64,000 nt of DNA, taken from contig NZ_OBEI01000003.1 in NCBI RefSeq assembly GCF_900215515.1, forward strand, positions 1-64,000, given 5' to 3'. The DNA comes from Persephonella hydrogeniphila (GTDB lineage: Bacteria; Aquificota; Aquificia; Aquificales; Hydrogenothermaceae). A program made the translations under genes and the position numbers. Position 1 is the stretch's first letter. Every line of letters starts with the position of its first letter. This document shows positions 1 to 64,000 of the stretch, piece by piece. The notes below the pieces were generated by a model that worked only from the letters and a program-made list of their open reading frames with translations, was not told where the DNA came from and made no database searches.

Positions 1-2
1 TA

Positions 3-164
3 AGAGGCAGAGATGCTGAATATGAAGAGTATGAATATATAGTCCCACCTCGTTTTAGAAAGAATGATTACCAGTGGGAGAAGGCATTAGACCAAGCAGA
101 ATGGAAAGATACTCCTCTTGCCGGAATAGATTTTCTACATGTCTTATCAAAAATCTCAAAATAG
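3..164 (+). pseudogene. 3' fragment of an unrecognised gene, probably interrupted by the prophage
   Basis: An open frame enters from the left edge and stops at 162-164; it reads about 53 residues, including I-V-P-P-R-F and W-K-D-T-P-L-A-G-I-D-F-L. I do not recognise the family. The last eight codons, from 138 on, appear to be prophage-end sequence. If the frame is cut after CTACA (135-139) and joined to 26733, it continues through Q-E-A-D-K-V-G-V-L to a stop at 26758, just upstream of cas2. That suggests a gene next to cas2, possibly CRISPR-associated, that lost its last codons to the insertion. The alternative is an ordinary phage gene ending at 164. Confidence 0.5.
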
Positions 165-276
165 AAATCTCAAACTGTCCCATTTTTTCGGAAATTATAA
201 ATCATCTTCATTTTTTTATAAGATTTTATTCCTTTGATAAAATTATAGACAAAAACATTACTTGGAGGGGCTTAAA

Positions 277-2118
277 ATGCATAATGAAAGCAAAGAATAC
301 AAAATAAATAGAATTTTAGCTTTTGGTCATGAAAATTTTAAACCTGCTGATAAAAATGAAAAAACAGAGTTAAGAGCTTTTAAAAATCTAAGAAAAAGAT
401 TAATTAATACAAGTTCAATTTTATATTTTAAACCTATAATTCCCTTAAATGGAAAGCTTATAAAACCTGATATTTTATGGATACATCCTCAGGTTGGAAT
501 TCTCGTAATAGAAGTTAAAGCATGGGATAAAAATTTTATTAGAAATGGGGAATGGAAGGAAGACGGTAAATTTTATGGAAAAAATGATAGTTATGGAAGT
601 AATCCTATACAAGAAGCAAACAACTTTGTTGAAAAAATCAATAGGAAAATTCAAAAAATACCAGAATTTAAAAAACAAGATTTACCTATAAGCTTTATCA
701 TCTATTTTCCAAATTTAACGGAAAGAGAATATGATTCTTCAACTGATGAGATTTTTAAAAACATGGTTCCCAAAGAATTCTGCTTATTTAGAGGAGAAAC
801 TAACTTAATAGAGAAATTGGTGAGTAGGCTGAGAGAATATAACTATGTTAATTTCAATAAAATCATTTCGGAAAAAGAATTTGAACCTATAAGGAAAGCT
901 CTTTTCCCTCATTTATCCATAAGCAAAATAAACATTACAGTATCCGAGGAAGATATTCCCGTATTAGATATATACCAAGAAAATCTTTTACATGGACACT
1001 GGAAAGGCTACAGAATTTTAAGAGGAACTGCAGGATCTGGGAAAACTGTAGTTTTAATTGGAAAAGCCATTTATGAAAAATTGAAAAATCCTGATAAAAA
1101 AATATTAATTGTAAGTTTTGCTAATTCTCTTATTAATGATATTAAAACTTCTATAGAACAAATAATAAATTTGAGAAAATTAGATATTTCAATAGATGAT
1201 TTCCACATAAAAACTGTAGACTCATTAATCACGGATTTATATATAAAATATGTGAACGAATTTGATGATGCGTCTGAACAAGCAAACATTTTAATAGAAA
1301 AAATTAAAGAAAATCCTGATATTATCGAAGAATCTGATAAATATGATGTTATTCTTTGTGACGAATCCCAAGATTTAAAAAAGGATGTTTTTCAGATAAT
1401 AAAAGCCTTATCAAAGGATAATACTTTAGTAATTTTTGGTGTCGATGAAACGCAAAGGATATATGATGAAAGAGATTGGAAATGGACAGATGTTGGATAT
1501 AATGCAAAAGGTAGAGTTACAGTTCTAAAAAGAAGTTACAGAAATCCTGGGAATATATTAAAGACAGCTGTGTCTCTACTAAAAAAAGATTCAGTATTGA
1601 TAGAAGAGCTTAGAGAACTTGAAGCTGCCGTAGTAAGTGATGACATTTTACCTATGCGAGAGGATGGTGAAGAAGTTGAATTCTACATAGCTAATAATGA
1701 ATTTACAAAAGTAAAAGAGATAGTAGAAAACTTAATAAAAAATAACGTTAAGCCTGAAGATATATTTATACTTTCCCCAACAGCAAATGTATTAGGATAT
1801 TATGAAATTGCTTTAAAAAGTATATTACCTGAAGATAAAATCCACTCATTTTCTTCCTATAGTGAAAAGGGGATGAAATATATACCTAAAGATAAGTTAG
1901 TAATAATGCCGTATAAATCCGCCAAAGGTTTAGAAAGACCTGTGGTTATAGTAACAGGAGTACATATGTTACCTTATAAACAAAGCAAGACGGCTAAAGA
2001 TAAGAAAAGAGATAGAAAGACTCTTTATGTAGCTTTGACGAGAGCACAAAGAAAGCTAATTATTACTGCCCAAAAAGAAGAAGGATTTGCAGTAGATCTG
2101 AAAGAAATTTTAATGTAA
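277..2118 (+). CDS. NERD-domain nuclease/UvrD-like helicase
   Basis: About 613 residues. The N-terminus has a nuclease-related (NERD) fold signature: D65 in K-P-D-I-L-W followed by E79-V-K81. A superfamily 1 helicase/ATPase follows, with Walker A G-T-A-G-S-G-K-T (250-257), Walker B with D362-E-S-Q-D, and a late L-Y-V-A-L-T-R-A-Q motif near the C-terminus. ATG 277 is chosen because GGAGGGG lies 7 bases upstream; the frame extends 15 bases further to a TTG without its own site. Proteins of this architecture are often found among anti-phage defence genes. At the very left end of the prophage, it looks like cargo that protects the host against competing DNA; that role is inferred. Confidence 0.85.
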   Translation: MHNESKEYKINRILAFGHENFKPADKNEKTELRAFKNLRKRLINTSSILYFKPIIPLNGKLIKPDILWIHPQVGILVIEVKAWDKNFIRNGEWKEDGKFYGKNDSYGSNPIQEANNFVEKINRKIQKIPEFKKQDLPISFIIYFPNLTEREYDSSTDEIFKNMVPKEFCLFRGETNLIEKLVSRLREYNYVNFNKIISEKEFEPIRKALFPHLSISKINITVSEEDIPVLDIYQENLLHGHWKGYRILRGTAGSGKTVVLIGKAIYEKLKNPDKKILIVSFANSLINDIKTSIEQIINLRKLDISIDDFHIKTVDSLITDLYIKYVNEFDDASEQANILIEKIKENPDIIEESDKYDVILCDESQDLKKDVFQIIKALSKDNTLVIFGVDETQRIYDERDWKWTDVGYNAKGRVTVLKRSYRNPGNILKTAVSLLKKDSVLIEELRELEAAVVSDDILPMREDGEEVEFYIANNEFTKVKEIVENLIKNNVKPEDIFILSPTANVLGYYEIALKSILPEDKIHSFSSYSEKGMKYIPKDKLVIMPYKSAKGLERPVVIVTGVHMLPYKQSKTAKDKKRDRKTLYVALTRAQRKLIITAQKEEGFAVDLKEILM

Positions 2119-2127
2119 TTAAAAAAG

Positions 2128-2141
2128 TGTTATATATAACA
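2128..2141. promoter_or_regulatory. Palindromic operator copy 1 (TGTTATATATAACA)
   Basis: A perfect 14-bp palindrome 57 bp before the GTG of the gp25-like gene. Identical copies precede the transposase (11532, 11990) and tail sheath (19147). It contains an extended -10-like TGnTATATA, with no convincing -35 box, which would suit an activator-dependent late promoter. The bound protein is unknown. Confidence 0.7.
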
Positions 2142-2197
2142 TCTCAAGTCTATCCACCTGCTATATTGATAAGAAATAACTTTACAAGGAGTAGCAG

Positions 2198-2638
2198 GTG
2201 GAAAGCTTATTTTTTTCGACAATTAAGGAGTATCTTCCCCCAATAACAGTTTTAATTATTGTAATTGTATATCTTGTATTTCAAAATAAAACAAGAGCAA
2301 AAGAAGCAGAAGAAATAAAGCAGTTTATTGACAAAAGGTTTAAATCTGTAGAACAGAAGTTTGATAAAATTTTTACTGAAATAGCAGAACTTCATGAACT
2401 TTATCACAAATTAGACACAGAGCAAAAAGAAAGATATCACGAATTAGACAAAAAAATTCTCAAGCAAGAAAACAACTATGTAGAAAAGCTGGATTTTATA
2501 TCACTTATAAATGATACAAACAGAAGATTTGAAGTGCTTCACAAGACGCTTATAGAAAGAGATGAGAAATTCAGAGCTGAAATAAAAGAACTTTTTCATA
2601 TTGCTTTGAAAAATAACAATAACGGAGCTGGAAAATGA
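2198..2638 (+). CDS. Mu gp25-like membrane-anchored coiled-coil protein
   Basis: 146 residues beginning with GTG, which has AAGGAG 6 bases upstream. One membrane segment (about residues 14-29, V-L-I-I-V-I-V-Y-L-V) is followed by a charged, helical and probably coiled-coil region. That layout and its place at the head of a gp26-gp27-gp28 series match Mu gp25 (DUF2730-type). The function of this family is not established. It overlaps the next gene by four bases (ATGA), so the two are probably translationally coupled. Confidence 0.6.
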   Translation: MESLFFSTIKEYLPPITVLIIVIVYLVFQNKTRAKEAEEIKQFIDKRFKSVEQKFDKIFTEIAELHELYHKLDTEQKERYHELDKKILKQENNYVEKLDFISLINDTNRRFEVLHKTLIERDEKFRAEIKELFHIALKNNNNGAGK

Positions 2639-2931
2639 TAGAAAAAGCAAGAATAAAAGGCAGAATACTTGGATTTTACAGGAATGTTAAGCCTTTATCT
2701 GGACTTACTCTTGGAGAGATTTATGCACTTTTGCTTAGATACTATGAACCCGCTGCGATTGAACTATCTATATTGAAAGAGATAGTTCTTGATTTGATAA
2801 ATGATGGATATCTGCGAAAAGAAGCTCTTTATCTCGACGCTGATACGATTTTGTTTGCAACAGAAAGAGCATATCTGCTTATAGACAAAAAAAGAATTGA
2901 TGAAACTATAGAACTACCAAAGGATCTGTGA
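2635..2931 (+). CDS. Mu gp26-like small winged-helix protein
   Basis: 98 residues without membrane segments. The middle and C-terminal parts read like a winged-helix fold (I-L-K-E-I-V-L-D-L-I-N-D-G-Y-L, then F-A-T-E-R-A-Y), a pattern seen in the gp26-like proteins that sit between gp25 and gp27 in Mu-type phages. A role with the small terminase is plausible but rests on position. It overlaps its neighbours at both ends, indicating a tight operon. Confidence 0.55.
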   Translation: MIEKARIKGRILGFYRNVKPLSGLTLGEIYALLLRYYEPAAIELSILKEIVLDLINDGYLRKEALYLDADTILFATERAYLLIDKKRIDETIELPKDL

Positions 2932-3479
2932 TGAAAAAAACAAGGCTTAAGAAGTTTGATAAGCTTCCAGAACATGTAAAACAAGAAATTATTCAGCTAA
3001 GAAGGCAAGGAAGAACTTTTGAGTATCTCGAGAACTACCTTGAGGAAAAATACGGAATAGAAATTTCCTATAAATCCCTCTGGAACTGGTTTAAGGATAA
3101 ACAAGATATGTTTGATATTGCTCTGATGTTTGGTGAAACTCTTGAAAATGGAGAGCTTTTATCTGCTACTAAAGGCTTGTCTTTTGCTTTAGTTGGTATC
3201 TATCAACAGCTGATTTATGTGCTTGATAATGTGTCAAAAACTGCAGATATAGACAGTTTAGAAAAGCATCTATCAATTATAAAAGACGCAATGAATACCC
3301 TTTCTAACTTTATGAGAGCTACCGCTTACACAGAAAAAACTCAAACAGAACTTGAGGATAAATACAGCAAAATGTTTGAAAGTTTCCTTGAAAAAGCTAC
3401 AAAAGAAGCAAAAGAAAGATTTAAAGATAATCCCCAGCTTGCAAATACAGTGGTTGAAATAATTCAAAAATCGCTATGA
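2931..3479 (+). CDS. Small terminase subunit (Mu gp27-like, DUF3486)
   Basis: 182 residues from ATG 2931, which overlaps the preceding stop (TGATG). The N-terminus has a helix-turn-helix-like region (L-P-E-H-V-K-Q-E-I-I-Q-L-R-R-Q-G, then K-S-L-W-N-W-F), as in gp27-type proteins that recognise DNA for packaging. The rest is helical and probably drives oligomerisation. The large subunit follows with a four-base overlap. Confidence 0.75.
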   Translation: MKKTRLKKFDKLPEHVKQEIIQLRRQGRTFEYLENYLEEKYGIEISYKSLWNWFKDKQDMFDIALMFGETLENGELLSATKGLSFALVGIYQQLIYVLDNVSKTADIDSLEKHLSIIKDAMNTLSNFMRATAYTEKTQTELEDKYSKMFESFLEKATKEAKERFKDNPQLANTVVEIIQKSL

Positions 3480-5020
3480 GTTTAAAAAAGAAAGCACTTA
3501 AAAAAGCTTTAGAAAAGGTTGATGTATCTGTAGATACGGAGAAATCTGAAAGGGTTAAAAAGGCTAAAAGTGATTTTTGGTTTTTTGCAAAAACTTATAT
3601 GCCTCATTATTTCAAATCCGAACCAGCTGAATACCACAAAATAATATTTGATATTGTCAACAAAAGAGAACTTACCCAGGAACATATAAGAGCTCTAAGA
3701 CCTTGGATGCATTATAAATACTGGGTGAAGCTAAAACCTAAAAAAGATTTTGAAGGTATCCTTGACATAGAACCTCGTGGATTTTCTAAGTCTACAAGGT
3801 TTATTCGGGCATATCCTATCTGGAAGATTCTTAGAGGTGATACATCTTATGCTGTTATTTTCGGAGCTAATCAAAAGCTGGCAAATAAAGAACTTCGTAA
3901 AATAAAAAGAGAATTTGAAGCAAATAAGAAATTACGAAAAGATTTTGGAGATTTAATTGGAGAAATATGGCAATCGGAACACATAGAATTGAAAAATGGA
4001 GCTGCAATTTCAGCATTTGGTATTGAATCTGCAGCAAGAGGTATTACTAACTATGAAAAAAGACCGGATTTGGTTATTGTAGATGACCTTCAGAAAAAGA
4101 AAAGAATAAATAATAAAGAATATAGAGATTGGTTGTATGATGAATTTTTCTCAACTATATATCCATTGGGAGAAGAAGCTTTACTTATTTTAACTCAAAC
4201 AATAATGCATGGAGATGATCTTCCAAGTAGGATATACAAGCGTATTGTAGGAGATTGGGATAATGAAGATGAAGTATTGGATAGCTGGGTATTTTTAAGA
4301 TTCTCTGCATATAACGAAAACAAGCAATCAATTTGGGAATCAAGATGGAGTAAAGAAAAATTAGAAAAAAGAAGAAAAGCAGTAGGTTCTACAGCTTGGG
4401 CTAATGAATATATGAATGAGCCCGTTGATGAGAATTCAAAGTTTTTCCGTGAGGAATGGATTAAGTTTTATGACTTTAATGAACTGCCAACTATTTCTGA
4501 CTTGGAAATTAGTATGGGAGTTGATCCTGCAGTTACAGGAACTGGAGATTATTATGCTTATGTTATTGTTGGAAAACATCGTCCAACAGCAAGGATATTT
4601 GTATTAGAAGCTTATGGAAAACATGTAACCTACAAAAATTTCAGAAAAGCAATTGTAGATGCTTATAGAAGATGGAAACCAAAGAGAATAATCTTTGAAG
4701 GAATTCAGGCTCAAGAAAATTATGCAAAGGAAACAATAGAATGGGCAGCAATGGAAGAAAATGTGTATTTACCTGTCCAGATAGAAAAACCTCGATTATC
4801 AAAAGAAGAAAGAATCTTAACTTTACAACCGTTATTTGAAAATGGGCAGATTTATCTGCAAAAGGATCAGAAAGAATTAATAGATGAAATAAAAGAATAT
4901 CCTTCTGTTGGCTATGATGATGTTATAGATGCCCTGCAAAAGGCGGTAATGGGACTTCAAACTAAAAGAGAAACCGAATCTTATGTAGCACGTCAAAAAA
5001 GGAGAAAAACAATTGTTTAA
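3476..5020 (+). CDS. Large terminase subunit (Mu gp28-like)
   Basis: 514 residues, a usual length for the family. The ATPase half shows a Walker A-like E-P-R-G-F-S-K-S-T (99-107) and Walker B L-V-I-V-D-D (D203, D204). The nuclease half opens with G-V-D-P-A-V-T-G-T-G-D (D350), the first acidic residue of an RNase H-like fold, and has a late Y-D-D-V-I-D-A-L motif. It would cut and pump DNA into the prohead through the portal encoded at 23592. In Mu the portal gene follows gp28 directly; here it lies about 18.6 kb away. Confidence 0.9.
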   Translation: MSLKKKALKKALEKVDVSVDTEKSERVKKAKSDFWFFAKTYMPHYFKSEPAEYHKIIFDIVNKRELTQEHIRALRPWMHYKYWVKLKPKKDFEGILDIEPRGFSKSTRFIRAYPIWKILRGDTSYAVIFGANQKLANKELRKIKREFEANKKLRKDFGDLIGEIWQSEHIELKNGAAISAFGIESAARGITNYEKRPDLVIVDDLQKKKRINNKEYRDWLYDEFFSTIYPLGEEALLILTQTIMHGDDLPSRIYKRIVGDWDNEDEVLDSWVFLRFSAYNENKQSIWESRWSKEKLEKRRKAVGSTAWANEYMNEPVDENSKFFREEWIKFYDFNELPTISDLEISMGVDPAVTGTGDYYAYVIVGKHRPTARIFVLEAYGKHVTYKNFRKAIVDAYRRWKPKRIIFEGIQAQENYAKETIEWAAMEENVYLPVQIEKPRLSKEERILTLQPLFENGQIYLQKDQKELIDEIKEYPSVGYDDVIDALQKAVMGLQTKRETESYVARQKRRKTIV

Positions 5021-5582
5021 CGATATTAGAGAGCTAAAAGAGCAGGTAGAGCATATACAGGCAATGCTTAACAGAATATTTGCTCTTGGCAAAGTAGTTG
5101 CTATTGATGAAGAAAAAGGGCTTGTAAGGGTAAAACTTGAAGAACACGACAGTCTTACTACATACTGGCTACCTGTTTTATATACAAAGACCCAATACGA
5201 TAAAGAATACTGGCTTCCTGATATAGATGAGATGGTTTTATGCGTATTTACTCCTCCAGCTTTTGAAAGGGGATTTGTTTTAGGAAGTTTTTACACACAG
5301 GAAGACGCTCCTCCAGAAGCTAACAGAAATAAATGGATTAAGAGGTTCAAAGATGGAACTGTTATTGAGTATGATAGGGAAAATAGCAAACTTTCTGTAA
5401 ATGTAAATGGTACTACAGAAATAACTGTAAACGGAAAAACAACCTTAATTTCTAACGGTGGTGTTGATATAGATGGAGGATCTGCAGACCTGTCTGGAGT
5501 AGTAACTCAAAAATGTATATGTCCATTTACAGGTAATCCTCACTCAGATTATTCAGTCAATGTAAAAATATCTAAGGGGTAA
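5013..5582 (+). CDS. Baseplate spike/assembly protein V (gp45-like)
   Basis: 189 residues. A short N-terminal helix is followed by an OB-fold-like region (G-K-V-V-A-I-D-E-E-K-G-L-V-R-V) and then valine/asparagine-rich beta repeats (V-N-V-N-G-T-T-E-I-T-V-N-G) forming a spike, as in P2 gpV and Mu gp45. The C-terminal C-I-C-P-F-T-G-N-P-H may be a metal-binding tip. The start is TTG 5013 behind GGAG, overlapping the terminase stop by eight bases. It belongs to the contractile tail made with the sheath and tube at 19215-20905. Confidence 0.8.
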   Translation: MFNDIRELKEQVEHIQAMLNRIFALGKVVAIDEEKGLVRVKLEEHDSLTTYWLPVLYTKTQYDKEYWLPDIDEMVLCVFTPPAFERGFVLGSFYTQEDAPPEANRNKWIKRFKDGTVIEYDRENSKLSVNVNGTTEITVNGKTTLISNGGVDIDGGSADLSGVVTQKCICPFTGNPHSDYSVNVKISKG

Positions 5583-5585
5583 AAG

Positions 5586-5777
5586 ATGGCTTTAGATAAA
5601 ACAAGTTTAAAAAACAGAATAATAAATGAGCTTCAGGCTCAGGGATTTAATATAAATGGGAAAGGCAGAGATAACGTAAACTGGATAGATAAGTTTGCAC
5701 AGGCTATTGCCAATGCAGTTATAGATGAAATACAGCAAAATGCTGAAACTTCAGTGGATAAAGAAAAGATTTTGTAA
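5586..5777 (+). CDS. Small phage protein between V and J
   Basis: 63 residues of mixed charge and helical character (L-K-N-R-I-I-N-E-L-Q and I-A-N-A-V-I-D-E-I-Q). Short proteins with this opening are common beside baseplate genes, but their role is unknown. There is no membrane segment or recognised motif. It sits in the slot where Mu has gp46 (W), but is not recognisably a W protein. Confidence 0.55.
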   Translation: MALDKTSLKNRIINELQAQGFNINGKGRDNVNWIDKFAQAIANAVIDEIQQNAETSVDKEKIL

Positions 5778-5789
5778 GGAGAACAAGCT

Positions 5790-6872
5790 ATGTTTACAAT
5801 AACTCCTCCAGATGAAATAATTCAAAAATTAAGAGAAGATTACTATAAATTGACTGGCAAATGGGTAAATCCTTCAGATGTAGAAAGCTTTTTAATAGAT
5901 TTAATAGCCTACAATAGAACCCAGCTTGAAGGAAAGGTTAATTACTATAGAAAACAAAACTTTTTAAGATATGCATCTGGAGAGGCTTTAGACCTACTTG
6001 GTGAATGGCTTGGTGTTATTAGACTTCCACCACAGCCAGCAAAGACTACCGTTAGATTTACTTTTGAAACTCCTCATCCTCAAATTATGATAGATGAGAA
6101 TGTAAAGCTTGTTGCAAAGGATAACAAAACGATTTTTAAACCTGCTGAAACGGTCATAGTTCCTGCAGATGTGGAGACTTTTGATGTAGTTTACGAATGC
6201 GAAACAGCTGGAACTATTGGAAACGGATTCATAGCTGGAGATATAAATCAGCTTGTAAGCCCTATCGCTTATATATTAAAGGCAGAAAATATTACTGTTT
6301 CTACTGGAGGAACACAAGCAGAAGATGACGAACATTTCAGAGAAAGAATTAGACTTGCACCGTGGAGATTTAACACTGCAGGAAGTAGAAAGGGATATAT
6401 ATTCTGGGCTATGACAGCTGATAGCTCTATTATTGATGTAAATGCTTACTCCGACCCTGCAACACCGGGAGAAGTTTTTGTTATTGTTTTAACAAAGGAT
6501 TTACCAGTTCCTCAAACTGTATTAGACAAAGTAGAGCAAATCCTTTCAGAAGAAGATGTAAGACCTTTAACAGATTTAGTCCATGTTAATGCTGTGACAG
6601 AGGTCCCTTTTGATGTTGAAGTAGAACTTACATTACTACCTGATTATGTGCCTATGGCAAGTCAGATTTTAGAAGAAGCTAACAAAAGGGTAGATGAATT
6701 TATATCAGAAACCCGAAGCAAAATAGGCAAAGCTATAAATCCAGATAAACTGATTTATAAATTGATGGATATAAAAGGTGTATTTAAGGTCAATGTTATT
6801 AGCCCTGTTTATACAGAGATTAACAAGGATGAAGTGGGAGTGGGGAGTGTGGTGGGGGTGAGGGTGGGTTAG
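5790..6872 (+). CDS. Baseplate J-like protein (gp47-like)
   Basis: 360 residues, the same length as Mu gp47. The N-terminus has F-L-I-D-L-I-A-Y-N-R-T and G-E-A-L-D-L-L-G-E-W-L-G, and the middle has S-T-G-G-T-Q-A-E-D-D-E-H-F-R-E-R-I, all classic for the J wedge. AAGGAG precedes the ATG. The last codons are unusually G-rich (V-G-V-G-S-V-V-G-V-R-V-G), unlike the rest of the gene. In Mu-type phages tail protein I and fibres follow; here the gene runs straight into convergent cargo. Confidence 0.9.
   Translation: MFTITPPDEIIQKLREDYYKLTGKWVNPSDVESFLIDLIAYNRTQLEGKVNYYRKQNFLRYASGEALDLLGEWLGVIRLPPQPAKTTVRFTFETPHPQIMIDENVKLVAKDNKTIFKPAETVIVPADVETFDVVYECETAGTIGNGFIAGDINQLVSPIAYILKAENITVSTGGTQAEDDEHFRERIRLAPWRFNTAGSRKGYIFWAMTADSSIIDVNAYSDPATPGEVFVIVLTKDLPVPQTVLDKVEQILSEEDVRPLTDLVHVNAVTEVPFDVEVELTLLPDYVPMASQILEEANKRVDEFISETRSKIGKAINPDKLIYKLMDIKGVFKVNVISPVYTEINKDEVGVGSVVGVRVG
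6836..6868 (+). other. G-rich tract able to form a G-quadruplex
   Basis: Five G-runs (6836-6838, 6842-6845, 6854-6858, 6862-6864, 6866-6868) separated by short loops lie in the last codons of the J gene, in otherwise A+T-rich DNA. The tract marks the junction between the rightward structural block and the leftward cargo block. Confidence 0.6.
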
Positions 6873-7918
6873 AGATACCTTTTAACTATCTCTTTTAATT
6901 CTTTTTTGTAGTTATAAATATCTTCAATCCTTTCTATAGGAATTTTAGTTTCTTCTTTTTCATTTAAGTGTAAGCCTATATATTTATTTTTAGTGTTGAA
7001 ATAGAGCCTACATATCCATTTTCTTGTATTGTTTTTAAACAAAATCCCGAAGTATGATTTTGTATCTTTAGGAGTTATATTTTTAGCGTCTGTTTCTTCA
7101 GCCAATATAGATTTAACTATATAAAAACCTTCTAATTCTTCCTCAGTTGTAACTATCTCATCTTCTGGTTTAGGTTCTTCTACTTGTTCTTCTTCTATTT
7201 GAACTTTTAAATTTTCCTTTAAAGCATTTATTTTTTCTGCAGCTAATTCATAAATTAAGTCAGAAAATGCAGATTTAATATATCCTCTAAAATCATCAAT
7301 TATATTTTTTGTTAGCTTTCTATTTAATATTTTAGATGCAAAAAATCTAACAAATTCATCCGATGGATTGTTTATTTCTTTCTTAAAGATTTCCTGTATC
7401 TCTCTAATATATCTTTGCTTATTAGCCATAGATAAAATGTTATCTATATCTAAGTTTTCTTTTGCAAACTTTTCAAGTTCCTTTATATCTTTGTCTTTCA
7501 GATTTTCCAAATCTATTATTAAAAATGGTTTTTTATCCATTTTGTTCTTTTCATCTAAATCAGAAAAAAATCTATACTCTATTCCATTAGTCAGGATTCC
7601 GAATTTAGCATCTGTAACCGTAAAATATCTAACTAATTGATTATGATGATTATCTAACTCCTCTTTATGGTTTTTAACTTCAATAAGTATTATTGGCTTT
7701 CCATCTTGTAAAATTGCATAATCCACTTTTTCCTTTTTCTTTTTGCCTATATCTGCTGTAAACTCTGGAACTACAACAGTAGGGTCAAAAACATCGTAGC
7801 CAAGGGCATTTAAAAAAGGCATTACAAATGAATGTTTTGTTGCTTCTTCTGTCTGGACATTATCTTTAATATTTTTAATTCTTTCTGATAACTCCTTTAG
7901 TTTGGCTTCAAGTTCCAT
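6869..7918 (-). CDS. HsdR N-terminal-like PD-(D/E)XK nuclease-domain protein
   Basis: 349 residues. The first part carries V-D-Y-A-I-L-Q-D-G-K-P-I-I-L-I-E-V-K-N-H, the D...ExK pattern of PD-(D/E)XK nucleases in the type I restriction R-subunit N-terminal family, followed by G-I-L-T-N-G-I-E-Y. The middle is helical, and an acidic linker (E-E-E-Q-V-E-E-P-K-P-E-D-E) leads to a C-terminal domain. No helicase or methylase partner is adjacent, so it is not a full restriction system. Last gene of the leftward cargo operon, tail to tail with J. A defence or superinfection-exclusion role is inferred. Confidence 0.75.
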   Translation of the reverse strand: MELEAKLKELSERIKNIKDNVQTEEATKHSFVMPFLNALGYDVFDPTVVVPEFTADIGKKKKEKVDYAILQDGKPIILIEVKNHKEELDNHHNQLVRYFTVTDAKFGILTNGIEYRFFSDLDEKNKMDKKPFLIIDLENLKDKDIKELEKFAKENLDIDNILSMANKQRYIREIQEIFKKEINNPSDEFVRFFASKILNRKLTKNIIDDFRGYIKSAFSDLIYELAAEKINALKENLKVQIEEEQVEEPKPEDEIVTTEEELEGFYIVKSILAEETDAKNITPKDTKSYFGILFKNNTRKWICRLYFNTKNKYIGLHLNEKEETKIPIERIEDIYNYKKELKEIVKRYL

Positions 7919-7936
7919 GTCTCCCTCCTTTTAAAA

Positions 7937-8764
7937 TTAACTGCTATTCACGATCCTAAATATTGTTAAAGGTGTCATTAAATCATAGTCACTCACTTGT
8001 ATTGCCATGGCTTTTATAGACTCGAATACTTCCACTAATTCATTAATAGATGTATCTAATATAGCCTGTGCGTAATAATCTTTTATGCCAACTAAATATG
8101 TATTAGGTATAAATTTTCCACCATATTTTAAATAATAAGAGTTTAAAGAGTCTCTAAGATTTTCTTCCTTTATGATTCCGAGTAATTTTTGGTTGTTTTC
8201 TGTAATAAATATGATAAAAGTTTCAAATTCAACATTTTTAATAAAAGGGATTAACAATTCTATTTGGTCAGCTAAAAATTCAACATCTTTGGTATTCATT
8301 TGAAATAAAGTTGCTATCTTGTTTATTTCTTCATATTTCTTTTTTGGATTTTTAGCTATATGAATTCTATTTAAAATTTCAGTGAACCAAGAGTATAAGC
8401 TTTTAAGCATCTCTTTTGACACTAAATAAAAGGAACCTTTTTCTAAAAACAGTTGACCTTCTTCTGCTTTTTCAAAAGACGGTAATTTTGAAATATCTAT
8501 TTCTTCAAGTAGCTTTAATGTTATTATGTCTAACGGTTCCTTAAATTCCTTTGAAGATTTGATTACCTCACTGGTTTTCTCATATCTTAAATAAGATTTT
8601 GATGCTCCTAAACTTGGTTCTATATTCCTGCTTTTTTTACTTTCTTCTAATGTTTCTATGCCGGTTGTTAAACCTTCAAAAATTTGACTAAAGTAAAAAG
8701 GAATTCTCTGCTTATCTTCATATAAAAAATCATAAAAGCTTATATCTTTTTCCTTTTTTGGCAA
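7937..8764 (-). CDS. Unrecognised cargo protein, possibly DUF6414-like
   Basis: 275 residues, soluble. It opens F-Y-D-F-L-Y-E-D-K-Q-R-I-P-F-Y-F-S-Q-I and ends D-L-M-T-P-L-T-I-F-R-I-V. This resembles a family of defence-island proteins that start with Y-x-D...S-x-x-x-Q-L and finish with P-I-x-I-Y-R. I hold this loosely. It lies between the small gene upstream (35-bp overlap) and the nuclease-like gene downstream (18-bp gap), so the three are probably one unit. Confidence 0.65.
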   Translation of the reverse strand: MPKKEKDISFYDFLYEDKQRIPFYFSQIFEGLTTGIETLEESKKSRNIEPSLGASKSYLRYEKTSEVIKSSKEFKEPLDIITLKLLEEIDISKLPSFEKAEEGQLFLEKGSFYLVSKEMLKSLYSWFTEILNRIHIAKNPKKKYEEINKIATLFQMNTKDVEFLADQIELLIPFIKNVEFETFIIFITENNQKLLGIIKEENLRDSLNSYYLKYGGKFIPNTYLVGIKDYYAQAILDTSINELVEVFESIKAMAIQVSDYDLMTPLTIFRIVNSS

Positions 8765-8912
8765 CCTCTATTCTCCTTTCTATTTCTTCTTGTTCTTTTT
8801 TGAAACTTTTATAATCCTTTTCTATTTCTGTAAAGAATTTATCTAACAACTCCTTGTTTTTACTCTTATAAGACTCTCTAAATATTTGAAGTAGTGAGCT
8901 AAAATTAGTCAT
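8730..8912 (-). CDS. Small charged helical protein of the cargo operon
   Basis: 60 residues, rich in lysine and glutamate (E-K-D-Y-K-S-F-K-K-E-Q-E-E-I-E-R-R-I), probably a single long helix or coiled coil. Its 3' end overlaps the start of the next gene by 35 bases, suggesting coupled translation. AAGGTGGTGA lies upstream of the start. Function unknown. Confidence 0.55.
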   Translation of the reverse strand: MTNFSSLLQIFRESYKSKNKELLDKFFTEIEKDYKSFKKEQEEIERRIEVAKKGKRYKLL

Positions 8913-8947
8913 TTTTAATCACCACCTTAAAAAGTATTCTTTTAGAA

Positions 8948-9565
8948 TTAAAATAATCCCAAAATTTTCAATTTCCTTCTTAATTTTTTTAATTCTTTCA
9001 CAACATTTTCTTTCGTAGGACTATCTGGAAAATTCGCCTCTATGTAGAGAATATCATTTGGTAAAGTTTCATATATGTTATATCTATTTCTATACCACGC
9101 CCAAATAAATGCAGGAATAACTAACGAAGCAAAAATTACATATCCTATCAGAAAATCTTTATGACTAATAGTAGATTCTCCTGTTACAAAATTTACTAAT
9201 CCGGCTTCAGCTATTCCATTAAAAATAGTAAATGCAAATACAAAAAGTAAACCAAGAGCTGATGCCACTGATAAATCTACAAGAGGTTTAAACTTTAGCC
9301 CTTTTTCAGTATTTTTTTTATAAAATTTCTCCAAAGTTAGAAGTCTTATATCTGGATCAACACTACCATTTTTTATCTCAACTTTATTACCAACTCCACC
9401 TATTACCGTATTGTTATTTCCATTAACATTTACACAAGAATTTACATATGCTCTTTTCATGGCATTTTCTATAGAGAATATATCTTCCTGTGTAATATTT
9501 GGATTTTCTTTTTTCAATTCGTTTATAAAGTTTTCAAAAAATTCTTGAAAATCTCTTTCATTCAT
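8948..9565 (-). CDS. Two-pass membrane protein with an N-N-N-T-V-I-G-G motif
   Basis: 205 residues. A helical N-terminus (about 1-50) leads to V-N-G-N-N-N-T-V-I-G-G-V-G-N, a beta-turn motif that recurs in phage and defence-associated proteins. Two membrane segments follow, around residues 105-125 and 140-160, then a basic C-terminus (K-K-L-R-R-K-L-K). The gene begins three bases after the repressor gene ends, so both are probably expressed in the lysogen. A superinfection-exclusion or abortive-infection role would fit but is inferred. Confidence 0.6.
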   Translation of the reverse strand: MNERDFQEFFENFINELKKENPNITQEDIFSIENAMKRAYVNSCVNVNGNNNTVIGGVGNKVEIKNGSVDPDIRLLTLEKFYKKNTEKGLKFKPLVDLSVASALGLLFVFAFTIFNGIAEAGLVNFVTGESTISHKDFLIGYVIFASLVIPAFIWAWYRNRYNIYETLPNDILYIEANFPDSPTKENVVKELKKLRRKLKILGLF

Positions 9566-9568
9566 AAT

Positions 9569-10033
9569 CTACCCCCCAGCTATTTCTATAAGTTCCATTA
9601 ATGCTTTATCCCAATCTTTTTTATCTTTAAAGTGTTTATAGGCATATATTATTAACTTTGCTTTTATTTCGGGTTTTAGTTCCTTCCCAAGTTTTTTTTC
9701 GGCATTCTCAAGTCCTATTATTATATTTTCTAATAACTTCTCGTCTAATTCTTTCTTTTCCTCTTGGGGCAAAAACATCTCCCCTTTGCCTTCTCGGAGC
9801 CATTCGGGGTTTACGTTGAATTTTTCTTCTATGATTTTTAAAGTTCTGGGAGAAGGATTGGTTTTTCCAGATATATATTCCGAAATAGTAGGTGGCTTAA
9901 CACCTATTTCTTCAGCAAATTTCCTTTGACTCAATCCAAGTGTTTCTAATAATTTTTTGAGCCTACAACCAAAAGAATTTTCCTTATTATCATTAGCTTT
10001 TTCTAAAGTTTTTTCCATTACCGTTTCAACCAT
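9569..10033 (-). CDS. Prophage repressor (XRE-family helix-turn-helix)
   Basis: 154 residues. A canonical helix-turn-helix domain spans about residues 33-90 (G-L-S-Q-R-K-F-A-E-E-I-G-V, then P-T-I-S-E-Y-I-S-G-K-T-N-P-S), continuing with F-N-V-N-P-E-W-L-R-E-G-K-G-E-M-F. A helical C-terminal part probably oligomerises. There is no LexA-type peptidase motif, so release is unlikely to be RecA-driven. It is divergent from the Cro/Ner-like gene and faces a cluster of operator-like repeats. It should keep the transposition genes silent. Confidence 0.85.
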   Translation of the reverse strand: MVETVMEKTLEKANDNKENSFGCRLKKLLETLGLSQRKFAEEIGVKPPTISEYISGKTNPSPRTLKIIEEKFNVNPEWLREGKGEMFLPQEEKKELDEKLLENIIIGLENAEKKLGKELKPEIKAKLIIYAYKHFKDKKDWDKALMELIEIAGG

Positions 10034-10035
10034 AA

Positions 10036-10108
10036 TTAATATTACCTAATAATAAATAAATTACCTATTGACAAGTTAGGTATCCTAACTTATACTTAAT
10101 ATTACCTA
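10036..10108. promoter_or_regulatory. Early promoter and operators between repressor and Cro/Ner-like gene
   Basis: A near-consensus promoter, TTGACA (10068-10073), 17 bases, TATACT (10091-10096), points toward the early genes. The spacer holds a perfect 8-3-8 palindrome, AAGTTAGGTATCCTAACTT (10073-10091). The 13-mer TTAATATTACCTA occurs at 10036-10048 and 10096-10108, 60 bp apart, and ATTACCTA again at 10060. The arrangement means bound repressor would block polymerase directly. Confidence 0.8.
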
Positions 10109-10140
10109 TTATGCAAAATTGCACATAAGGGCTGTAAATA

Positions 10141-10473
10141 ATGATAAGGGAAAAAGTCTATCTTGACAATAAGGAAGTAGTCTATATTCGTAAAGTTTTA
10201 TTAGAAAAGGGCATTAGACCTATAGACCTTGCTCGCAAGCTCGGAGTTAATACAAGCACAATTTATAAAATCCTTAATGGTTCTACTCGCTCCAAAAGAA
10301 TAGCTCTTGCTATTGAGGATTATCTCGGTGTTCCAAACTTGTTCCCTTATGCTCATCAGGACACCTCCAGTAGTTTTGATAATAAAAATACCGAACAAAA
10401 CCTGACAAAAACATTGAAAAACACAAACAATTCACAAGAAAAAACTGAAAATTTAATTGCAAATAAAAATTAG
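10141..10473 (+). CDS. Cro/Ner-like helix-turn-helix regulator
   Basis: 110 residues. A short helix-turn-helix domain sits near the N-terminus (G-I-R-P-I-D-L-A-R-K-L-G-V, then S-T-I-Y-K-I-L-N-G-S-T). The C-terminal third is a polar Asn/Thr/Lys tail that looks disordered. As the first gene rightward from the operator region, it occupies the place of Mu ner, which turns down early transcription. Its end and the next gene's start share a near-identical stretch with the junction at 16023-16060. Confidence 0.75.
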   Translation: MIREKVYLDNKEVVYIRKVLLEKGIRPIDLARKLGVNTSTIYKILNGSTRSKRIALAIEDYLGVPNLFPYAHQDTSSSFDNKNTEQNLTKTLKNTNNSQEKTENLIANKN

Positions 10474-10494
10474 GGGGAAATTAACAATGTGTAA
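10455..10494 (+). repeat. Duplicated gene-junction sequence, copy 1
   Basis: The run from AATTGCAAATAA through TTAGGGGGAAA to CAATG(T/C)GTAA is nearly the same here and at 16023-16060, with only a few changes. It covers the end of one gene, a strong ribosome-binding site and the start of the next. It may be a module duplicated during phage evolution. Confidence 0.75.
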
Positions 10495-10945
10495 ACCCGC
10501 TTTTAAGGATTTAGCCCTTGAACTTGGAATGGAAATCTTCCAGGAAGGAAAGGATAAAGGATTTGATGACAACGATTTAGCCGAATTTATAGGTTCAAAA
10601 CCAAGTTCAATCAAAGCTTATAGGTATGGGGACTCTACACCAAGTTTAGCTGTATTCGTAGGTGCATGGAAAAGAATAAAACCTATAAGAACACTTAAAA
10701 AGCTCGCTTCATGGTCAAACTGCGTAGTTATCCAGCTTCCTGAGGTAGAAGAAGGGTTCGGTCAACTAATACAACATACCGGACAAGTAATGAAAGAAAC
10801 ATCAGATGTTATTGAAAAGTTCGGAAAAGCTATATCAGACGGAATTTTGGAAAACAAAGAGATAGATGAACTTGAAAAAGAAATAGAAGAAGCAATAGAA
10901 GCACTTGTTCAGCTTAAGCTAAAGTTAGAGAAGGAGAGAAAGTGA
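10487..10945 (+). CDS. Phage regulatory protein, CII (CP76)-like
   Basis: 152 residues from ATG 10487, chosen because GGGGG stands about 10 bases upstream; an earlier TTG at 10457 has no such site. The protein has a helix-turn-helix-like N-terminal half (D-N-D-L-A-E-F-I-G-S-K-P-S-S-I-K-A-Y-R-Y-G) and an acidic helical C-terminus, like CP76/CII-type regulators. It probably controls early transcription along with its Cro-like neighbour. Confidence 0.65.
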   Translation: MCKPAFKDLALELGMEIFQEGKDKGFDDNDLAEFIGSKPSSIKAYRYGDSTPSLAVFVGAWKRIKPIRTLKKLASWSNCVVIQLPEVEEGFGQLIQHTGQVMKETSDVIEKFGKAISDGILENKEIDELEKEIEEAIEALVQLKLKLEKERK

Positions 10946-11070
10946 TGTTTGAAGTGTTTGTTTTTTCATTTATTACAGCATTGATGATAACAGGATTTTT
11001 TATCTTATTTGTGAAGATTTCAGGAATTGAAAAACTTCTGCTTGAAACCAGAAAGGAGAAAGACGAATGA
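10945..11070 (+). CDS. Small single-pass membrane protein
   Basis: 41 residues (M-F-E-V-F-V-F-S-F-I-T-A-L) with one hydrophobic helix over residues 3-24 and a charged end (E-T-R-K-E-K-D-E). It starts inside the previous stop (TGATG) behind AAGGAGAGAA and overlaps the next gene by ATGA. Function unknown; a holin-like role cannot be excluded. Confidence 0.55.
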   Translation: MFEVFVFSFITALMITGFFILFVKISGIEKLLLETRKEKDE

Positions 11071-11300
11071 AAGAGCTCATTACTTCAATAATTATAGGAA
11101 CAGCTTTAATTTATATGGCTATAGATTTAATATTTGATAAAACAAAAACCTTATTAAAGTTAGTTTCTACTTTATTAGTTCTTCTGATTTTTTCTATATC
11201 AATCTTAATTTTTCAAATAGAAAAAATCTCAAAACAAATTCCTGATAAGGATTATTACAAAGCTGATAGCATTAAACACTATAAAGGGGAGGAGAATTGA
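11067..11300 (+). CDS. Small two-pass membrane protein
   Basis: 77 residues with two hydrophobic segments (about 5-22 and 30-50) and a short charged tail ending H-Y-K-G-E-E-N. AAAGGAG lies upstream and the start overlaps the previous stop. It could be a holin or another small membrane factor; nothing in the sequence decides this. Confidence 0.55.
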   Translation: MKELITSIIIGTALIYMAIDLIFDKTKTLLKLVSTLLVLLIFSISILIFQIEKISKQIPDKDYYKADSIKHYKGEEN

Positions 11301-11301
11301 A

Positions 11302-11724
11302 ATGAGAAATTTCATATATGCAGGTTTTTTATCAAGTTTTGCAATTTCCAATAATAATTTTCCTGTATTTACTATAGAAGATAGATTAAATAGCAAAATT
11401 AAAAAATCCATATTTGAATTCCACAAAAATTTGAAAACTTCCATACCTATTACCTATACCCCTAAAAATCCAAAAAAGTTAGGACAGGTTGGACACTTAT
11501 CGATTAATCTAACAAGATCTACCGTATCAGATGTTATATATAACACCATCTCCCCCGCCGGCACTTGCTGTGGTATTCCTTCCTCCCCCTCCATTAATTG
11601 GTCTGCTCTTTGTGGGCAGACCCTTTTTCAAAAGGCTTGCCTTAACGGTGAGTTTTTTGGAAAAGGGAAAGGATCTGAGGGAGATAGTCTTGGACCACAA
11701 AAAACAGGAGCACAGAAAAAATGA
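11302..11724 (+). CDS. Doubtful ORF with a strong ribosome-binding site
   Basis: GGGGAGGAG lies seven bases before the ATG, so translation probably begins here. The first 75 residues look plausible. After the palindrome at 11532 the frame becomes rich in Cys, Gly and Ser and looks non-coding, while a second frame (ATG 11531) reads a more protein-like sequence. The true gene may have been shortened by an insertion or rearrangement at about 11530. Confidence 0.35.
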   Translation: MRNFIYAGFLSSFAISNNNFPVFTIEDRLNSKIKKSIFEFHKNLKTSIPITYTPKNPKKLGQVGHLSINLTRSTVSDVIYNTISPAGTCCGIPSSPSINWSALCGQTLFQKACLNGEFFGKGKGSEGDSLGPQKTGAQKK

Positions 11725-11728
11725 TTAA
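11531..11728 (+). CDS. Alternative small membrane-protein ORF
   Basis: 65 residues with a proline-rich hydrophobic stretch (A-V-V-F-L-P-P-P-P-L-I-G-L-L-F-V-G) and a charged C-terminus. Its ATG lies at the edge of the palindrome at 11532 and has no clear ribosome-binding site. The local composition is richer in G+C than the neighbours, which suggests a separate origin. It competes with the frame at 11302; at most one is likely to be real over this stretch. Confidence 0.35.
   Translation: MLYITPSPPPALAVVFLPPPPLIGLLFVGRPFFKRLALTVSFLEKGKDLREIVLDHKKQEHRKND
11532..11545. promoter_or_regulatory. Palindromic operator copy 2 (TGTTATATATAACA)
   Basis: Identical to the copies at 2128, 11990 and 19147. 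It lies 490 bp before the transposase gene and inside an uncertain reading frame, which supports a regulatory rather than coding role. Confidence 0.65.
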
Positions 11729-12029
11729 CCAAAGAAAGAAAAGAACGGCAACTGTTTTATCGTTTATTTCAAGGTGTAAATATTTGGAGATACTTAAGGA
11801 CACTATCGTGGTAGTTCTTTTATTGCTTTTAAAGCTACTTTTTGCCTTTTTGTTAGCCCTGTTATATTTATTTTTCCTTCCTATTTTTACAGGGGTTTTA
11901 TGGCTTATATTCCGATTAGACAATCGTTTTAAATTCCTCCTTGTAATTAAAACTCCAAATGTAAGGATACAAGAAAAAGAAGATAACCCTGTTATATATA
12001 ACACCTCACGAGGCAACAGCCATGCATAA
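11721..12029 (+). CDS. Small membrane protein upstream of the transposase
   Basis: 102 residues: a basic N-terminus (N-Q-R-K-K-R-T-A-T), a long hydrophobic stretch over about 28-65 (V-V-V-L-L-L-L-L-L-K, then L-L-A-L-L-Y-L-F-F-L-P-I-F), and a polar tail. It overlaps the transposase start by eight bases. The end of the gene contains operator copy 3, so part of the C-terminus may be dictated by that DNA site. Function unknown. Confidence 0.45.
   Translation: MINQRKKRTATVLSFISRCKYLEILKDTIVVVLLLLLKLLFAFLLALLYLFFLPIFTGVLWLIFRLDNRFKFLLVIKTPNVRIQEKEDNPVIYNTSRGNSHA
11990..12003. promoter_or_regulatory. Palindromic operator copy 3 (TGTTATATATAACA)
   Basis: The third identical 14-bp palindrome, 18 bp before the transposase ATG. 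Bound protein here could block or recruit RNA polymerase for the transposase operon. Confidence 0.7.
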
Positions 12030-14925
12030 CTTAATCACAGCAAAACAAATAGCACAACTACTTGGTAAAAGCAGACAGGCTATAGAAAAAAGAGCCAAAA
12101 AAGAAGGCTGGAAGTATGAGGAAAGACCTAATCCAAGAGGTGGAAAACCGATTAAATTTTACTACCTTGAGACCCTACCTTCTGACATAAAATCAGCACT
12201 TGAGCAATGCAACCAGTTCCCGCTTAGCAATGCAACTTTCAATGGAAAGTGGGAACCAGAAAAGTTCTCACTAAACAAAGCCAATGCAACCGAAAGCGGG
12301 AACCAAAGTGGGAACCAAAATGAAACCCTTGAAAATAAAAGCTCTGACAATGCAACCAGTGAGAAAAATAAAACTGAAAGTGTAAACTTAACCAATGCAA
12401 CCGATGAAAACATTGATATAAAAGAGTTTGCCAATGCAACCTCAATGCAACCAGATAAACTTGATGAAAATTCCAATGCAACCTCTACCAATGAAACCAA
12501 TGCAACCAATGCAACCGAAAGTGGGAACCAAAGTGGGAACTGTAATGTGAACCTTGAAAATAAAGAATTTAAAAATGCAACCAATATAAAAAATACAACT
12601 GAAAGTGAGAATAAAAAATGCAACCTTGATAAAAATACCGAAAATAAAGGCTCTAAAAATGCAACCAATAATGCAACCTTAAAAAATAAAAATGCAACCT
12701 GTGAAAAAAATGCAACCGAAAATGCAACCAAAAATGCAACCGAAAGTGGGAACCAATGCAACCAGATTGATGGACTACCAGAATGGATAACAGCTTCTCA
12801 GCTTTCACATATACTTGGGGTTTCAAAAAGAGCTATAAACAAAAGAGCAAATGAAGAAAAGTGGGAATACAGAAAAGTTCCAACTAAAGGCGGTTATCAA
12901 AAACAGTTCAAAACAGATAGCCTACCAGGTGATATATTCAGAAAACTCATTCTAAAGCTTACAAACCAATATTCAGACCTGCCTGAAGAATTCGTTCCAC
13001 GCTTTTCAACCAAATCGTTAGAAGAGCTTAAAGAATGTATGAGACTTTATATGATAGCTCCAGACCAGCATAAAAAAGAAGCCGACGCAAAACTTGCAAT
13101 AATAAAAGCATACGAAACATTCAGACAAAGAAGCTCAGATCTAAAAGAAGGAGAAGCTAAGAGCCTATTTATAAAACTATTCAACCAGGGCAAAATCTCT
13201 GTTCCAGAAGCCTATGAAGTAGGTATAGACCAGATAACTCTAAAAACATTCTACAAATGGCTTGAAGATTACAACCTAAACGGCTTATACGGACTACTTC
13301 CTAAACACATACAAAAAGGCAGAAAATCAAAAATCACCCCAGAAATGATAAAGATAATCTGGGCACAGATAGGAAAAGGAATAACCAGAGGAAAGAAAAT
13401 ATACGAAGCCCTCAAATACCACAAATTAAAGGGTGATATAAAAGAAGACCTGCCATCTTATGCTTCATTTATGAGATTTTACCAAAAATTCAAAAGAGAA
13501 AATGACGCAAAAATCAAAATGATTTTAGAACCTGACAAATTCCGTTCAGAGTATATGCCAGCATTTGGAGACCAGACAGAGCAATACAAAGCAGAGTATT
13601 ACGGACAAGTTTTAATGCTTGACGCAACAAAAGGCGATGTAATGTGTAGATGGAAAGAAGAAGTAGACGGCAAATTAATAGAAAAAACAAAAAGACTAAC
13701 CCTTACAATTTTCATAGATGTTTATTCAAGAGACATCAGATTTGCACTATCAGAAAGAGAAAACAGCTATGTTGTAGTAGATAGCCTGCTTAGAAACTGG
13801 CTTTTAGATGTTGGAGTTCCTGAGCTTATCATTACAGATAATGGCTCAGTTTACAAATCTAAACACTTCCAGCAAGTTTCTAACCGTTTCAATATAAAAA
13901 TTTTATACACACAAGCCTATTCTCCAGAGCAAAAAGCTATAGTAGAAAGAGCTTTTGGAACTATAGCAACACAGTTTTTTGAAACTTTAGAGGGATACAT
14001 CGGACACAATGTTGAGCAAAGAAAAGCAATAGAAAGCCGTAAAAAATGGGCAACAAAACTTTATAAAGATGATAGCTTTTCTGTAGAAATTTTACTGTCT
14101 CCTGAACAGCTCCAAGAAAGAATTGAAGAATACCTTGAAAAAAGATACAGAAAAGAAAGACACAGTTTCGGAATTGTTGAAGAGCTTATTGCAAAATCTC
14201 CAAAACTTTCACCTAAAATCACAGACGAAAGAACACTTGACATACTCCTTGGAGAAGAACACAGGAGAAAACTTACAAACAAAGGAATCAGGCTTAATAA
14301 CAGAATATATGTTTCAGATAAGCTCATTGATTACTACCTTGAAAAAGGTAAAGAAAGCTGGGTAATTGTCAGGGAAGACATATCAGATATTAGAAGAATT
14401 TATGTCTATGACACAAAAGGTCAATTTATCTGTGAAGCATTTGATACAAGAGGATTATCTGAAGAAATAAAAGCATCAGTAGCTAAAAAAGCACATAAAA
14501 AAGCCCTCAGAAGTGCAAAAGAAGAAAGGAAGAAAATCAAACAATTTACAGAAGAATACTCAAGCACTCCTTACGAAATTATGCTTACCGGTTGGCAAGA
14601 ACCTAAAAAACAAAATAACCAAGATACAAAAGTTATCCAGTTCCCAAGACCACAGCAAGAATTTGAAAACGAAGAAATCAAAGTTGCCAAAAAGCTTGCA
14701 GATGAAAAACAGGAAAAACAAGAACTGGCAAAAGAACAAACTCAAAACTATACATCAGCTATTCAAAGAGCTTATGCACTATTTGACCTTATAGAAGAAG
14801 GAAAACCTATATCTGCAGAAGACTATGAATTCTTAAAAGAATACAGCAAAACAGAAGAATACAAAGAACATAAGAATATGGGAGTATTCCCTGATCTTGA
14901 TGAGATGGAAATAAAAATCGCATAA
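12022..14925 (+). CDS. MuA-type DDE transposase with duplicated DNA-binding domain
   Basis: 967 residues, much longer than Mu MuA (663). Residues 1-60 form a Mu-type winged-helix domain (I-T-A-K-Q-I-A-Q-L-L-G-K-S-R); a second copy lies at about 252-315 (I-T-A-S-Q-L-S-H-I-L-G-V-S-K). Between them is a 180-residue N-A-T/S-G-N-Q low-complexity linker. The catalytic triad is D534 (V-L-M-L-D-A-T), D606 (I-I-T-D-N-G-S) and E642 (A-I-V-E-R-A-F), with the usual 35 residues between the last two. A C-terminal barrel (about 745-800) and a charged tail, possibly the MuB/ClpX contact, follow. It would join phage ends to target DNA and drive replicative transposition. Confidence 0.95.
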   Translation: MHNLITAKQIAQLLGKSRQAIEKRAKKEGWKYEERPNPRGGKPIKFYYLETLPSDIKSALEQCNQFPLSNATFNGKWEPEKFSLNKANATESGNQSGNQNETLENKSSDNATSEKNKTESVNLTNATDENIDIKEFANATSMQPDKLDENSNATSTNETNATNATESGNQSGNCNVNLENKEFKNATNIKNTTESENKKCNLDKNTENKGSKNATNNATLKNKNATCEKNATENATKNATESGNQCNQIDGLPEWITASQLSHILGVSKRAINKRANEEKWEYRKVPTKGGYQKQFKTDSLPGDIFRKLILKLTNQYSDLPEEFVPRFSTKSLEELKECMRLYMIAPDQHKKEADAKLAIIKAYETFRQRSSDLKEGEAKSLFIKLFNQGKISVPEAYEVGIDQITLKTFYKWLEDYNLNGLYGLLPKHIQKGRKSKITPEMIKIIWAQIGKGITRGKKIYEALKYHKLKGDIKEDLPSYASFMRFYQKFKRENDAKIKMILEPDKFRSEYMPAFGDQTEQYKAEYYGQVLMLDATKGDVMCRWKEEVDGKLIEKTKRLTLTIFIDVYSRDIRFALSERENSYVVVDSLLRNWLLDVGVPELIITDNGSVYKSKHFQQVSNRFNIKILYTQAYSPEQKAIVERAFGTIATQFFETLEGYIGHNVEQRKAIESRKKWATKLYKDDSFSVEILLSPEQLQERIEEYLEKRYRKERHSFGIVEELIAKSPKLSPKITDERTLDILLGEEHRRKLTNKGIRLNNRIYVSDKLIDYYLEKGKESWVIVREDISDIRRIYVYDTKGQFICEAFDTRGLSEEIKASVAKKAHKKALRSAKEERKKIKQFTEEYSSTPYEIMLTGWQEPKKQNNQDTKVIQFPRPQQEFENEEIKVAKKLADEKQEKQELAKEQTQNYTSAIQRAYALFDLIEEGKPISAEDYEFLKEYSKTEEYKEHKNMGVFPDLDEMEIKIA
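12207..12765 (+). repeat. Nineteen copies of ATGCAAC(C/T) within the transposase gene
   Basis: I count 19 occurrences of ATGCAAC in about 560 bp, nearly all followed by C. Fifteen are read as N-A-T, three as C-N (at the first copy, near 12618 and the last copy) and one as M-Q-P (near 12444), so all three frames are used. GGGAACC(A/T) units are interspersed. The pattern suggests selection or expansion of the DNA motif rather than of one peptide. Confidence 0.85.
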
Positions 14926-14935
14926 GGAGAAAGCC

Positions 14936-15013
14936 ATGGAAGAAATGCTGATATTGATAGGCATTCTGGTAGTGATACTTAGCCCAATAATCGCAATAAA
15001 ACTTTTTACATAG
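14936..15013 (+). CDS. Very small membrane peptide after the transposase
   Basis: 25 residues (M-E-E-M-L-I-L-I-G-I-L-V-V-I-L), essentially one membrane helix. AAGGAGA lies upstream, 11 bp after the transposase stop, and the stop is 9 bp before the next gene. The arrangement argues for real translation. Function unknown. Confidence 0.5.
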   Translation: MEEMLILIGILVVILSPIIAIKLFT

Positions 15014-15022
15014 GAGGTTGTC

Positions 15023-15283
15023 ATGGCTAAGGAAAAAAGAAAACCTGAAATGTCCGTAGAAGAAGCAATTAAGGCAGTAAGAAATTATCTTCTCACAGGT
15101 TTTCCTACAGGACTAACCGGTGGTAAGAGGATAGAAATAGTTCAGAGTGAACCGGAAGGCAAGATCCTAAGAGAATTTAGCTGGGATATTCCTATCCTTC
15201 GCAAAGCTCAGGGAGAAATAAAAACAGCAATAAAATCGCTAAAAGAAAAGAACTTCAGAATCTACCTTACAAAAAACTTTTAG
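15023..15283 (+). CDS. Unrecognised early phage protein
   Basis: 86 residues, basic and soluble, behind TAGGAGG. It contains E-A-I-K-A-V-R-N-Y-L-L-T-G-F-P-T-G-L-T-G-G-K-R and ends in a lysine-rich stretch. I do not recognise the family. It lies between the transposase and HU, so a role in transposition or replication is possible. Confidence 0.6.
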   Translation: MAKEKRKPEMSVEEAIKAVRNYLLTGFPTGLTGGKRIEIVQSEPEGKILREFSWDIPILRKAQGEIKTAIKSLKEKNFRIYLTKNF

Positions 15284-15296
15284 GAGGTGTCTAATC

Positions 15297-15572
15297 ATGA
15301 CAAAAGCAGAGCTAATTGCAAAAATGGCTGCACAAGCCGGCGTTTCGAAAGCATCAGCAGAAAGATGTTTAAATGGATTTGTTAATGCTATTACGGAAGC
15401 TCTGGAAAAAGGAGAAAGAGTAGCAATTCCAAATTTAGGCGTTTTCAATGTAAAAGAAAAAGCTGCCAGAACCGGTAGAAATCCAAGAACCGGTGAAGTA
15501 GTTCAAATACCGGCAAGGAAAGCAGTAAAGTTCTCACCATCAGCAGTTTTAAAGAAAAAAGTTAATTCATAA
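15297..15572 (+). CDS. Phage-encoded HU-like DNA-bending protein
   Basis: 91 residues, the standard HU length, with M-T-K-A-E-L-I-A-K-M-A-A-Q-A-G-V and the arm signature G-R-N-P-R-T-G-E-V. It is strikingly similar to the host HU at 50308-50580: the first 30 residues and the arm region are nearly the same. HU is needed for Mu transpososome assembly, so a private copy beside the transposase makes sense, and recruitment from a host like this one is likely. A terminator follows at once. Confidence 0.95.
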   Translation: MTKAELIAKMAAQAGVSKASAERCLNGFVNAITEALEKGERVAIPNLGVFNVKEKAARTGRNPRTGEVVQIPARKAVKFSPSAVLKKKVNS

Positions 15573-15592
15573 GGGGCTTTTGCCCCTTTTTA
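15571..15592 (+). terminator. Rho-independent terminator after phage HU
   Basis: AAGGGGC-TTTT-GCCCCTT followed by a T-run, directly after the HU stop. It would separate the transposase-HU unit from the MuB unit, at least partly. Confidence 0.85.
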
Positions 15593-15613
15593 AAAACAAA
15601 AAGGAGAAAAACG

Positions 15614-15769
15614 ATGGTAGCTAAAATCCATTGGATTGGAAAAATCAAAAAATACAAAGTAGTGATTTTTCTAAGTGGAGAAAAGTTTATTGAAGCTTAC
15701 ACAAAAACATTTATGGAAGCTGTAAGAATCGTTGAAAAATTCAAAGGAGGAAAACTATGCGTCAAATAG
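15614..15769 (+). CDS. Small unrecognised phage protein
   Basis: 51 residues, basic (K-I-H-W-I-G-K-I-K-K-Y-K-V-V), behind AAGGAG. It overlaps the next gene by 13 bases. There is no membrane segment or known motif. The tight packing and ribosome-binding site are the only support. Confidence 0.5.
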   Translation: MVAKIHWIGKIKKYKVVIFLSGEKFIEAYTKTFMEAVRIVEKFKGGKLCVK

Positions 15770-16041
15770 TCTTAGAGTTTAAAGATGGACATACAGAAAC
15801 ATTTAGTCCTCAATGGTTTATGCTTTCGTGGAATCCAAGAACAAATATAGCAACAGTAATAGATAAAACATCTCTTGTTAAAAGAAAATACCTATGTTCT
15901 AAGATTTTCACATTTGCTGATGAGATAAGACTGATAGTTATTGAGCCTGTAGCTATAGAAAAAGGAAACGGTGAGGAGATTGAGAGATTCGCTCTCCCAA
16001 TCGTCCCTACCTCTGAAAATCCAATTGCAAATAACAATTAG
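15757..16041 (+). CDS. Unrecognised early phage protein
   Basis: 94 residues with AAAGGAGG upstream of the ATG. Beta-rich and soluble (R-Q-I-V-L-E-F-K-D-G-H-T-E-T-F). The 3' end falls in the second copy of the duplicated junction sequence, and MuB follows after 11 bp. Confidence 0.55.
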   Translation: MRQIVLEFKDGHTETFSPQWFMLSWNPRTNIATVIDKTSLVKRKYLCSKIFTFADEIRLIVIEPVAIEKGNGEEIERFALPIVPTSENPIANNN

Positions 16042-16060
16042 GGGGAAATACAATGCGTAA
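16023..16060 (+). repeat. Duplicated gene-junction sequence, copy 2
   Basis: Counterpart of 10455-10494: it runs from AATTGCAAATAA through TTAGGGGGAAA to CAATGCGTAA. Here it joins the small upstream gene to muB. Confidence 0.75.
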
Positions 16061-16775
16061 GGACAAGTTTATCACAAGCATATCAAACGTGGCAACTTTT
16101 CTTGAAGTAGTAAATTTTTTAAGAAAAGCTCCAGATTACAGCCCCAAAATTGGTGTAATTACCGCAACCTATGGAATAGGAAAAACTGAAACCTGTACAT
16201 GGTATTACACACAAAACTTGAAAAACACAATCTATATCTCCATCACAGCCTCTATGAACACAAAAGACATATTTGAAGAGATACTTTTTGAACTTGGAGA
16301 AGCTCCAAAAGGAAATCTGAACAGAATTTTCAAAAGAATTGTTGACCTTATAAATCTCCGTGAGGAACCACCATTAATACTCCTTGATGAATCAAATAGA
16401 CTTGCAAATAAAGAAAGAGCAGTAGAAATGCTTAGAGATGTGCATGATCTTACAGGTAGTGCTATTTGTCTGGTAGGTTCTCCGGAGTTCCTTCCAACAA
16501 TCAGAAAATACCACGCATTTTACTCCAGAGTAAGAATAGAAAGAGTCTTAAAACCATTAACTCTCAAAGATGTAAAAAAGCTTACAAAAGAGCTTGTAGA
16601 AACAGTATCTCTTACAGACGATGCAATATCAGTTCTGAAAGAAAAAACAAACGGAAACACCAGAAGAATAGTAATCACCCTTGGGGCTGTTGAGGAATAC
16701 GCAAGGGCAAATCAAAAGGAAGTAATTGATGCATCAGATATTAAAAAAATCTTTGCATTTAAAGCCGAGGAGTAA
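16053..16775 (+). CDS. MuB-type AAA+ ATPase, target-DNA activator
   Basis: 240 residues. Walker A is T-A-T-Y-G-I-G-K-T (through T45) and Walker B is L-I-L-L-D-E-S-N-R (D112, E113). L-V-G-S-P-E-F fits sensor 1, and N-T-R-R-I lies in the late helical part. It is shorter than Mu B (312) because the N-terminal DNA-binding region is reduced; the next gene's winged helices may fill that role. It should polymerise on target DNA, deliver it to the transposase and protect phage DNA from self-insertion. Confidence 0.9.
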   Translation: MRKDKFITSISNVATFLEVVNFLRKAPDYSPKIGVITATYGIGKTETCTWYYTQNLKNTIYISITASMNTKDIFEEILFELGEAPKGNLNRIFKRIVDLINLREEPPLILLDESNRLANKERAVEMLRDVHDLTGSAICLVGSPEFLPTIRKYHAFYSRVRIERVLKPLTLKDVKKLTKELVETVSLTDDAISVLKEKTNGNTRRIVITLGAVEEYARANQKEVIDASDIKKIFAFKAEE

Positions 16776-16777
16776 AA

Positions 16778-17608
16778 ATGGCAACTTATAACGAAAAAGC
16801 TTGGGCATTTGTTAGAAAAACTAAACAGCCTTTCACAGCTTGGGACTTGGCAAGAGTAGCTCAGGTGTCTTATTCCTTTGCAAGAAAATATGTTTATTAC
16901 TTGCAAAGAGCAGAATACTTGAAAATTGTAGGAAAAAGAGGAAAAGAAAGATTATATAGAACCATAAGAATTACAGGTGTAAAACCAGTTAAGGTGAATC
17001 ATCATAAGAAAGTTGTTATAGATGAAAATACTGGTGAAGTCTTTAGCATAACCAAAACCAAAAGATCAGAGATACGGCAAAGAATATGGGATGCGATCAA
17101 AGAACTTCAACAATTTACAACTTCAGATATTTATAAAAAAACTCTTGTAGCTACAGATTCTATAAGAGATTATGTAAGGTTTTTAGAAAAGGCAGGCTTT
17201 GTTGAAAAGATAAGTAAAAAAGAAAAGTACACCGTCTACAAACTTTCAAAATCACAAGAAGAGTATCCAGAAGCCAAAAAGGAAATACAATCTAAAAAAC
17301 TTAAACAACCTAAAGAAAAAAAATATCAGGCTATTTGGAACCTTATTAGAACTTTACCCCAATTTACAGTAAAAGAGCTTTCAAAACAGCTTCCAGATAT
17401 ACACCCTGAAAGTATAAGAATTTATGTAAAGCATTTGAGAAGAGCTGGATATTTAGAAATTGTTAAAAAAACCCAATACGACGGATTTCTTTATAGATTA
17501 GTCAGGGACTCTGGAAAAAAAGCACCAATTCTAAGACTTCCTCGAAAGAAAACACCTACAGTCTATGACCCTAACAAGGATAAAACCTATTTATCAATAG
17601 GAGAATAG
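16778..17608 (+). CDS. Protein with three winged-helix repeats
   Basis: 276 residues, basic. Three related units are visible: A-W-A-F-V-R-K-T-K-Q-P-F-T (about 7-55), I-W-D-A-I-K-E-L-Q-Q-F-T (about 102-150) and I-W-N-L-I-R-T-L-P-Q-F-T (about 187-235). Each is followed by A-R/S-I-R-x-Y-V-x-x-L-x-x-A-G-Y/F. This looks like a DNA-binding protein made by domain triplication. It starts two bases after muB and probably works with it. Confidence 0.7.
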   Translation: MATYNEKAWAFVRKTKQPFTAWDLARVAQVSYSFARKYVYYLQRAEYLKIVGKRGKERLYRTIRITGVKPVKVNHHKKVVIDENTGEVFSITKTKRSEIRQRIWDAIKELQQFTTSDIYKKTLVATDSIRDYVRFLEKAGFVEKISKKEKYTVYKLSKSQEEYPEAKKEIQSKKLKQPKEKKYQAIWNLIRTLPQFTVKELSKQLPDIHPESIRIYVKHLRRAGYLEIVKKTQYDGFLYRLVRDSGKKAPILRLPRKKTPTVYDPNKDKTYLSIGE

Positions 17609-17610
17609 CT

Positions 17611-18057
17611 ATGACTGCTGTAATAAAACCCTTAACATTTGAAGACAAAGAAGGAGTTAGATATTTCATTTCAGCTGGAGGAACTGTGTATATAGAACTT
17701 CCAACAGATAAGAAGAAAAAAGCAAAAAATCCATACAGGAAAATAGGACACTACGATTTTTATGATAAGATCTTCACAAAGAAAGAAAAAATTGACAAAA
17801 ACGCCGTTTATTACAAACTTCAAGCTTTTGGGTTTCCTTATCATCTGCTGAAAGAATTACACTCAAACCCAGATTATGGACTTAAGAAAGTTATCGTTGA
17901 GTTTCCAAACTTTGAAATATACGAAATAGATGCAAGTCTGTTATTTGATAAAGGCTACTTTTTAAAACAACAGTTTAGAAACTACAAAAACAAAGGTTTA
18001 GAACTTCGGCTCTATGTGCCAATTAAGTATTTTTCAAAAACAGATTTAAGGAGGTAG
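17611..18057 (+). CDS. Unrecognised early phage protein
   Basis: 148 residues, basic, no membrane segments. It contains G-T-V-Y-I-E-L-P-T-D-K-K-K-K-A and a lysine/tyrosine-rich middle. It follows the winged-helix gene by two bases and precedes the next by four, so it belongs to the muB operon. I see no link to Mor or C. Confidence 0.55.
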   Translation: MTAVIKPLTFEDKEGVRYFISAGGTVYIELPTDKKKKAKNPYRKIGHYDFYDKIFTKKEKIDKNAVYYKLQAFGFPYHLLKELHSNPDYGLKKVIVEFPNFEIYEIDASLLFDKGYFLKQQFRNYKNKGLELRLYVPIKYFSKTDLRR

Positions 18058-18061
18058 AACC

Positions 18062-18445
18062 ATGTCAAACAAAACAATTTCACCTAAAGAACAACTCATT
18101 AACCAGTTTAAGCAACTTGGACTTATTAAAAATGTCCACTGGGTAATTTTAGAAGAAGATGACAAACCATTTATCACAATTGACGGCTTACTCTGGCTTG
18201 CAAACAACCATCCAGATGAAGAAAAAAGAGCTGTTGATATCCAATCACAGCTTCTACAAACACAGCCTGTAATTATAGTCAAATCTAAAGTTACATTATC
18301 AAGTGGAATATCTGCAGAAGCTCTTGGTTCAGCAAGCAGAGAATACGCAGACACAGACCGACTTATAGAACTTGCAGAAAGCAGAGCAACAGCAAGAGCC
18401 TTAAGAAAACTATATGCTCTTGGAACACCAGTAGAGGAAAACTAA
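18062..18445 (+). CDS. Possible single-strand annealing/recombination accessory protein
   Basis: 127 residues behind AAGGAGG. The end, L-I-E-L-A-E-S-R-A-T-A-R-A-L-R-K-L, resembles the helical E-x-A-E-T-R-A-x-x-R-A-L pattern common in phage ssDNA-annealing and Rad52-like proteins, preceded by a beta-rich part (V-I-I-V-K-S-K-V-T-L). The match covers only this motif, so the call is tentative. Confidence 0.4.
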   Translation: MSNKTISPKEQLINQFKQLGLIKNVHWVILEEDDKPFITIDGLLWLANNHPDEEKRAVDIQSQLLQTQPVIIVKSKVTLSSGISAEALGSASREYADTDRLIELAESRATARALRKLYALGTPVEEN

Positions 18446-18446
18446 A

Positions 18447-18920
18447 ATGCCATCCCATAAAGCACTTGCAAAAATACACATAGCAAAAAAAGAGCTAAAT
18501 CTTTCAGATGAAGAATATAGACAGATACTTTACGATTGTTTTGGAGTTGATAGTTCTAAATATCTAACAGAGGAACAGGCAAATATGCTAATAGCTGTTT
18601 TCGTTGATATGGGCTGGAAACCAAAGAAAAAAGAAGAAAAACCAAAAGCCAAAAAATACGATGAGCTGGGAGATAGAAAGGGGTTTGCCACCCCTGCCCA
18701 GCTTAGAAAAATAGAAACGATGTGGAAAATAGTATCACGGGAAAAAACAAAGAAAAGCCTCGACAGATTTTTATTCAAAAGATTTAAGGTAATGAAACTT
18801 GAAAACTTACCATTTGATAAAGTTCCTGCGGTTTTAAAAGCCCTTGAAAGTATGAAAGCAAAATGTACTACCACTAAAACTACTAACACAAAACAGATTG
18901 ATGAACCAGTAGATTTTTAA
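18447..18920 (+). CDS. Mu gp16-like protein (DUF1018)
   Basis: 157 residues. The opening (A-K-I-H-I-A-K-K-E-L-N-L-S-D-E-E-Y-R) and G-F-A-T-P-A-Q-L-R-K-I-E-T-M-W are characteristic of gp16 family proteins, found in the early region of Mu-type phages. Their role is uncertain, probably DNA-related. A lysine-rich linker separates the two halves. Confidence 0.85.
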   Translation: MPSHKALAKIHIAKKELNLSDEEYRQILYDCFGVDSSKYLTEEQANMLIAVFVDMGWKPKKKEEKPKAKKYDELGDRKGFATPAQLRKIETMWKIVSREKTKKSLDRFLFKRFKVMKLENLPFDKVPAVLKALESMKAKCTTTKTTNTKQIDEPVDF

Positions 18921-18934
18921 ATTAGGAGGGCATT

Positions 18935-19135
18935 ATGCTCAAATTTATACCTGTTGACGAATTCATAAGAAAAACAAAAACAGACAGGATGACTTTTTAC
19001 AGGAGAAAATTTGGGTTTAAATACCTTACCGTAAAACTAAAACAAGAATTCATACTTGTAGAGATAAAAAATAACAAAATTAAAGCTGTAGATCCCAGTA
19101 TAATCAAGGAATTTCAACAGTTTTTCTCAAATTAA
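18935..19135 (+). CDS. Small putative DNA-binding protein before the tail operon
   Basis: 66 residues, basic, behind AGGAGGG. F-I-R-K-T-K-T-D-R-M-T-F-Y-R-R-K looks like the recognition part of a small helix-turn-helix. It lies 12 bp before operator copy 4 and is the last early gene, so it is a candidate for the late regulator, in the position Mor and C have relative to late promoters. No homology to Mor or C is visible. Confidence 0.45.
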   Translation: MLKFIPVDEFIRKTKTDRMTFYRRKFGFKYLTVKLKQEFILVEIKNNKIKAVDPSIIKEFQQFFSN

Positions 19136-19146
19136 TTATCTTTGAG

Positions 19147-19160
19147 TGTTATATATAACA
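19147..19160. promoter_or_regulatory. Palindromic operator copy 4 (TGTTATATATAACA)
   Basis: The fourth identical palindrome, 54 bp before the sheath ATG in a non-coding gap. This is the clearest case of the element standing as a promoter for a late structural operon. Confidence 0.75.
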
Positions 19161-19214
19161 CCTGCCCTTTTCTTTTCATTTATCTTTTATTCAAAACCAT
19201 TTGAGGTTATGAAG

Positions 19215-20414
19215 ATGGCAGAATTTTTACATGGTGTTGTAGTTCAAGGAAAAAATACAGGTATTATTCCATTTGTTGAAGTTCCTTCAGCAATAATAGG
19301 ACTGGTCGGAACAGCTCCTCAAGGAGAACCGTGGAAGATTCACACAGTAAGAAATTGGGATGATGCTGTTAATATCTTTGGAAATGAAACAGCTGGATAC
19401 ACAATCCATAGAGCAATCAGGAACTACTTCAATTATAGGGAAACAACTGTTTTAGTTATCAATGTATTTGACCCTACAGTTCACACAGATGTATCTGCAG
19501 TGACAGCAACAGATGTTGTTAATGGTTTAAACATTTTCAAAAGAGCTAAACAAGAGCTTGGATTTTTTCCGAAAATCTTAGATGCTCCCAACTTTTCACA
19601 CGATTTAACAGTAGCACAGGCAATGTCTTCACTGGCAGACCAGATAAGAGCAATTGCACTTGTTAACGTTCCAGAAGGAGCAGATATAACATCTGCAGTA
19701 AACTTTAAGAATAACTTTTCTTCTAAAAGAGTTTATGTTTTTTATCCTAAAGTTTACACCCTTGATGCTCTTTCTGGTCAACCTTCTTTAGACTGGCTAT
19801 CTTCTGTAGCTGCAGGACTGATTGTCAAAATAGACTACGAAAAAGGCTTTCAAAACTCACCATCTAACAAAGAGTTAAAAGGAATACTCGGACTCGAGTT
19901 TATATACGAATACATACCAGATGACCCAACAAGCGAAGTTCAATACATAAACTCACAAGGAATAATAACAGTTAAAAAAGATAGAGCAGGATATAGACTA
20001 TTTGGTAATACTTCATCTGCTTTTCCAGCGAATACTCACCCTGCAGATGTATTTATAAACTGGGTCAGAGTTGCAGATATACTTGATGAAACTATACAGG
20101 ATAACCTTATACAAACCCTTGATGAAAACATAATTGATAACCCTTACGACCCTACAACTTCTATTGTTTACAGAGTTAGGGAAAGCATAGATGATTTACT
20201 AAACACGTGGAAAGCAAAAGGAATAATCATATCTGGAGAAGCAGAAGTTCCACTTGAGCTAAATACACCTTCAGAACTTGCATCAGGAAATGTCCATTAC
20301 AGGATTAACAACTTTACGGTATCTACACCAATGCAGGGCATAACAATAGAAAGAATAGCAAATTCTGATGCACTAGCACAGGTTTTCTCTAAACTTTTTG
20401 GAGGTAATCAGTAA
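19215..20414 (+). CDS. Tail sheath protein (gpL-like)
   Basis: 399 residues from ATG 19215, eight bases after GAGG; the frame is open further upstream but only through the palindrome. The N-terminus (F-L-H-G-V-V-V-Q-G-K-N-T-G) and G-L-V-G-T-A-P-Q-G are typical of contractile sheaths, and the late part has V-R-E-S-I-D-D-L-L-N-T-W-K-A-K-G. It forms the contractile outer tail. It overlaps the tube gene by one base. Confidence 0.92.
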   Translation: MAEFLHGVVVQGKNTGIIPFVEVPSAIIGLVGTAPQGEPWKIHTVRNWDDAVNIFGNETAGYTIHRAIRNYFNYRETTVLVINVFDPTVHTDVSAVTATDVVNGLNIFKRAKQELGFFPKILDAPNFSHDLTVAQAMSSLADQIRAIALVNVPEGADITSAVNFKNNFSSKRVYVFYPKVYTLDALSGQPSLDWLSSVAAGLIVKIDYEKGFQNSPSNKELKGILGLEFIYEYIPDDPTSEVQYINSQGIITVKKDRAGYRLFGNTSSAFPANTHPADVFINWVRVADILDETIQDNLIQTLDENIIDNPYDPTTSIVYRVRESIDDLLNTWKAKGIIISGEAEVPLELNTPSELASGNVHYRINNFTVSTPMQGITIERIANSDALAQVFSKLFGGNQ

Positions 20415-20905
20415 TGGCTGAAAACAGGATTATTACATTTGAAAAAAATAAATGCTGGATAAATGGAAATGAATTTTTCGGAACAGCAGAAGAAGGATCC
20501 GTAGAAGCAAAAAGAAAAATGCTTGATTATGACGGAATGGCGATGCCTGCCCCTGTAAAAATTCCTTCTGGAAAACTTGAAGCAATGACAGCAAAGCTAA
20601 AAGTAAAACTTTCAGACCCAATTGTATTAACAGAGCTTTCCAAAAATAGAGGATTTGTTGAAGTTAGACTCAAAGGAAAAGCTGCAGTTATGAATTCTAC
20701 ACAAGGATTTGTAAATGATGAGGATATAACAACAAGAATAAAAGGATTTGTTGAAGAAATTCCAACTCCAACTCATAAAGATGGAGAAATTCCATCTAAA
20801 GAGTTCACTATAAACGCCCTTTATTTAGAAGTATCAAAAAATGGTTCAGTAATCCTAAAAGTAGACGTTAGCTCTGGAGAAGTTATTCCACAAGATTTAG
20901 TGTAG
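20414..20905 (+). CDS. Tail tube protein (gpM-like)
   Basis: 163 residues. G-T-A-E-E-G-S-V-E-A-K-R-K-M-L-D-Y-D-G-M-A-M-P matches the FII/gpM tube family, followed by alternating beta segments. It stacks into the inner tube under the sheath. Chaperones and tape measure normally follow; here the head protease comes next. Confidence 0.85.
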   Translation: MAENRIITFEKNKCWINGNEFFGTAEEGSVEAKRKMLDYDGMAMPAPVKIPSGKLEAMTAKLKVKLSDPIVLTELSKNRGFVEVRLKGKAAVMNSTQGFVNDEDITTRIKGFVEEIPTPTHKDGEIPSKEFTINALYLEVSKNGSVILKVDVSSGEVIPQDLV

Positions 20906-20915
20906 GAGAAAAAAG

Positions 20916-21818
20916 ATGGAAGTAATTCTTGCATGTGAAGGAATAAAAAGAAACGGTTTAGAATTAACGCCAGAAATAATAAATCAGATAGTAGAAACCT
21001 TTTCAGACTTGAATTATAAACCACCAATAGTCCTTGGGCATATATCAGACTATAAGGATGGAGATCCAGCTTACGGAAGAGTTTTATCACTGAAAACAGT
21101 TAAGCAAATTAATGGTAAAACATGCCTCGCTGGAGAGTTAAAGTTAAGTAACTACCTACAATCTCTTATGAATTCTGGAGAATATGATGGATTTTCAATT
21201 GGGGTTAAATTTGACCCAGAAACAAATAAAGCATATCTTCATCACCTTGCAGTTTTAGGAGCATACCCTCCTGCAGACCAAACAGCAGGAGAACCACTGC
21301 AACTTAGCCTTTCAGAAAACGAACTTAAAAACTTAACAACTTTTGAAATAAAACTTTCAGACAAAGGAGGAAAACAGATGGATATTAAAGACATTATCCA
21401 AAATGAAGAATTTAAAAAGTCTATAGCCCAAATAGTTAAAGAAACAGTTCAAAAACAGTTAAACCTATCTACAAAAGAGCAAAAAGAAGAAAAACCAGCT
21501 CAAAAGGAAAACAAGATAGAAAACCTTTATAAACAAGAGAAAATACAAAGGTTAAAAGACATAGCTCTCTCTGTTGGAATGGGAGAAGAAGGAATTAAAG
21601 CATTAGAGCAATTTGGACAGCTTCTTAAGCCTGTTATTAATCTATCAGATGGAACAGAATTTTCACCTTTTGACCTTTTAGAAAAAGCTTTAAAGGACAT
21701 CAAGCCAAGAGCAGATAAAGAAGACCTATTCAAAGATATTAATCTTTCCTCATCTTCAGAAAACTATGTTTTAGATACAACCCAGCTTGCAAGAATGTTT
21801 ACAGGAGGTGATAAATAA
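20916..21818 (+). CDS. Head maturation protease with fused scaffold (Mu I-like)
   Basis: 300 residues. The protease part (about 1-150) includes P-I-V-L-G-H, Y-D-G-F-S-I-G-V-K-F (serine candidate in G-F-S-I-G) and H-H-L-A-V-L-G-A-Y-P-P-A. The rest (155-300) is charged and helical, as expected of a scaffold. An internal ATG at 21378 with its own AGGAGG lets the scaffold be made alone, as with Mu I/Z. It shapes the prohead, then cleaves it. Confidence 0.88.
   Translation: MEVILACEGIKRNGLELTPEIINQIVETFSDLNYKPPIVLGHISDYKDGDPAYGRVLSLKTVKQINGKTCLAGELKLSNYLQSLMNSGEYDGFSIGVKFDPETNKAYLHHLAVLGAYPPADQTAGEPLQLSLSENELKNLTTFEIKLSDKGGKQMDIKDIIQNEEFKKSIAQIVKETVQKQLNLSTKEQKEEKPAQKENKIENLYKQEKIQRLKDIALSVGMGEEGIKALEQFGQLLKPVINLSDGTEFSPFDLLEKALKDIKPRADKEDLFKDINLSSSSENYVLDTTQLARMFTGGDK
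21378..21818 (+). CDS. Nested scaffold protein (Mu Z-like internal start)
   Basis: In-frame internal start: AGGAGG, seven bases, then ATG at codon 155 of the protease gene. The product is 146 residues, rich in Lys, Glu and Gln (Q-K-E-E-K-P-A-Q-K-E-N). Mu makes its scaffold Z the same way from gene I. Confidence 0.7.
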   Translation: MDIKDIIQNEEFKKSIAQIVKETVQKQLNLSTKEQKEEKPAQKENKIENLYKQEKIQRLKDIALSVGMGEEGIKALEQFGQLLKPVINLSDGTEFSPFDLLEKALKDIKPRADKEDLFKDINLSSSSENYVLDTTQLARMFTGGDK

Positions 21819-22195
21819 TGGGAGTTAATGGAAAAATAGGAGAAATTACAGTAAAAGAAGTTCAGGTTGTAGCAGATGTTGAGCATAAACCTGTAATTGT
21901 TACAAAAAATCTGCTTACAGGACAAGGAGTATTAGAAGCAGGAAGCATTATAGGAAAAGACCTTTCTACTGGAGATTTGGTTTTTTATGATCCAACAGCG
22001 GTAGATTCTACAACAGGAAATCCAACTCAGGAACCTATTGGGGTTCTTGCAAATCTGGTAGATACAGATAGACAAACTCTGGCAAATGTAATCGTTCACG
22101 GAGTAGTCCTTAAAAATGCCTTAAAGGTTAAAGCTGGAACTATTGACCCAACTGTTTTAGACGCTTTAGAAGCAAAAACAATCTGGACTATATAA
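21818..22195 (+). CDS. Head decoration protein-like
   Basis: 125 residues, compact and beta-rich, with V-T-K-N-L-L-T-G-Q-G-V-L-E-A-G-S-I-I-G and P-I-G-V-L-A-N-L-V-D. This is the pattern of small capsid-stabilising proteins of the lambda gpD-like group, and it lies between protease and capsid as usual. Start overlaps the previous stop (TAATG). Confidence 0.75.
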   Translation: MGVNGKIGEITVKEVQVVADVEHKPVIVTKNLLTGQGVLEAGSIIGKDLSTGDLVFYDPTAVDSTTGNPTQEPIGVLANLVDTDRQTLANVIVHGVVLKNALKVKAGTIDPTVLDALEAKTIWTI

Positions 22196-22207
22196 GGAGG
22201 AGTATAA

Positions 22208-23167
22208 ATGGGTATGCAAATTAATTTGAGTAAATTTTTAACTCCACAAAAAATAAAAGACTATATTTCCACTTCACCTTACAAACCAAAGGTGATAACT
22301 AAGGAACTTTACTCAAGAGATGTAGATACCTACGAATCTGCAGTGTATCCTTACGCAGAAATTCAAGAAGTTACTGGAAATGTTCCGTTAGTTTTAAGAG
22401 GCGGTCATCCTGTAAATGTAGCTGGGGATAGTGCTAAATACAACTTCATTGAGGTTCAACCTGTAGATATTACAGAAACATTAAACCCTGTTGACCTTGT
22501 GAATATGAAAGCCCTTGGAGATGTAGCAGTAGAAAAAATCGTTAGACAGAAAGTTCAAAAATTCCATAAAATAGTTTTAGATACAGTAGAAGCTTTAGCA
22601 TCACAAACCCTTTCAGGAAAAATCTCTTACCAGATAAAAACACAAGCAGGACTTGATTTATATGAAGTAAACTTTGGAACAGTGGCAGATTTATCACCTT
22701 CTACAGCTCCAGCAAACCTAAAAGATCTTTACAATTTACTTGTGGATATGGAAGGAAAACTGCAGGAAAAAGGATACGGACAGGAAGTTAAAGTTTACGC
22801 AGGAAAACAAGCTTACGGAAAAATACTTGAAATTGCATTCTCATACAGTGGAAAAACAATAAAAGTAGAAGAAAAAGACGGAGGAATTTATATCGGAAAC
22901 TACTTTATCAAACCAATTACCACAGGATACAAGGATAAAGACGGAAACTTTGTTAGAGCAGTTCCCGATAACAAGATAAAAATGATAGATAAATCTGCAC
23001 CGTTCAGGCTCAGATACCTTGCTATTGATGATTTAAGAGCAAATCTAAAAGCTATGCCTTTATTCGTAGCTCAAAAACCAGAAGGAAAAACTATAGAACT
23101 TGAAGGACAGTCAAAACCACTGCCTATACCTGTTACGGACGCAATAGTTGATGCTACCATCGTATAA
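22208..23167 (+). CDS. Major capsid protein (lambda E-like family)
   Basis: 319 residues behind AAGGAGGAG. V-Y-P-Y-A-E-I-Q-E-V-T-G-N-V-P-L-V-L-R-G-G and K-M-I-D-K-S-A-P-F-R-L-R-Y fit HK97-fold capsid proteins of the E family rather than Mu gpT. Together with the gpD-like decoration protein this suggests the head shell differs from Mu while portal and MuF stay Mu-like. A terminator follows. Confidence 0.85.
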   Translation: MGMQINLSKFLTPQKIKDYISTSPYKPKVITKELYSRDVDTYESAVYPYAEIQEVTGNVPLVLRGGHPVNVAGDSAKYNFIEVQPVDITETLNPVDLVNMKALGDVAVEKIVRQKVQKFHKIVLDTVEALASQTLSGKISYQIKTQAGLDLYEVNFGTVADLSPSTAPANLKDLYNLLVDMEGKLQEKGYGQEVKVYAGKQAYGKILEIAFSYSGKTIKVEEKDGGIYIGNYFIKPITTGYKDKDGNFVRAVPDNKIKMIDKSAPFRLRYLAIDDLRANLKAMPLFVAQKPEGKTIELEGQSKPLPIPVTDAIVDATIV

Positions 23168-23173
23168 ACCATT

Positions 23174-23194
23174 GGGGCTTACAGCCCCTCTTTT
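23174..23194 (+). terminator. Terminator after the capsid gene
   Basis: GGGGCT-TAC-AGCCCC followed by TCTTTT, 7 bp after the capsid stop. It probably lowers transcription into connector and portal genes so that capsid is made in excess. Confidence 0.8.
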
Positions 23195-23209
23195 CATTAG
23201 AGGCAGAAG

Positions 23210-23614
23210 ATGAATATATCAGATCTACAAAATCTAATAACAGTGGAAGACATAAAAAAAGCAGTTCCAGAAAAAGATTTAATGCACATAGCATTTGACG
23301 ATACTACCCTTTCCATTTCTAATGAAAAGATACAAAACGCCATAAACATATCAGTAAAAAAGCTATTTACAAAACTAATAAAATGCGAAAAAACAGCCCT
23401 TGAAGACTGGGAAATAGAAATAGCAAAACTGTATTTAATTAAAGATACAATTTACCAGCTTCACACAATGAACGAAACAGAAAGCCTTGCTCAAGATAAG
23501 CTTATAGAAGCACGCCAAATATTAAAAGACTGGCTTGGAGACTGTGGAAAAGAAGAACCTAAAAAAATAACAACTGTGAAGGTAGTTAAATATGAGTCAA
23601 AATACAAATTCTAA
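23210..23614 (+). CDS. Head-tail connector-like protein (Mu gp36-like)
   Basis: 134 residues, helical. The opening (I-T-V-E-D-I-K-K-A-V-P-E-K-D-L) and later L-T-I-E/L-I-K-D-T-I-Y-Q-L-H pattern fit the DUF1320/gp36 type of connector adaptor. It overlaps the portal start by 23 bases. Confidence 0.6.
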   Translation: MNISDLQNLITVEDIKKAVPEKDLMHIAFDDTTLSISNEKIQNAINISVKKLFTKLIKCEKTALEDWEIEIAKLYLIKDTIYQLHTMNETESLAQDKLIEARQILKDWLGDCGKEEPKKITTVKVVKYESKYKF

Positions 23615-24788
23615 TGTAAATTCCCTTGCAACAAAGCTAAAAATAGGGGATATACTCTTTTTCCAAGACTTTATAGAAGCTCCAGAAAAACTATTTTCAA
23701 AACCAGATACAGAAGAATATTACGACCTTATAGATTATATGCTCACAGATTATGAAATAGAAACAGCAATAGAAGCAAGAAAATCAGCAATTTTATCACT
23801 ACCACATGGATTTGAAGGAGATAAACAGGCAGTCCAGCTTGTAGAAAAAGCCCTCGAAGATATAAACTTTGAACAGGATTTAAAAAGCTTTTTAGACTTT
23901 TTAGCTTATGGAAGTTATTACTTTATCGTTAATTGGAAACAGGAAAGAGACTTTTTAAAAATAGCAAGTATAGATCCAGCCCATCCAAGACATTTCAAAT
24001 GGGATAAAAAAGGAAATCTTTATTACAAATCAGGAACAGATTATAAAAAAATTCCAAAATACAGAATTTTATACTTTAGAAGAAACCCAACTCCAGAAAA
24101 CCCTTACGGACAGAGCATACTAAAAGCCTGTTTTCCAATGTGGAAGCTAAAATATGAAACTATAAACCAACTTTTTGCTTATCAAGACAAATACGCAAAT
24201 CCACCAGTAGCAGGAATAAAAAAAGAAGGAGACCTACCAGAAGAAAAAGCCCAAAAAGTAGCAGAAGATTTAGCACAGCTCCAATCTGGAAGTTCTGCAT
24301 TCTTTCAAGGATTAGACGATGTTAAGACTATTACTCCAGGAACAGGCTCTGCAGAGTTTTGGAACACAATAAGAAATTGTGATTTAGCAATATCAAAAGC
24401 AATAACAAAACAAACATTAACAACAAATGCTTCAGATACAGGAAAAGGTTCTTATGCACTTGGAAAAGTCCATCAAGAAACATTAGAAATGATAGCAATT
24501 TATGATGCCTTATATCTGCAGAGAAAATTAAATATAACCCTTATAAAATGGATACTTGAGCTAAACAACATAAAAGGCAATTGCCAGTTCAAATTTGAAA
24601 TTCCAGATGAAGCAGATTTAGAAGATATATTTAAAGCAATAGATAAAGGTTTAGCAGTTTCGGAAGATTATCTATATCAAAGGCTAAAAATTCCAAAGCC
24701 AAAACCTTCAGACAAAGTTATCCAGTCTATAAAACAACCACTAATGATGTCTGATATAGGAGGTGAAGAAGATTTAAATTTTTTTTAA
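23592..24788 (+). CDS. Portal protein (Mu gp29-like, DUF935)
   Basis: 398 residues, shorter than Mu gp29 (512). Family features are Y-E-I-E-T-A-I-E-A-R-K-S-A-I-L, R-R-N-P-T-P-E-N-P-Y-G and T-L-T-T-N-A-S-D-T-G-K-G-S-Y-A-L-G. It would form the DNA gate at one capsid vertex. The zero frame stops at 24786 just after T8, but the helical region that normally ends gp29 (ending in L-L-S-F-L-T-G-Y-Y-H-A) is present in the -1 frame. The protein is therefore either truncated here or extended by frameshifting. Confidence 0.88.
   Translation: MSQNTNSNVNSLATKLKIGDILFFQDFIEAPEKLFSKPDTEEYYDLIDYMLTDYEIETAIEARKSAILSLPHGFEGDKQAVQLVEKALEDINFEQDLKSFLDFLAYGSYYFIVNWKQERDFLKIASIDPAHPRHFKWDKKGNLYYKSGTDYKKIPKYRILYFRRNPTPENPYGQSILKACFPMWKLKYETINQLFAYQDKYANPPVAGIKKEGDLPEEKAQKVAEDLAQLQSGSSAFFQGLDDVKTITPGTGSAEFWNTIRNCDLAISKAITKQTLTTNASDTGKGSYALGKVHQETLEMIAIYDALYLQRKLNITLIKWILELNNIKGNCQFKFEIPDEADLEDIFKAIDKGLAVSEDYLYQRLKIPKPKPSDKVIQSIKQPLMMSDIGGEEDLNFF
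24759..24788 (+). other. Possible programmed -1 frameshift site, portal to MuF
   Basis: AGGAGGTG (24760-24766), 12 bases, then T8 (24779-24786), and a stop at 24786-24788. A -1 slip on TTT-TTT reads TTA-AGT-AAT and enters the frame of the MuF gene, which is open from 24767 to 26380. No start codon with a usable site opens that frame before 25046. The Shine-Dalgarno distance is close to that of known bacterial -1 stimulators. Confidence 0.5.
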
Positions 24789-25045
24789 GTAATTCTGAAG
24801 CAGATTTAAACAAGGATGCAAAATTAGTAGAAAACCATCTAAAAATAATAGAAAAAGCAAAACAAAAAACTGCCAATTTATTAGCAAAAGCCTTATCAAA
24901 AAATATAGAAAACCCTAAAATCTCAAAAAAAGATTTAACAGAATACACAGAGCAATTATATAAATCCTTTTTACTATCCTTTCTAACAGGCTATTACCAC
25001 GCACAAAAACTTACTGGAGAAATCAAACTATCAGATAACTTCAAA

Positions 25046-26380
25046 ATGAAATTTGAAGAAGCAATAGACCACCTAAAATCAATGATACCAATGAAAAAAG
25101 AAGAATTTAACAAGTTATCAGCTCATCTAAAATACAGAGCATTTACTATTGCTAAAGTATCATCAGAAGACCTTATAAATAAAGTAAAACAGATATATAC
25201 AAAAACTCTTGAAGAAGGAAAGACAAAACAAGAGACCCTGCAGGAAGTGCATAAAATCCTACCAAACCTAACAGCAAACCATTTATCCATACACTACAAC
25301 AATAACGTAATGATAGCCTACAACGCAGGAAGGATAAAGCACTTTAAGGATAACAAAGCAGTTCAGTATCTAATATATAACGCTATATTAGACGGACATA
25401 CTACAAACCTATGCCGAAAACTCCACGGCACAGTAAAACCGAAAGATGACTCCTTTTGGGATAAATTCTATCCTCCGAACCATCACAATTGCCGTTCAAT
25501 AGTTTATCCAGTCCATAAAAGCCAGCTTGGGAAAAAGATATCCTATGTAAAAGCAGATGAAGAAACTGGAAAATTGCAAAAAGAAGAAATAAAAATAAAA
25601 CCATCAAAACTAAATCCAAAAGAAATACTAAAAGATAAAATCCTATCTCAAGAATTCCAATTTAGAGGAAACCCAGAAAAAGCCATTTACGAAATACCAG
25701 ATAGCCTAATAGACAGAGCCATAAAATACGGAATAATAGAAGACTTAATAAAAACAGCTAAAGATTATTTCTGCAAAATCAAACTATCCACAGAAGACGA
25801 ATGTGAAGAAAATATAAAGAGAATATTCATAAAATCAAAAGAAAGTTTTGAAGATTTCATTCAAGAAGTTTTATCTGCTAATTTCAAGCCAAAAGGGAGA
25901 TTAAAACCTATAGGATGGTTATCTAAAGATTTGAGAGAACTTATCAAACAAAAAGGCTTAAATCCAAAAACGCCATTAATAGTAATAAACGATAAAAGAA
26001 TTATCCACAGTATAAGAGATATAAAAGCTGTAAAAGGAGCTTCTCTAAGTATTGAAGAACTTAAAAAACTACCAGATATTTTAGAAAACCCAGAAGCTGT
26101 TATTTTTGACAAAATCCATCAGAACATTATATATGTATCTTCCAGCATAGAGGAACCAAAAAAAAATAAAATCGTTGTTGAAGTTAACTATAAACTTAAA
26201 AAGCTAAAGAAACTTATTAAGCAAGAACCTGAATTTAAAGATATATTAGAGGTTTATCAAGAACTTGAAAATGTAGATAATATTAATGTTGTTAAAACTA
26301 TGGGAAAACTGAAAAAAGAAGATTTAATTCAACATATCAAATCAAGAGAATACGAAGTACTAAAAGGAAAAATCCACTGA
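25046..26380 (+). CDS. MuF-like head morphogenesis protein with toxin-like C-terminal domain
   Basis: 444 residues from ATG 25046. The MuF domain covers about 1-175: F-E-E-A-I-D-H-L-K-S-M, then D-G-H-T-T-N-L-C-R-K-L-H-G and P-P-N-H-H-N-C-R-S-I-V. After a linker, the last 120 residues (G-W-L-S-K-D-L-R-E-L-I, I-I-H-S-I-R-D-I-K, K-L-P-D-I-L-E-N-P-E-A-V-I-F) resemble the phage Barnase/EndoU/colicin-like nuclease (PBECR) domains fused to MuF proteins. Such MuF toxins are known as polymorphic toxins carried in virions. There is no good ribosome-binding site at 25046, and the open -1 frame upstream suggests coupling to the portal. Confidence 0.8.
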   Translation: MKFEEAIDHLKSMIPMKKEEFNKLSAHLKYRAFTIAKVSSEDLINKVKQIYTKTLEEGKTKQETLQEVHKILPNLTANHLSIHYNNNVMIAYNAGRIKHFKDNKAVQYLIYNAILDGHTTNLCRKLHGTVKPKDDSFWDKFYPPNHHNCRSIVYPVHKSQLGKKISYVKADEETGKLQKEEIKIKPSKLNPKEILKDKILSQEFQFRGNPEKAIYEIPDSLIDRAIKYGIIEDLIKTAKDYFCKIKLSTEDECEENIKRIFIKSKESFEDFIQEVLSANFKPKGRLKPIGWLSKDLRELIKQKGLNPKTPLIVINDKRIIHSIRDIKAVKGASLSIEELKKLPDILENPEAVIFDKIHQNIIYVSSSIEEPKKNKIVVEVNYKLKKLKKLIKQEPEFKDILEVYQELENVDNINVVKTMGKLKKEDLIQHIKSREYEVLKGKIH

Positions 26381-26480
26381 TGAAGTGGAGGGACGGCTAC
26401 TTCCCCTCATACCGGCGTAGAGAATATCTCTACCCCGCCGCTGGCAACGCCGATTTTCCAGCTGTCACTTCACCAGTGGA
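26373..26480 (+). ncRNA. Structured RNA-like element with 15-bp closing stem
   Basis: TCCACTGATGAAGTG (26373-26387) pairs with CACTTCACCAGTGGA (26466-26480), one mismatch. Inside are GAGGG/CCCTC (26388-26392/26404-26408), CGGCG-TAGAGA-ATA-TCTCTA-CCC-CGCCG (26413-26440), and CTGG/CCAG (26441-26444/26458-26461). The whole is G+C-rich in A+T-rich DNA, and the stem begins in the last codons of the MuF gene. No known family matches; it could be an sRNA, a 3' stabilising structure or a small mobile element. Confidence 0.6.
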
Positions 26481-26535
26481 CTAATAAAAATTTAAAGCTT
26501 TTAACTGAAAAATGCAATAGAATATAAGCAAAAAA

Positions 26536-26701
26536 TTTCTAATTTATTTTGAGAATTTTATAAAAAGTTGCAAAAAAGATTAGAAATTTTCCGAAAAATT
26601 TCTAAAGTATTTTGAGATTTTTTATTTACGTTTCTTTACATTTTTTTACGTTTTCTTACTTTTCTAATTTATTTTGCAACAAATTCTAAATTTTTTTGCA
26701 A
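26536..26701 (+). repeat. Four 19-bp repeats at the proposed right prophage end
   Basis: TTTCTAATTTATTTTGAGA (26536-26554), TTTCTAAAGTATTTTGAGA (26599-26617), TTTCTAATTTATTTTGCAA (26661-26679) and ATTCTAAATTTTTTTGCAA (26683-26701). Spacings are 63, 62 and 22 bp, that is about six, six and two helical turns. An 11-bp inverted repeat (TTAGAAATTTT/AAAATTTCTAA) spans 26580-26605. This looks like a set of transposase end-binding sites, with the 22-bp pair nearest the end. Confidence 0.6.
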
Positions 26702-26727
26702 TGTTATAAAAATCTGGGAAAAGTCTC

Positions 26728-26760
26728 CTACAGGAAGCTGATAAGGTTGGAGTGTTATAA
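26728..26760 (+). pseudogene. Displaced last codons of the interrupted gene
   Basis: CTACA and the following bases continue the frame of the left flank: C-A-G completes the codon after CTA, then E-A-D-K-V-G-V-L and stop TAA at 26758. Codon choice fits host genes. The stop is 62 bp before the cas2 ATG. Confidence 0.45.
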
Positions 26761-26822
26761 ACTTTATAAACACTTTTTAAGAGAAGAGATTTATAAACCT
26801 TTTGTTGCAAATTGGTGAAAAA

Positions 26823-27089
26823 ATGTTTGTTATTCTTGTTTATGATGCAAATGAAAAAAGAGTTCAGAAATTTCATAAAGCATGCAAAAAATACCTTACA
26901 TGGGTTCAAAATAGTGTCTTTGAAGGTGAAATAACAGATGCTGCTTTAAGACTTTTAAAAGATGAACTAAAGGAAATAATGGATGATAAAGAGGATAGTA
27001 TTTTGATATACAAATTCAGAACAAAGAAATATTATGAAAGGGAAAGTATTGGCGTTAAGAAACCTTCCCACGAAGACATGTTCTTTTAG
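26823..27089 (+). CDS. cas2: Cas2, CRISPR spacer-acquisition protein
   Basis: 88 residues from ATG 26823, with GGTGA four bases upstream; an earlier TTG at 26802 lacks a site. M-F-V-I-L-V-Y-D8-A-N is the Cas2 ferredoxin-like opening with its conserved Asp, followed by V-F-E-G-E-I-T and S-I-L-I-Y-K-F. Cas2 dimers bridge Cas1 dimers during spacer insertion. No cas1 or effector gene is in the window, so they must lie to the left of the prophage or elsewhere. The leader and array begin downstream. Confidence 0.95.
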   Translation: MFVILVYDANEKRVQKFHKACKKYLTWVQNSVFEGEITDAALRLLKDELKEIMDDKEDSILIYKFRTKKYYERESIGVKKPSHEDMFF

Positions 27090-27424
27090 TATTATTTGAG
27101 ATTTTTAGCATCAGTTTGATTACTCAAATGAGACAAAATTTTGCACAATTTTTATTCATCATTAGAGAAGAAATAGACATATCAAATATTTGTCGATCTC
27201 AAAAAATGAGGCTTTTTCTGGACTCATTCTCATTGAGATTTTGTCTGATTTTTTTTATCTAAGCTTAGAGCTTCAATGGTTTGTCGATCCCCGGGAGTTT
27301 TTGCAGGATTGGAGGTCGACCGAAAATTAACTCAATTTGACAGCTTTCTGTTTTTTCTTTATATTTAAAATCAGCAAGATATATCAATGGTTTCTTGGAA
27401 ACAGAATAAGAAAACAGTTAAGGG
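27090..27424 (+). promoter_or_regulatory. CRISPR leader
   Basis: About 335 non-coding bases between cas2 and the first repeat. TTTGTCGATC occurs at 27189 and 27280, and GTCGA (27283) is mirrored by TCGAC (27316) around a CCCGGG core. Short TGAGATTTT elements recur at about 27100 and 27235. It should hold the array promoter and the integration signals. Confidence 0.75.
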
Positions 27425-28466
27425 GTTTTTAGAGTACCTATAAGGAATTGAAACAGATGTAAACCGGTTCTTTCAGCATTTTCATAAAAGCAAGTTTTTA
27501 GAGTACCTATAAGGAATTGAAACTAACGCACCGCCTTCTCAATCTTGCTCACGGCAAAGTTTTTAGAGTACCTATAAGGAATTGAAACACATCTAACTCC
27601 CACTTTCTGCAATAGAAACTTGCTGTTTTTAGAGTACCTATAAGGAATTGAAACTTCTTCTCATCATTTAAATTTTCATCTAAATGATCCGCGTTTTTAG
27701 AGTACCTATAAGGAATTGAAACTAAAAATCTTTGAAATTCATAAATCCCTTTTTGACAGTTTTTAGAGTACCTATAAGGAATTGAAACGCTAACATACAA
27801 GTAGTATGGGATACAACTATTACAAAAGTTTTTAGAGTACCTATAAGGAATTGAAACATGATTTTGGAACAATGCCATTTGGCTATTTGAAGATTGAGTT
27901 TTTAGAGTACCTATAAGGAATTGAAACGATCCAACATCAAAATCCCCACTTCCTAGAGAAAATTGTGTTTTTAGAGTACCTATAAGGAATTGAAACTATC
28001 AATCCCTATTTCTTTGATTTCTTCTGGCGAAGTTTTTAGAGTACCTATAAGGAATTGAAACTGACGGATATTTGTATATACTTTTCCATATAGTTTGAGG
28101 GTTTTTAGAGTACCTATAAGGAATTGAAACAAAAATTCAAAAACTCCACAGGAGTTCATTTCAAAATATCGTTTTTAGAGTACCTATAAGGAATTGAAAC
28201 TCTCCATGTTCACTCCTCCTGTTCCCTGTTGTCGCGGTTTTTAGAGTACCTATAAGGAATTGAAACTCACTATAACAATAGGGTTTATCGTTTTAAAGCT
28301 GGGTTTTTAGAGTACCTATAAGGAATTGAAACTTCTTTCTCTTTTCCTCATTTTACCTGCGGCATTTGCGTTTTTAGAGTACCTATAAGGAATTGAAACT
28401 ACTGCTAAAAAATCCCATTTCATTTCCTCCATCTTAGTTTTTAGAGTGCCTATAAGGAATTGAAAT
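27425..28466 (+). CRISPR. CRISPR array, 16 repeats, 15 spacers
   Basis: The 30-bp repeat begins GTTTTTAGAGTACC and ends AAGGAATTGAAAC. Copies start at 27425, 27494, 27559, 27625, 27693, 27759, 27828, 27898, 27967, 28032, 28101, 28171, 28237, 28303, 28370 and 28437. Spacers are 34-40 bp. The last repeat is degenerate (GTGCC, final T), marking the distal end and showing that transcription and growth run left to right. The repeat type ending GAAAC is common to thermophile type I-B and III systems. By eye I found no spacer matching the prophage. Confidence 0.98.
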
Positions 28467-28573
28467 TAACAACATCTGAACTTAAAAAAATATCTAAAAA
28501 TTTGTGCAAAGTTTTTACTTATTTGTTATGCTTTTATTAAGATTTTCTAATGTATGCATATAGGAGAAATAAA

Positions 28574-29368
28574 ATGAAAAAAGCAGTTTTTCTACTACTT
28601 TTTTTATTTTCATTTTCTTTAGCGACACCACAAGACGAACTTTGCAGAAACCTTAATGATCTAAAAAAAGTAAAAGAAATTCTAAAAAAAGTATCAGCAG
28701 GCAAAAGAGCAAATCCAAATGCTCCTTGTAAAGAAGGAGATAGCCCAATACATATTGCCGCAAAAGAGGGGAAATTAGATATTTTAAAACTTTTAATAAA
28801 GCATGGTGGTAATGTTAATTTAAGAAATGAATATAAAAATACACCTTTGCATTTAGCAGTTTTTTATAATCATGAGAATGTCGTAAAGTATCTTTTAACA
28901 ATAAGAGCAAACCCAAATTTAAGAGAAATTCACAGTCTTACGCCGTTACATATAGCAGCTTACAAAGGCTACGTAAATATAATAAAAGACTTATATTGGG
29001 GAGGAGCTGATATAGATGCACCAACAAGAGAAGGAGTAACACCTCTGCATCTTGCCATCAAACAAAATCAATTAGAAGCGGTAAAAGTTTTATTAAATGA
29101 AGGAGCTGATCCAAACTGGCGTGATCAGCACGGCAATACACCTTTACACTATGCTGTGCGCCTTAAAAGACCTGCTATTGTAAAAGAACTTATTAAACAT
29201 TGTGCTGATATGACTATCCCAAATTGGGAAGGTATATCACCTATGGTTATGGCACACCATTTAAGTTTGTCTAAAGAAAGAGATGAAATCGAAAAGATAT
29301 TTTCTAACGAATTTCTAATAGAACCCTGTAATACTTTATACTTAAGTGGTAAAAAAGGTAAAAGATAA
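28574..29368 (+). CDS. Secreted ankyrin-repeat protein
   Basis: 264 residues from ATG 28574 (TAGGAG upstream). A signal peptide (M-K-K-A-V-F-L-L-L-F-L-F-S-F-S-L-A-T-P) is followed by about six ankyrin units with T-P-L-H-L/I-A cores and G-A-D-x-N turns, then a short tail. It should act in the periplasm as a protein-binding scaffold. The partner is unknown; it stands alone between the CRISPR array and the convergent gltX cluster. Confidence 0.85.
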   Translation: MKKAVFLLLFLFSFSLATPQDELCRNLNDLKKVKEILKKVSAGKRANPNAPCKEGDSPIHIAAKEGKLDILKLLIKHGGNVNLRNEYKNTPLHLAVFYNHENVVKYLLTIRANPNLREIHSLTPLHIAAYKGYVNIIKDLYWGGADIDAPTREGVTPLHLAIKQNQLEAVKVLLNEGADPNWRDQHGNTPLHYAVRLKRPAIVKELIKHCADMTIPNWEGISPMVMAHHLSLSKERDEIEKIFSNEFLIEPCNTLYLSGKKGKR

Positions 29369-29377
29369 ACAGTTTGC

Positions 29378-29764
29378 TTATATAATCTCAGGAAGCTTTT
29401 TTATATTTTCAATTGAAAAGGGTATTTTTTTAGTATCCGTAGACAGATAGATAGAAATATTTAGCTGTTTTATGCAGTCTTTTTCTACTTTTTCATTTGC
29501 ATACTCTTCATATAGGAACATATCTCCCACTTTAAAAGCAAGTAAAGCTATTAAGGCAGAAGCATCTTTACAGTTTGATAGCTGCAACCATTTAATTGCC
29601 TCTGTATAATGTCTTTCTGATATATGTTTTAACCCTGTGAGAAAATTTTTTAAATCTTCATTTTTTTCATGCTGAAGTATCTCTTCTATTTCTTCTGCTT
29701 TTAAAGAGGTGTTATTCTTTTCTAAAACTATCTTAAGTTTTTTTAGTTTTGTAGGGTTAACCAT
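29378..29764 (-). CDS. Unrecognised protein of the gltX operon
   Basis: 128 residues, helical, in TPR-like style (G-L-K-H-I-S-E-R-H-Y-T-E-A-I-K-W-L-Q-L). It overlaps the stop of the phosphatase gene by eight bases. No signal peptide. Function unknown. Confidence 0.6.
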   Translation of the reverse strand: MVNPTKLKKLKIVLEKNNTSLKAEEIEEILQHEKNEDLKNFLTGLKHISERHYTEAIKWLQLSNCKDASALIALLAFKVGDMFLYEEYANEKVEKDCIKQLNISIYLSTDTKKIPFSIENIKKLPEII

Positions 29765-30191
29765 ATCTGCCTTCCGATAAATTTTTTAAAAAGTTAATCT
29801 GATGAAAGGTAGTGGGGTTAAAACCTTTTTCCATAACTTTATTTAGAGCATCTTCATAGGAAACTCCTGTATAAATGAGATAACCGGCGAGGAATGTTCC
29901 AGACCTCGCCTGACCGTATTTGCAGTGAACTACAATTTTTTTGTCATTTTTTATCTCATCTATATACTGGTAAACAGCTAAGAAGTCTTCTTCTGGTATT
30001 ATCTGGTACATATCAAATGGAATTCTTATTACTTCAAATCCGGTTTCCTTCTGTTTTTCTGCTATAAAATCTCCATAATCTCCTTTCAACAGATTCACAA
30101 CAACATTTACGCCCTCGTTCTTCCAGAGCAGTAATTCATCAGGCTCAGGTGCTCTACTTCCTCCAAGGTAATCTGTAATCCATCTGATCAT
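29757..30191 (-). CDS. Dual-specificity/tyrosine phosphatase-like protein
   Basis: 144 residues. The catalytic loop is V-H-C-K-Y-G-Q-A-R-S-G, the C-x5-R-S/T signature, and V-N-L-L-K-G-D-Y-G-D-F fits the upstream variable part. The opening I-T-D-Y-L-G-G-S-R-A-P resembles archaeal and thermophile small phosphatases. The start overlaps the gltX stop (ATGA). The substrate is unknown. Confidence 0.8.
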   Translation of the reverse strand: MIRWITDYLGGSRAPEPDELLLWKNEGVNVVVNLLKGDYGDFIAEKQKETGFEVIRIPFDMYQIIPEEDFLAVYQYIDEIKNDKKIVVHCKYGQARSGTFLAGYLIYTGVSYEDALNKVMEKGFNPTTFHQINFLKNLSEGRYG

Positions 30192-31624
30192 CCAAAATAC
30201 TCCAGTGCTCTCTGAATTCTATGTTTTACTCTCTCTATACCTATTACTTCAACTAATGTTGCAATATCAACACCAGAGGTTTCTCCAGTTAAAGCAACTC
30301 TTATAGGCATAAAAAGACCCTTTCCTTTGACTCCCAACTCTTTTTGGATTTCCTTTGTTATTTTTTTGAAATCTTCCTTTGTTATGGAATCAAGCTGTTT
30401 TATTTTCTCGTAAAATGTTTCTACTACTTTGTATCCTGTATCGTCCTCTAAAAATTTTTTTCCTTCTTCTGAGTAATGGAAATCATCTACAAAGAAAGGT
30501 TTTGCCCTTTCTTCAATGTCCATAAGAGTTTCAAGACTGTCCCGAATTGCTTCCATAACCTTTTTATAGTACTCGAACTCTGCCTTATACCCAAAACCTT
30601 CAAAAAATGGGATTGCTCTTTGTGTCAAATCCTCCAAATCAAGTATTTCTCTGATATAAACCCCATTAAGCCATTTCAGTTTTGCTCTATCAAACACAGC
30701 AGGGGCATTATGAACATCTTCAATATCAAATTCAGATATTATCTGTTCTTTAGATAACACTTCATTATCCCCTTTAGGATGCCATCCAAGTAAAGCAAGA
30801 CCGTTAAACATAGCTTCTGAGACATACCCATCATCTCTGAAAGCCCTTACAGAAACAGCTCCGTGTCTCTTGGAGAGTTTACTTCTATCTTCTCCAAGTA
30901 TTATAGGAAGGTGTGCAAATTTAGGCTCCTGGAAGCCTAAGGCTCTATAGATCAGTATCTGTTTTGGGGTGTTTGAAAGGTGATCTTCACCTCTTATTAC
31001 ATGGGTTATTTCCATCAGAGCATCATCAACAACCACCACAAAATTGTAAACAGGAGAACCGTCGGACCTTACTATTACAAAATCCCCAAATTCATCAACA
31101 TTAATTTCTACAGTTCCCTTTATTAAATCCTCAAAAATAATAAACTCCCCATCTGGAACTCTAAATCTCCAGACATAGGGTTTACCTTCTTCTTCTAATT
31201 TTTTTATCTCTTCAGGAGATAAGTTCCTACATTTTCCGCTGTATCTTGGAGGTCTACCTTCTGCCATCGCTTTTTTTCTTTCTTCTTCTAATTCCTCAGG
31301 TGTACAGAAACATTTATATATATGACCTGTTTGCTGGAGCTTTTTGACATAGTTGCTGTATATTTCTGTTCTCTCCGATTGTCTGTAAGGTCCGTAATTT
31401 CCTCCTATATCAGGACCTTCGTCCCATTCAATACCGAGCCATTTCAGATCTTCCATTATCATATCTTCATACTCTTTCTTAGACCTTTCTCTATCCGTGT
31501 CTTCTACCCTTAAGATCAGTTTTCCTCCAGTGTGTTTTGCATACAGGTAGTTAAAAAGAGCTGTTCTGGCATTTCCTAAATGAAGGTATCCTGTTGGACT
31601 CGGTGCAAATCTTACTCTTACCAA
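30188..31624 (-). CDS. gltX: Glutamyl-tRNA synthetase
   Basis: 478 residues, full length. The class I signature is P-T-G-Y-L-H-L-G-N-A-R-T-A and the KMSKS loop is K-L-S-K-R-H-G. A zinc-like C-F-C-T...C region (about 100-130) and the C-terminal anticodon-binding helices are present. It charges tRNA-Glu, and in bacteria without GlnRS also tRNA-Gln. It heads a three-gene overlapping unit. Confidence 0.95.
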   Translation of the reverse strand: MVRVRFAPSPTGYLHLGNARTALFNYLYAKHTGGKLILRVEDTDRERSKKEYEDMIMEDLKWLGIEWDEGPDIGGNYGPYRQSERTEIYSNYVKKLQQTGHIYKCFCTPEELEEERKKAMAEGRPPRYSGKCRNLSPEEIKKLEEEGKPYVWRFRVPDGEFIIFEDLIKGTVEINVDEFGDFVIVRSDGSPVYNFVVVVDDALMEITHVIRGEDHLSNTPKQILIYRALGFQEPKFAHLPIILGEDRSKLSKRHGAVSVRAFRDDGYVSEAMFNGLALLGWHPKGDNEVLSKEQIISEFDIEDVHNAPAVFDRAKLKWLNGVYIREILDLEDLTQRAIPFFEGFGYKAEFEYYKKVMEAIRDSLETLMDIEERAKPFFVDDFHYSEEGKKFLEDDTGYKVVETFYEKIKQLDSITKEDFKKITKEIQKELGVKGKGLFMPIRVALTGETSGVDIATLVEVIGIERVKHRIQRALEYFG

Positions 31625-31647
31625 TTTATCCTCCTGCTGGTTTTTTA

Positions 31648-32046
31648 TTATTTTATTACATTTATGACCAGCAGGGATACCAGTGCACCAATTATTAAAG
31701 AAAGTAAGGCAAGAACTATGTTGGCTACTCTTTTAATTTCTTTTTCGGTTGAGCTTAATATGTAGTTATTTTCTTCCTGTAAAACTTTTAAAAATTCATT
31801 CTTATCTATAGATTTTTCTACTTTTTTTGTTTTCAGATTGAATATAGCTATCTCTATCCATCTACCTTCTTTGTGGGAAAACTGTTTTATTTTTAAGAAA
31901 TCTTTTTCTACTTCAGCCGTTATTCTGTAAAAGTATAAAAAATCTTTAAATTCTTTAAAGTTATTCTCTCCAATAATATCCTTTATTATCTGATATACTC
32001 TGCTATCAAAATCGCTTTCTGAAAAAACAGATTTTAAAACTCCCAT
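31648..32046 (-). CDS. Unrecognised protein with C-terminal membrane anchor
   Basis: 132 residues: a soluble N-terminal part and one hydrophobic segment at the very end (V-A-N-I-V-L-A-L-L-S-L-I-I-G-A-L-V-S-L-L). It starts one base after the polX stop. Probably a tail-anchored inner-membrane protein of unknown role. Confidence 0.6.
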   Translation of the reverse strand: MGVLKSVFSESDFDSRVYQIIKDIIGENNFKEFKDFLYFYRITAEVEKDFLKIKQFSHKEGRWIEIAIFNLKTKKVEKSIDKNEFLKVLQEENNYILSSTEKEIKRVANIVLALLSLIIGALVSLLVINVIK

Positions 32047-32047
32047 C

Positions 32048-33805
32048 TTATACCTTTACACCAAACTTCTTTCTTTTTGCATTAACAAACTTTTTTATCT
32101 CTTCCCAGCTTTTTGTATTCAGTATATCTTTCTTCTCCGCCCATCCTCTTCTCGCTATTGCAACTCCTATTTCCATATAAGCAAAATTTCCCAGATTATG
32201 GGAATCTGTAGATATAACCAGCTTTACACCTTCTTCTACAGCTTTTCTCACCCATATCTCATCAATATCCATCCTCCTTGGCTGGGCATTTATCTCCAGA
32301 GCTGTCCCTGTTTCTTTTGCTGCTTTTATTACAGCATCCATATCTACAGGATAAGGATCCCTTAAACCTATTAGCCTTCCTGTTGGATGACCGATCGCAT
32401 TAACATAGGGACTCTCCATTGCTTTTATTATTCTGTCTGTGTTGTCTCTACTGAAATGGCTGTGAACTGAGGCAACCACCCAGTCGAGCTTTGACAGAAC
32501 TTCATCTGATAGATCTAAAGAACCATCTAAGAGTATATCTACCTCTATACCTTTTTTTACAAAATCAAGACCTGCCATTTTGTTTATAAGTTCTATTTCT
32601 TTTATTTCTTCTAAGAGCCTTTCTTCATCAAGTCCGTGAGCTACCCTTTGGGATTTTGAGTGGTCTGTTATTACTATGTACTCATATTTGTATTTATTTC
32701 TTACAAATTCTACTATATCCTTAATTGATACAACTCCGTCTGACCATGTTGAATGAACATGCAGATCTCCTTTTATATCTCTAAGCTCAACAAGTTTTGG
32801 AAGCTTATGCTCCATTGCAGCTTCAATCTCACCCCTATCCTCCCGAAGCTCAGGAGGTATCCATTCCATACCAACGGCTTTGTAAACACTTTCTTCTGTT
32901 TCTCCGGCTATTTTCTCTTCTGTATCTACTTTAAAAACTCCGTACTCATTTATTTTTAGCCCTTTTTCTTTTGCTATTTCTCTGAGATGAATATTGTGCT
33001 GTTTTGAACCAGTAAAGTACTGAAGAGCTGCTCCCCACTCTTCATCCTTGAATATTCTCAGATCTACCTGTCTTTCTTTTCCCTCAAATTTCATGATAAC
33101 AGAAGATTTTTTTGGACCTTTTACCAGAACTTCTGATACTTCTTCAAGGGATGTGAAAAAGTCCATTATCTTTAGCCTGTTTTCATCATCTGCTGTTACA
33201 AGAATGTCTAAGTCTCCTATGGTCTCTTTCCTCCTTCTTGTGCTTCCTACAACTTCTATTTTGTGTATCTCTTTTAAAGCTTTTTTTAGCTTATCCACAA
33301 GGTAACGGGATATCTGGAGAGCTTCCCACAGGAGGATTCTCCTTTTTGATATCTCATACATCTGTAGGCCTTTCAGCATGTTTTCCACTTTTTTGGGACC
33401 AAAACCTTCAAGCCTTTCTATCCTGCCGTCTTTCAGCGCCTTTATGAGTTCTTCTTTTGTAGATATTCCCAATTCCTCATAAATTCTTTTCAGAGTTTTA
33501 GGTCCAAATCCGGGAAGATCTATAAGCTCTATAAAATCTTCTGGAACTTTCTTTTTTAATTCTTCATATTTCTGTATTTTTCCTGTCTGTACATACTCTT
33601 CTATTTTTGAAGCTATACTCGGTCCAATACCTCTTATTGTGTAAAGTTTTCCTGTCACAATATAATTCCGGACATCATCAGGAAGGTCTTCTATTATATG
33701 GGCTGCTCTCTGATAGGCCATAGCTCTGAATCTATCATCAAGAAACTCATATATTGCAGCCATTTTTTTAAAAATATTGGCAAGATCTTTATTTATGTTG
33801 TACAT
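32048..33805 (-). CDS. polX: DNA polymerase X family (Pol beta/PHP)
   Basis: 585 residues. Helix-hairpin-helix motifs (I-R-G-I-G-P-S-I-A-S-K-I, L-P-G-F-G-P-K-T-L) lead into the nucleotidyltransferase centre (G-S-T-R-R-R-K-E-T-I-G-D-L-D-I-L). A C-terminal PHP domain follows (D-L-H-V-H-S-T-W-S-D-G, I-G-H-P-T-G), which supplies 3'-5' exonuclease or phosphatase activity. It acts in base-excision and gap repair. Confidence 0.93.
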   Translation of the reverse strand: MYNINKDLANIFKKMAAIYEFLDDRFRAMAYQRAAHIIEDLPDDVRNYIVTGKLYTIRGIGPSIASKIEEYVQTGKIQKYEELKKKVPEDFIELIDLPGFGPKTLKRIYEELGISTKEELIKALKDGRIERLEGFGPKKVENMLKGLQMYEISKRRILLWEALQISRYLVDKLKKALKEIHKIEVVGSTRRRKETIGDLDILVTADDENRLKIMDFFTSLEEVSEVLVKGPKKSSVIMKFEGKERQVDLRIFKDEEWGAALQYFTGSKQHNIHLREIAKEKGLKINEYGVFKVDTEEKIAGETEESVYKAVGMEWIPPELREDRGEIEAAMEHKLPKLVELRDIKGDLHVHSTWSDGVVSIKDIVEFVRNKYKYEYIVITDHSKSQRVAHGLDEERLLEEIKEIELINKMAGLDFVKKGIEVDILLDGSLDLSDEVLSKLDWVVASVHSHFSRDNTDRIIKAMESPYVNAIGHPTGRLIGLRDPYPVDMDAVIKAAKETGTALEINAQPRRMDIDEIWVRKAVEEGVKLVISTDSHNLGNFAYMEIGVAIARRGWAEKKDILNTKSWEEIKKFVNAKRKKFGVKV

Positions 33806-33868
33806 TTTTTCCTCTCGTATATTTTTTACGTAAAATAAAAATAAATCTTTATACAGATATGTGCAAAC

Positions 33869-34966
33869 ATGGAAAAGAACGATGAAAAGTATATGAGGAT
33901 AGCTTTAAAAGAAGCAAAAAAAGGTAAAGGCTATACACATCCAAATCCGGCAGTTGGTGCAGTTATAGTAAAAAATGGAAAGGTTATCGGCAAAGGATAT
34001 CACAAAAAAGCAGGTCTTCCCCACGCAGAAAGGGAAGCTATTAAAGACGCTATTTCAAAGGGATTTGATATTACAAGATCTACAATGTATGTCACCCTTG
34101 AACCGTGCTGCCATTACGGTAAAACACCTCCCTGTACAGAGGCTATTATAGACAGCAGAATAAAAAGAGTTGTTATCGCTACTTTAGACCCTAATCCTCT
34201 TGTAGCAGGAAAGGGTGTTGAGATACTAAAGAATAACGGAATTGAAGTAATAACAGGAGTTTTGAGAAAAGAAGCTGAAAAAATAAATGAAGATTTTTTT
34301 GTTTATATTAGAGAGAAAAGACCTTTTATTCATCTAAAAATAGCCCAGACTATAGATGGGAAGATAGCAACAAAAACAGGTTCTTCAAAATGGATAACCG
34401 GAGAAAAATCAAGAAGATATGCCCACAGGTTGAGGAAAGAAGCAACTGCTGTTATGGTAGGTGTCGGAACAGTGCTACAGGATAATCCCCAGCTAACAGT
34501 AAGAGATTACCCCTCCAAAAAACAGCCTGTAAGAATTCTAATAGATAAATCCCTAAAAACACCTGTAGATTTCAGGATTTTCGATAAATCAGCAAAGACG
34601 GTGGTTTTTACCTCAAAAACAGCTTCTGAAAATAAGATAAAAACTCTAAAAGAGAAAGGAATTGAAATTGTAAAGCTTCCTCTAAAAGAAGGAAGATTTG
34701 AACTGAAAGATATTTTGAAAGAGCTTTACGATATGGAGATAATGCATCTCCTTGTTGAAGGAGGAAAAGAAGTTATAACCCAGTTTATAATGGAAAACCT
34801 GTTTGACAAGATATCTATCTTCCAAGCTCCAAAGCTGATAGGAGAAGATGGTATTTCTTCCGTAGGGAAATTGGGAATTGAGGATATTTCTGAAGCTATA
34901 GAAATCAGGATAGAAAGCATTAAAAAACTTGATAAAGATATATACTTTGAGCTTTATCCGGTTTAA
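33869..34966 (+). CDS. ribD: Bifunctional riboflavin deaminase/reductase
   Basis: 365 residues. The deaminase has H-A-E-R-E-A-I and P-C-C-H-Y-G-K-T-P-P-C-T-E, the zinc site. The reductase follows (I-A-Q-T-I-D-G-K-I-A-T, G-V-G-T-V-L-Q-D-N-P-Q-L-T, L-V-E-G-G-K). It carries out the second and third steps of riboflavin synthesis. It is divergent from polX; no clear Shine-Dalgarno is visible. Confidence 0.95.
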   Translation: MEKNDEKYMRIALKEAKKGKGYTHPNPAVGAVIVKNGKVIGKGYHKKAGLPHAEREAIKDAISKGFDITRSTMYVTLEPCCHYGKTPPCTEAIIDSRIKRVVIATLDPNPLVAGKGVEILKNNGIEVITGVLRKEAEKINEDFFVYIREKRPFIHLKIAQTIDGKIATKTGSSKWITGEKSRRYAHRLRKEATAVMVGVGTVLQDNPQLTVRDYPSKKQPVRILIDKSLKTPVDFRIFDKSAKTVVFTSKTASENKIKTLKEKGIEIVKLPLKEGRFELKDILKELYDMEIMHLLVEGGKEVITQFIMENLFDKISIFQAPKLIGEDGISSVGKLGIEDISEAIEIRIESIKKLDKDIYFELYPV

Positions 34967-35391
34967 ATATTTTTGTATATATCTACTTCTTTTTTCATGT
35001 TTTCAACAAAGTCAATAAGAGACTGGGCTTTTTTTATCCATCTTGATGTAAGTTTTTCTGTTTTAGGATAGTTCTCAGTTATTTCTGTGTACTGTGAAAT
35101 TCTATAATTGATAAAATCAATTATTATGTCCAAAAACTGCTTCATCTGATCCATCTGTTTTGCATATATAAAAAGGTCTTTAAGCATCTCTTTTCTTTCT
35201 TTTATTGGAATGTCTACCCCTAACAGACTTCCCATTTTTTTCAAGTCATATCTCGATATATATATTCCACTTTTTGCAGGAACTGTCAGAATTTTTAGAA
35301 TTCTCTGAAATTCTGTTTCATCTTTTGCCTGTTCTAAGAATTTCATATTTGTCATAAAAGGATTTTTCATAAGGTCTTCATCTCTGTGCAT
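34963..35391 (-). CDS. Unrecognised helical protein
   Basis: 142 residues, soluble, charged and helical (K-E-R-K-E-M-L-K-D-L-F-I-Y-A-K-Q-M). Tail-to-tail overlap of four bases with ribD. The start has GGTGG about nine bases upstream. No family recognised. Confidence 0.6.
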   Translation of the reverse strand: MHRDEDLMKNPFMTNMKFLEQAKDETEFQRILKILTVPAKSGIYISRYDLKKMGSLLGVDIPIKERKEMLKDLFIYAKQMDQMKQFLDIIIDFINYRISQYTEITENYPKTEKLTSRWIKKAQSLIDFVENMKKEVDIYKNI

Positions 35392-35426
35392 TTTATCTAT
35401 CCACCAGCGTTTTTTTCCATTTTAAC

Positions 35427-35448
35427 ATAAAAGCCCCGAAAAGGGGCT
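35427..35448 (-). terminator. Terminator of the superoxide reductase gene
   Basis: AGCCCC-GAAA-AGGGGCT hairpin, followed on the minus strand by a T-run, 6 bp after the superoxide reductase stop. Confidence 0.8.
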
Positions 35449-35453
35449 GTATT

Positions 35454-35861
35454 TTATGCACCTGCAGGTGCTTCTGCTTCTTGAACTTCCACTTCCACTT
35501 CAGGTCCTTGCCACAGTCCGTGCTTTGTGCAGTAGCTCATAGCCTGAAGTTTTAATTTGTTTTTTGTAGGAACAATGTAGAAGTCTACTTCTGCTTGAGA
35601 ACACTGATTGCCCTGAACTCCTGGAACAAAAGTTGCCTGTCCAAGGAAGGTATCTCCGTCCCAGAGTTGAACCCATGCAATGTAGTGGTCAAAATCATCT
35701 GGATGACAGTATTCTTCACCTACTTTTACTTTTACTTTCAGTTTTTGCCCTTTTACTGCAGTTCCTTCAACATGAACAAATGGAGAATGTCTGTCAATAT
35801 AATCTCTTTTTGCCTCTTTTTCTACAGTCGAAATATCGACATAGTTATTGATTTTTGGCAT
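35454..35861 (-). CDS. Superoxide reductase (neelaredoxin type)
   Basis: 135 residues from the ATG ending at 35861, where AGGAGGT lies upstream; the frame extends further but without a site. The iron ligands are in place: H25, the pair H-P-D-D-F-D-H (six apart), and C-T-K-H (Cys plus His). The residue two before the first His, usually Glu, is Asp here (D23-R-H). The desulforedoxin domain is missing, so this is the one-iron form. It reduces superoxide to peroxide in the cytoplasm, fitting a microaerophile. Confidence 0.9.
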   Translation of the reverse strand: MPKINNYVDISTVEKEAKRDYIDRHSPFVHVEGTAVKGQKLKVKVKVGEEYCHPDDFDHYIAWVQLWDGDTFLGQATFVPGVQGNQCSQAEVDFYIVPTKNKLKLQAMSYCTKHGLWQGPEVEVEVQEAEAPAGA

Positions 35862-35952
35862 TTTTTGTACCTCCTGTTTTTTTGTTATTTTAGACATATC
35901 TTATATTATTCCTGAGTTCCCAATATAAAAATGAGTTTCATCATAATGGTTT

Positions 35953-37005
35953 TTAGCTCCACACATAAAGGGCAGATGCCATATAGTAACCTGCCCCAAA
36001 TCCTACTATCATACCTTTATCTCCAGATTTATTCTTTTTTTCATTGAAAAAACTATCAAAAGTAAGAAAACAGCTTGGAGAACTTAGATTTCCATATTTG
36101 TGGAAAAGTTCTTTTGATCTTTTTATTTGGGATTCGGACAACCCCAGTATCTCTTCATCTTTAAGCTTATTTATAATAGCTAAACCACCCTGGTGTATAG
36201 ACCACTCTTTTATATCCTCCTTTCTCAGATTATGTTTTTCTAAAACAGGTTTTATAACTTTCTCTGAAACAACAGGAGGTACTATATCTTTAACCTGATT
36301 TCTCAGGAGAAATGCGCCATTTTCCATTTTTATGCCGTCTCCGGGGGTATAGCCTGTTTGGACCTCTATTATCTCAGGTAAACTTCGTGAAGGTTTCATA
36401 CTTTCAGGAATAATCAGCAAACCTGCTGCTCCATCTGAAAAAAGGAGATTTGATTTCATCGTCTTTTTTATGTAAGGGTCATCAGTACCTGTTGGGATAT
36501 AAGCAAGATTCGAGCACTGGTCAAAAACAAAAACAACAGCAGCTTTACCGTGGGTTCTGCAGTAAGAAACAGCATTTTTTATTGAAATAACACCTGATGC
36601 ACAACCATAATAGGGGAGTTCTTCAGGTGGTCTATCAAGTTTAAGACCTGTTTTCAGAACAATTTGGGTTATCAGATTTGGGAGATAATCGGTATGGTAT
36701 GAGATATTGTAAGACATAGACAAAAACCCTATACTATCTCTTCCTACTATCTCTACAAAGTTGTTTATGATTTTTTCTCCCCAGTAAAGCGGATGATCCT
36801 CTTCTGATCTGAGTCTTTTTTCAGGCAGATTTTTTAGATCAAGAACAAAAGGCCTTTTTTCAATACCTATAGTATCAACCATTTTTTTGGCAAGAAGGTT
36901 TATCTTTCTTCCAACCTTATCTACCGGATAAAAAGCATCAGCTATTTCCACCGGATCTAATAGTTCTGGAATTAAAACCTGTGTAGATAAAATAAAAACT
37001 CTCAT
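35953..37005 (-). CDS. Type III polyketide synthase/KASIII-like thiolase-fold enzyme
   Basis: 350 residues from the ATG ending at 37005, with GGAGG seven bases upstream; an upstream extension overlapping pepA is spurious. The Cys-His-Asn triad is visible: Y-Y-G-C-A-S-G-V, S-I-H-Q-G-G and Y-G-N-L-S-S-P-S. These match the chalcone/stilbene synthase family more than FabH. It would condense acyl-CoA with malonyl-CoA units. No tailoring enzyme is adjacent, so the product is unknown. Confidence 0.85.
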   Translation of the reverse strand: MRVFILSTQVLIPELLDPVEIADAFYPVDKVGRKINLLAKKMVDTIGIEKRPFVLDLKNLPEKRLRSEEDHPLYWGEKIINNFVEIVGRDSIGFLSMSYNISYHTDYLPNLITQIVLKTGLKLDRPPEELPYYGCASGVISIKNAVSYCRTHGKAAVVFVFDQCSNLAYIPTGTDDPYIKKTMKSNLLFSDGAAGLLIIPESMKPSRSLPEIIEVQTGYTPGDGIKMENGAFLLRNQVKDIVPPVVSEKVIKPVLEKHNLRKEDIKEWSIHQGGLAIINKLKDEEILGLSESQIKRSKELFHKYGNLSSPSCFLTFDSFFNEKKNKSGDKGMIVGFGAGYYMASALYVWS

Positions 37006-37087
37006 TTTGTATCCTCCCTCGAAAAGCCCCTGGTTTTTGTTAAAATAATTTTTAAGACTATTATAAAGAAAAAAGGAGTTGAAAGAT

Positions 37088-38584
37088 ATGGAGATAAAAA
37101 TAACAAGTGGCCATCTAAAAAATGCAAGAACTAAGGCTGTCATCTCTTTTATCTTTAAAGAACAAAAAAAATTTCCACAGGAGATCGAAGATTTAGACAA
37201 AGTTTTAGATGGTTCTATCTCCCAGCTAAAGAGGGAACTTAAGTTTGATGGTTCTGAAGGAAAAATAGTTGTTGTTCCTACATTTGGAAAGGGAAAATCT
37301 GATTATGTGATTTTAGTAGGTGCAGGAAGCAAAAGAGATTTTGAGTTAGATAAAGTAAGAAGGTTAGGTGCAGCTGTTTCAAAAAAAGCAAAGGAACTGA
37401 AAGTGGACAAATTATTAGTTGATGGAGAAGCCCTTGCTGTAAAAGACTCTCAGGTAGATGTAACTCAGGCTTTAACAGAAGGATTGATCCTTGGGAGCTA
37501 CAAGTTTGACAAGTACCTTTCTAAAAAGGATGATTTCAAAATAAAAGATGTGCAGATAAGGGTAAGCAGAAGATACCGGAACGAATCTCAGGAAGCCGTT
37601 AGAATAGGAAAGATTTTAGCTGAATCTCAGAATTTTACCAGAGATCTCGTAAACGAACCTGGTAATGTCATAACTCCGCAAAAGTTAGCAGAAATAGCTG
37701 AAGAATTAGCAAAGGAATACGGGTTCGAAGTGAAGATATACGATGAAGAAGAGATAGAAAAAATGGGTATGAACGCCTATCTTGCAGTGGCAAAGGGAAG
37801 TGCAAATCCACCAAGGTTTATCCATCTTACATACAGACCTAAAAAAGCTAAAAAAGAGATAGTCCTGATAGGAAAAGGATTGACCTTTGATAGTGGTGGT
37901 CTCAATATAAAACCGGGAGATTACATGAGATGGATGAAATCAGATAAATCAGGTGCTTGCGCTGTTCTTGGTGTATTTAAAGCTATAGGAGAACTGAAAC
38001 CTGATATTGCAGTTCACGGGATAATAGCTGCAGCAGAGAATATGCCAGACGGTAAATCCTACAGACCGGATGATATCATAAAAGCCAAGAACGGAGTCAG
38101 TATAGAAATAGGAAATACAGATGCAGAAGGTAGATTAACACTGGCAGATGCACTTAGCTATGCTTCAGAGCTAAAACCAGATGCAATCATTGATATGGCC
38201 ACACTCACAGGAGCCTGTATTGTGGCTTTAGGTGAGTATACCGCAGGGGTCATGGGCAACAATCAGAGATTAATAAATGAGGTTTTAGAAGTTTCTGAAA
38301 AGACAGGAGAATGGATGTGGCAACTACCGTTTAACGATATGCTAAGGGAACATATAAAAGCACCAAACGCCGATGTTTATAATATTGGAACTACAAGGTA
38401 CGGAGGGGCTATAACAGCTGGTCTTTTCCTTGAAAAGTTTGTAGATAAAAAAATTCCGTGGGTTCATATTGATATAGCAGGACCTGCTCACAATACACGA
38501 GGCTGGTACTACCACCCTAAAGGAGCAACAGGCTTTCCAGTTAGAACAATAACAACATTTCTTTTAAAACAGGTTGAAAAATAG
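37088..38584 (+). CDS. pepA: Leucyl aminopeptidase (M17)
   Basis: 498 residues from ATG 37088, nine bases after GGAG. The M17 signature N-T-D-A-E-G-R-L-T-L-A-D-A-L and G-K-G-L-T-F-D-S-G-G give the two-metal centre. The C-terminal part ends with A-T-G-F-P-V-R-T. It removes N-terminal residues from peptides in the cytoplasm. Divergent from the polyketide synthase-like gene. Confidence 0.95.
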   Translation: MEIKITSGHLKNARTKAVISFIFKEQKKFPQEIEDLDKVLDGSISQLKRELKFDGSEGKIVVVPTFGKGKSDYVILVGAGSKRDFELDKVRRLGAAVSKKAKELKVDKLLVDGEALAVKDSQVDVTQALTEGLILGSYKFDKYLSKKDDFKIKDVQIRVSRRYRNESQEAVRIGKILAESQNFTRDLVNEPGNVITPQKLAEIAEELAKEYGFEVKIYDEEEIEKMGMNAYLAVAKGSANPPRFIHLTYRPKKAKKEIVLIGKGLTFDSGGLNIKPGDYMRWMKSDKSGACAVLGVFKAIGELKPDIAVHGIIAAAENMPDGKSYRPDDIIKAKNGVSIEIGNTDAEGRLTLADALSYASELKPDAIIDMATLTGACIVALGEYTAGVMGNNQRLINEVLEVSEKTGEWMWQLPFNDMLREHIKAPNADVYNIGTTRYGGAITAGLFLEKFVDKKIPWVHIDIAGPAHNTRGWYYHPKGATGFPVRTITTFLLKQVEK

Positions 38585-38591
38585 AAGCAGG

Positions 38592-38606
38592 GGGGCTTAT
38601 AGCCCC
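38592..38606. terminator. Terminator after pepA
   Basis: GGGGCT-TAT-AGCCCC followed by TATTTATTTAT, 8 bp after the pepA stop. It touches the stop of the opposing small lipoprotein gene and may serve both directions. Confidence 0.8.
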
Positions 38607-38728
38607 TATTTATTTATCTCAAGCCTTAAATAATTATCAAACTGGATTTTTCCGTTTATTCTCAATTTTCCTCCACATGAGGATAAGAGAAAAACCAACA
38701 AAACAAAACTAATCAGTATCCGGAACAT
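38606..38728 (-). CDS. Tiny lipoprotein
   Basis: 40 residues: M-F-R-I-L-I-S-F-V-L-L-V-F-L-L-S-S-C-G-G, a full lipoprotein signal with the lipobox L-S-S-C, then a short beta-like tail (L-R-I-N-G-K-I-Q-F). It begins within the last codons of the flavoprotein gene, in another frame. Such a complete lipobox is unlikely by chance. Confidence 0.55.
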   Translation of the reverse strand: MFRILISFVLLVFLLSSCGGKLRINGKIQFDNYLRLEINK

Positions 38729-39314
38729 CATGTACAACAACAGTTTTTCCTGCCCACTCAGATAGTATATCGCATGCAACTTCTGCTCCTGAACCAGAGG
38801 CAGAAGCATACATTGTAGGTACTCCTGCAACAAGTCCGGCAACGAAAAGACCTTCTCTTACTTTCCCATCTTCGTTTCTTATCATTATTTTCCCTGGTCT
38901 TGGGGATTTTCTGTGGGGGATTATTTCCAGATTTAGACCTTCTATATCAAATTTGTGAAAACCTGTCGCTATGACAAGGTATTCTGAAGTGTACTCCTCT
39001 CCATTTTCCAGATAGACTGTAAAATTTCCTTTTTCTCCACTGGCTTTTACAACTTTTCCTTTTTTCAAGGTTAGGTTATCAAACTCTGAAGCCTGTTTTC
39101 TTATCTTCTCTAACAGGTCTTTTCCTTTTGTTCCTTTTTCAATTCCAGGAACATTTTTTAATAGAGCTTTATCAAGATCTGAATACTCATCGTATATAAC
39201 GAGGTATTTTTTGTCCGTTGAAAAATCGAATTTGTCCTTTGATGAAGCAAGGGTTATTCCACAGGTAAGTCCTGCAGGTCCTCCACCTATAATTATCACA
39301 CTGTATTTTTCCAT
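38709..39314 (-). CDS. Short thioredoxin reductase-like flavoprotein
   Basis: 201 residues from the ATG ending at 39314 (GGAGG upstream). I-I-I-G-G-G-P-A-G-L is the FAD-binding motif; L-V-I-A-T-G-F and G-L-F-V-A-G-L-V-A-G belong to the same fold. The NAD(P)H domain and C-x-x-C found in TrxB (about 310 residues) are absent. It probably needs a partner or accepts electrons another way. Family known, reaction not. Confidence 0.75.
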   Translation of the reverse strand: MEKYSVIIIGGGPAGLTCGITLASSKDKFDFSTDKKYLVIYDEYSDLDKALLKNVPGIEKGTKGKDLLEKIRKQASEFDNLTLKKGKVVKASGEKGNFTVYLENGEEYTSEYLVIATGFHKFDIEGLNLEIIPHRKSPRPGKIMIRNEDGKVREGLFVAGLVAGVPTMYASASGSGAEVACDILSEWAGKTVVVHDVPDTD

Positions 39315-39422
39315 CCTGTTTACCTCCAAATTTTAATTATAAAAATAATTATATGAAAATCACTTAATATTGAAGATGATATGGATAATATATATGTTTA
39401 TTAGAAAACGATGGAGGGAGTT

Positions 39423-41171
39423 ATGGAATACAGAAAGCTGGCAGAATTCTACGATTTTTTAGAGAAAACAACAAGCAGAATAGAAATGACAAATGCTCTT
39501 GTTAAGCTATTTCAGGAAACACCTAAAGAGATTGTTGATAAAGTAGTGTACTTGTCTATAGGAAGAATAGCTCCTGAGTATACAGGTCTGGACTATAACT
39601 TCAGCGAAAAATCTGCAATTAAAGCCTTGTCTAAAGTGTTAGGTGTATCAGAACATGAAATACAGAAAAAGATTATAGAAACAGGAGATCTGGGAGATGC
39701 AGGGAAATTACTTTATGAGGAAAAAGGAGTAAAACCTAAAGAGAAGCTTACTGTTGAGGAAGTTTATTCCACATTAAAGAAAATAGCAGAAACTACAGGT
39801 TACGGTTCAACCAAGAAAAAGATGGAGTTATTTATTACTCTTTTACAAAAAGCTTCTCCCCTTGAAGTAAAATTCTTACTAAGAACCATTGTAGAAAGAC
39901 TAAGACTGGGTATAGGCGATAATACTATAATGGATGCTCTGGCTATCGCATATACAGGTAAAAAAGAAAACAGAGAAATAATAGAGCGGGCATACAATCT
40001 TACATCAGATTTAGGGTATGTTGCATCTGTTTTAGTTGAGGAAGGAATCGAAGGAGTTAAAAAAATAAAAATAGAGATAGGCAGACCTATAAGACCTATG
40101 CTTGCAGAAAGAATGGCTATTCCATCTTTTATTTTACAGAAGCTTGGTGGGAAAGCAGGAGCCGAATACAAATACGACGGAGAAAGAATACAGGTTCACA
40201 GAAAAGGAGATAGATTTATACTGTTCTCAAGAAGACTTGAGAATATAACACACCAGTTCCCAGACCTTATTGAGTTTTTAAAAGAAAGTACTCCAGACGA
40301 GTATATACTGGAGCTTGAAGCAGTTGTTATAGATCCCTCATCTGGTGCTATAAGACCCTTTCAGGATCTTATGAACAGAAGGGTAAAGTACGTAACAAGA
40401 TTCCACATAATGATGTATCCAATAGCCGGCTTTCTATTTGACATCATGTATTTAAATGGTGAAGACCTGACCATGAAACCATATCCAGAAAGGAGAAAAA
40501 TTCTGGAAGAAGTTGTTAAAACTACAGACAGAATTAATCTTGCCACAAGGAAGGTTGTTGATAATGTTGAAGATCTTGAATCATTTTTCCTTGAGGCTAT
40601 AGAGAACGGATGTGAGGGTCTTGTATGTAAATCTCTGAGAAAGGATTCTATCTATCAGGCAGGAAAAAGAGGGTTTTTATGGATAAAATACAAAAGAGAT
40701 TACAAATCTCATCTTGCAGATACACTTGATCTTGTTGTAGTAGGTGCTTTTTATGGGAAAGGACAGAGAACAGGATACTTCGGTTCACTTCTGATGGCAT
40801 GTTACGACCCGGAAACAGACCAGTTCAAGACTGTATGTAAAGTTGGTACAGGCTTCACAGAAGATGACTTTAAAAAGTTAGACGAGCTTTTAAAACCCCA
40901 TGAGATAGACCATAAGCATCCGAGAGTAAACTCAATACTAACAGCTGATATATGGTACGAGCCTTACCTTGTATTAGAGATAGCCGGTGCAGAACTTACC
41001 CTCTCTCCTGTACATACCTGTGGATGGGATAAAATAAAATTAAATAGAGGATTAGGTCTGAGATTTCCCAGATTTACAGGCAGGTACAGATTCGACAAAA
41101 AACCGGAAGATGCAACAACAGAAAAAGAGATTATAGAGATGTATAAAAATCAGCTACAGATAAGAGTTTAA
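39423..41171 (+). CDS. lig: ATP-dependent DNA ligase
   Basis: 582 residues from ATG 39423 (GGAGG five bases upstream). The active-site lysine lies in E-Y-K-Y-D-G-E-R, followed by F-S-R-R-L-E, D-L-D/E-A-V-V and W-I-K-Y-K-R-D-Y. The N-terminal domain and length fit the archaeal type also found in Aquifex. It seals nicks in replication and repair. Confidence 0.95.
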   Translation: MEYRKLAEFYDFLEKTTSRIEMTNALVKLFQETPKEIVDKVVYLSIGRIAPEYTGLDYNFSEKSAIKALSKVLGVSEHEIQKKIIETGDLGDAGKLLYEEKGVKPKEKLTVEEVYSTLKKIAETTGYGSTKKKMELFITLLQKASPLEVKFLLRTIVERLRLGIGDNTIMDALAIAYTGKKENREIIERAYNLTSDLGYVASVLVEEGIEGVKKIKIEIGRPIRPMLAERMAIPSFILQKLGGKAGAEYKYDGERIQVHRKGDRFILFSRRLENITHQFPDLIEFLKESTPDEYILELEAVVIDPSSGAIRPFQDLMNRRVKYVTRFHIMMYPIAGFLFDIMYLNGEDLTMKPYPERRKILEEVVKTTDRINLATRKVVDNVEDLESFFLEAIENGCEGLVCKSLRKDSIYQAGKRGFLWIKYKRDYKSHLADTLDLVVVGAFYGKGQRTGYFGSLLMACYDPETDQFKTVCKVGTGFTEDDFKKLDELLKPHEIDHKHPRVNSILTADIWYEPYLVLEIAGAELTLSPVHTCGWDKIKLNRGLGLRFPRFTGRYRFDKKPEDATTEKEIIEMYKNQLQIRV

Positions 41172-41365
41172 TGCTCTATCGTGGTTATAAGGGATACACC
41201 AAATATGATGATTCCTATAACGATGTAAGATATTAAGCTCCACAAAACAGTGCTTTCTAATATTTTTCCTAAATCTACTTTACCTTCTTTGTTTAATGTT
41301 AGCTTGTACTGTAATGCAAAGATAACTGCGAAGATAAAAATCATTATAAGGACTATAAAAAGCAT
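41168..41365 (-). CDS. Small two-pass membrane protein
   Basis: 65 residues with two hydrophobic helices (about 1-20 and 41-60) joined by a short charged loop (L-N-K-E-G-K-V-D-L-G-K). Tail-to-tail with the ligase gene, four bases overlapping. Function unknown. Confidence 0.6.
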   Translation of the reverse strand: MLFIVLIMIFIFAVIFALQYKLTLNKEGKVDLGKILESTVLWSLISYIVIGIIIFGVSLITTIEH

Positions 41366-41428
41366 AATCTTTACCTTAGTGTTTTATTTGTTTTTAAATA
41401 TAAAGAGTTATATTAAATAAACAACAAA

Positions 41429-42196
41429 TTATACATTTACTGTTTTTTCTATTTTGAACAGCTTGGCTGCATTTCTGTCTGTTATTTTCTCTATCTCTTC
41501 TTTTTCTATTCCAAGGAATTTAGATACAAAATCAAGTGTATAAAAGATATTTGAAGGTTTATTAGGCTTTCCCCTCACTTTTTGTGGAGACAAAAAAGGG
41601 CTATCTGTCTCAAGCAACAATCTATCTAAGGGTGTTTTTTTCAGAACTTCCCTCAAATTATCAGCCTTTGGATAAGTAATATTTCCAGCAAAAGATATAT
41701 AAAACCCCATCTCAACACACTCTTCCATCATAGGTATATCCCCACCAAAGCAGTGAAGCACACCTGAATCTGGGAATGGGATATGGTTTTTCAGTATCTG
41801 TACAGTGTCTGAATTTGCACTTCTTGAGTGTATTATCACAGGTAATTTCAGTTTTTTTGCAAGCTCAAGCTGTTTTTCAAAAAAATCCCACTGGATATTT
41901 TTAGGAGTTATATCCCTGTAATAATCAAGTCCTGTTTCGCCAATAGCAGCTATTTTGCTACTTTTCTTGTACAGATCTTCAAGCAGTTTTATATCTTCGT
42001 CAGACAGATCTTTTACATCATAGGGATGATATCCAACAGAAGCGTAAACATTATCAAACCTTTCTGCTATATCTACAGCTTTATATATTTCTTCTTTATC
42101 GCACCCAATAGTTATTATATAGTCTAATTTCTGGATACTATCCTTTAGATCTTCCTCAGATTTAAGCATATCAAGATGTGCATGTGTATCTATCAT
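41429..42196 (-). CDS. tatD: TatD-family metal-dependent DNase
   Basis: 255 residues starting M-I-D-T-H-A-H-L-D, the metal-binding opening. I-G-E-T-G-L-D-Y-Y and L-L-E-T-D-S-P-F-L complete the site. The start overlaps the ftsH stop by four bases; a longer upstream frame is the shadow of ftsH. Probably nucleic-acid repair or tRNA-related hydrolysis. Confidence 0.92.
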
Positions 42197-44085
42197 TCTA
42201 TCGCTCCAGCAGGTGCATCTGGTGCTGAAGAATCTGTTACCACCTCGACTATAGATTTCCTGCATTTGTTTATGACAGGAACTCCGTATTCTTCTAAAAT
42301 CGCTACCATCTCTTCACAAGAGATAGTCTCTTTATCAAGTAGAAGCTCAACTACAGCTGTAATGGCATCTTTATAGCTTTCTATTATCTCTTTAGTTCTC
42401 TGATACGCTTCCCTCAGAAGTTTATTCACTTCTTCATCTATTTTTCTGGCAGTTTCCTCACTTATCTCCGGTCCCTGCTGTGGCATAAAAGGATTATTTC
42501 TGGCAGTAGATACATGTATAGGTCCTAATTCATCTGTCATTCCCCATGATGCCACAATTCTGTATGCCAGTTCTGTTGCTCTCATAAGATCATTTTCTGC
42601 CCCTGTAGTGATACCATCTTTTCCGTAGAACACTTCTTCTGCTGCCCTTCCACCGAAAAGCTGATGTATTCTTGCAATAAGATCTTTTTTAGAGTAGATA
42701 TGTCTGTCTTCTTCAGGTAAGTTTACTGTAACACCAAGAGCCATTCCTCTCGGAATTATAGAAACTTTATGCAGAGGATCTGCTTCTTTAAACATCAAAC
42801 TAACTATTGCATGTCCAACCTCGTGGTATGCTATTTTTTCTTTTTCTGCAGGAGTTATTGCCATTCCTTTTCTTTCAAGACCCATCATTATCCTATCCAT
42901 AGCCTCTTCAAACTCTTTCATTCCTACTTTTTCTTTTCTTTTTCTTGCAGCAAGAAGAGCTGCCTCATTTACTATATTTGCAAGATCTGCCCCTGAGAAT
43001 CCCGGAGTTCCTCTTGCTATAACCATAAGATCCACATCCTGATCAAGAGGTATATTTTTCTTTTTAACATGAACCTTTAGAATTTCGTACCTTCCTTTGA
43101 CATCAGGTTTCGGAACAGATATCTGTCTATCGAATCTTCCAGGTCTAAGTAAAGCTGGATCAAGTATATCAGGCCTGTTTGTAGCTGCTATTACTATAAT
43201 CCCTTCTCCTGATTCAAACCCGTCAAGCTCAACAAGTAACTGGTTTAATGTCTGCTCTCTTTCATCATGTCCTCCACCAAAACCTACTCCACTTCTTGCT
43301 CTACCTACAGCATCTATCTCATCTATAAACACGAGGCATGGAGCATGTTTTTTTGCTGTTTCAAATAGATCTCTTACCCTTGCAGCACCAACACCAACGA
43401 ACATCTCAACAAAATCCGAACCTGATATTGATATAAAAGGAACATTCGCTTCACCGGCTATGGCTTTTGCTAAAAGTGTCTTACCTACTCCTGGATCTCC
43501 ATAGAATAATATACCCTTTGGAGCCCTTCCTCCAAGTTTTTGGAATCTTTGAGGATCTTTAAGATAATCTATTATTTCTTTAACTTCTTCTTTTACTTCA
43601 TCCATTCCAGCTACATCGTCAAGTTTTACATTAGGCTTTTCTTCCAGATAAACCTTTGCCTTTGATTTTGCAAAGGAGAATGCTCTGTTTGAACCACCTG
43701 ACATCTGCCGCATCATAAATATCCATAGCCCGATAAAAAGCAGTATCGGAAGCCAGGATATAAGCAGTGTTGTCAGCCAGCCTGTTTTTTCTGCAGGTAC
43801 TACATGTATTTTGACCCCATTTTCCTGAAGTATATCGTATATCTTGCTGTAACCTTCAGGTATAACTGTTTCTACCTTTTTACCATCTTTTGTTATCGCT
43901 ACAATCTCTTCTCCTTTGATTGTAGCTTTTTCTACCTTACCATCATTTACCATTTCTACAAATTCAGTAAATGAGATTTTATTATCTACCATCTGTCTGG
44001 AGCCAAGCATATTAAATGCAAAAATCATTAACGCCCCTATTAAAAACCATATAAGAATGCTCCTTGACAGCTGCACTTTTTTCAA
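42193..44085 (-). CDS. ftsH: ATP-dependent zinc metalloprotease FtsH
   Basis: 630 residues. Two N-terminal membrane helices flank a periplasmic domain; the AAA+ part has G-D-P-G-V-G-K-T (Walker A, where most FtsH have G-P-P-G-T-G-K-T) and V-F-I-D-E-I-D. H-E-V-G-H is the zinc site. It degrades misassembled membrane proteins. It overlaps tilS, as commonly paired in bacteria. Confidence 0.97.
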
Positions 44086-45434
44086 ACCTCCTTTATCTCA
44101 AAACAGATCATTTTTTCAGTTTTCTCGGTAATCGGATAATAACCTGACCTTTTATAACCAATTACCCATAATATTTTATTCCGAAATTCAAGAAGTGGTA
44201 TGGTATCTCTCATATATCTTGGAATCTTCAGCTCTATAAAAATATCCTTTAACTTCTTTTCTGTTTTTCTGCCGAAGGGTAAAAATTTATCCCCTTCTTT
44301 TCTACTTCTTACTGTAAATTCTGGATTTTCTTCTCCTATATCAAAGCAGACAACTCTTCTTTCGTCTTTCAATTTACCTGCATCTATCCTATCAGTTATG
44401 TAGCTTTTTAATATAATACCTGCTTCTTTTATTAAAATCTCCTCTCCAGCCTTCATTTTATAAAAAATCTCGCTTCTTTTTTTCTGAGTTTCAATAAGCA
44501 GATAATCATAGCTTTTTATCAGTATATATCCTTTTCCTAGATTAAGTTTTTTTTCTCCCTCCTTATCTAAAATATCCAAGATATCCAACACCTTTTTGTA
44601 CGACGGATAGCTTCCTGTTATTCTGTAAATCCATTCTATGAGAAGCCTGTACAATAGCGCTCTATGTATACCCTTAATATCTGATAATTTTATTTTCTCT
44701 GTGAGAAAAAGCTGTGAAAATCTACCGCTCTCTTTAATTAGATAATCGTCATCAATCTGAAGGAGCAAAGACTCTACAAGCATAGATTTTTCAAGGGAAG
44801 GATTGATATTTTTTAGTTCAGGGATTATGTTATGTCTAATTTTATTACGGAGTATATCTGTCTTAAAATTTGTTCTGTCTACTCTGTAAGGGATTTTATT
44901 TTTTTCTGCATAATCAGATATCTCTTCTTTTTTTATGTAGTACATAGGTCTGATAATATTATTCTCACGAGGCTTGAATCCCTTTATCCCTTTTCTATTC
45001 CCCTGCACAAACCACAGCAGCATAGTTTCTACAAGATCAGACAGATGATGTCCTGTTGCAAGCTTATTGTAATTTTTTTCCTTTATTATTTCTTCAAAAA
45101 ATGAATATCTAACTATTCTTGCTGCTTCCTCTACAGATAGTTTGTTTTTTTTAGCTAACTCTTTTACATCTACTTTTTTTGTGTAGATATGAAGATTCCT
45201 TTCCTGAGCAAATTTTTTACAAAACTCTTCATCTTTGTCTGACTCTTTTCCTCTTAAGGAGTGGTTAAGATGGGCGAGGGCTATCTCTGAGATCTTTAAT
45301 GTTTTTTTCAGTTTAAGGAGAAGTTCTGTCAGAACCGTTGAATCTATCCCCCCTGAAAAAGCCACAAGAATCCTGTCGTTTTCTGATATAAGATCAAAAT
45401 CTTTGATTGCTTTGAGAAATTTTTTCTCAACCAT
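44082..45434 (-). CDS. tilS: tRNA(Ile)-lysidine synthetase
   Basis: 450 residues. The PP-loop is [11 protein letters not shown], and [11 protein letters not shown] follows. It turns the CAU anticodon of tRNA-Ile2 to lysidine-AU. A tRNA with anticodon CAU lies just upstream in the same direction. Confidence 0.95.
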
Positions 45435-45439
45435 TTTAA

Positions 45440-45516
45440 TGGTGGCGGTGGCAGGACTCGAACCTGCGACTCCGCGGATATGAGCCGCGTGCTCTAACCG
45501 GCTGAGCTACACCGCC
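45440..45516 (-). tRNA. tRNA with anticodon CAU (elongator Met or Ile2)
   Basis: 77 bases including encoded CCA. Acceptor GGCGGTG/CACCGCC, D-arm GCTC/GAGC, anticodon stem CGCGG/CCGCG around CTCATAT, T-arm GCAGG/CCTGC with TTCGAGT. The initiator GGG/CCC anticodon stem is absent. Loop position 38 is T where A is usual. Met and lysidine-modified Ile2 cannot be told apart by eye. Confidence 0.95.
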
Positions 45517-45526
45517 ACTAAGTTTA

Positions 45527-45805
45527 TTATGCAGAAGCAGATTGTTTCGCAGCGCTAACTTTTCTTGCTATTCTGGATACTCTTCTTGCAGCTTCATTTT
45601 TATGGATAGCGCCTTTAGCAGCAGCTCTGTAGGCAAGCTTCTGTGCAAGAGGTAGAAGTTTTTCTGCAGTTTCTATATCTTTGTTTTTTAAGGCTTCTTC
45701 AACTCTTTTTATCGCAGTTTTCATACGGGAGATATGGTATCTGTTGAGAAGTCTTCTTTTTTCTGCCTGTCTTATTCTTTTTTTTGCCGAGCGTGTATGA
45801 GCCAT
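45527..45805 (-). CDS. rpsT: Ribosomal protein S20
   Basis: 92 residues, very basic. The opening M-A-H-T-R-S-A-K-K-R-I-R-Q and A-A-K-G-A-I-H-K-N-E-A-A-R-R motif are diagnostic. AAGGAGG precedes the start. Part of the 30S body. Confidence 0.96.
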   Translation of the reverse strand: MAHTRSAKKRIRQAEKRRLLNRYHISRMKTAIKRVEEALKNKDIETAEKLLPLAQKLAYRAAAKGAIHKNEAARRVSRIARKVSAAKQSASA

Positions 45806-45957
45806 TTAAACCTCCTTTTCCTTTTCAGAGAGTAAATAATTTATAACAACACCTTCTAAAATTCAAGATATGTATTATAACTGATACATATCGGCTTGTA
45901 AAGAACTGAGAATTATATTATTCTAATGTTTTCAATTAATAATCCGGAGGTAAGAAA

Positions 45958-47160
45958 TTGGCAAATATCGCTATTGGAAAGCTTGATTTTCCAAAAGTAT
46001 CTGAACAGCCTGTAGAAATAGTTGAAAGGAAAGGAACAGGACATCCTGACACTATATGTGATGCTCTTGGGGAGGAGTTATCAATAGCACTATCAAAATT
46101 ATACAGAGAAGAGTGTGGTGCTATTATGCATCACAACGTTGATAAAGCTTTATTAATAGGAGGAATTGCCGACCCTAAATTTGGTGGAGGCTCTATGATT
46201 TCTCCTATAGAGATATATCTTACAGGAAGAGCGATAAATGAGATTAATGGAAAAAGACTTCCTGTGGAAGAGCTTGCCATAGAAACAGCTCACAAATGGT
46301 TAAAGGAAAATATACCTAACCTTGATGTTTCAAAACATGTGATTATTCACCCAAAGCTGAAGCCCGGAAGTAAGGATCTCGTTGAGCTTTTTGAAAGATT
46401 TCAGCTAAAAGGTGAGGTTCCACTTGCAAATGATACATCTTTTGGTGTGGGACATGCTCCCTTTGATGATATAGAAACTATTGTCTACGAAGTAGAAAGA
46501 GCCCTTAATAGTAAAGAGTTTAAAAAAGAACACCCTTACTTAGGAGAAGATATTAAAGTAATGGGAGTTAGAAATAGAGATAAAATCCGTATAACAATAG
46601 CTGCTGCTTTTGTTGACAGATATGTAAAAGATGTAGATGATTACCTTAATAAAAAAGAAGTTATCTCAAATTACGCATACTCTGTAGCACAAAATCTTAC
46701 AGACAGACATGTAGATATATTCTTGAATACAGCCGATGACCCGGAGAATGAATCAGTTTATATCACTGTAACAGGTACTTCAGCTGAAGCAGGAGATGAC
46801 GGTCAGATAGGAAGGGGAAACAGAGTAAACGGGCTTATAACACCTTACAGACCTATGAGTCTGGAAGCAGCAGCAGGTAAAAACCCGGTTTCCCATATAG
46901 GTAAGATTTATAACACGGCAGCTACAGATATGGCTGAGAGGATTGTATCAGAGATAGAAGAAGTAGAAGAAGTGTATGTTTATCTTGTCAGCCAGATAGG
47001 AAAACCTATTACCGAACCTCAAGTGTGCGACATAAAACTCAGAGTTAATGGTGAAATAAAAGGTCTTGAAGAGAAAGTAAGAAAAATAGCACAGGAAGAG
47101 ATAGATAATCTTCCAAACACATGGCAGAAATTCTTAGAAAGGAAATTCAGACTCTATTAA
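45958..47160 (+). CDS. S-adenosylmethionine synthetase, archaeal type
   Basis: 400 residues starting with TTG, seven bases after GGAGG. E-R-K-G-T-G-H-P-D-T-I-C-D, M-H-H-N-V-D-K and G-D-D-G-Q-I-G-R-G-N-R-V-N-G place it in the archaeal MAT family, unlike bacterial MetK. This family is typical of Archaea and Aquificota. It makes SAM from methionine and ATP. Confidence 0.96.
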   Translation: MANIAIGKLDFPKVSEQPVEIVERKGTGHPDTICDALGEELSIALSKLYREECGAIMHHNVDKALLIGGIADPKFGGGSMISPIEIYLTGRAINEINGKRLPVEELAIETAHKWLKENIPNLDVSKHVIIHPKLKPGSKDLVELFERFQLKGEVPLANDTSFGVGHAPFDDIETIVYEVERALNSKEFKKEHPYLGEDIKVMGVRNRDKIRITIAAAFVDRYVKDVDDYLNKKEVISNYAYSVAQNLTDRHVDIFLNTADDPENESVYITVTGTSAEAGDDGQIGRGNRVNGLITPYRPMSLEAAAGKNPVSHIGKIYNTAATDMAERIVSEIEEVEEVYVYLVSQIGKPITEPQVCDIKLRVNGEIKGLEEKVRKIAQEEIDNLPNTWQKFLERKFRLY

Positions 47161-47163
47161 TAC

Positions 47164-47182
47164 GGGGGAGGTTTCCTCCCTT
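47164..47182 (+). terminator. Weak terminator between MAT and coaE
   Basis: GGGAGG-TTT-CCTCCC followed by TTTC, just after the stop of the upstream gene. The T-run is short, so some read-through into coaE is likely. Confidence 0.55.
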
Positions 47183-47194
47183 TCTGGATTAATC

Positions 47195-47797
47195 ATGCTT
47201 AGAGTAGGTCTGACTGGTTCGATAGGAACAGGTAAATCTACAGTTTCACAGATTTTCAAAAAGTTAGGGGCGTATGTAATAGATGCAGATAAAGTTGTCC
47301 ACAAACTCCTTAAAAGAGAAGATATAAAGGAAAAAATCAGAGAAGAGTTCGGAGATGTTTTTACAGAAGAGGGAGAGGTTAACCGGAAAAAACTTGCAAA
47401 AATAGTTTTTAATGATAAGGAAAAGAAAAAGAAGTTAGAAGCTATTCTCCATCCTGAAGTTTTTAAGGAAATCCAGAAATTCTTCGACGAAGTGGAAAAA
47501 AAAGATCCTGATGCTGTAGCTATAGCTGAGATACCTCTGTTAATAGAAACAGGCAGTTATAAAAATTACGATACTGTTGTGGTTGTGTATGCCCCGGAAG
47601 AACTACAGATAGAAAGACTTGTAAGGAAAGGAATGGATAGGGAAGAAGCCATAAAAAGAATAAAATCCCAGCTACCTATTGATGAGAAAATAAAATACGC
47701 GGACTTTGTTATATATAACACCGGTAATCTGCAACAACTTGAAAAAGAGGTAAAAGATGTTTTCCAGAGGCTTAAAAATATTTCTTCTAAGCATTAG
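47195..47797 (+). CDS. coaE: Dephospho-CoA kinase
   Basis: 200 residues. Walker A G-S-I-G-T-G-K-S-T, then D-A-D-K-V-V-H and L-H-P-E-V. Last step of coenzyme A synthesis. Within F-V-I-Y-N-T-G the DNA contains TGTTATATATAACA (47707-47720), identical to the prophage palindrome; this is probably coincidence. Confidence 0.95.
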   Translation: MLRVGLTGSIGTGKSTVSQIFKKLGAYVIDADKVVHKLLKREDIKEKIREEFGDVFTEEGEVNRKKLAKIVFNDKEKKKKLEAILHPEVFKEIQKFFDEVEKKDPDAVAIAEIPLLIETGSYKNYDTVVVVYAPEELQIERLVRKGMDREEAIKRIKSQLPIDEKIKYADFVIYNTGNLQQLEKEVKDVFQRLKNISSKH

Positions 47798-48035
47798 CTT
47801 TATGTTCCTTTCCTATGGGGAGGAGATTAAAAATTCAGATATAAGAATAGAGATACTTTCCGAGATAAAAGTATATAAGGAAAGAATTGAAAAGCTAAAA
47901 AATATGCATAAAATTACCACCGATAACGATGAGAAAAAGATTATACAACAACATATCAATATGCTAAACAAAAAAATAGAAAGATTAAAGGAGATGCTGA
48001 GAAAATATGAAAAAAGCCTTTCTCCTGTTGGTTAG
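47757..48035 (+). CDS. Small exported coiled-coil protein
   Basis: 92 residues: a signal peptide (L-K-I-F-L-L-S-I-S-F-M-F-L-S-Y-G) then a charged helix with heptad pattern (L-K-N-M-H-K-I-T-T-D-N-D-E-K-K). It overlaps coaE by 41 bases and the next gene by 29, so it is read as part of this unit. Function unknown. Confidence 0.6.
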   Translation: MFSRGLKIFLLSISFMFLSYGEEIKNSDIRIEILSEIKVYKERIEKLKNMHKITTDNDEKKIIQQHINMLNKKIERLKEMLRKYEKSLSPVG

Positions 48036-48384
48036 CGTTTTTATAATTTTTTCCTGTACAAAAACAGAAGAAAAACCTGATGTGATTGTAGATATAAAAG
48101 TTTCAAAAAATGGATACTCTCCCAATGATATTACAGTTAAACAGGGTCAGGTCGTTTTATTCAGGATTACAGCAACAGATGAAGGCATAAGCGCTGGATA
48201 CGGAAGCAGTAATGTAGGACATTGCTTTTACATAATGCCCCCCTATGATGTGCTGGTAAAAAATATAAAAAAAGGAGAGACAAAAGAAGTTAAGGTAAAA
48301 ATGGTGTTCCCCGGAGATTTTCTGTTTACATGCCCTTATTGTTCCGGAATATTTCCAACAAAGGGAGATTTACATGTCAAGTAG
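48007..48384 (+). CDS. Cupredoxin-like lipoprotein
   Basis: 125 residues. Lipoprotein signal with I-I-F-S-C, then a beta-sandwich (G-Y-S-P-N-D-I-T-V-K-Q-G-Q-V-V). Candidate copper ligands are H in G-H-C-F-Y, and T-C-P-Y-C-S-G-I-F near the end, where the Cys pair is two apart. This resembles cupredoxin domains of nitrous-oxide reductase or CuA type, but the ligand spacing is unusual. Probably periplasmic electron transfer or copper handling. Confidence 0.7.
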   Translation: MKKAFLLLVSVFIIFSCTKTEEKPDVIVDIKVSKNGYSPNDITVKQGQVVLFRITATDEGISAGYGSSNVGHCFYIMPPYDVLVKNIKKGETKEVKVKMVFPGDFLFTCPYCSGIFPTKGDLHVK

Positions 48385-49524
48385 CTTTAGGAATTTTAGA
48401 TAGATAATAAGTCCTATTAAAGGAAACAATCCCAGAACTGCAGCTGCTATCTTATAAGAATAAGCACCCTCTCCAAGAATGTAAACAATCACTCCCCACG
48501 TAATAGGAGAAAGTACACTCGCCATTCTCTCAGACATAGCCATAAAAGCAAATCGTGTAGTGAGCTGCTGCGATGGGGATATATCAATAAGAACAACTCT
48601 CATAGTAGTCCATAGAGAAGCAAGGAATATCCCAAAAAGCACTGCCACTACATATATCGTTAATTTGGTAGATAAGACAAGCAAGATAAACCCTGATATC
48701 CAGCCTAAAAACACATATTTCATAAAAATGGCAGGACTAAGTTTCTTCAGGATATATCCAGATACAGGAGCAGATATAATAGCAAATATACCGGCAAAAG
48801 CTATAACATTTACAATCTCATCCTGACTCATACCAAAAACTTTGTTAAGATAGACAGACATAAATATTATCAAACCGTGGGCTGCATCTGTCAGAAAAAG
48901 TATAGAGAGTATAAAAAGCAGGAATTTTCTGTCTTTGATAATCCCTTTTATACTGATATTCGCAGATTTCTTTTTAGCAGAACTTATAAAAAAAACTGAA
49001 GGCAGGGCAAAAAGTGTAAAGATAACAGCTGTTATCAAAAAAGTTTGTGCAGGTGTTTCAGAAAGATAATTAGCTATCAAAAGACTTATAACCCCTCCTA
49101 TATAACCTATTCCTATGCCTATACCGGACACTAAACCTTTATCTTTTCCTTCAGAGATATCATGTAAAAGAGAGTTATAAAAGATAAGACTCTGCTGGTA
49201 AAGGATGTTCATGATAAAAAATAAAACAAGAGCAGAAAAAAGAGAGTGGGCAAAATACATGCTGTAAAGAAAAAAGATAACACCTACTACAAAAAGCTTG
49301 AAAAATTTATCTTTAACTCCCCTTTCGTCTGCAAACTTACCTGTCAGTATTCCCAGTAAAATAGAAAAAATAACAGAGGTGGAGTAGACAAAAGAGTAAT
49401 GGTACGAACTTCCCCCTAAAGTGTTAACTATCCATAAAGGGAAAAAAACAGAGATGATATTGGCAGAAAATACAGTTTCAGCAAAATCAAATAACGCCCA
49501 GGATACAGTCTGGATTTTCTTCAA
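48370..49524 (-). CDS. Major facilitator superfamily transporter
   Basis: 384 residues, about 12 membrane helices. G-K-F-A-D-E-R-G-V-K-D-K is the A-loop typical of the family, and W-A-L-F-D-F-A-E-T-V-F at the start fits the Atg22/UMF1-like group. Substrate unknown. Tail overlap of 15 bases with the cupredoxin gene. Confidence 0.82.
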   Translation of the reverse strand: MKKIQTVSWALFDFAETVFSANIISVFFPLWIVNTLGGSSYHYSFVYSTSVIFSILLGILTGKFADERGVKDKFFKLFVVGVIFFLYSMYFAHSLFSALVLFFIMNILYQQSLIFYNSLLHDISEGKDKGLVSGIGIGIGYIGGVISLLIANYLSETPAQTFLITAVIFTLFALPSVFFISSAKKKSANISIKGIIKDRKFLLFILSILFLTDAAHGLIIFMSVYLNKVFGMSQDEIVNVIAFAGIFAIISAPVSGYILKKLSPAIFMKYVFLGWISGFILLVLSTKLTIYVVAVLFGIFLASLWTTMRVVLIDISPSQQLTTRFAFMAMSERMASVLSPITWGVIVYILGEGAYSYKIAAAVLGLFPLIGLIIYLKFLKLLDM

Positions 49525-49534
49525 TTTTTTGCCT

Positions 49535-50266
49535 TTACAGATTTACAAGTTTTTTTAAGTTTTTCAGCTCTTCCTCTGTAAGTTCTCTATACTCTCCCGG
49601 CTCAAGGGATTCATCAAGTTTAAGATTTCCAATTCTAATTCTTTTCAGATACAGCACAGGATATCCTATTTTTTCCATTATTTTTTTTACTATATGGTGT
49701 TTTCCCTCTTTTACAGTTATAAGAATTTCTGATTTTTCCGGTGAAGATGACAGAACTTTTATTTTAAAAGGTTTGGTTGTGAAGTTTTTAAATTTGATTC
49801 CTTCCTTTTCGTATCTGTCAAGTTTTTCAGATGATATATCTCCTTTTACAACAGCGTAGTACTCCTTTTCAACTTCCCATTTTGGGTGGGCTATTCTGTG
49901 ACTTAACTGACCATCATCTGTTATTAATAGCAAACCTTCAGTGTCTATGTCCAATCTACCAACAGGAAAAAGTTTTCTGTAAAAAGGATTGTCTTCAAAA
50001 AACTCCATTACAACAGGATGTGTTTTGTCCTCCTTTGCTGTTATATATCCAGAAGGTTTATTGAACATGTAGTAGTGATGCTCATTGTACTGGAGAAGTT
50101 CACCATCCAGATAAACGCTGTCTTTTTGAATGTCTATGGTAAATGATGGATTATTTACTGTCCTGTCGTTTACCTGTACTCGTTTTTGTTTAATAAGCTT
50201 TTTGACTTCTTTCCTTGAGCCAAAACCTAAATCCGATAAGAATTTGTCAAGCCGGATTTTTTTCAA
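49535..50266 (-). CDS. Pseudouridine synthase, RsuA/RluB family
   Basis: 243 residues. An S4 RNA-binding domain (R-L-D-K-F-L-S-D-L-G-F-G-S-R) is followed by the catalytic G-R-L-D-I-D-T-E-G-L-L-L-I-T. It isomerises a uridine in rRNA; 16S or 23S target cannot be decided from sequence. Confidence 0.9.
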   Translation of the reverse strand: MKKIRLDKFLSDLGFGSRKEVKKLIKQKRVQVNDRTVNNPSFTIDIQKDSVYLDGELLQYNEHHYYMFNKPSGYITAKEDKTHPVVMEFFEDNPFYRKLFPVGRLDIDTEGLLLITDDGQLSHRIAHPKWEVEKEYYAVVKGDISSEKLDRYEKEGIKFKNFTTKPFKIKVLSSSPEKSEILITVKEGKHHIVKKIMEKIGYPVLYLKRIRIGNLKLDESLEPGEYRELTEEELKNLKKLVNL

Positions 50267-50279
50267 TTTAAAATAAACA

Positions 50280-50296
50280 GGGGGAGAGGATCCCCC
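50280..50296 (-). terminator. Possible terminator of host HU
   Basis: GGGGGA-GAGGA-TCCCCC hairpin 12 bp after the HU stop, with a broken T-run (TGTTTATTTT) on the minus strand. Confidence 0.55.
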
Positions 50297-50307
50297 ATGT
50301 ATGTTGA

Positions 50308-50580
50308 TTACTTAACTCTTTCTTTGAGAGCTTTAGCTGGGTGGAATGTAACAACTTTTCTTGCAGGAATTTCAATAACCTCTCCAGTTCTTGGGTTTCT
50401 TCCTTTTCTCGCTTTTCTCTCCTTAACGTTGAACACTCCAAGTCCTGGAAGAGCAACTCTCTCTCCTTTCTCGAGAGCTTCTGTAAGAGCAGCAACGAAA
50501 GCGTTAACGCATCTTTCTGCTGATGCTTTTGTAACACCTGCCTGCGCTGCTACTTTTGCTACGAGTTCTGCTTTTGTCAT
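50308..50580 (-). CDS. Histone-like protein HU
   Basis: 90 residues: [23 protein letters not shown] and [16 protein letters not shown] lies upstream. It bends and compacts chromosomal DNA. The prophage copy at 15297 looks like a close relative. Confidence 0.96.
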
Positions 50581-50619
50581 ATCTGACCCTCCTTAAAAAA
50601 ATAATTTTTTTCTTCCCCC

Positions 50620-50635
50620 TGAGGTTATAACCTCA
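50620..50635. promoter_or_regulatory. Perfect 16-bp palindrome upstream of HU
   Basis: TGAGGTTATAACCTCA, 40 bp before the HU start, with CCCC to its left and CGGGG a little to the right. It may be an operator, or part of a 5' leader hairpin, controlling HU. Confidence 0.55.
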
Positions 50636-50740
50636 TAATATCTTTCGGGGCAAGTTATTGATACTTTTAATTTATATTATTAATTTTTATAATGTCAAGT
50701 GTTTTGAGCTTGATTTTTCAGCATTACAGAGGATTTTGTA

Positions 50741-53422
50741 CTACACAAGAGGTTTTACAGAACCTTTCTCAACATAGTAAATACTATCTGCAGCGTCTTC
50801 CACTTCTGTATCATGGGTAACTACTATAAGCTGATTAACGAATTTTTTTTCTTTCAGGCTTATAAGTATATCTATAAGATCATTTCTCCTCTGCTGATCC
50901 AGATGTACTGTTGGTTCGTCAAGTATAAGAAATTCAGCTCGGTTTGATAAAAATCTTCCTATTGCAAGTCTTAATGCAAGTCCAAGGGCTACCCTCTGTC
51001 CTCCGCTAATTGAAGACACAGGAATGTATCTTTCTGTTTTTTCAAATGTTGGTGCAAGAAGAGATATATCAAAATCTTCATTGAATTTTACCTGTTGAAA
51101 AGGAAAACCAAATGCTGAGAATATGATATTTGTTATTCTTGGAAGCTCATACAGAGCATTTTCCCTTATTATCCTCTGGATTCCTCTGGGACCGAGGGCA
51201 TGTTCTACTCTGTGGTATTTTTCAATCTTGTCTTTTAATCTTTGTATCTCTTTTAGATTTTGCTCTGTTTCTTGTAACTCTTTTGACAAACTTTCTCTGA
51301 TGCCTGTTGCTTTACCTATTTTTTCATTGATACCTGAAAGTTCATCCCTGTGTCTATTTAGCTTTTGCTGAAGATCATTTATACGTGCCTTTACAAAGTT
51401 TATCTTTTCTTCTATTTTTCTGTCGTCTAAAATGAGCTTTTCCGTTTCCTGTATTACCTTTTCGTTTTCTTTTATCTCTTTTCCTAATCTGTCTAACTCC
51501 TCTTTTATTCTCTCTTCTTCTGATATTATCTGTTTTATCCTTTCGTACTCTTTTTCTGATTCTTTCAGTTCCGAAAAAAACTTCTCTATTTTTTCCCTTT
51601 CTTCAGGATTGACCTTTTTTAACAATGTTTTTAACTTTTCTTTGATCTGGGAGTAGGATTTTTTCAGGGATTTTATATCGGTATTTTTTATATATCTTTC
51701 TGCTTCTATATACAACTGGTATTTCTCTCGATTTTTAGACAGAAATTCCTCTATGCTTTTTTCTTTTTCTACTGTTTCCTGAAGAGTTTTCAGTTGTGCG
51801 TTTATAACTGAGAGTTTTGTTTTTATATCTTTTATTTCAGATTGTATTTCTGTGTATTTATCAAAGTGATCTTTAAACTCCTTCAGCAAACTTTCTATCT
51901 GTTTCTCTTTTTCTATCTCCTGGGAGAGATTTTTTTCTTTTTTATTTAACTGTCTGAACTCTTCCCTTTTTTTCTCTAAATGTTTCTGTATATCTCTAAT
52001 CAGTTCTTCCTTTGTGTGGCTGTCTAAAGGTCTGCTACATGTAGGACAGTTACCTTCTATTCCTGTCAGATTTTCTATCTTTTTGTTCAGCTCTTCTCCT
52101 TCAGCCCTTAATGCTCCTTTTTTCTCTCTAATCTCATCTTTTTCCTTTGAAAGCTGCTCTATTCTGTCCCTGTTGTTCTGAATAAACTGTTCTATCATCA
52201 AAGGGTTGTCTTTCAGTATAAGGTATGATTTTTTGAAGTTCAGAAGCCTTTCTAATACAGATGAGAGATTTTGTAAAAACTGTTCCTTTTTCTTTTCCTG
52301 TTTTTTTAGCTGTATTTCTAAAGAGTTTTTTTCTCCTTTCAGTTTCTGGGCTTTTTTTAGCTGTTCTTTTATCTCTTTAAGTTGTTTTTCCTTTTGGATG
52401 TATTCCTGTGCAATCTGCTTCTGTTTTTTGTATATGCTTTCTTTGTCAGAATACTCTTTTATTTTTTCCTGAATACTGGTAAATTTCGTTTTCAGTACCT
52501 GTATCTCATTAATCAATCGTAGTTTTTCTTCTAATTCCCTCAGAATTTTGATGTTTTTTTCTAATTCGGGTATTTTTTCTTTCAGTTTTTCTATCTGAGA
52601 TAGCTTCTGATTAAGCTGTTTTATATTTTTTTCTTTTAATTTTATCAGTTCCTGTGCTTTATCTATTTTTGCTTTATTTTTAATGTTTTTCTCTTTTTCT
52701 GAGAGTAAAAATTCCAGTTCTTTTTCTTCTTTTTGAATCTCCTTCTGGATTTTTGATATCTCCTCTAAGATTCTGCTTTTTTCTGTCTGAAGATTTTCTA
52801 TCTCTGAGTTTATCTGGGTAATCTCTTTTTGAAGCTCATCAGGAGATTTTGTTGCTCTGTCTATCGCTTCCATCTGGACTTTAAGATTTTTTCTTTTCTG
52901 GGCTATATGCTCCACTAAAAGCTGATACAGGGACATATCCAGTATATCCTCAAAAACTTTAGCCCTTTCTTTAGCTGGAAGGTCTAAAAGTCCTTCAATA
53001 TCTCCCTGTTTAACAAGGATAGAAGATAGAAATGTTTTTTGTGTAATTCCTGTGATTTTAGGCAGTTCTTTAGATATATGCTTCTGGTAGTAAGGTATAT
53101 ACCTGCTTCCTTCTTTCTTAAAAACGGTAGCCGAGGTAACAGGCTTACTTCCCCTCAGTGTTATAATCCTTTCTACTCTGTATTCTGTATTTCCTTTTTT
53201 AAAGTCTAATTCAATCTTCGCCTGTTTTTTTCCCCAGCTTATAAGGTCTGATATATTCCCTCTGTCTGTTTTCCCAAATAAACCGTAGAATATTCCTTCT
53301 ACTATAGAGCTTTTACCTGCTCCATTTTCTCCTATAAAAACAGTTATTCCCCTTTCAGAAAAATCGACAGCTGTATCCCTGTGGGCGAGAAAGTTCTCTA
53401 ATTTTAATCTTTTTAGTATCAT
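50741..53422 (-). CDS. Rad50/SbcC-like SMC ATPase
   Basis: 893 residues. Walker A G-E-N-G-A-G-K-S-S near the N-terminus; a long coiled coil with a zinc hook C459-P-T-C462 in its middle; then I-S-G-G-Q-R-V-A-L-G and L-I-L-D-E-P-T. Partner nuclease Mre11/SbcD is not next to it. It tethers and processes DNA ends. Confidence 0.93.
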   Translation of the reverse strand: MILKRLKLENFLAHRDTAVDFSERGITVFIGENGAGKSSIVEGIFYGLFGKTDRGNISDLISWGKKQAKIELDFKKGNTEYRVERIITLRGSKPVTSATVFKKEGSRYIPYYQKHISKELPKITGITQKTFLSSILVKQGDIEGLLDLPAKERAKVFEDILDMSLYQLLVEHIAQKRKNLKVQMEAIDRATKSPDELQKEITQINSEIENLQTEKSRILEEISKIQKEIQKEEKELEFLLSEKEKNIKNKAKIDKAQELIKLKEKNIKQLNQKLSQIEKLKEKIPELEKNIKILRELEEKLRLINEIQVLKTKFTSIQEKIKEYSDKESIYKKQKQIAQEYIQKEKQLKEIKEQLKKAQKLKGEKNSLEIQLKKQEKKKEQFLQNLSSVLERLLNFKKSYLILKDNPLMIEQFIQNNRDRIEQLSKEKDEIREKKGALRAEGEELNKKIENLTGIEGNCPTCSRPLDSHTKEELIRDIQKHLEKKREEFRQLNKKEKNLSQEIEKEKQIESLLKEFKDHFDKYTEIQSEIKDIKTKLSVINAQLKTLQETVEKEKSIEEFLSKNREKYQLYIEAERYIKNTDIKSLKKSYSQIKEKLKTLLKKVNPEEREKIEKFFSELKESEKEYERIKQIISEEERIKEELDRLGKEIKENEKVIQETEKLILDDRKIEEKINFVKARINDLQQKLNRHRDELSGINEKIGKATGIRESLSKELQETEQNLKEIQRLKDKIEKYHRVEHALGPRGIQRIIRENALYELPRITNIIFSAFGFPFQQVKFNEDFDISLLAPTFEKTERYIPVSSISGGQRVALGLALRLAIGRFLSNRAEFLILDEPTVHLDQQRRNDLIDILISLKEKKFVNQLIVVTHDTEVEDAADSIYYVEKGSVKPLV

Positions 53423-53733
53423 TTACTGACCTTTTTTCCTAACTTTTTCTCAACAGATTCTATCTTCTGGACAAGTCTGTTTGATCTTCCTTTTCTTATA
53501 TCAAACTTAACAACTGCATACACTCTATTACAGTCTTTTTCTAACTGTTCATATGCTTTTTTAATTATGTCTAAAGCCTCTTCCATTTTTTCTGTTTCAA
53601 AAACAGTACCCATAGGTGTAAGCTTATAAGGAATACCTGATTGGTCTATCATTTTTATTATTCTTGATACATAGGGACTTACACTCTCTCCTTTGTCTGT
53701 TGGAAACATTGAAAACTCTACTAAAACAGACAT
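53419..53733 (-). CDS. MTH1187/UPF0045 family protein
   Basis: 104 residues with the family opening V-L-V-E-F-S-M-F-P-T-D-K-G-E-S-V and T-P-M-G-T-V-F-E. Related proteins bind thiamine or similar ligands. It overlaps the Rad50-like start by four bases. Confidence 0.85.
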   Translation of the reverse strand: MSVLVEFSMFPTDKGESVSPYVSRIIKMIDQSGIPYKLTPMGTVFETEKMEEALDIIKKAYEQLEKDCNRVYAVVKFDIRKGRSNRLVQKIESVEKKLGKKVSK

Positions 53734-53869
53734 AAAACCCTCCTATCTGTTTTGTGGTTAATATCATAAACAGATTATTCTTTTTTTTCAAAATTGGTAG
53801 TATATATTTCACTTTCTTTTCATTATGTGGTAATAAGATTACAGTCTAAACCAAATATCAGGAGTAAAA

Positions 53870-56800
53870 ATGAGATTTTTTAGAGAGCTGCTTGACAGTC
53901 TTATATCAATAGAGTTTATGCTTCTTCTTACAGTATTATTTGCATTTTCTATCGGCTTTGCAACATTTATAGAAAATGATTTTGGAAGTGAGACAGCATG
54001 GGCAGTAGTTTACGGTGCAAGATGGTTTGAGATTTTGTGGATTTTACTTGCTGTTAATCTTGTAGGAAACATTGTTAAATACAAAATGTGGAAGCCTAGG
54101 AAAATTCCAGCCTTCATATTTCATGTATCTTTTCTTGTTATATTCCTCGGAGCTGCACTGACAAGGTATGCAGGATATGAAGGGGTTATGCACATAAGGG
54201 AAGGATCAAGTTCCAATGAGATTATATCTTCAGATGCTTTTCTTTACATAAAAGCAGATGATGGAGAGAGTTCAGTGGAAAGGGAAAAGAAAGTTTTACT
54301 CTCTGTTCTGGCAAAAAGTATAGTAAATAGATTTGAAGAAAGTATTGATATAAATGGAAAAAAGTTAACAGTTAGATATGTAGATTACTACCCTTTTGCT
54401 GAGAAAAAGATAGTACAGGCTGAAGATGGAAAACCTCTTATTTCTGCGGTTTTTATGACAGACCAGCAGCCTGTCAGTAAAATTCTGGAATATGGGGATG
54501 TTTTCAGATCTGGAAAGCTGATATTCAGTTTTGGAAATCCTGTACAGCAGGATGGTTATGTGTATATCTACCTGAAAAACCAGAAATTTTATATAAGATC
54601 CGACAAAGATATAGAGTATTTTGAGATGAAAACACAGAAAACAGGAAAAATACCTTCTCAAAAGGATACTGTTCTTGAGACAGGTAGAATGTATTCAGTT
54701 GGAGGACTGAATTTTGTAATCAGGGATGTTGTTGCTTCTGGAAAGGTTGATATAACTCCTAAAAAGGATTCAAACCTGAAAGTAAGCGGGAATAAAAGTG
54801 CTCTGATAGTAGAGGTTGAGTACGACGGCATTAAAAAAACAGTAAAGCTGTTAGGCGGAGGTATGAGGGCAAACATAGTAGGAGAGCCTGTTAAACTAAA
54901 AATTAAAGATATAAATATAGAACTAAGATGGGGAGCTAAGCTGATAAAACTACCTTTTGAGATATACCTTAAAGACTTTGTAGTTGAAAAATACCCCGGC
55001 TCGATGCAACCTTCTTCCTATGAAAGTGATGTGATTGTAAAAGATCCTGTTAATAAAAAAGAGTTTGAGTACAAAATTTATATGAACCACACACTGGAAT
55101 ACGGAGGTTACAAATTCTTCCAGTCATCTTATGATCCAGATGAAAAAGGGACTATCCTGTCTGTTAATCATGATCCGGGGAAAATACCTACATACATAGG
55201 TTATACACTTCTCGCTCTGGGACTTTTCCTAAATCTCCTTAACCCTTACTCAAGATTTGGTAAACTTGCGAGACTAAAAGTGGATAAAATTGTAACCGGT
55301 TTGCTGCTGCTGTTTATCACAGGCTACGCTGTTGCAGAGGAAAATCCCCGTAATATGCCGTTAGAAAAAATTATTCAGGAAGTCAAAAAAATAAACAAAG
55401 AGCATGCAGATAGATTTGGGACTCTGATAACACAGTCTTTTGACGGAAGGTTAGAGCCTGTAGACACACTTTCTATAGAAGTAATGAACAAAATATCAAA
55501 GAGAAGGTCTTTTTTTGGGCTTGACCACAATCAGATAGTTTTAGGAATGCTTGTTTTACCAAGATACTGGCAGATGATACCTGTCATAAAAGTATCCCAT
55601 CCGGCAGTTAAAAAGATTTTAGGAATACCTATGGAAGATAAATACTTTCCTTTTTACAAAGCCTTTGATGATGAAGGAAATTACAAGCTGTACGAAGCTG
55701 TCGAGCTTGCCAGAAGAAAAAAACCTGCCCAGAGGAATCAGTTTGACAAAGAAGTACTGAAGATTGATGAAAGATTGAATATTATGTATATGGTGTTTAC
55801 AGGAGAGTTATTCCGTATATTTCCCTTGAAGGGAGATCCTAATCACACATGGTACAGTCCCAAATCTGCTGTTGAAAAATTTCCTAAGGAGGAAGCAGAA
55901 AAAGTAAGACTTTTCCTTGTGGGATATTTTGCTTCTGTAGAAAAAGGTATTAAAGATGGAGACTGGTCTCTTGCAGATAAAGTTCTTGAAAAGATAAGAG
56001 AATACCAGAAAATAAATGGTGCAGAGATTTACCCATCAGAAACAAAGATAAAACTGGAAATTCTTTACAACAAGCTGAACATATTTGAAAGACTCATATT
56101 TGTCTATCTTTTTGCTGGGTTTACTCTTCTTGGACTTATATTCGCAAAGCTGATAAAACCATCTCTAAATCTGAAAATGCCAACTGTAGTAGCTGTAAGC
56201 ATTCTTGTAATTGGATTTTTACTCCATACGTTTAATTTGGGTTTGAGATGGTATCTATCAGGTCATGCTCCGTGGAGTAACGGCTACGAATCTATGATAT
56301 ACATAGCATGGACTATAGTACTTGCAGGTATTATTTTTGCAAGGCAATCTCCATTTGCTGTAGCATCAACAGGCATTCTCGCCGGTATAACGCTGTTTGT
56401 AGCTCATCTAAGCTGGATGGATCCCCAAATAACAACAATAGTTCCAGTTCTTAAGTCCTACTGGCTTACAATCCATGTATCTGTTATAACAGCCAGTTAC
56501 GGATTCTTAGGTCTTTCTGCCCTGTTAGGTCTGATATCCCTTGTTCTTTTTATTATAAGAAATCCTAAAAAACAGGACGAAAAACAGAGACAGATTGAGA
56601 TATCAATTCTTGAGGCAACAAGGATAAATGAGATGTCTATGATTTTAGGACTTTCTCTTCTTACTGTAGGTAACTTTTTAGGGGGAGTATGGGCGAATGA
56701 GTCATGGGGTAGATACTGGGGATGGGATCCTAAAGAAACCTGGGCTCTTGTGACCATACTGGTTTATACAGCTGTAATACACACAAGGCTGGTTCCTTAC

Positions 56801-57013
56801 CTGAGATCAACTTATCTGTTTGCGGTTTTATCTGTAATCTCATTTTTCTCTGTTTTGATGACGTATTTTGGTGTGAATTTTTATCTATCAGGTCTTCATT
56901 CGTATGCAGCAGGAGATCCTGTTCCTATCCCCACATGGGTTTACTGGGCTGTTGGTATTGTATTTCTGCTGATTGTTCTTGCTTTCAGAAATAGAAAAAT
57001 AAAGACTATTTAA
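53870..57013 (+). CDS. Fused cytochrome c synthase CcsBA (ResB-CcsA)
   Basis: 1047 residues. The first half is ResB-like (F-A-T-F-I-E-N-D-F-G-S, four membrane helices and a large periplasmic part). The second is CcsA-like with W-G-W-D-P-K-E-T-W-A-L-V, the WWD heme-binding motif. It exports heme and attaches it to apocytochromes c (System II). The fused form is known from epsilonproteobacteria. Confidence 0.93.
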   Translation: MRFFRELLDSLISIEFMLLLTVLFAFSIGFATFIENDFGSETAWAVVYGARWFEILWILLAVNLVGNIVKYKMWKPRKIPAFIFHVSFLVIFLGAALTRYAGYEGVMHIREGSSSNEIISSDAFLYIKADDGESSVEREKKVLLSVLAKSIVNRFEESIDINGKKLTVRYVDYYPFAEKKIVQAEDGKPLISAVFMTDQQPVSKILEYGDVFRSGKLIFSFGNPVQQDGYVYIYLKNQKFYIRSDKDIEYFEMKTQKTGKIPSQKDTVLETGRMYSVGGLNFVIRDVVASGKVDITPKKDSNLKVSGNKSALIVEVEYDGIKKTVKLLGGGMRANIVGEPVKLKIKDINIELRWGAKLIKLPFEIYLKDFVVEKYPGSMQPSSYESDVIVKDPVNKKEFEYKIYMNHTLEYGGYKFFQSSYDPDEKGTILSVNHDPGKIPTYIGYTLLALGLFLNLLNPYSRFGKLARLKVDKIVTGLLLLFITGYAVAEENPRNMPLEKIIQEVKKINKEHADRFGTLITQSFDGRLEPVDTLSIEVMNKISKRRSFFGLDHNQIVLGMLVLPRYWQMIPVIKVSHPAVKKILGIPMEDKYFPFYKAFDDEGNYKLYEAVELARRKKPAQRNQFDKEVLKIDERLNIMYMVFTGELFRIFPLKGDPNHTWYSPKSAVEKFPKEEAEKVRLFLVGYFASVEKGIKDGDWSLADKVLEKIREYQKINGAEIYPSETKIKLEILYNKLNIFERLIFVYLFAGFTLLGLIFAKLIKPSLNLKMPTVVAVSILVIGFLLHTFNLGLRWYLSGHAPWSNGYESMIYIAWTIVLAGIIFARQSPFAVASTGILAGITLFVAHLSWMDPQITTIVPVLKSYWLTIHVSVITASYGFLGLSALLGLISLVLFIIRNPKKQDEKQRQIEISILEATRINEMSMILGLSLLTVGNFLGGVWANESWGRYWGWDPKETWALVTILVYTAVIHTRLVPYLRSTYLFAVLSVISFFSVLMTYFGVNFYLSGLHSYAAGDPVPIPTWVYWAVGIVFLLIVLAFRNRKIKTI

Positions 57014-57069
57014 TCTATACTTTCCCAATCTCCGAAATTAATATAATTAAAACAAAAAGAGAGGGTGAA

Positions 57070-57912
57070 ATGGAGGGCTATAGAGAGGTAATATGGGACA
57101 AAAAAAGAATAAAAGAGAGAAGGGAGTTTTTCCTTGGTAAGTTTAAAAATTTTCTTGTTTTAGATATAGAAACTGTAAAAGACGAAAGCATGATCAATGA
57201 TATATCAGATCCTAAAGTTCTAAAAAAACTTGCCGAGGAAGAAGATTACTTTATTCCCCACCCTTATCACAGGATTGTTGCTATCAGCATTCTTTCAATC
57301 AAAATGGAAAAGAACAACGGCAGTCCTGTGTTGAAAAAAGCATCCTTTAACACTTTTGTCTCTGAAGATGAATACCTGCTTTTAGACAGATTCTGGTCAG
57401 AGTACAAAAAAGCCCACACAATAGTTCAGTCAGAAGGAAAACAGCCTTTCATATCTGCGTTTCCAGTACTGATAACAGTAAATGGAAAAGATTTTGATAT
57501 GCCTGTTATAAAACTCAGGTCGCTTAAATATGCAGACAGGATAAAAGAAAACTTTTTTATCAGCATATACCTTGACAGATTTGATAAATGGGAGGACAAA
57601 TATCCCAGATACACATATACATACACAAACTACCATATAGATATACCATCAGATATTTTTAATAAAAAAGTTTCACTGAAAAACCTGTGTTATCTGTGTG
57701 GGATACCTGTAAAAACAGAAGGAGACGGTTCTCAGGTAGAAAAATATTTTAAAGATGGTCAGCTTGAGAAGATAGGGAAGTACTGCAGTGAAGATGTGAA
57801 AGCAACTGCTGTTCTGTTTTCTTTTATAAACAGATATCTCCTGCAGGGAATGTATCTGTTTCCAGACGATGAGGAAATTCAGAGGATCACTCCCCAGATA
57901 AAGGTTCTGTGA
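57070..57912 (+). CDS. Predicted 3'-5' exonuclease, PolB-like
   Basis: 280 residues. L-V-L-D-I-E-T-V-K-D is the DxE motif, T-V-N-G-K-D-F-D-M-P a later metal motif, and Y-C-S-E-D-V-K-A-T the last acidic site. It is the RNase H-like proofreading domain without a polymerase. It overlaps the AddB-like gene and should work with it. Confidence 0.88.
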   Translation: MEGYREVIWDKKRIKERREFFLGKFKNFLVLDIETVKDESMINDISDPKVLKKLAEEEDYFIPHPYHRIVAISILSIKMEKNNGSPVLKKASFNTFVSEDEYLLLDRFWSEYKKAHTIVQSEGKQPFISAFPVLITVNGKDFDMPVIKLRSLKYADRIKENFFISIYLDRFDKWEDKYPRYTYTYTNYHIDIPSDIFNKKVSLKNLCYLCGIPVKTEGDGSQVEKYFKDGQLEKIGKYCSEDVKATAVLFSFINRYLLQGMYLFPDDEEIQRITPQIKVL

Positions 57913-60590
57913 TGAGAAAGTATTTTTCAGGAAGCTACTCTTATCTGAAAGAAAAATTACTTGGTACAGTAGAAAATCTGCAAAAAGACCCTACAAAAAA
58001 AATCAGTTTTGTTGTCCACACAAACCAGATGAAAAGGTACCTTAAGGAGTATCTTACAGAAAATCTCGGGATTTTGATAAACGCAGAATTCTACACTGTG
58101 ATAGACATCTCCAAAAAAATTGCAGATACAGAACCCCTTTCAGACTTTGAGAAAGAGATAATTATTAAAAGAATACTCCAGAAAAACAATCATAAACTAA
58201 GCGGTATATCTTCAGATATATCAACACTTATTCAGCAGTTAAAAGAGTATGAGATTTCTGTTGAGAGTCTATCTTCCCCCTTTCTCAAAGATATCATCAT
58301 AGAATACGAAAATTTTAAAAAAGGACGGTTTTCTGACAGAGAAGACCTCCATCTTATTGCCTCAAACTGCGAGACAGATTTTCAAACTGACAGTCTAATA
58401 ATTTTTGGTATTCACTCAGTGCCTCCCCTTTACAGAAGATTGTTCAGAAGATTATCAAAGCTTTCAGAAAATATATTTGTGTTTACTTTTTTTCTGAAAG
58501 ACAGCGGTTATTACACATACTATGACCATTTTAAAGATGTACGGAGTTTTTATGAGGAGATATCAGATTTTGTTGAATTTGAGACGGTGGACAGTCCTTT
58601 ATTAGAACTGTCAAAGCGAATTTACAGATTCGATGTAGAAGTAAAGATAGATACACCCTATGTAAGGATATTTCAGGCTTCCGGTGAAAGAAAGCAGATT
58701 GAAAAAGTTGCTCAGGAGATAGTAAAATTAAGGAAAAAAGGGATTGATTATCATAAGATAGGAGTCGTTGTACCAGACCTGCAAAGTTGTGTTCCGTTTA
58801 TAAAAGATACATTCAACAGATACCACATTCCATACTACCTTTCTGAAGAGAGCAGATACTTAGATGATTACCATTACAGGAAAGTGTTTTCCCTGATAGA
58901 ACTAAAAACGAAGGAAATTTCTAAAGAAACTGTTTTAAGCGTTATATCAGACTCTGTTTTTGATATAGAAAATCCCGACATTATCCACTCAAAAATCCAA
59001 AAAAGCCTGCCTTTTAGAGATATTAATGAGCTTGAAAGATTTATATTTTCAGATGGAGAGTTTAAAAAGTTCAGGGAACTCATTTTTAGTATTTATTCTC
59101 TCCCGGAAGAAGAAAGTATTCATTTTTATACTAAAAAACTCAAAGAGATATCAGATAGATTTATAAAAAATAAAGAAGTAAAGGAGTTCCTTGAGGGAGT
59201 TTTAGATCTGATAGAGGGAAAGAAGGTTTATAAAGAGCTATTTGAAAGGATTTCTTATACAGATTTTGTTGATATTTTGAAAAGCTTTTTTGAAGAGGAG
59301 AATAAGGAAAACAGACCTGCAGGAAGTTCTGTTCTGATTTTATCCCCTACATCTGCTGAAGCTAACAATTTTGAGCATATCTTTTTCCTGAATCTGAACT
59401 CGAACAGATTTCCAGATATATCAAAAAATGAACTGCTTATATCAAGGGAAAAGTTAGGTAAGTTTGATTACCCATACCATATTTTTATGCAGGAACTTTT
59501 AAATTTTGCCTCATTTTTTGATAAAAATAAAAATCTTTATCTGTTTTTCATTAAAAAGAGTGATATCTCAGGAAAAGATGAAATCCCTTCTATTTTCTTA
59601 CAGGAGGTTATCCGAATAACAGGGAAAAAAATAGAAATAGCTTCATCGGAAGTTATCCTCCCATACGAGATAAAAATAAAATTTCCGTATATTTTTGAGG
59701 AGATCAGAACCCAGAAAAAAAGAGTAGAAAATTATAGAAAAAGCTCTATTGAAAGTTTTAAGACAGACATAGAGATAAAAAAGCCCATACCTGCAACATC
59801 TTTTCAAAAGTACTCCCAATGCCCTTACAGATTTTTTATGGAAGATATAAACGGTTTTTCTGAAGAGGAAGAGATAGACAGAAAAGAGATATCCCCTATA
59901 GATAGAGGTATTCTTATTCATAAGATATTGGAGGAGTTCTACAGAGAAGTAGATATAGATAAGATAGACGATACAGAAAGCTTTGTGGAAAATAAGAAAG
60001 AAGAACTAAAAGAAAAATATTTCAGTAGGATAAACCAGCTACTTGATGATCTTATACCTTCCTACAGACCATCAGAGCTAAAGAAAGCAGAGATCACTTT
60101 TGGTAGACTTATCTCGTTTTTGAAAGAAGACCTAAAAATCCTTAAAGAAAGAGGGCATAAGATATACCTTATAGAGAAAGAGATACAGGATAAAGACTTT
60201 TCAGGGAGAGTAGACAGAGCAGATATAGATAAAAATGGAATGGTTTATATATACGACTACAAAACAGGAGAAAAACCTCCCCAGAATATTAACAAAGAGA
60301 TAAAAAGAAAATACTCACAGCTCCTTGTTTACAGTAGAGTCTTAGGAAAAAGTGTAAAAGAGATAGGCATATTTGCCGTCAATGATAGAACAGGAAAGTT
60401 CAGATATACAACAGAAAACATAGACACAGGATACGTAGAAGAGCTTCTTCATTTTTTAATCAGAGGTTACTTTCCTCCTGTAAAAAGCAGTATGTGCGAC
60501 TACTGTAGTTTTTCCGATTTTTGCCCGAGAAATGAAGCTATCATCAGTGAAATAAAAGAAAAATTACTCCCTTTCAGGGAGATAGTTTGA
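57912..60590 (+). CDS. AddB-like helicase-nuclease subunit
   Basis: 892 residues from ATG 57912 (TGATG overlap). The C-terminal nuclease has G-R-V-D-R-A-D-I-D and Y-D-Y-K-T-G-E. Fe-S-type cysteines are placed around it: Q-C-P-Y-R-F-F and C-D-Y-C-S-F-S-D-F-C. The N-terminal helicase-like half lacks a good Walker A. With AddA it resects double-strand breaks for RecA. Confidence 0.88.
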   Translation: MRKYFSGSYSYLKEKLLGTVENLQKDPTKKISFVVHTNQMKRYLKEYLTENLGILINAEFYTVIDISKKIADTEPLSDFEKEIIIKRILQKNNHKLSGISSDISTLIQQLKEYEISVESLSSPFLKDIIIEYENFKKGRFSDREDLHLIASNCETDFQTDSLIIFGIHSVPPLYRRLFRRLSKLSENIFVFTFFLKDSGYYTYYDHFKDVRSFYEEISDFVEFETVDSPLLELSKRIYRFDVEVKIDTPYVRIFQASGERKQIEKVAQEIVKLRKKGIDYHKIGVVVPDLQSCVPFIKDTFNRYHIPYYLSEESRYLDDYHYRKVFSLIELKTKEISKETVLSVISDSVFDIENPDIIHSKIQKSLPFRDINELERFIFSDGEFKKFRELIFSIYSLPEEESIHFYTKKLKEISDRFIKNKEVKEFLEGVLDLIEGKKVYKELFERISYTDFVDILKSFFEEENKENRPAGSSVLILSPTSAEANNFEHIFFLNLNSNRFPDISKNELLISREKLGKFDYPYHIFMQELLNFASFFDKNKNLYLFFIKKSDISGKDEIPSIFLQEVIRITGKKIEIASSEVILPYEIKIKFPYIFEEIRTQKKRVENYRKSSIESFKTDIEIKKPIPATSFQKYSQCPYRFFMEDINGFSEEEEIDRKEISPIDRGILIHKILEEFYREVDIDKIDDTESFVENKKEELKEKYFSRINQLLDDLIPSYRPSELKKAEITFGRLISFLKEDLKILKERGHKIYLIEKEIQDKDFSGRVDRADIDKNGMVYIYDYKTGEKPPQNINKEIKRKYSQLLVYSRVLGKSVKEIGIFAVNDRTGKFRYTTENIDTGYVEELLHFLIRGYFPPVKSSMCDYCSFSDFCPRNEAIISEIKEKLLPFREIV

Positions 60591-63532
60591 TGGAAAAACT
60601 AAACTATATAGCATCTGCAGGAACAGGAAAAACTTACAGACTTGTCAAAAGTGTTATAGATAAGCTAAAAGAGGGTAACAGCCTCGATAGCTTTCTGATA
60701 CTTACATTTACAGAAAAGGCAGCAGGAGAAATAAAAGAAAGACTTTACACAGAAATATCACAGATTATAGAAACAGAAAAAGATCCTGTTCTGAAAAAAA
60801 GATTTCACTCTGAACTTCTAAAAATAGATCTTTCATACATAGGAACTTTCCACAGCGTTTTTTTAAGATTTTTAAAGAAATACCCTGAAAAAACAGGGAT
60901 TGATAGCTCAACAAAAATATACCATGACAGTATGCTAAAGCAGTTTTTACTGAAAGAGTTTGAGCTATGGATAGAGGAGGACTTTAAGGAGCATAAAAAG
61001 TTATGGGAAGAGATAGGAAACCTCTCAGGTTCTGAGATATTTGAGCTTTTTTACACGCTTTATATAAACAGAATGAAAATTAATAGAGTGAAGAAAGATA
61101 TCAGAAGCCAGAAAGAAAAGATAATCAATCTGACCCACAGACTTGAGGGGTTGGTTGACAGCATTATAGATAAATACGGAAAAGTCTTTCTCTCTGTTAG
61201 ACAAAAAGGACTTTCAGAAAAGATATTTAATAATGATCCCTTTTTACTGAAAACAGCCATTCAGGAGATGGATTTTTCCCGTTTAAATCTGAATCTAACA
61301 GATAGAGGATTTATACTAAAAGGAAGGAGGGGAGGAAGCAGAGAAAGCAGGGAGTTTTTAGAGAAAGAGATACTACCTGCTTTAGAGGATGATTTTTTTG
61401 CTAAAGATCAGGAGATTTATAAAACCATAGAAGAACTTTACAGAGAAGATTTAGACTACAGGGCTAACATAATTCTCGATAGATTTTTTTCGTTTAATGA
61501 TTTTTTCGAGGACAGGAAAAAGGAAGAAGAGATAATAGATTTTGATGACATACTTATAAAAACAGATCAGCTACTTGATGAAGATGATATTAAAAAAGAG
61601 CTTATATCAGGCTTTGAGTGTATTTTTGTTGACGAGTTTCAGGACACAGACAGGCTCCAGATATCTGTACTGGAAAAGTTCTCGCAGAGCAGTATATATA
61701 TTTTTGGAGACCCTAAACAGTGTATATACCAGTGGAGAGCTGCAGATCTTGAAGGTTATTTCAGATTTGTTGAAAGATTTGATACTGTTACTTTAGACAA
61801 AAACTACAGAAGTAGTAAAAAGATTGTAGATTTCGTGAACAGTGTTTTAAAATCAGAAAAAATACTATCCCATATAGATGAAAAATACAGAAAACCTGTA
61901 AAACCAAACACAGACAATGAAGGTGATGTTCAGATAAAGGATATATCACAGCTAAATATATCTCAGGAAGAGTACCTTCCATATCTGATAAACGAGCTAA
62001 AAGAATACTACGACTACAGTCAGATAATGATTCTTGTAAGAACAAATAATCTCCTCCAGAAGATAGTAAAATCACTTCAGGAAAATAACATCCCTGTTAA
62101 AACTTCCGGTTCAGGGAATATCTTTGAAACGGAAGAAATAAAAACCGTACTGAACTTTCTCCGATTTATAGAAAATCCAGAAAAATCTGTAAATGTTATT
62201 AAAGTTCTAAAATCTCCTGTAGTAATGATTGATGATTCAGAGATATACAGGAAAAAGCACAATTTAAGCAAATACAACCATCCTGTAGTAAATCTTCTTC
62301 TTACCTTATCCCAAAAGAAGTTCTCAATTTCCCCTTACGATATAGTTAATGAGATTTACAGAAAGACGGATATACTACCTGTTTTTTCTTCATTTGAGGA
62401 TGGAAATGTAAAGGTAAAAAACCTGAACAGATTTATAGAGATAGTCCACAGACTTTCACAGGAAAACTATAATATCAGAGATATAATTCTGTACAGCGAA
62501 ACCATCTCAGAGCCAGCCTTCGAAACAGAGGAAGAAAATGCTGTTGAAGTGCTTACAATACACAGGGCAAAAGGATTGGAAAAAGAGGTGGTTATCCTGC
62601 CATTTATGGATAAAGACCCTTACAGAATAATGGAGAGAACGGTCTACTACAAAAATGGAAGTTTTATACTTAATCACCCAAGGGCAAAATCAGAAAATTA
62701 CCACTGTATAAAAGAAGAGTTAGAAGAAGACGCTGTTAATGAGATGGAAAGGCTGCTGTATGTTGCTCTTACCCGTGCCAAAGAAAGAATATACATACTC
62801 CGATCAGAAAAAAATCTTAGAAAAAACTCATTTTTAAAGATGATTGAAGGTTCAGTTAATCTGGCTGACTATACAGAAAAGGTAGAAAAAATCAGGAAAA
62901 CCGAAAGGGAAGACATTCAAAAAATCCCAGAAATCCAGTTAAAAGAAGCAGAAGAAACAGAAAAGTTTCTAAAAAGAGAAAAAGAGATATCAGATGACAC
63001 AGAGAGATTCACAACAGTATCAAGACTGATGGAAAAAGACAGAACAGATAGTCTCAAAAAGAGTTCCGAAATCTCCATATACACAGGTATAGTTGTCCAT
63101 TCTGTTCTTGAAAAAACAGATTTTAAAAACTTCTCCTATCAAAAAGCCCTTCAGGAAATAAAAAAAATACTCGAGAGCATTCCTCCAAATCTCAGGAAAG
63201 AGGTAGAAAAAAGATCTGCAGATATTATGAGAATATTTGAAAGTTCAGAGATCTTAGATGAGCTCAGAAAAAGCCGCATCCTTTTCAGGGAAGTACCTTT
63301 TGTTATAAAGGAAGGAAACAGTTTTATCGAAGGGAGAATAGATGTTGTTTACCAGAAGGATGGAAAGATTTATGTGATGGATTATAAAACTACAGCTTAC
63401 AGCTCTGAAGAAGAGATAAAAAACAGGTATAAAACTCAGGAAAAGTACTATCTTAAAGCTATAAGCAGAATATTCCCCCAAAAAAATGTTCATTTCAAGA
63501 TAGGTATGCTTTTGACAGGGAAGATTGTATAA
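60590..63532 (+). CDS. AddA-like helicase-nuclease subunit (UvrD type)
   Basis: 980 residues from ATG 60590. Walker A A-S-A-G-T-G-K-T, F-V-D-E-F-Q-D-T-D, G-D-P-K-Q-C-I-Y-Q-W-R and L-Y-V-A-L-T-R-A-K form the helicase. A C-terminal PD-(D/E)XK nuclease has E-G-R-I-D-V-V and M-D-Y-K-T-T. Start overlaps the AddB-like stop by one base. Confidence 0.9.
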   Translation: MEKLNYIASAGTGKTYRLVKSVIDKLKEGNSLDSFLILTFTEKAAGEIKERLYTEISQIIETEKDPVLKKRFHSELLKIDLSYIGTFHSVFLRFLKKYPEKTGIDSSTKIYHDSMLKQFLLKEFELWIEEDFKEHKKLWEEIGNLSGSEIFELFYTLYINRMKINRVKKDIRSQKEKIINLTHRLEGLVDSIIDKYGKVFLSVRQKGLSEKIFNNDPFLLKTAIQEMDFSRLNLNLTDRGFILKGRRGGSRESREFLEKEILPALEDDFFAKDQEIYKTIEELYREDLDYRANIILDRFFSFNDFFEDRKKEEEIIDFDDILIKTDQLLDEDDIKKELISGFECIFVDEFQDTDRLQISVLEKFSQSSIYIFGDPKQCIYQWRAADLEGYFRFVERFDTVTLDKNYRSSKKIVDFVNSVLKSEKILSHIDEKYRKPVKPNTDNEGDVQIKDISQLNISQEEYLPYLINELKEYYDYSQIMILVRTNNLLQKIVKSLQENNIPVKTSGSGNIFETEEIKTVLNFLRFIENPEKSVNVIKVLKSPVVMIDDSEIYRKKHNLSKYNHPVVNLLLTLSQKKFSISPYDIVNEIYRKTDILPVFSSFEDGNVKVKNLNRFIEIVHRLSQENYNIRDIILYSETISEPAFETEEENAVEVLTIHRAKGLEKEVVILPFMDKDPYRIMERTVYYKNGSFILNHPRAKSENYHCIKEELEEDAVNEMERLLYVALTRAKERIYILRSEKNLRKNSFLKMIEGSVNLADYTEKVEKIRKTEREDIQKIPEIQLKEAEETEKFLKREKEISDDTERFTTVSRLMEKDRTDSLKKSSEISIYTGIVVHSVLEKTDFKNFSYQKALQEIKKILESIPPNLRKEVEKRSADIMRIFESSEILDELRKSRILFREVPFVIKEGNSFIEGRIDVVYQKDGKIYVMDYKTTAYSSEEEIKNRYKTQEKYYLKAISRIFPQKNVHFKIGMLLTGKIV

Positions 63533-63574
63533 GTTATTATTATATAAGCATTCTTAATAAGAAAGAGGTTTTTT

Positions 63575-64000
63575 TTGTTAAAAAACAAGATACCAAAACT
63601 GATATATATCCTGTTTTTTTTCATAGCGCTTAAAACTCAGGGAGAAGAAAACATCCTCTCCCTTATGAAAAAGTACGAAAAGGAATCAGACCTTTCCAAA
63701 AAAACAAAGAAAGAATCACTGGGACATCTGTACATCATCACAAGAAAACAGCTTGAAATAATGCAGATACACACACTGTCCCAGCTTCTGAAAGCCATAC
63801 CTATGTTTAATTTTTTCCCAAACAGATTTGGTATATATACATTAAGTAACCCTGGAGAGGTGGCAGGAATAGATATTAAATACAGACTTTATATAGATGA
63901 TCATGAGGTCAGTTCTATACATATCCTCAATCCATTCCTCATATACGATCATTATCCACTTGACCATATAAATCATATTGAGATTTACTACTCGATGGGA
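63575..64000 (+). CDS. TonB-dependent receptor, N-terminal part
   Basis: Runs off the right edge; 142 residues visible. Start TTG 63575, six bases after GAGG. Signal peptide (I-P-K-L-I-Y-I-L-F-F-F-I-A-L) then a plug-like domain with T-R-K-Q-L-E-I-M-Q, L-S-Q-L-L-K-A-I-P and I-N-H-I-E-I-Y-Y-S. Probably an outer-membrane receptor; ligand unknown. Confidence 0.75.
   Translation, partial: MLKNKIPKLIYILFFFIALKTQGEENILSLMKKYEKESDLSKKTKKESLGHLYIITRKQLEIMQIHTLSQLLKAIPMFNFFPNRFGIYTLSNPGEVAGIDIKYRLYIDDHEVSSIHILNPFLIYDHYPLDHINHIEIYYSMG

What the first reader, a model, noticed from the sequence alone, without database searches (positions are those of the whole stretch)
12207..12765. ATGCAACC repeated 19 times in all three reading frames inside the transposase gene
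Fifteen copies read N-A-T, three read C-N and one reads M-Q-P. Frame independence argues that the DNA word is being kept or amplified. It lies between the two copies of the DNA-binding domain. Mu has an internal enhancer bound by the N-terminal domain of MuA, placed elsewhere. This array may be an enhancer, a self-binding site or a titration device carried in the transposase's own gene.
Basis: partly seen in the sequence, partly recalled or inferred. Interest (0 to 1): 0.85.

Follow-up and report, generated by a model that had tools for sequence, protein, structure and literature searches.

The report
Transposase gene carrying its own DNA-site array
A jumping phage of heat-loving bacteria carries, inside its transposase gene, dozens of copies of two short DNA words that evolution keeps as DNA rather than as protein, most likely docking sites for the transposase's own DNA-binding domains, so that the enzyme and its switch travel as one unit.

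Summary
The array is real. Exact ATGCAACC occurs 18 times (not 19) at 12207-12763; AATGCAAC occurs 19 times, and only 24 other ATGCAACC exist in the 2.0-Mb genome. Relatives decide the DNA-versus-peptide question. In an 81%-identical transposase, word A shows 0/88 base changes, while the NN core of word B changed at 14/16 positions, GG to TC in every aligned GG-type copy, in different reading frames and on both strands. A 48%-identical relative keeps word A and has NN = TT. In a second transposase family NN switched CC to CG together with the transposase's own helix-turn-helix. The array encodes a predicted disordered linker between two winged-helix domains that match MuA's enhancer-binding domain I-alpha. 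Best explanation: a transposase-binding, enhancer-like array inside the transposase gene. DNA-level function is near certain, self-binding likely (about 0.75), the enhancer role inferred. It is not a classical Mu enhancer: it lies mid-prophage, not in the operator.

The parts
12022..14925 (+). Mu-type transposase gene, 967 aa; holds the array near its 5' end
   Evidence: ORF; Pfam rve, Mu-transpos_C, HTH_Tnp_Mu_1; PHROG transposase 3.6e-90
12022..12219 (+). First winged-helix domain (DBD1), like MuA I-alpha; its proposed word is A
   Evidence: 1TNS match E 5.7e-4; fold model pLDDT 84-93
12206..12763 (+). Word A: AATGCAAC x19 (18 followed by C), all on + strand, in three frames (15 NAT, 3 CN, 1 MQP). 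ATGCAAC starts: 12207, 12230, 12284, 12350, 12395, 12434, 12445, 12476, 12500, 12509, 12575, 12618, 12659, 12671, 12692, 12710, 12722, 12734, 12756
   Evidence: 0/88 bases changed in relative L008
12216..12753 (.). Word B: AAGYG-NN-AAC with NN=GG, + strand at 12247, 12294, 12306, 12519, 12531, 12744; inverted at 12216 and, as a variant (core AG), at 12264; NN=TA variant at 12378
   Evidence: NN changed at 14/16 bases in L008
12217..12765 (+). Linker coded by the array (residues 65-248), predicted disordered
   Evidence: pLDDT about 31 over residues 65-248
12772..12993 (+). Second winged-helix domain (DBD2), like MuA I-alpha; its proposed word is B
   Evidence: Foldseek top hit 1TNS (MuA), third hit 1QPM (Mu repressor DNA-binding domain); 1TNS by sequence, weak
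9569..10033 (-). Phage repressor (XRE type), divergent from the early genes
   Evidence: PHROG transcriptional regulator/repressor
10034..10140 (.). Repressor/early operator region; holds neither word
   Evidence: no A or B word there
16053..16775 (+). MuB-like DNA transposition protein
   Evidence: PHROG DNA transposition protein 6.7e-39
26522..26700 (.). Right end of the prophage, with repeats found inverted at the left end; holds neither word

Best explanation
The array is a dense set of protein-binding DNA sites of two kinds, carried in the transposase gene in the stretch that codes the disordered linker between two MuA I-alpha-like winged-helix domains. Shown: both words are kept as DNA, and the core of word B changes in concert within a phage. 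Inferred: the readers are the transposase's own two winged-helix domains, DBD1 for word A and DBD2 for word B. Inferred further: binding there works like the Mu transpositional enhancer, loading and positioning transposase before or while the ends are synapsed. Because sites and reader lie in one gene, they are inherited together and can switch specificity in one exchange.
For: (1) Word A: 0/88 changes and 30/30 codons kept between relatives whose flanking sequence differs by about 20%; word A is kept at 48% aa identity in L020. (2) Word B core NN is GG here, TC in L008, TT in L020: uniform within each phage apart from rare variants, across frames and orientations. (3) In a second transposase family the array in the gene's 5' part switched CC to CG while the transposase's own HTH fell to 54% identity, beside a wing and later catalytic parts at 92-96%. 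(4) L149, a Mu-like phage with one such domain, has the same GG word x4 plus an inverted variant in its repressor/Ner intergenic operator region, the classical enhancer place. (5) Both domains match MuA I-alpha 1TNS and fold as winged helices; the array-coded linker is predicted disordered. (6) MuA I-alpha is known to bind the transpositional enhancer (PMC3362531). (7) Neither word occurs at the right end or in the operator, so the array is not an end-binding repeat.
Against: No binding was measured. Pairing DBD1 with A and DBD2 with B rests on few phages; between the window and L008 DBD2's recognition-helix core is identical although NN changed, with substitutions only around it. The repressor HTH also changed in both pairs, so the repressor is not excluded as reader. 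The array lies about 23 kb from the left end and 14 kb from the right end, unlike Mu. Word A is always on one strand, so an RNA-level role for A alone is not excluded.
Confidence: 0.6

Rival explanations
1. Autoregulation: transposase (or truncated products of it) binds the array in its own gene and blocks or tunes transcription or holds excess transposase, limiting copy number; the role is operator or titration, not enhancer.
For: Same site and reader evidence as the best explanation. The array lies inside the transcribed early gene. Nineteen plus about eight sites is many for an enhancer.
Against: In L149 the same word sits in the classical enhancer/operator region, not in the gene. Nothing here shows an effect on transcription.
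Confidence: 0.2
2. The sites are read by another phage protein, for example the repressor, and the array is a displaced operator.
For: The repressor's HTH differs in the same two phage pairs in which NN differs.
Against: No word lies at the repressor's own promoter region in the window, L325 or L326. The words are asymmetric, while XRE repressors usually bind palindromes (established knowledge). The domain type known to read a Mu enhancer (I-alpha winged helix) is in the transposase, not in this XRE repressor.
Confidence: 0.12
3. Coding-level origin: replication slippage or selection on a hydrophilic N-A-T/S-G-N-Q linker peptide; the word is a by-product.
For: 15 of 19 copies are in the N-A-T frame; the window array is longer than its relative's, so it has probably expanded; the linker is disordered.
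Against: Codon null models fail. Words are unchanged across deep divergence while neighbours diverge. Concerted NN change occurs in different frames and in inverted copies. Real N-A-T repeat proteins in other viruses mostly keep one frame.
Confidence: 0.04
4. RNA element: the words act in the mRNA, by structure or by binding an RNA-binding protein.
For: Inverted B pairs can form a hairpin; 12200-12340 folds at z = -2.65.
Against: The whole array folds like its shuffles, z = -0.82. All direct B copies co-vary in NN, not only pairing partners. Similar words recur in intergenic phage DNA.
Confidence: 0.04

Closest known systems
Mu transpositional enhancer (internal activation sequence) bound by MuA domain I-alpha
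   Same: Multiple sites distinct from the end sites; a cognate winged-helix I-alpha domain in the transposase; Mu-type transposable phage with a MuB partner
   Different: Inside the transposase coding sequence, mid-prophage, two different words, about 27 sites, two I-alpha-like domains flanking it; no words in the operator region
Mu / D108 heteroimmune pair (own knowledge: the repressor and the N-terminus of A differ and each A prefers its own enhancer)
   Same: Site core, transposase N-terminal HTH and repressor HTH change together between near relatives (L325/L326; window/L008)
   Different: Here the sites lie in the same gene as the changing domain
Mu strong gyrase site (SGS)
   Same: Roughly central place in the prophage
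   Different: An array of two repeated words with phage-specific cores, not one gyrase site
Phage replication-origin iterons
   Same: AAAGTG-NN-AAC arrays, uniform NN, also occur beside primase-type genes in unrelated phages
   Different: No primase-type gene adjoins this array; these phages have transposase and MuB and are expected to replicate by transposition

Membership tests
MuA-type phage transposase | Integrase-core (rve) and Mu-transpos_C domains | tested here: met
   Pfam 1.6e-9 and 2.6e-15
MuA-type phage transposase | N-terminal I-alpha winged-helix domain | tested here: met
   Two copies; 1TNS by sequence and fold
MuA-type phage transposase | MuB-like partner gene and head/tail genes in one element | tested here: met
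Mu transpositional enhancer (IAS) | Lies in the repressor operator region near the left end | tested here: not met
   No word at 10034-10140; array about 23 kb from the left end
Mu transpositional enhancer (IAS) | Bound by the transposase I-alpha domain | tested here: inconclusive
   Co-variation of word core and HTH; no binding assay
Mu transpositional enhancer (IAS) | Stimulates transposition in cis | not testable with these tools
   needs a transposition assay
Mu transpositional enhancer (IAS) | IHF site between operators | not tested
   an HU-family gene lies at 15297-15572, but no IHF-site scan was made
Transposon end-binding repeats | The same word at both ends of the element | tested here: not met
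   Ends carry other AT-rich repeats; words absent there
Replication-origin iterons | Array beside a replication initiator gene with an AT-rich unwinding region | tested here: inconclusive
   No primase-type gene beside the array; a helicase-like gene at 262-2118 lies 10 kb away

The most novel reading that the evidence does not exclude
A transposase gene that encodes its own cis-acting enhancer within its coding sequence, so that protein specificity and DNA sites form one self-matched cassette that can switch heteroimmunity by a single exchange. Its sites belong to a broad class (AAAGTG-NN-AAC) in which a two-base core is a phage-specific code read by helix-turn-helix proteins of many phages.
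Probability: 0.4. Interest if true: 0.9.

Novelty: new variant of a known kind. Interest (0 to 1): 0.8.

Why it matters
It would show a phage enhancer built into the coding sequence of the enzyme that reads it, under two constraints at once: a disordered protein linker and a DNA site array. The natural pairs (GG/TC/TT; CC/CG) with closely related transposases give a ready test of how a two-base core is read by an I-alpha-type winged helix, and of how transposable phages change immunity without breaking their own transposition.

Tried and rejected
L013, L021 and L022 are truncated before the array, and other pieces of G121 gave nothing. Eight reference Mu-like phages with transposases have no comparable array. 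Helical phasing of word A: period 10.7, P 0.003 in the window but not significant in L008 or L020; treated as unproven. RNA structure over the whole array rejected. End-repeat and operator explanations rejected. A tandem-slippage-only origin rejected. The held literature gave no paper on Mu-like prophages of Aquificota with the terms used.

Full report
WHAT IS THERE. The gene at 12022-14925 is a Mu-type transposase (rve, Mu-transpos_C, HTH_Tnp_Mu_1; PHROG transposase) in a Mu-like prophage with a MuB-like gene, tail sheath, capsid, portal and terminase genes. Exact ATGCAACC occurs 18 times between 12207 and 12763, and once more in the window at 55004. AATGCAAC occurs 19 times in the array. Reading is 15 N-A-T, 3 C-N, 1 M-Q-P for AATGCAAC. 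The genome has 42 ATGCAACC in 2.0 Mb, 18 here. Codon null models give 3.6 (rest-of-gene codons) or 10.0 (own codons shuffled) AATGCAAC against 19, never reached in 5000 trials each.

A SECOND WORD. Interspersed is AAGYGGGAAC at 12247, 12294, 12306, 12519, 12531 and 12744, inverted at 12216 and, as a variant, at 12264, with a TA variant at 12378. At 12247 it reads W-E-P, elsewhere mostly S-G-N-Q (and the translation).

RELATIVES. A homologue in another genus of the same family (G024, L008, Hydrogenothermaceae MAG; 81-82% aa) has 12 AATGCAAC and a shorter array. Over aligned bases: word A 0/88 changed; B fixed positions 7/64; B core NN 14/16; other array bases 39/174; DBD1 16/180; DBD2 36/203; catalytic part 372/1951. 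Codons of unchanged residues are kept 30/30 in word A, 45/54 in DBD1, 337/514 in the catalytic part. The B core became TC in every aligned GG-type copy, in two frames and in both inverted copies. DBD1 and the array are better conserved than the rest of the gene, perhaps by recombination, so DBD1 is the fair local control; word A still exceeds it. L020 (48% aa) keeps 10 AATGCAAC and has B with NN = TT, three direct and two inverted by exact match. In 136 Aquificota genomes the paired-A pattern occurs 11 times in the window genome and 8 times in G024, all in these arrays, and at most twice in any other genome.

THE WORD ELSEWHERE. Scanning viral contigs for paired AAAGYGNNAAC words gave 45 loci in the wider scan; in nearly all, the matched words share one NN, and many loci have further copies in both orientations. 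Two loci besides this phage are Mu-type. L149 has one I-alpha-like domain and the GG word x4, plus an inverted one-base variant, in the gap between its XRE repressor and Ner-like gene, the place of the classical Mu enhancer. L146/L325 has words AAAGTGCCAAC x5 in the 5' part of its transposase gene, ahead of its single HTH. Its 85%-identical relatives L326/L327 have GTGCGAAC instead, CC having become CG, again including an inverted copy, and a second CG array outside the gene. In this pair the transposase HTH is 54% identical, its wing 92%, the next 150 residues 75% and the later parts 92-96%. The Ner-like protein is 98% identical and the repressor's N-terminal part is replaced. Several non-Mu loci have the words beside primase-type genes with C-terminal HTH-like sequences and AT-rich DNA, which look like origin iterons; this is an aside.

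DBD1 and DBD2 are 41% identical to each other. Both match MuA I-alpha, 1TNS, by sequence, DBD2 only weakly. The DBD2 model (pLDDT 85) has 1TNS first and the Mu repressor domain 1QPM third among its structural hits. In the N-terminal model both domains are confident and residues 65-248, the array-coded part, are near pLDDT 31. I-alpha binds the transpositional enhancer in Mu, and the linker after it varies freely (PMC3362531). [quoted passage not shown] From own knowledge, Mu and D108 differ in repressor and transposase N-terminus, each transposase preferring its own enhancer; the L325/L326 and window/L008 pairs look alike in this respect.

HOW IT MOST LIKELY WORKS. Shown: DNA-level constraint; concerted, phage-specific change of the B core; co-change with the transposase HTH in one family. 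Inferred: DBD1 reads A (both nearly constant between window and L008), DBD2 reads B (both changed). Inferred: the array acts as an enhancer-like loading site. It lies about 23 kb from the left end and 14 kb from the right (estimated on the complete G024 prophage), so it is not placed like the Mu enhancer. The repressor remains a rival reader, because its HTH also differs in both pairs, but the words are absent from its promoter region.

WHY NOT FILED AS A MU ENHANCER. Location in the operator near the left end was tested and not met; binding and cis stimulation could not be tested. It is therefore reported as something that works like a Mu enhancer, a new variant of a known kind.

LIMITS. All evidence is comparative. 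Three phages of the first family and two distinct arrays of the second carry the argument. Helical phasing was suggestive only in the window. RNA folding over the array is ordinary, although one local hairpin is possible.

Noticed in passing
window 26522-27089; L338 1287-2460 (G000:C11); G024:C43: The Mu-like prophage splits cas1 from cas2 in two genera: cas1 is followed by the left end and cas2 follows the right end. Cas1 proteins are only 51% identical overall, but the 3' part of cas1 is about 84% identical DNA, so one insertion spread with its flanks may explain it.
   Followed up: partly
L145, L147, L148, L150, L151, L290, L298, L303, L310, L311, L321, L305, L289, L300: Arrays of AAGTG-NN-AAC with NN uniform per phage, often beside primase-type genes and AT-rich DNA; a possible widespread class of phage origin or operator sites with a two-base code.
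   Followed up: partly
L326 388-460: A second CG-word array outside the transposase gene, resembling a copy of the gene's 5' end.
   Followed up: partly
G024:C43, G24rc 28489-28537: A single CRISPR-repeat-like stretch upstream of the MuB-like gene of the related prophage, similar to repeats at window 28299-28465.
   Followed up: no
window 27549-28470: CRISPR array with repeat ending GGAATTGAAAC, downstream of cas2.
   Followed up: no
window 12206-12763: Word A spacing peaks at a 10.7-base period in the window array (P 0.003) but not significantly in the relatives.
   Followed up: partly
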